A stretch of DNA of 14,672 nt. It comes from Eutypella sp. D-1. Taxonomy: Eukaryota; Ascomycota; Sordariomycetes; Xylariales; Diatrypaceae. Position numbers and translations under genes: made by a program. Positions 1 to 14,672 of the stretch are shown here, piece after piece. The first letter of the stretch is position 1. The number at the start of each line of letters is the position of its first letter. The DNA is taken from the NCBI GenBank assembly GCA_023313575.1, contig JAJTTP010000060.1:1-14672 (forward strand), given 5' to 3'. The notes under the pieces were generated by a model. That model was not told the DNA's origin. It saw only the letters and a program-made list of their open reading frames with translations, and did not search any database.

Positions 1-113
1 TGTCATTTATTATAGCTTTTTCGGGTTTAGAATTTGGGATTGCTTTTATTCAGGCTCAAGTGTTTATTATATTAAGTTGTTCATATATAAAAGATGGATT
101 AGATCTTCATTAA
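1..113 (+). CDS. atp6: ATP synthase F0 subunit a (ATP6), 3' end only
   Basis: Only the last 36 codons lie in the window; the reading frame begins at base 3 and stops at TAA 111-113. ATP6 is the membrane subunit a of the mitochondrial F1F0 ATP synthase and forms the proton half-channels against the subunit c ring. The visible C-terminus contains the family-typical run EFGIAFIQAQVF followed by CSYIKDGLDLH and the stop. This is the conserved last transmembrane helix and tail of fungal ATP6. The gene starts upstream of the window. The frame of orf355 is open on top of this gene and continues straight past its stop, so the two may share a transcript. Identification rests on sequence recognition and is confident. 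Confidence 0.93.
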   Translation, partial: SFIIAFSGLEFGIAFIQAQVFIILSCSYIKDGLDLH

Positions 114-130
114 TTGATATTTATAATACA

Positions 131-1198
131 ATAAAAAGTTGTCTTATTTACTTTTATGAAAAAATCGCTAAACTTAATTTAGAGTGAGGTAAAACAAGCC
201 CTCCTAAACCTCATGCCTTTGTAAGTTGTCCTTTACAAAGTAGTTTTTTTTGGAATGTTATAAACAAATTTAGTGCTAAATTTTCATGGGTTAAATTAAT
301 TATTATGGCATTAGTAGGGATATTATCTTTCTATTTTAAAAATGAACTTACTGATTTACTACTTAGTTTAAGCTCTGTGGGCGTTTCACTCAATGAAGAA
401 ATTTTGGCAATTTTTATGGGTTTGATTAGTACATTAGTTTATTTATTCCGTAACTTTTTAAGTTCAATGCTTGAAGGTGTTTTTGAATGTTTTAATATTC
501 CAATAAATGGTGGCCATGTTGGTAAAATAAAAATAGATTCTAACATTAAAACTCATCTTGAAGTAAGAACAGATAAAGCAACTTCAGGTTCAAATACTGT
601 ACCAGATTCTCCAGAGATAGTGTCTAACTTGAAAAGGGAAATGGATGATTTAAGTGCTGCAAATCAACGGTTTTTAGATGTCTTCAAGTTATGAAATGAA
701 GTACCAACATTTGAAGGTCTTGACTGAAACAAACATAAAGATGCTATGGTGTTTATAAAATTACTTCAAGATCAGGCCGATATGGTTAGTAAGTGATTTA
801 TAAATAGGATGACTTGAACAGATACTGTGCTTAAGGATATAAAAATGTCTGGGGCTACTATAAATGAAATAGAGGAGTTACATCGTAAAGTTAGGGATAA
901 ACAAGATGAATATTTCGATAAAGTATCTGCATTATCAGATAAAGAGGGACGAGGTGTTGAAAGACATGCAAAAGAATTCTTTTCTTTAGCTAATGGTTTT
1001 CGTAATGACGTTAACAAGTTATTAAATAAGGGGGAAAATATAATGCATGACGGTATTAGAAAAAGTTCTTTATATAAAGATCCCGAAATAAAAAAAATAT
1101 TTAATCAATATTATCCTGAATTCAAAAAAGCATTTATCGAAGAGGATACGAAATTAAGAAAAAAATGCTCAGAATTTATAAATGCTAAAAAAGATTAA
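131..1198 (+). CDS. orf355: chimeric ORF with cox1-tail-like N-terminus, membrane segments and coiled coil
   Basis: In mitochondrial code 4 one frame is open from before base 113 to TAA 1196-1198; TGA at 185, 692, 725, 794 and 815 reads as Trp. There is no ATG before 305. ATA at 131 is the first plausible non-ATG start after the atp6 stop and gives 355 residues; starting at ATG 305 gives 297 and cuts into the first hydrophobic segment. Order of parts: a segment resembling the COX1 C-terminus (LEWGKTSPPKPHAF); a hydrophobic stretch around KLIIMALVGILSFYF; a second around ILAIFMGLISTLVYLF; then a long charged, probably coiled-coil tail rich in Lys and Glu. I recognise no homologue for the part after the cox1-like segment and assign no function. 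It looks like a membrane-anchored protein, possibly of plasmid or other mobile origin. Start and expression are uncertain. Confidence 0.6.
173..250 (+). other. cox1 3'-end-like segment in frame with orf355
   Basis: Translated in the orf355 frame, this stretch gives LNLEWGKTSPPKPHAFVSC and continues PLQSS. It closely resembles the C-terminal tail typical of fungal cytochrome c oxidase subunit 1. A related tail occurs at 2088-2165 inside the aminotransferase ORF. The host cox1 is not in the window, so it cannot be compared directly. Confidence 0.65.
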
Positions 1199-1227
1199 TT
1201 CACAAGAAGTAACTTTGCCTTCATTCT

Positions 1228-1254
1228 AGGTAGATTTATAAGGTAAATCTACCT
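1228..1254 (+). other. 11-bp perfect hairpin after orf355
   Basis: The arms 1228-1238 (AGGTAGATTTA) and 1244-1254 (TAAATCTACCT) are exact reverse complements around a 5-nt loop, 30 bases after the orf355 stop. The position suits an RNA 3'-end or processing signal; that role is inferred. Confidence 0.5.
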
Positions 1255-1282
1255 AAGGTCAATATGAAATATAATTGGTATC

Positions 1283-1684
1283 ATGGCTGTTATATTGGTA
1301 GTTGTAGGCTTAATTTTAGGTGCTTTTAATATGGAACCTGGTAAAAGGGTACCACACCAAACGGATCCCAAGTATAAGCCGGTATCATCTTCTTCATCTG
1401 GCCCTAGGAATATGGATTTACTTCCATTGGTACCGAAGGGAGGTCCACGCTTACCTGTTCTTGAACCACCTGTTCCAGATGTTGGTCCTCCTAAAAAAAT
1501 GGAAGACTATAAAAATGGAAGACTATGAAGAAGGTGGTGTCACTTATTTGGGGTAATTTACTTAGACGTTCTCATTCGACTAATTCTTTATCTTGGTAGC
1601 TTAAGGGTAAGGCTACGTCTACGCCTATGCTTCGCGGATCCAACTGATAATGGGTTCTATTCTACTAATGATTTAAAGTCTTAA
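1283..1684 (+). CDS. small proline-rich ORF with N-terminal membrane segment, C-terminus frameshifted
   Basis: The frame starts at ATG 1283 with a hydrophobic segment (VILVVVGLILGAF), followed by a Pro/Ser-rich part containing SSSSSG and VLEPPVPDVGPPKK. TGA at 1526 is Trp in code 4, so the frame formally runs to TAA 1682-1684 (133 residues), but the end after 1526 is low-complexity and includes a GC-rich repeat (about 1606-1640). A perfect 16-bp tandem duplication (1495-1510 and 1511-1526) shifts the frame. With one copy, the proline-rich frame would end at TAA 1554-1556 with a short acidic tail, giving a more natural protein. It is probably a recently damaged or altered small membrane ORF. 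I recognise no family. The size and N-terminal helix loosely recall ATP8, but I see no ATP8 motif. Confidence 0.35.
1495..1526 (+). repeat. perfect 16-bp tandem duplication
   Basis: The unit AAAAATGGAAGACTAT occurs at 1495-1510 and again at 1511-1526 with no differences. Because 16 is not a multiple of 3, it moves the proline-rich frame onto the frame that ends at TAA 1554-1556. Confidence 0.9.
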
Positions 1685-1856
1685 AAAGTGTTTGGAGTCT
1701 ACCCAATACTTTAAGAATGAAATAAAACCTTTTTTTGTTCTGCATATTTTCTGAAATAAGGTCATATGTCCGTCCTAATTTCTAAGGCGCCGTTATACTG
1801 AGCGAAATTACATATTATATAATTCAAGATTTATAATCTAAATTTGTTGAAAACAA
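1685..1856. other. intergenic spacer with a dispersed repeat
   Basis: No gene is visible. The stretch 1787-1806 (GCGCCGTTATACTGAGCGAA) recurs with two changes at 3912-3931 and so belongs to a dispersed GC-rich repeat. The 50 bases before ATG 1857 are AT-rich with no recognisable promoter. Confidence 0.5.
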
Positions 1857-2087
1857 ATGACTAACAATTACATATTTAGTGGGGTTAAAAAAAAAATAAA
1901 GAAATTGATACAAGTAGCAAAAATAATAGGTACAGGTTTAGCTACAACTGGTTTGATTGGAGCTGGAGTTGGAATAGGTGTAGTTTTTGGTGCATTAATT
2001 TTGGGATTTGTATTCAGTGAAGCCACTGGATTATTTGCCTTAATGATGGCTTTTTTGCTTTTAAGTGTTGCTTTATTTAAACAGAGT
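1857..2087 (+). other. atp9-like segment lacking the polar loop
   Basis: The translation contains [18 protein letters not shown] and then VFGALILG, typical of helix 1 of ATP synthase subunit c. It passes directly to [19 protein letters not shown], helix 2 with its essential Glu. The conserved polar loop between the helices (normally about 18 residues, containing an Arg-Asn/Gln-Pro motif) is absent. Normal subunit c has an ILG on each side of this loop, which fits deletion between repeats. Without the loop it is unlikely to work as subunit c, but it could serve as a membrane anchor. Confidence 0.8.
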
Positions 2088-3512
2088 TATCTTAGTTTAG
2101 AGTGAGCTTTAAATAGTCCACCTAAACCACATATTTTTAATTTATCATTGGAAAGTTCTTCTTTTTCCATGATGGGCCTTTTTGATGAAAGTAAGCCATA
2201 TGCTGTAGAAGGAAAAGGTATTTACATTATTACAAAGGATGGTAGGAAGGTTATAGACGGGTGTTCAGGTGCTGGTGTATCTAGTATTGGTCACAGAAAC
2301 CGCAGAGTGATTGATGCTATTACAAAACAGAACAAAACGGGTATAAGTTATCTGTCTTCATCTTGGGGTAGTAGAGTGGTCGATGATTTCTGTAAGTTTA
2401 TCATAAGAGGTACAGGAGGTAAAATGGTCAGGGTATACATCGTTAACTCAGGGTCTGAGTCAACCGAAGTTGCAATGAAGCTAGCTTATTCTTATCATCG
2501 CGAAAATAATGACCCTAGACGGATCAATATCATTTCAAGGGTGGGTTCTTATCATGGGGCTACCTTGTTACCTTTGACTATATCAGGGTTTTATGCCCGT
2601 AAACATTATTACAATGCAATACTAAATAAAGATAATTTTTATTACGTTTCCGCTTGTTACGCTTACCGTCAAAAATTAAAAGGGGAGACAGATGTGGCTT
2701 TCGTGTATAGAAAAGCAGCAGAACTGGAGGCAAAAATCCTGGAGATAGGTCCTGGTACAGTTATGGCCTTTATCCTCGAGCCTGTGGTAGGTGCAGCATT
2801 AGGATGTGCTCCTTTTGTTCCGGGTTATTTAAAGGCTATGCGGGAGGTATGTGATAAATATGGTGTACTTTTAATATATGATGAAGTTATGTGTGGTATG
2901 GGTAGGACTGGTACTATGCATGCATGACAAGCAGAAGGTGTTGGGCCTGATATTCAGACTAATGCTAAAGGGCTTGGTGGAGGATACGTCCCTATAGCGA
3001 TGGTGTTAGCCTCTAAAAAGGTTATTGATGTTATAAATAAAGGTAGTGGGGAGTTTGTCCACGGGCAGACCTATGAAGGAATGCCATCCACTGTTGCAGG
3101 TGCTCTCGAAGTTCAGAGAGTCATAAAAGATAATAAATTAGTAAAAAATGTATCCAAACAGGGGGCATATTTAGGATGATGTCTTAGAGCTGTTTTAAGT
3201 AATCACCCTAATGTTGGAGACATTAGGGGACTGGGTCTTTTCTGAGGTATAGAGTTTGTAGAAAATAAAGGGACTAAAAAACCCTTTGACCCAAAACTTG
3301 AAATTGCTAAAAGAATTGTTGACTTGGCCTTCTCACCTGAATTTAACCTAGCAATTTACTATGGGGGATTTGCAGGATATTATATCCATATAGATCGTAT
3401 TATAATTGCTCCTCCATTTATTATCAAGAAAAAGGAGGTGGATTGTATAGTGGAAATTCTATCAAAAGTAATTGAGAGAGTTTTCAATGAAGTTGGCACT
3501 AAGAGGATATAG
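1857..3512 (+). CDS. chimeric ORF: atp9-like hairpin + cox1 tail + class III aminotransferase (551 aa)
   Basis: One frame in code 4 runs from ATG 1857 to TAG 3510-3512; internal TGA (2103, 2925 and two later) falls at Trp positions. Residues 1-83 resemble ATP synthase subunit c, 78-103 the COX1 C-terminus, and about 104-551 a full-length class III PLP-dependent aminotransferase (usually about 430-460 residues). Visible aminotransferase features: NSGSES at 197-202, the ring-stacking Y232-H-G, E308 in EPVVG, D342 in the YDEV motif that contacts the pyridine nitrogen, the Schiff-base lysine K371 in NAKGLGGGY, and HGQTYEG for phosphate binding. Such enzymes move amino groups from omega- or alpha-amino donors to 2-oxo acids; the substrate cannot be told. 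Key residues are intact, so activity is plausible. Base composition looks richer in G+C than neighbouring genes, suggesting transfer from outside the organelle. TGA use shows adaptation to the mitochondrial code. Confidence 0.88.
2088..2165 (+). other. cox1 3'-end-like segment in frame between the atp9-like part and the aminotransferase
   Basis: It translates as [17 protein letters not shown] followed by a Ser-rich stretch. It shares the SLEW...SPPKPH core with the segment at 173-250, and the DNA of the two is also clearly similar (both have TTTAGAGTGAG and CCTAAACC). It resembles the COX1 C-terminal tail. Confidence 0.65.
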
Positions 3513-4213
3513 CGCAATAGTTTAGAAAACATGTTTATATTGACCTTGGGGTCAAGATAATTAAGGTTTAACTATATGATTTATACATGATGAAAAAAAA
3601 GTAAAAAATAACCCTTAATTACATAAATAGGTGAAATGATTTTATTTATATTATTAAGTATATTAGTTAAAATCTTATATACTATTTTAGAATAAAAAGT
3701 TTTAGAGATAATAATAAACTAAATTTGAGAGAATTTAAGTAAAGTTATAGTAGACAACGTGTCCGTATATATAATTACTTTAAGCGAAAGGTTTAGGTTT
3801 TAAATAGAAAATATAATAAATTAAGCCTTCGGTTCAGTATGTACTCTTCACGTTATTATTTTTGGAATAAAATTGCATAGGGTTCCTTAAATTTTTGTGC
3901 ATGCGAAGTTAGCGCCGTCACACTGAGCGAAAAAAAAAGTTTTTTGATTAAAAATTACTACATAAACAGTGATGAGAACATATTAACCTAAAAAAATTAA
4001 TAAATGAAGGATGGATAGTTTTATCTGAACCTATGATTTAAAAGCGAGCTTTGCAAAGCCTACATAAGACTATAATTTAGAGAGATAATTGCCTAGAAAT
4101 AGCTTGGTATTATCCGAAACTTTTTAAGCCAGGAACTTTTGGTACAGTTTTCATAAAATAATTCCAAAAGTTGTTTATACTATAGTTTTTTGAGAAAACC
4201 CTAAATTTATAGT
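3513..4213. other. intergenic region between the aminotransferase ORF and rns
   Basis: About 700 bases, very AT-rich, with no convincing ORF or tRNA. It holds a 6-bp hairpin at 3540-3555 (TTGACC/GGTCAA) shortly after the ORF stop, possibly a 3'-end signal, and a repeat at 3912-3931 shared with 1787-1806. The stretch GTGCATGCGAAGTTAGCGC before it recurs almost intact near 11579. Confidence 0.5.
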
Positions 4214-4265
4214 GATGGGTTTGCCATCAATATTTTACAGATGGATTTACCATCAATATTTTACA
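4214..4265 (+). repeat. 26-bp tandem duplication just upstream of rns
   Basis: Two units, 4214-4239 and 4240-4265, both built on GATGG..TT.CCATCAA and ending in TATTTTACA, differ at two positions. The repeat ends about 15 bases before the likely rns 5' end. Confidence 0.8.
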
Positions 4266-4472
4266 ATAAATAAAATTCTATTATATAGGTGAGTTTGGTG
4301 ATGGCTCTGATTGAACGCTGTCTAAATGCTTGACACATGCTAATCGGACGTTTAATTTAAATAATATTTTTATTAAAAGTGGTGTACAGGTGAGTATAGA
4401 TATCCGGCCTACCTTAAAGTGAGGGAAAGATCCCTCATAATAAAAAAAAGGGATAAAAAAAAAAATTATAAA

Positions 4473-4580
4473 AAATGATATAACAGACTATCAGAAGCAT
4501 GAAATGATATAACAGACTATCATGAAATGATATAACAGACTATCATAATTCACAGACTATCATAATTCACAGACTATCAT
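4473..4580 (+). repeat. tandem repeat expansion inside an rns variable region
   Basis: Two full 23-bp units (4501-4523, 4524-4546) follow one partial copy (about 4473-4493). Then come two 17-bp units (4547-4563, 4564-4580). All share the core ACAGACTATCA. It lies after the rns segment GAGGGAAAGATCCCTC, where SSU rRNAs vary in length. Confidence 0.9.
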
Positions 4581-5974
4581 AATTCTCTTAAGATCTGGTG
4601 TGCGAAGCGGGTTGTTTTTACATTAAACGACGTGCATCCGCTAACCATGAGAGAAAAAATGATACCCGCTTTAAGAGGACTTAAGGAGTTATCGTCGGGA
4701 TAGGTAGTTGTTAAGGTTATTACTTAACAAGCCTTAATTCTCGTAGTCGAAGCTGAAAGGTTGATCGACCACACTGGGTCTGAAAAAACCCCAGGGCAAG
4801 CGAGTACAGCAGTGGGGGATTTTGGTCACTTGTCCGCGCGACAGAACTGGCAACTTAGAGGAATGGTAGCTTCTCTAATAAGTTAGGGGGCTACAAATTG
4901 ACATATCAAATAAAGTTCTAAATGTGTAATTGATAATGACGATATGCAGATTTATGCCTTGACTAATTACGTGCCAGCAGTCGCGGTAATACGTAAGAGG
5001 CTAGTGTTATTCATCTGAAATAGGTTTAAAGGGTACTTAGACGGTAGATATTTGCCTTTTAAAAGGTACATTATCGACTAGAGTTTTATGCGAGGAGGTC
5101 GTACTTAAGGTGTAGAGATTAAATTTGTTGATACCTCGGGGACTGATAAAGGCGAAGGCAACCTCTTATGTAAAAACTGACGTTAAAGGACGAAGGCACA
5201 GAGAACAAACAGGATTAGACACCCCAGTAGTCTTTGCAGAGAATGATGAATGCTATAGGTTAGGTTAACTTGGCCTATAAATGAAAGTGTAAGCATTTCA
5301 CCTCAAGAGTAATGTGGCAACGCAGGAACTGAAAAAACGTGAGATTATTTTTATCCTAGATAGAATTATTTAGGATTAGCCACAAAAAAATATAAATTAA
5401 TAATATTCCAGTGTTGGTTCGATTCCAACTCTATAAATTTAATTTTTGTTTAGATTATTTTAAGATATTATTGAAATAACTAATAATTAGCTTAATTTTA
5501 TATTTATTATTACTTTCAGTTTACGATAGTATACCTGAAAATAGATAAAAGTCCAGAACTAGAATTCACTAGTATAAAAGTGAAGCTAACTTTTAAGGGT
5601 TCCTATAATAGGATGGATCGGATCTTTGGTACTACTGAAATATAATTAAAAATTAAGCAAATTTTACTATGTGTAGTTTAGAAGTTATACTATAGCAGTC
5701 ATTAATCTATGAAATAGTGAACGTAATTGGCCTCGGGGAGTTTGGGCATAAAACTTGACGAGGGGTAGGAACGCATACGACCTAGGACAAAGGTAATAGA
5801 CAAGAAATCCGGAGCTGATATATTAAATTTCGAAAATCAATGGAAAAATAGATATTGCAGGGAGCGTTACGGAACCTGCATTTATACTTCGCCGTAGAGA
5901 GTAATATACTACCATTGACCAGGTAGATTCTATAAGTTATCAGAAGAAGATGGCGAGGTCTCAACTGGTAGTAA

Positions 5975-6562
5975 AATTCTTCAGCTATCTCAATAAATAA
6001 AAAAAAACCTAGATTAGGGAAACCGACAGTTATATTTATAATAAAGAATATTTTTATTTTAAATAATTATTTTTTACCTTTTCTTGGAAATATGGCTTTC
6101 ATCAGTAAAAAGGGTAAAGATTTTTTAAGTTTTAAAATAATCTGTAATGCAGTGTATAAAGGTTCACATAAAATAGAAGAAATTAGATCATTAATTTTAA
6201 GATTAACTTATAATATGAATAATTTTAGATTGTCTAATAATACAAAACCCGTCGTATGATTAAGTGAAGAGGAAATTGATAAAATTATTAATGCCGAAGC
6301 TATTTTTGAATATCTTAGCGATGGTTGTATTATAGACAAAAGAACTAATAAACCTTTATCTTCTTTTAGAAATTGTATTTATGAGATAACATTATCAAGT
6401 GGTGAAATTATATTAGTTGATACACTAAAAGAAACTTTAAGTAAGGTAAACGTTAGTTTTAGAAGTTTAAAAAAATCATTAGATAACAGTGAATCTGTAA
6501 AACTTGAAAGTTTTGAAGTAAAGAGAATTCCTATCTTTATGTCCTATAATTTAAATAAATAA
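5975..6562 (+). pseudogene. LAGLIDADG endonuclease, C-terminal half remnant in the rns intron
   Basis: A code-4 frame is open from 5975 to TAA 6560-6562 with one TGA-Trp near 6257; the first ATG is 6092 (156 residues). The segment NNYFLPFLGNMAFISKKGKDF followed by a Lys/Ile-rich helix ending in YNMNNFRLS matches the second-domain end of fungal double-LAGLIDADG homing endonucleases. Their usual pattern is a LLPFL...F.SKKG.DF block and a final basic helix with an N-rich end. The following part, with LSEEEIDKII and VKRIPIF, looks like a C-terminal DNA-binding extension. The catalytic LAGLIDADG helices are not found upstream in any frame, so this is probably a truncated gene and not an active endonuclease or maturase. 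Assignment rests on pattern recognition. Confidence 0.5.
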
Positions 6563-6613
6563 AAATAAATTGAGGGAAGGTTACAGCCTTACAATTTATA
6601 GGATTTATAGAAA

Positions 6614-6725
6614 AATTCGGTGAAACGGTTAATGACATCCTGGTAGGAGACCGTCGGCAGTTGTAAATGTCGCTACAGACTAGATCACCGGGGTTAGGCT
6701 GAAATGTCTGTCCAAATGTATAGTC
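6614..6725 (+). other. group I intron catalytic core (P-Q-R-S elements) of the rns intron
   Basis: In order: a P-like element ATTCGGTGAAACGG (6614-6627), a Q-like ACCGTCGGC (6650-6658), an R-like CTACAGACTAGATC (around 6678) and an S-like ATGTATAGTCGGG (around 6721). GACTA 6678-6682 pairs exactly with TAGTC 6721-6725, as expected for P7. The core lies after the endonuclease remnant. Confidence 0.7.
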
Positions 6726-7582
6726 GGGTTCTGTAATGAGTATGATATCATAAAGGGGAAGGATAATCCAAGTTTTATTTATCAAGTGAGTCGCGCCTTA
6801 TCTTTGATCGGCGCAACGACGCTTCGCTAACCCTCCGGGTGTAGTACGCTTCGCTACTCGTAAAATAAAAACTACATACAGTGGATAGTTATCATCACGG
6901 TAATAATAACCCTTAATTAATCAGAACTGAATCACTAGACCGTTTCTGACACCAGCAGTGAAGTATGTTATTTAATTCGATGACCCGCGAAAAACCTTAC
7001 CACAATTTGAATATAATTTGCAGAGAAAAAAAACCGTTCTTTTGGGTTTTTTTGAACTAATTAGTCAAGCTAAGAAATTAGTAGAACAAGTGTTGCACGG
7101 CTGTTTTCAGTTAATGTTGTGAAACTGCGGATCCGTCCGTGTAATTAACGAATACCCCGGCTTTATTTGTAAGATTACTAAAATAGAGCATTTTCTAGCC
7201 CGCTACAATGGTTAGGACAAAAGGGAATAAGACAAGTCATCATGGCCTTAATATTGTGGGCTATAGACGTGCCACGTAGTCCTAGACAAAGAGAAGCAAA
7301 ACTGCGAAGTCAAGCGAACCTCAGCAAAATAGGATAAAATATGGAAATGGATTGTAGCCTGAAATTCGGCTGCATGAATAAGAAATTGCTAGTAATCGTG
7401 AATCACCACGTCACGGTGAATAATACTTTGGATTGGTACTAATCACTCGTCACATGCTGAAATGAGTTAGTGCAATAAGTTTGCTCTCTTATTATAAGTA
7501 AGTAAATGATAGGATTTAGATGTTATAGTAGGATTCTTCGTATGCGCGATTCGGATTAGTGTTAAGTCGAAATACGGTTCGT

Positions 7583-7643
7583 GTAGTGGAAGTTGCACGG
7601 GATTCATAAATTTTAACCAAAAAAATAATAAAAAAAAAGCCTG
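7583..7643 (+). repeat. rns 3'-end repeat, copy A (attached to rns)
   Basis: It begins GTAGTGGAAGTTGCACGGG within the end of rns and runs through TTTTAACC, an A-rich tract and GCCTG. Copy B at 8783-8838 is identical apart from the length of the A runs. Weaker similarity continues past both copies into a T-arm-like motif (GGTTCAAATCC) and an ORF start. Confidence 0.92.
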
Positions 7644-7820
7644 GGAGAAGGAAATAAATTGTATGAATTTTATTTTGGTTCAAATCCAAAACAGGTAAAT
7701 GAAGAGATTAATTAATAAAAATATAATGATATGCGAATTTGATGTCTTTTACGCAAGAAATAAAGGCAAATTATTTAGGTTATTGGCTTCGCGTAGTAGT
7801 ATTATACGGTGTATTAGTAA

Positions 7821-8767
7821 CGTAACATTACAGATTCGTCCTCTAGCGGTTTATTTGGATTTAGCGGACAAAAAAAAACGATCTTTAGCGATAATAGGAA
7901 AAAATCGGGGGTTTATCGTTGAGTGAATACGGTGAATGGGTCTACATATATAGGAAGTGGAACAGATTTGACTAGGAGATTCCGGGATTATTTAGCACCA
8001 GAGTGATTAATTAAATAAGTTAAAAAGAATCGTAGTATTATTTATAGATCTTTATTAAAACATGGTTATAATAATTTCCGTCTTGAGATTTTAGAATATT
8101 GTGAATCATCTAAAGTTGTAGAAAGGGAACAATATTATTTGGATAAATTAAAGCCAACATATAATATTTGTAATGTGGCTGGTTCATCGTTAGGTCGTGT
8201 AATTAGAGAGGAGACACGATTAAAATTGCGAAGAGCTTGGTTAGTTAGATTATATAAAGATAGTCAAAGCAAATCAAGCCTAAGAGATTTTTCTTTAAAA
8301 TACTTGGCAGGAAAAGTTGATGAATTAGAATCAAGTTTTTCAAGATTAACCAAAAAGTTTGATAATTTAATCACCGAAAAACCAGAATTTAAGCAATCAG
8401 CTGAAACTCGTTTAAAAAAATTAGTTTCCTCTCCTACATTATATCCTGTTTTAATTATAGGTTTGAAAACAGGAGAAAGTATTAAGTACCCTTCGCTAAG
8501 GCGGAGCCTATCTAAAAAAAAAAATCCAAAATAAATTCTTAAACGAATCTATTAAAGTATTATTTCTAAATTTAGAATTTAGTTTTTGATTTTTTTTTAA
8601 GGCCTTCCTCCGTATCCCCATCGGGGATGGGGGCCCCCTCCCTAGGGGAACGGAGGTTAAGAAGAGCAGCGGATGCTTTAGGAATTAGTCCTACTAATAT
8701 TAGGAATAGGTTATCAGGTAAAACAACTAAAGCATATAAAGGAAGATACGGGTTTAAGCTGGGCTAG
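7821..8767 (+). pseudogene. GIY-YIG homing endonuclease, interrupted by a stop and by a GC-rich insertion
   Basis: In frame 0 the domain opens with SGVYRWVNTVNGSTYIGSG (GVY at 7908, YIG at 7947) followed by DLTRRFRDYLAPEW. It then meets TAA at 8016 and continues in the same frame with KHGYNNFRLEILEYCES, EREQYYLDKLKPTYNI and a NUMOD3-like helix (EETRLKLRRAW), ending at TAA 8532. A GC-rich palindromic element follows. At 8657 another frame gives LRRAADALGISPTNIRNRL and ends KGRYGFKLG at TAG 8765, the NUMOD1-type helix-turn-helix that normally closes such proteins. The catalytic-domain residues (GIY, YIG, conserved Arg, the Glu of EREQ) are present. The internal stop, an unclear N-terminus and the insertion make it a pseudogene. 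It sits between two copies of the rns 3' end, as expected for a free-standing mobile gene. Confidence 0.8.
8493..8656 (+). mobile_element. GC-rich palindromic element inserted in the GIY-YIG gene
   Basis: The element starts near the repeat word CTTCGCTAAGGCGGAGCCTA, has an AT-rich middle, and ends with a nested GC palindrome. CCTCCGT 8607-8613 pairs with ACGGAGG 8650-8656, enclosing ATCCCCATCGGGGAT and the palindromes GGGGGCCCCC and CCCTAGGG. The endonuclease frame resumes at the next base, 8657. Both flanks encode LRR, so part of the junction may be duplicated. It resembles the double-hairpin elements of fungal mitochondria. Confidence 0.65.
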
Positions 8768-8782
8768 TAACCCTCCTAGATG

Positions 8783-8838
8783 GTAGTGGAAGTTGCACGG
8801 GATTCATAAATTTTAACCAAAAATAATAAAAAAGCCTG
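8783..8838 (+). repeat. rns 3'-end repeat, copy B (downstream of the GIY-YIG gene)
   Basis: It starts 15 bases after the GIY-YIG stop and reproduces the last ~30 bases of rns plus flanking sequence, as in copy A at 7583-7643. No rRNA body precedes it. It marks either the original downstream flank or a replacement tail brought by the mobile gene. Confidence 0.92.
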
Positions 8839-8902
8839 TAGCAAGGTGCTTATGTTCTGGACCTTAATACTTTTTATTTCTGGTTCAAATCCGGAGCAGG
8901 TT
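8833..8902 (+). other. tRNA-like fold after rns-tail copy B
   Basis: AGCCTGT 8833-8839 can pair over 7 bp with GCAGGTT 8896-8902, and TCTGG-TTCAAAT-CCGGA 8879-8895 forms a proper T arm. The middle does not give a normal D arm or anticodon loop. Copy A keeps only the T-arm motif and part of the acceptor. It is probably a decayed tRNA or a processing signal. Confidence 0.3.
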
Positions 8903-8991
8903 TATGAAAAATAGAGATTTAAGGATTAAATGGGAATTTCACACCTTTTACGCAATAAATAAGGGGTCGCTTCGCTAATCCAAAGGATAAT

Positions 8992-9008
8992 GGGGGGGGG
9001 GGGGGGGG
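8992..9008 (+). repeat. 17-G homopolymer
   Basis: Seventeen consecutive G residues stand in otherwise AT-rich DNA, at the edge of a GC-rich repeat within an endonuclease remnant. The length may vary between molecules or be mis-assembled. Confidence 0.9.
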
Positions 9009-9231
9009 TGCTTTTAGCCTTTACTATCCCTCCGGTAAAATTTTCCCAGGAGGAGCTGTAACATTTTATGTTAATAATTATTGTGTTTCCGAGGTTACTA
9101 GTTTATGATATATTATATCTAGTATCCTTCCTCATTTTTATGTACATCGTCTAATTTCAAATAAACTAGTGGATTACTTGCTATTCAGATATATAGTACT
9201 AATTATGCAGCGACCCTGGGCCATTTAATTG

Positions 9232-9315
9232 CGTAGGCTCCGCCTTACCCATATCCCAGATCCTTCGGTGGCTACGCCTACAGAAGCGATCCATAAGGTA
9301 AATTTTCCCCAGGGA
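9232..9315 (+). repeat. palindromic GC-rich repeat, type 1
   Basis: It begins CGTAGGCTCCGCCTTACC, contains GATCCTTCGGTGGCTACGCC and ends GGTAAATTTTCCCCAGGGA. A close copy lies at 11339-11415, an inverted part at 9970-10005 and a fragment at 9886-9903. It interrupts a LAGLIDADG remnant. Confidence 0.85.
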
Positions 9316-9545
9316 AGCTGCTTTACCCAGGAAAATGTAAAAATTTTCTTGATGTGCTTAATATCCGGGTCATTGAATAAACATTCAGATAAAGGAACTA
9401 TTTATTTTAAATTTTTTACATTTTCACAAGATTTACTACCTAATGTTGAACATAAATTGGCAGCTTTAGATGAATTAGCTCAAAAATTGTAGATTAGACG
9501 TGAAGGAAAAGTCTAAAAAAAGTTAAAATTGAATAAACAAACTTA

Positions 9546-9570
9546 AAGCAAGGTACGATGTATCTTGCTT
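9546..9570 (+). other. 10-bp hairpin upstream of trnY
   Basis: AAGCAAGGTA (9546-9555) pairs with TATCTTGCTT (9561-9570), one pair being G-U, around a 5-nt loop. It lies just before tRNA-Tyr and may be a processing signal. Confidence 0.45.
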
Positions 9571-9576
9571 AAGGAA

Positions 9577-9662
9577 AGGAGACTCCCTTTATGGTAAGAA
9601 GGGCTGAGCTGTAAACTCAGTAGTTTAAAGCGGCTTTAAGAGTTCGAATCTCTTGTCTCCTA
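9577..9662 (+). tRNA. trnY: tRNA-Tyr (GUA)
   Basis: Acceptor AGGAGAC pairs with GTCTCCT; D stem CCTT/AAGG; anticodon stem CTGAG/CTCAG around loop CTGTAAA gives anticodon GTA. It has a long variable arm, as expected for organellar tRNA-Tyr, and a T arm AAGAG-TTCGAAT-CTCTT. It decodes UAU/UAC in mitochondrial translation. It is followed after 7 bases by trnN. Confidence 0.93.
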
Positions 9663-9669
9663 AGGATAA

Positions 9670-9743
9670 GCCCCTATAGCTCAATTGGTAGAGCGCGGTA
9701 CTGTTAATACCGTTTCGTAGATGTTCGAGCCATCTTAGGGGCG
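9670..9743 (+). tRNA. trnN: tRNA-Asn (GUU)
   Basis: Acceptor GCCCCTA pairs with TAGGGGC; the D arm contains AGCTCAATTGGTAGAGC; anticodon stem CGGTA/TACCG around CTGTTAA gives GTT; T arm AGATG-TTCGAGC-CATCT. All stems are intact. Two decayed copies of its 3' half follow within 600 bases. Confidence 0.93.
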
Positions 9744-9747
9744 AGGC

Positions 9748-9832
9748 TATACATCAACAGCGGTTTAGTACAGATAAAGTAACTAATTGTGTAATTCGAC
9801 CGTTTGTGGGTGTTCGAGTCATCTTGGTAACG
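9748..9832 (+). pseudogene. decayed tRNA copy (trnN-like 3' half)
   Basis: GGGTGTTCGAGTCATCT (9808-9824) matches the T arm of trnN with two changes, and an ATTCGACCG stretch lies where the anticodon 3' side would be. No matching acceptor 5' strand exists upstream and no cloverleaf forms. Confidence 0.45.
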
Positions 9833-9885
9833 GTACTAACTTTTTTGTGGCTAAAAAAAAATTAATCAATGTGAGCGAAGCATCA

Positions 9886-9903
9886 TAGGCTCCGCCTTAC
9901 CCA
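9886..9903 (+). repeat. fragment of palindromic repeat type 1
   Basis: TAGGCTCCGCCTTACCCA is identical to the start of the repeat at 9232-9315. Confidence 0.8.
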
Positions 9904-9969
9904 ATGGAAAGGGTATTAGGTCTTTTGGGCGCGAGGTCTGATTTAACTCCATTTAAATAAAGCAAGGGG

Positions 9970-10005
9970 TCGCTTCTGTAGGCGTAGCCACCGAAGGATC
10001 TGGGA
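9970..10005 (-). repeat. inverted partial copy of palindromic repeat type 1
   Basis: Read on the minus strand, this matches the inner part of the repeat at 9232-9315 (CCAGATCCTTCGGTGGCTAC and onward to AGCGA). It abuts the type 2 repeat that follows. Confidence 0.85.
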
Positions 10006-10128
10006 CTAAGAACCAAAAAATCCGCTTCGCATAGTGATACATCGAATAAAGGTCTTCCATAACCATCTGGTAAAATTTTACCAGGAGCGAAGCGTCTTAT
10101 ATTTTACTTTTTATTTTTTTTTAACCGC
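10002..10128 (+). repeat. dispersed repeat type 2, copy 1
   Basis: It runs from GGGACTA through ATCCGCTTCGCATAGT, AAAGGTCTTCCATA, the palindrome GGTAAAATTTTACC and GGAGCGAAGCGTCTTATATT to AACCGC. A copy with few differences lies at 12378-12497. CGCTTCG and CGAAGCG in the two halves can pair, making a nested hairpin. Confidence 0.9.
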
Positions 10129-10199
10129 TCATAAATTCTTGTGCAGGGCGTACTACTATTTATGACTTGTTTGAACATATATATTAGTTGGTTTTTTTA

Positions 10200-10229
10200 T
10201 AATTAATATCTTAATTAAGATATTAATTA
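10200..10229 (+). repeat. 30-nt perfect palindrome
   Basis: The sequence is centred at CTTAATTAAG and reads identically on both strands across 10200-10229. It is entirely AT except for two G/C pairs. It could extrude as a cruciform, and no gene overlaps it. Confidence 0.85.
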
Positions 10230-10235
10230 GTTATG

Positions 10236-10303
10236 TTGTCAGGATAGTTGTTAATAATTCGAAAAGAAGGATAATGATAGATGTTCGATTCATCTTAGGT
10301 ACG
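10236..10303 (+). pseudogene. second decayed trnN-like copy
   Basis: GTTAATA followed later by AGATGTTCGATTCATCTTAGG (10279-10299) resembles the anticodon region and T arm of trnN. There is no matching acceptor 5' strand. Confidence 0.45.
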
Positions 10304-10334
10304 CAAAAATTCTAGATATGTAAAAAGGATTTAA

Positions 10335-10406
10335 GGGATATTAGCATAACGGTAATGCATATGACTTTTAATCATCGTTATGTGAGTTCGAATCTCATAT
10401 ATCCTA
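10335..10406 (+). tRNA. trnK: tRNA-Lys (UUU)
   Basis: Acceptor GGGATAT pairs with ATATCCT (one G-U); D arm GCAT-AACGGTA-ATGC; anticodon loop CTTTTAA on an ATGA/TCAT stem gives TTT; T arm GTGAG-TTCGAAT-CTCAT; discriminator A. The outermost anticodon-stem pair (T-C) is mismatched. Confidence 0.9.
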
Positions 10407-10460
10407 AATATACGGCCATAGGTTAATAGTGAATTTATAATGATATATAAATTACATACA

Positions 10461-10531
10461 GCAACTGTAGTTTAATGGTAAAATTATCGTCTTCCACACG
10501 AAGGTTGTCGGTTCAAGTCCGACTAGTTGTA
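10461..10531 (+). tRNA. trnG: tRNA-Gly (UCC)
   Basis: Acceptor GCAACTG pairs with TAGTTGT, with G-U at both ends; the D arm contains AGTTTAATGGTAAAATT; anticodon stem TCGT/ACGA around CTTCCAC gives TCC; T arm GTCGG-TTCAAGT-CCGAC; discriminator A. Confidence 0.92.
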
Positions 10532-10681
10532 GCTAAATTATTATATTGTTAAGTTCATAACTTATAGTAATAAATTATATTAAAAGATTATGATTTAATG
10601 ATAAAAGGAACTTTCCAGGGTTACAAACTCGGGTATAATTTTATTTAAAGGTGTTTATTTGAATTCGACGTTGTAATGTAA

Positions 10682-10754
10682 GAATTAGTAGCTTAATTGG
10701 TAAAGGACTTCCCTGTCACGGAAGTAGATGAGGGTTCGAGACCCTCCTAATTCG
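10682..10754 (+). tRNA. trnD: tRNA-Asp (GUC)
   Basis: Acceptor GAATTAG pairs exactly with CTAATTC; anticodon stem CTTCC/GGAAG around CTGTCAC gives GTC; T arm GAGGG-TTCGAGA-CCCTC; discriminator G. A decayed copy lies at 12654-12720. Confidence 0.93.
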
Positions 10755-11338
10755 GCTTATTAGCAATTAATGGATAAAGTATTTTGTTTTTAGTGCACCT
10801 TTAAGGTTATTAATTGATAAAAAGTTTTATGGTTTTATTATCCTTAGTTCTGTAAGCCTACGGTCTAGATAATTGTTTTAAACCCCCGCTGCATCCCTAC
10901 TGCGGGGGTTTAGTAAATTTATTGAGTTTTTTGAATATGTTTAATATAGTAAAAATGCTTTATTGAGAGTATGAAAAAAAATAAAATTTAGGCTCTAAAC
11001 TCGTGCGTGCATACTTCGTAAGCCAGAAAATATGTGAATATTCTGAATAAATTCAGGGTGCAGATCCTACAATTATTAGATTTTGAATCTCTCGTGGCTA
11101 AGGCTAAGGCTATGCCTAAGCCTACAAAGATTAAATTACCCTAAATCTTTAGTATCACCGTTAAAGAATCAAAATAGCCAAATCAAAAAATATACACATG
11201 TTAAATAAAAAACCAAATACTTATAAGATTATAACCTTTATACTATGCATGTGCACTATCTTCAAGAATAATCTGAATGGATGCACGATAATCTTATGAA
11301 AAAGGATGAAAGCGGAAAAAAATGAAAAAAAGAGCTTT
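10755..11338. other. long intergenic spacer after trnD
   Basis: About 580 bases with no ORF or convincing tRNA. It holds the C/G hairpin at 10879-10912 and an imperfect inverted repeat, AGGCTAAGGC-TAT-GCCTAAGCCT, near 11106. It ends at a type 1 GC-rich repeat (11339). Confidence 0.5.
10879..10912 (+). repeat. C5/G5 hairpin element, copy 1
   Basis: TAAACCCCCGC (10879-10889) pairs perfectly with GCGGGGGTTTA (10902-10912) around a 12-nt loop TGCATCCCTACT. The copy at 14446-14477 has the same stem and nearly the same loop; 14271-14300 has a variant. Confidence 0.88.
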
Positions 11339-11415
11339 CGTAGGCTCCGCCTTACCAAGATCCTTCGGTGGCTACGCCTACAGAGGCGATCCATAAGGTA
11401 AAATTTTACCAGGGA
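11339..11415 (+). repeat. palindromic GC-rich repeat, type 1, copy 2
   Basis: It matches 9232-9315 nearly base for base, lacking only a short ATATCCC stretch, and ends in the full palindrome GGTAAAATTTTACC and AGGGA. No gene is interrupted here. Confidence 0.87.
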
Positions 11416-11486
11416 TCAGGTAATAAAATTACCGTCGATCCTAAATATATTGAATTATATTGTTTATATAACTTACGAGTTAAAAT

Positions 11487-11547
11487 AAAAAATCAAATCT
11501 TAAACAATATAAACAATACAATTAAGAAGATTAAGATTTGATTTTTT
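11487..11547 (+). other. 16-bp perfect stem-loop
   Basis: AAAAAATCAAATCTTA (11487-11502) pairs perfectly with TAAGATTTGATTTTTT (11532-11547) around an AT-rich 29-nt loop. It might be an RNA 3'-end signal or a replication-related hairpin. Confidence 0.55.
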
Positions 11548-11720
11548 TTTTTAACCGAAGGTTGCGATTTTACTTTTTGTGCATACGAAGTTAGCGCGCG
11601 CCCTCTTAAAAGAATTATGTCAAATAATAGGTTAACCAACATTATTTCATTCGAGAAGCTCTAATACCTTTTTTAAATTCGCTAAATTGACGGCGCTACG
11701 AAGTCGTTCCTATAAATAAA

Positions 11721-12116
11721 CAAGATTTTTAATCTTGATGCTTCGTTACAAAGGATTTCAATACATAGATGACGGTTTAAGACTAATATAATTAATTATT
11801 AGTCAAACGAATAGCCGTAGATTCTCTAACTCAGGTATGGTGACAGCAGATAGATAGCTTTTGTATTAAGAGATTAAATTTATGTTAAGTAAACCTTCTA
11901 ACTTATAAATTAGAAAAGGGAGCATTTTCTAAATTTCACATGATAGGTTTATTAATGGAGTGGTACAGAATTAAATACAACTTATAGATGAGAATGGATA
12001 GTAGCCATAACATTTTTACATTTAAATATTGTGCTAACTATTTGGAGGTATCTTGGTAAACTATTCCTAACATAAAAAAACCAGAATAGTTTATTTAAAG
12101 GTAAACCTACATTCTC
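11721..12116 (+). ncRNA. structured RNA, candidate RNase P RNA (rnpB)
   Basis: The region has no ORF but many exact helices: CAAGATT/AATCTTG (11721-11737), GACTAATA/TATTAGTC (11781-11804), TAAACCT/AGGTTTA (11890-11896 with 11945-11951) enclosing smaller hairpins, TAAACTATTC/GAATAGTTTA (12057-12093), and GAGAATG/CATTCTC (11990-12116). At 11965-11987, ACAGAA...CTTATAG resembles the conserved 3' strand of RNase P RNA helix P4. Its AATACAA (11974-11980) pairs with TTGTATT (11861-11867), where the 5' P4 strand should be. Against this, the usual GAAAGUC of the 5' strand is not seen. Mitochondrial RNase P RNA, which matures tRNA 5' ends, is encoded in some ascomycete mitochondria. The helices are seen; the identity is inference. 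Confidence 0.35.
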
Positions 12117-12343
12117 TCTTAAAAATGTATAATATACTAATTAAAGCGCTAAAGTTATTTATTTTTGTTTATTTATAAGTTTAAGTGAAATATAAACATC
12201 TTTATATTTCAATTAATAATCTTCAAATATTTGTTAACCTAAAATAATCCATTTAATATTCTAAAGATATATAGCTAAATTATTAATAGCTAGTGTTGTT
12301 GCTGGTACTATCAGGGTTGTTAATTAAGTTTATGACGACTTCG
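12117..12343. other. AT-rich spacer
   Basis: No gene or tRNA is visible between the structured region and the hairpin at 12344. It may include the 3' part of the candidate ncRNA. Confidence 0.4.
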
Positions 12344-12368
12344 TAGCGAACTTCTCCGAAGTTCGCTA
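12344..12368 (+). repeat. 11-bp GC-containing hairpin
   Basis: TAGCGAACTTC (12344-12354) pairs perfectly with GAAGTTCGCTA (12358-12368) around TCC. It contains the CTTCG/CGAAG words of the repeat families here and is followed by repeat type 2. Confidence 0.8.
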
Positions 12369-12377
12369 CAAAGTAGG

Positions 12378-12497
12378 GGGACTAAAAAAAAAATCCGCTT
12401 CGCATAGTAATATATCAAATAAAGGTCTTCCATATCCCTCTGGTAAAATTTTACCAGGAGCGAAGCGTCTTATATTTTACTTTTTATTTTTAACCGC
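12378..12497 (+). repeat. dispersed repeat type 2, copy 2
   Basis: It is nearly identical to 10002-10128: ATCCGCTTCGCATAGT, AAAGGTCTTCCATA, GGTAAAATTTTACC, GGAGCGAAGCGTC, an AT-rich tail and AACCGC. Differences are single bases and A/T run lengths. Confidence 0.9.
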
Positions 12498-12653
12498 GGA
12501 TAGATTTTTGCGCTAATAAATTACCCAGAGGGAAGAGGAATAAGCGTTATTTGTTTTTTTTTTATTATTTTTAATTTAGAATTCTTAATCTTTCATTTAA
12601 ATAATATAACTCTAAAATAAAAATAATAAAAAGATTTAGGGACATAAACAGCA
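12498..12653. other. AT-rich spacer
   Basis: Nothing is recognised apart from T and A runs. The stretch TTACCCAGAGGGAAG near 12522 recalls the edge of the palindromic repeats. Confidence 0.4.
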
Positions 12654-12720
12654 AAATTAGTGTATATCTAATTATTATAGTAGTTTGCGTATCCAAAGGG
12701 TTCGAGACCGTTCTAGTTCG
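12654..12720 (+). pseudogene. decayed tRNA-Asp copy
   Basis: AAATTAG and CTAGTTC (12713-12719) can still pair at six of seven positions, and AAGGG-TTCGAGA-CCGTT keeps the T arm of trnD (10682-10754) with changes. The D arm and anticodon arm no longer fold and no GTC anticodon is present. Confidence 0.5.
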
Positions 12721-12847
12721 TAAGTTTTGATGTTATATACCCTGTTCTGCTGCATCGCTTTAACTTCGTATGCAAAAAAAGCAAAAAAATCTTAAATAGT
12801 ATATAAAAGATAAAGAAATTATCTTTATATTTTTTTATTATTTTTAA

Positions 12848-12874
12848 GGCGCTCCTAATATAATTAGGAGCGCC
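12848..12874 (+). repeat. 12-bp perfect GC-rich hairpin
   Basis: GGCGCTCCTAAT (12848-12859) pairs perfectly with ATTAGGAGCGCC (12863-12874) around ATA. It lies 36 bases before trnS. Confidence 0.85.
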
Positions 12875-12910
12875 GGGCTAAATAATATTTAAACCTGATA
12901 GAATAAATAA

Positions 12911-12993
12911 GGAAAAGTTGCCATAGGTAAGGTAAGATATTTGCTAAATATTGTGTATAATTACATTTAGGTGTTCGAATCGCCTCTTTTCCG
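12911..12993 (+). tRNA. trnS1: tRNA-Ser (GCU)
   Basis: Acceptor GGAAAAG pairs exactly with CTTTTCC; anticodon loop TTGCTAA on a GATAT/ATATT stem gives GCT; a long variable arm, as serine tRNAs have; T arm AGGTG-TTCGAAT-CGCCT; discriminator G. It reads AGU/AGC. Confidence 0.92.
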
Positions 12994-13031
12994 TCGTATT
13001 GCTTTCATTTTAAAACTTAATATACTTTTTT

Positions 13032-13102
13032 AAGAGTATAGTTTAAAGGTAAAATAGGGAGCTTCAACCTCCAAATTCTCAGTTCAAATCTGAGTACTCT
13101 TG
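13032..13102 (+). tRNA. trnW: tRNA-Trp (UCA)
   Basis: Acceptor AAGAGTA pairs exactly with TACTCTT; D arm with GTTTAAAGGTAAAAT; anticodon stem GGAG/CTCC around CTTCAAC gives TCA; T arm CTCAG-TTCAAAT-CTGAG; discriminator G. A UCA anticodon reads both UGG and UGA as Trp, direct support for translating this window with code 4. nad6 begins 47 bases downstream. Confidence 0.94.
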
Positions 13103-13148
13103 TAATTCATCCTTTACGAGGGTAAAGATAGTTTAAAAAATAAAAATT

Positions 13149-13381
13149 ATGAATAATTTGTTTACTATATACGAAACTTATACAAATGGCTATAAAACAG
13201 ATATGTTAGATATTATCTCATTATTGGCAATTTTATGTGGTATACTTGTTATTATTAGTAAAAACCCTATAGTTTCAGTACTCTTTTTGATAGGTTTGTT
13301 TGCGAATATATCCTGTTATTTAGTAATATTAGGTTTAAGTTTTATAGGTTTATCTTATTTGATAGTATACATAGGAGCGGT
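13149..13381 (+). CDS. nad6: NADH dehydrogenase subunit 6, exon 1
   Basis: ND6 is a membrane subunit of respiratory complex I. From ATG 13149 the protein shows hydrophobic helices (DIISLLAILCGILVII, VSVLFLIGLFANISCYLVIL) and the hallmark GLSFIGLSYLIVYIGAV near residue 77. Fungal ND6 then normally continues SILFLFIL, but here the frame runs into SQRIYLAAL and soon ends, so an intron begins. The splice point is placed after T13381. The exon end GCGGT pairs with GCCGC at 13401-13405 with the U-G wobble that defines a group I 5' splice site. Exon 1 thus has 77 codons plus two bases. The rest of the gene lies beyond the window. trnW is immediately upstream. Confidence 0.9.
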
Positions 13382-13523
13382 AAGTCAACGTATATATTTA
13401 GCCGCGTTGGTTAGAATCCAACTCTACAAGGTGCTTAATAAATTAACAATTAAGTTAAGATGATTAAGCTGGTTCCTTTTAATTTTATAAAATTCTTTAT
13501 TTGTCCCACCCGCGCTCCGTCTC

Positions 13524-13570
13524 GTTTTCCCCTTTCTCTTCACTTGGTGAGTAGAAGAGAAAAGGAAAAC
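13524..13570 (+). other. long hairpin in the nad6 intron
   Basis: GTTTTCC and TTTCTCTTC (13524-13541) pair with GAAGAGAAA and GGAAAAC (13554-13570), with a small bulge and a 12-nt loop. It lies between the 5' splice region and the first endonuclease remnant. Confidence 0.7.
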
Positions 13571-13621
13571 TTTGAAAAAAAACAATGTATATTTAACTTT
13601 ACCATGTGGAGTTAATACAAA

Positions 13622-14245
13622 AAAAGAATATTTTTAAATACACCATTAGATGGGTGTTGTTATTTACCTACTAGTCCAATAGCACCCATAAAATATAAAG
13701 GATATTTTACTTCTGTTAATGAAAATAACTTAAAGGATAAATAATTTTTAGAATGATTCTCTGGCTTTATAATTAAAAAGATCCTCGAAGAGTAAAATCA
13801 CCTTTTGTTTTTTAAATCTTGATAGATTTACATAAGGATGGTCTAAAAACACTAGAGTACATTCAAACAAGATGTAGGTAATATATCTAATTCAAAGAAC
13901 TTTAGCAGGTTTTCTGTTTCAAGTAAAACAGGGATTACTTAAATTATATAAATTTTTACTAAATATCCTTTAAAGTCTACTAAAAATTTCGATTTTGCAG
14001 TAGCTTCGCGTATCCCATCTCCCATATCCCATATCCCATATCCATCAGGTAAATTTTTCCCAGGGATTAGAAAAAAAAGCTTTTGAACATTATCACCAGA
14101 GGGAGATAATGTAGACTCTAGAGAAGATATTATTTTTAAAGTAGATAAAATAAGAGAGGGTATGAACACAAGAAGACCCTCTGAACTTGATAACTCAGAT
14201 AATATAAGTATAAACAAAATCTTGATTATTAGGGTTCATAGTTAA
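13622..14245 (+). pseudogene. LAGLIDADG endonuclease pseudogene in the nad6 intron
   Basis: A single frame can be followed for about 620 bases despite several TAA/TAG stops. In order: YKGYFTSVNENNLKDK; FLEWFSGFI, matching the start of a LAGLIDADG helix (WFSGFIDGEG) but losing the acidic end; DVGNISNSKNFSRFSVSSKTG; IFTKYPLKSTKNFDF, the typical KYPL...K..DF block; a repeat of about 60 bases (CATATCC units and GGTAAATTTTTCCCAGGGA); then SFWTLSPEGDNVDSRED and IREGMNTRRP, the usual terminal basic helix. The gene ends at TAA 14243. The inserted repeat keeps the frame. Loss of the catalytic acid and the stops (e.g. 13742, 13793, 13934) show it is dead. Confidence 0.65.
14015..14065 (+). repeat. CATATCC tandem units and GGTAAATTTTTCCC repeat inside the LAGLIDADG pseudogene
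   Basis: About four units of the type TCCCATA(T) precede TCAGGTAAATTTTTCCCAGGGA, related to the end of repeat type 1. The remnant's frame stays open through it. Confidence 0.75.
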
Positions 14246-14270
14246 AAAAAAAATAAAAAAAGAAAATCTT

Positions 14271-14300
14271 AACCCCCGCTGCCCTCTTACAGCGGGGGTT
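14271..14300 (+). repeat. C5/G5 hairpin element, variant
   Basis: AACCCCCGCTG (14271-14281) pairs with CAGCGGGGGTT (14290-14300) around CCCTCTTA. It lies 26 bases after the stop of the LAGLIDADG pseudogene. Confidence 0.87.
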
Positions 14301-14350
14301 TAAGTATTATATAAAATTAATAGTTCAATTTAATTTCAAGTAGACACGCA

Positions 14351-14370
14351 CCCGCAGACTTGTCTGCGGG
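14351..14370 (+). repeat. 9-bp perfect C/G hairpin
   Basis: CCCGCAGAC pairs perfectly with GTCTGCGGG around TT. It is related to the neighbouring C5/G5 elements. Confidence 0.85.
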
Positions 14371-14409
14371 GGGGTTTATTTACCTTACTTATCTATCCAC
14401 GAAAGGGAT

Positions 14410-14489
14410 ATGATCCTACTTCAAGGAGTCGTCTAGGCTGCCTCCAAACCCCCGCTGCATCCTTACTGCGGGGGTTTAAGAAGGATCAT
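14410..14489 (+). mobile_element. nested hairpin element upstream of the second nad6-intron ORF
   Basis: Outer arms ATGATCCT (14410-14417) and AGGATCAT (14482-14489) pair perfectly. Inside, AAACCCCCGC (14446-14455) pairs with GCGGGGGTTT (14468-14477) around TGCATCCTTACT, nearly the loop of the element at 10879-10912. The paired structure resembles a double-hairpin element inserted at the start of a LAGLIDADG reading frame. Confidence 0.65.
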
Positions 14490-14672
14490 TTTTTGTAGTA
14501 AGAGATGAAAATATGACTGTGTTTAGTTTAGGGCAAGTTTCTCAAAACAAACCTTTACTTGAAAAATAGTAGGATTTTTGAATAGTCACGTAGGTGACTT
14601 TTATATAAAAAAAGATTATCTAGGAATTTATGATAACGCTAAAAATAATTGGGTGAATTTTTTTTATTCTTT
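14483..14672 (+). pseudogene. second LAGLIDADG-like reading frame, frameshifted, continues past the window
   Basis: GSFFVVRDENMTVFSLGQVSQ and NKPLLEK (14483-14566) fit the first strands of a LAGLIDADG domain just after the catalytic helix (typically ...GEGSF.V...FSLGQ...LL..I). TAG 14567 stops this frame after a run of five A. One extra A would join it to the open +1 frame VGFLNSHVGDFYIKK...YDNAKNNWVNFFYS, which runs to the window edge. This is therefore either a one-base deletion in an A run or a sequencing error. The catalytic helix should lie just upstream but is replaced by the nested hairpin element. Confidence 0.45.

Follow-up and report, generated by a model that had tools for sequence, protein, structure and literature searches.

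A class III aminotransferase frame joined to atp9- and cox1-derived pieces in the mitochondrial DNA of Eutypella sp. D-1

The mitochondrial DNA (mtDNA) of the ascomycete Eutypella sp. D-1 contains an open reading frame in which a hairpin derived from Atp9 is followed first by a C-terminal tail of COX1 and then by a complete class III aminotransferase (AT). We lean toward the reading, to which we give a probability of about 0.55, that an AT gene of fungal origin resides in the mtDNA, is under selection, and is expressed as a membrane-displayed chimera that uses a captured atp9 leader. This reading is based on the frame itself, the origin of its pieces, the fold (from homology and a structural model), the catalytic residues, the signs of selection, and the recurrence of such junctions in other proteins. 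The fusion ORF occupies positions 1857-3512 of the forward strand of the window, i.e., the whole 14,672-nt stretch of DNA that was analysed, and comprises 551 codons plus a stop in genetic code 4, with neither an internal stop nor a frameshift; TGA is read as Trp at residues 83, 357, 441, and 463. The original prediction of a single code-4 frame of 551 residues in three parts is borne out by the frame, by Pfam, and by DNA matches to atp9 and cox1. GC at third positions amounts to 0.17 in the first 100 codons versus 0.29 in the AT, as expected for parts of different origin.

The window corresponds to contig C57 of a 48.5-Mb assembly with 72 contigs, and carries rns, tRNAs, and nad6. Two longer mitochondrial contigs, C33 and C37, overlap the whole window at 99.8% and contain the identical fusion ORF, with zero nucleotide differences among the three. 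C33 is in turn joined by C38 and C36, the overlaps summing to about 166 kb of mtDNA (merged sequence, 135,913 bp). The presence of the same ORF in both of these longer contigs rules out, at the assembly level, a nuclear insertion, an objection that had been raised together with the original prediction. Fungal nuclear relatives of the AT do exist, including a more distant, intron-bearing one on nuclear contig C1 of the same genome, but the gene content of the contig, the two enclosing mitochondrial contigs, and a separate database record with the same junctions (P0002) make a nuclear insertion or an assembly chimera extremely improbable; nuclear insertion was rejected on the first two of these grounds.

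On the left of the window lies the 3' end of atp6 with its stop (positions 3-113, forward strand, frame assigned by eye), 36 aa of which match the end of ATP-synt_A with an E-value of 5.2e-6, under the Pfam cut-off. The right-hand neighbour of the AT is rns, which spans positions 4283-7614 of the forward strand in two pieces (4283-5355 and 6878-7614), and the locus is therefore organised as atp6-AT-rns. Another open frame (2-1198, forward strand) overlaps the atp6 end out of frame; in it, a second piece resembling the cox1 tail (197-238) precedes a cargo for which Pfam gave no match. This frame shares 43% identity over 193 aa with P0128, a database protein made of atp9, cox1-tail, and cargo. 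Its pairwise alignment to the frame that follows cox1 has a weak score of 69, and no kinship is claimed.

At the DNA level, the header clearly derives from atp9. A 737-bp duplicate of the 5' flank and first part of atp9 extends over positions 1270-2006 (forward strand), with 587 bp ahead of the ORF start and the remaining 150 bp within the beginning of the ORF, and is 99.05% identical to C36:22211-22947, which belongs to a stretch with the genuine atp9 of the same genome. The second half of genuine atp9 matches window positions 1998-2062 at 98.5% (blastn). These two blastn matches overlap by the 9 bases of ATTTTGGGA (1998-2006, forward strand), which occurs twice in genuine atp9 according to the alignment. 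Between the two copies of this 9-mer, 54 bp are missing, and the hairpin is therefore devoid of the polar loop that subunit c has; the loss leaves the reading frame intact. The Atp9-derived header as a whole (1857-2062, forward strand) consists of an N-terminal extension and the two loopless helices, with TTG in place of the usual atp9 start codon and the next in-frame ATG upstream at 1857. ATP synthase subunit c (Atp9) is recognised by two helices, a polar loop, and a Pfam match; here the loop is deleted and residues 24-68 score 13.6 bits against ATP-synt_C, under the cut-off of 24, so that the header is no longer assigned to this family.

Near the end of the atp9 piece, the sequence crosses into a COX1 C-terminal tail (2077-2132, forward strand), recognised by motif comparison and by a 57-bp match, 80.7% identical, to the 3' end of genuine cox1 (E 4.5e-7). 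AlphaFold places helices of the header at residues 7-48 and 56-86 with low confidence, the pLDDT being mostly below 60 as far as residue 60; the membrane anchor of the AT is a prediction. A search with a promoter consensus showed no excess, i.e., 22 matches versus 23.2 expected.

The class III AT domain (residues 116-539, positions 2202-3473 of the forward strand) matches Pfam PF00202 (Aminotran_3) with an E-value of 1.5e-78 and 264.7 bits, the cut-off being 30.5. The match covers positions 13-403 of the 403 of the profile, and the protein thus has the full-length domain that defines class III aminotransferases (PF00202, PLP fold type I). The catalytic residues, which had been read as intact from the letters alone, prove to be so: G199, S200, Y232, H233, G234, E308, D342, E343, K371, T405, and R457 are invariant in 54/54 aligned sequences. 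We take K371 (codon 2967-2969) to be the PLP lysine, D342 the Asp of the PLP ring, and Y232-H-G the aromatic-His-Gly motif. The score against NCBIfam NF005685 (aspartate aminotransferase family protein) was 469.1 bits, under the cut-off of 485. Unlike the fusion ORF, bacterial class III aminotransferases (3i4j of Deinococcus radiodurans, about 35% identical to the AT, and NF005685) have no membrane piece in front. Judging from its sequence, the enzyme is most readily described as a class III, PLP, fold type I, omega-aminotransferase-like protein of fungal origin. Pfam shows no endonuclease in the fusion protein (P0001); an IMG/VR scan with it returned two pattern matches and no relative, and plasmid records gave matches below 60% identity only.

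Relatives of this AT carry a variety of other headers. In a search with the AT region, 8000 candidates were scored, 7118 of them at E <= 0.001, and the best 120 were listed. Among these listed matches, P0002 is 99% identical to the fusion protein and shares its header starting with the hairpin, the first stretch being different. In P0003 (73%), the AT is preceded by an atp6-like end and a cox1 tail, in P0004 (72%) by a 12-residue atp9-like start, in P0015 by nad4L, and in P0017 and P0037 by nad5. A search with the header only yielded 26 proteins at E <= 1 among 748 candidates, five of which have an AT domain. Counting patterns over 146 proteins, the cox1 tail is present in 11, including the window's own: six ATs (P0001, P0002, P0003, P0097, P0108, P0125) and five other ORFs (P0123, P0128, P0129, P0131, P0143). 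The atp9 start is present in 18/146, of which seven are ATs (P0001, P0002, P0004, P0097, P0125, P0132, P0142). As the 146 proteins were gathered by the AT and header searches, these counts measure recurrence, not frequency.

Unnamed database proteins thus include ATs fused to nad4L, nad5, atp6, and atp9 pieces, and the atp9/cox1-tail header also precedes unrelated ORFs. In P0143, the COX1 C-terminus continues in frame into a further ORF, which would fit the cox1 3' end as the first landing place. A broader proposal, which we regard as tentative and somewhat doubtful, is that genes are made in a modular fashion in the mtDNA of filamentous ascomycetes: a respiratory leader and membrane piece (atp9, atp6, nad4L, nad5), often with a short cox1 tail, would be set in frame before a changing cargo, and class III ATs would be a repeatedly kept cargo, giving membrane-bound enzymes that are encoded, translated, and used in the organelle.

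A mitochondrial aminotransferase as such, which the original prediction took for a novelty, has precedents. According to the accessible part of the report on Annulohypoxylon stygium mtDNA, the atp9-cox2 interval holds a class III AT gene and the atp6-rns interval an AAT_I fragment, in all six isolates (PMC6140425). A standalone mitochondrial AT of Pestalotiopsis fici is cited in the accessible part of a review (PMC11277600), and aminotransferases are mentioned among the proteins that mitochondrial introns may encode (PMC8393795, PMC7902536, partial texts). As in A. stygium, the AT of Eutypella sp. D-1 is encoded in mtDNA and read with code 4, and the same two positions are occupied, atp6-rns by the window copy and atp9-cox2 by a second mitochondrial AT (locus B; C36:23934-25268), which is 51% identical to the window AT. 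Locus B is located between the genuine atp9 and a cox2 exon (atp9-AT-cox2). Its frame opens immediately behind the atp9 stop and counts 735 codons, the AT being preceded by four predicted membrane stretches; its start is uncertain because there is no obvious ATG near the beginning of the frame. The 768-aa protein P0122 of A. stygium groups with locus B (100/100), and the two have a conserved multi-helix N-terminus in common (46% over 81% of residues 1-300). The atp6-rns copy, in contrast, is a complete gene here and a fragment in A. stygium, and it carries an atp9/cox1 header here, whereas the available portion of PMC6140425 mentions no such fusion.

Gene hybrids made by mobile ORFs are described, in the accessible passages of PMC3630166, for Glomus mtDNA (atp6, atp9, cox2, nad3) and for Allomyces atp6; the Glomus hybrids are transcribed, and duplicated 3' ends of respiratory genes are in phase with the following ORF. 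The fusion ORF resembles the hybrids of these passages in that core, C-terminus, and ORF share one phase (1857-3512). However, their ORF is a homing endonuclease whereas the cargo here is an aminotransferase, and their inserted C-terminus is that of the gene entered whereas here a cox1 tail stands behind an atp9 piece. As these two defining features (endonuclease, own C-terminus) are absent, the fusion ORF was placed with the known ascomycete mitochondrial class III AT genes. Genes of this kind are known already, but a published description of an aminotransferase behind an atp9/cox1 header was not found in titles, starts of abstracts, and passages of the papers listed, a body of text to which the subscription literature contributes little.

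Concerning its descent, a phylogeny of the AT against bacterial and fungal homologues had been suggested with the original prediction and was run here. The AT groups with fungal rows, and all 12 sampled bacterial rows (drawn from 80 loci listed of 577) stand apart from all 56 fungal or unassigned rows with a support of 100; a direct bacterial transfer into the locus is hence not favoured. Among the matches listed, the nearest bacterial loci show about 40-46% identity and the closest fungal ones at least 73%. A further tree of 33 rows, whose groups were picked after this earlier tree had been seen, was built without the 21 unassigned rows of the earlier tree, P0014, P0048, P0106, P0120, the own nuclear gene, and 8 of the 12 bacteria. 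Its rows were labelled mitochondrial from the source name '(mitochondrion)' only for P0099 and P0112. The same label was given to P0003, P0015, P0017, and P0037 by their content of mitochondrial gene pieces, to P0004 by its short atp9-like start, to P0098 as a near-copy of locus B (93%), to P0122 via the A. stygium paper, and to P0033 (Juglanconis) by assumption; the label 'nuclear' denotes a contig of 379 kb to 8.2 Mb.

In this 33-row tree, the window copy groups with P0003 and P0004 at 100/100, locus B groups with P0098 and A. stygium P0122 at 100/100, and the two groups join at 90/93, a node that is not starred. A single clade of the 12 rows labelled mitochondrial is neither rejected (AU p 0.07) nor recovered. 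The 15 rows labelled nuclear as one clade are rejected (AU p 0.011), because two Diaporthe copies sit with the mitochondrial ones of Apiospora. Since nuclear and mitochondrial rows are intermixed, the AT family has probably, as far as the sequences indicate, moved between nucleus and mtDNA more than once, in one direction or the other.

Past or present selection had also been proposed, and past selection finds support in the comparison of both mitochondrial copies: between the window AT and the locus B AT, dN is 0.41 and dS 1.60, i.e., a ratio of 0.26 over 444 codons; the synonymous sites are close to saturated. Relative to P0003-P0008, changes found in the window copy alone (private changes) affect 0/59 of the sites of highest conservation versus 19/161 elsewhere (Fisher p 0.0025). 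Constraint is visible only at these strictest sites, because the share of private changes is no lower at sites of 90-98% conservation (6/53) than at less conserved ones (13/108, namely 4/19, 3/31, and 6/58). Among individual changes, A239P in the window copy hits a conserved site, and one residue of a conserved F-W motif is missing from the window copy and P0003-P0005. W357 and W463, both TGA codons, are conserved in at least 90% of the family, and codon usage at these two sites shows a gene that has drifted under the mitochondrial code. Taken together, the dN/dS of about 0.26 and the lack of private changes at the 59 strictest sites suggest a working enzyme.

These data also bear on the possibility that the gene was functional in an ancestor and has since been decaying, the present chimera being an unused by-product of recombination. 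Such a fate would agree with the fragment found at the same position in A. stygium (in the available portion of PMC6140425) and with the several private changes at conserved sites (6/53 at 90-98% conservation). It is nonetheless quite improbable in view of the untouched most conserved sites, the dN/dS of about 0.26, the 551 codons without stop or frameshift, and the conserved Trp positions that carry TGA. A living gene could, on the other hand, be translated from Met105 or Met106 as a soluble enzyme, the header being an open upstream relic that may serve as promoter or for ribosome access and is not part of the protein. Met105-Met106 lie just ahead of the region where the ATs of the family begin, P0005 begins with M at the matching place (MGSFNKKRL...), and an N-terminal extension is absent from the copies of Apiospora that carry a mitochondrial annotation (P0112, P0099). 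We nevertheless consider a soluble enzyme rather unlikely: the upstream frame is open across all junctions, including that of the in-frame 54-bp deletion, in-frame upstream membrane pieces recur in P0003, P0015, P0017, P0097, P0125, and P0142, and a conserved multi-helix N-terminus is shared by locus B and its A. stygium relative.

For the preferred reading, that of a membrane-displayed chimera, we infer the order of events, the use of the atp9 leader, membrane insertion, catalysis, and the substrate. The oldest junction would be the one between the AT and the 3' end of a cox1 copy. A 737-bp duplicate comprising the 5' flank of atp9 and its first codons would subsequently have come to lie ahead of the cox1-tail/AT, and an in-frame 54-bp deletion between the 9-bp repeats would then have removed the polar loop. 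The captured atp9 leader, already used by the organelle, would supply signals for transcription and organelle translation, and the two helices that stem from Atp9 would enter the inner membrane co-translationally. With the cox1 tail acting as a linker, the AT would be displayed on one membrane face, where it may dimerise and work with PLP.

The common view is that organelles lose genes to the nucleus, and organelle translation depends on gene-specific leaders. Against this usual loss, a gene for a metabolic enzyme is present in this mtDNA as two diverged copies, and the tree, with its 15 nuclear-labelled rows rejected as a clade (AU p 0.011), hints at traffic between mtDNA and nucleus in the AT family. 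If the chimeras are translated, a newcomer gene would be expressed in the organelle by capturing the leader of a resident gene.

Several other features of this mtDNA were observed. The genuine cox1 (C37:7602-7682 and downstream) extends past its usual end (…PVQSSIFTWDNIKKGLPLKMWWWV, stop), and a 341-codon overlapping frame in another phase follows it, i.e., another ORF on a cox1 3' end. In the window, the 3' end of rns and the following stretch are duplicated (7583-7766 and 8783-8965, 70.6% identity over 197 alignment columns, the first 51 nt being 92% identical). The duplicates flank an ORF (8139-8534) with a GIY-YIG match of 17.4 bits, under the cut-off of 22.6, and the arrangement looks, at the sequence level, as if a mobile element had duplicated the 3' end. 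A GC-rich palindrome (CCCCCGCTGC...GCGGGGG) occurs outside the ORF in three copies, 82-97% alike, at positions 10880-10912, 14270-14302, and 14446-14478, and a 104-nt direct repeat is present at 10015-10118 and 12388-12491 with 95% identity. Finally, ARAGORN called a tRNA-SeC (tca) at positions 13031-13103, which is presumably tRNA-Trp(UCA), the reader of TGA in a code-4 genome.
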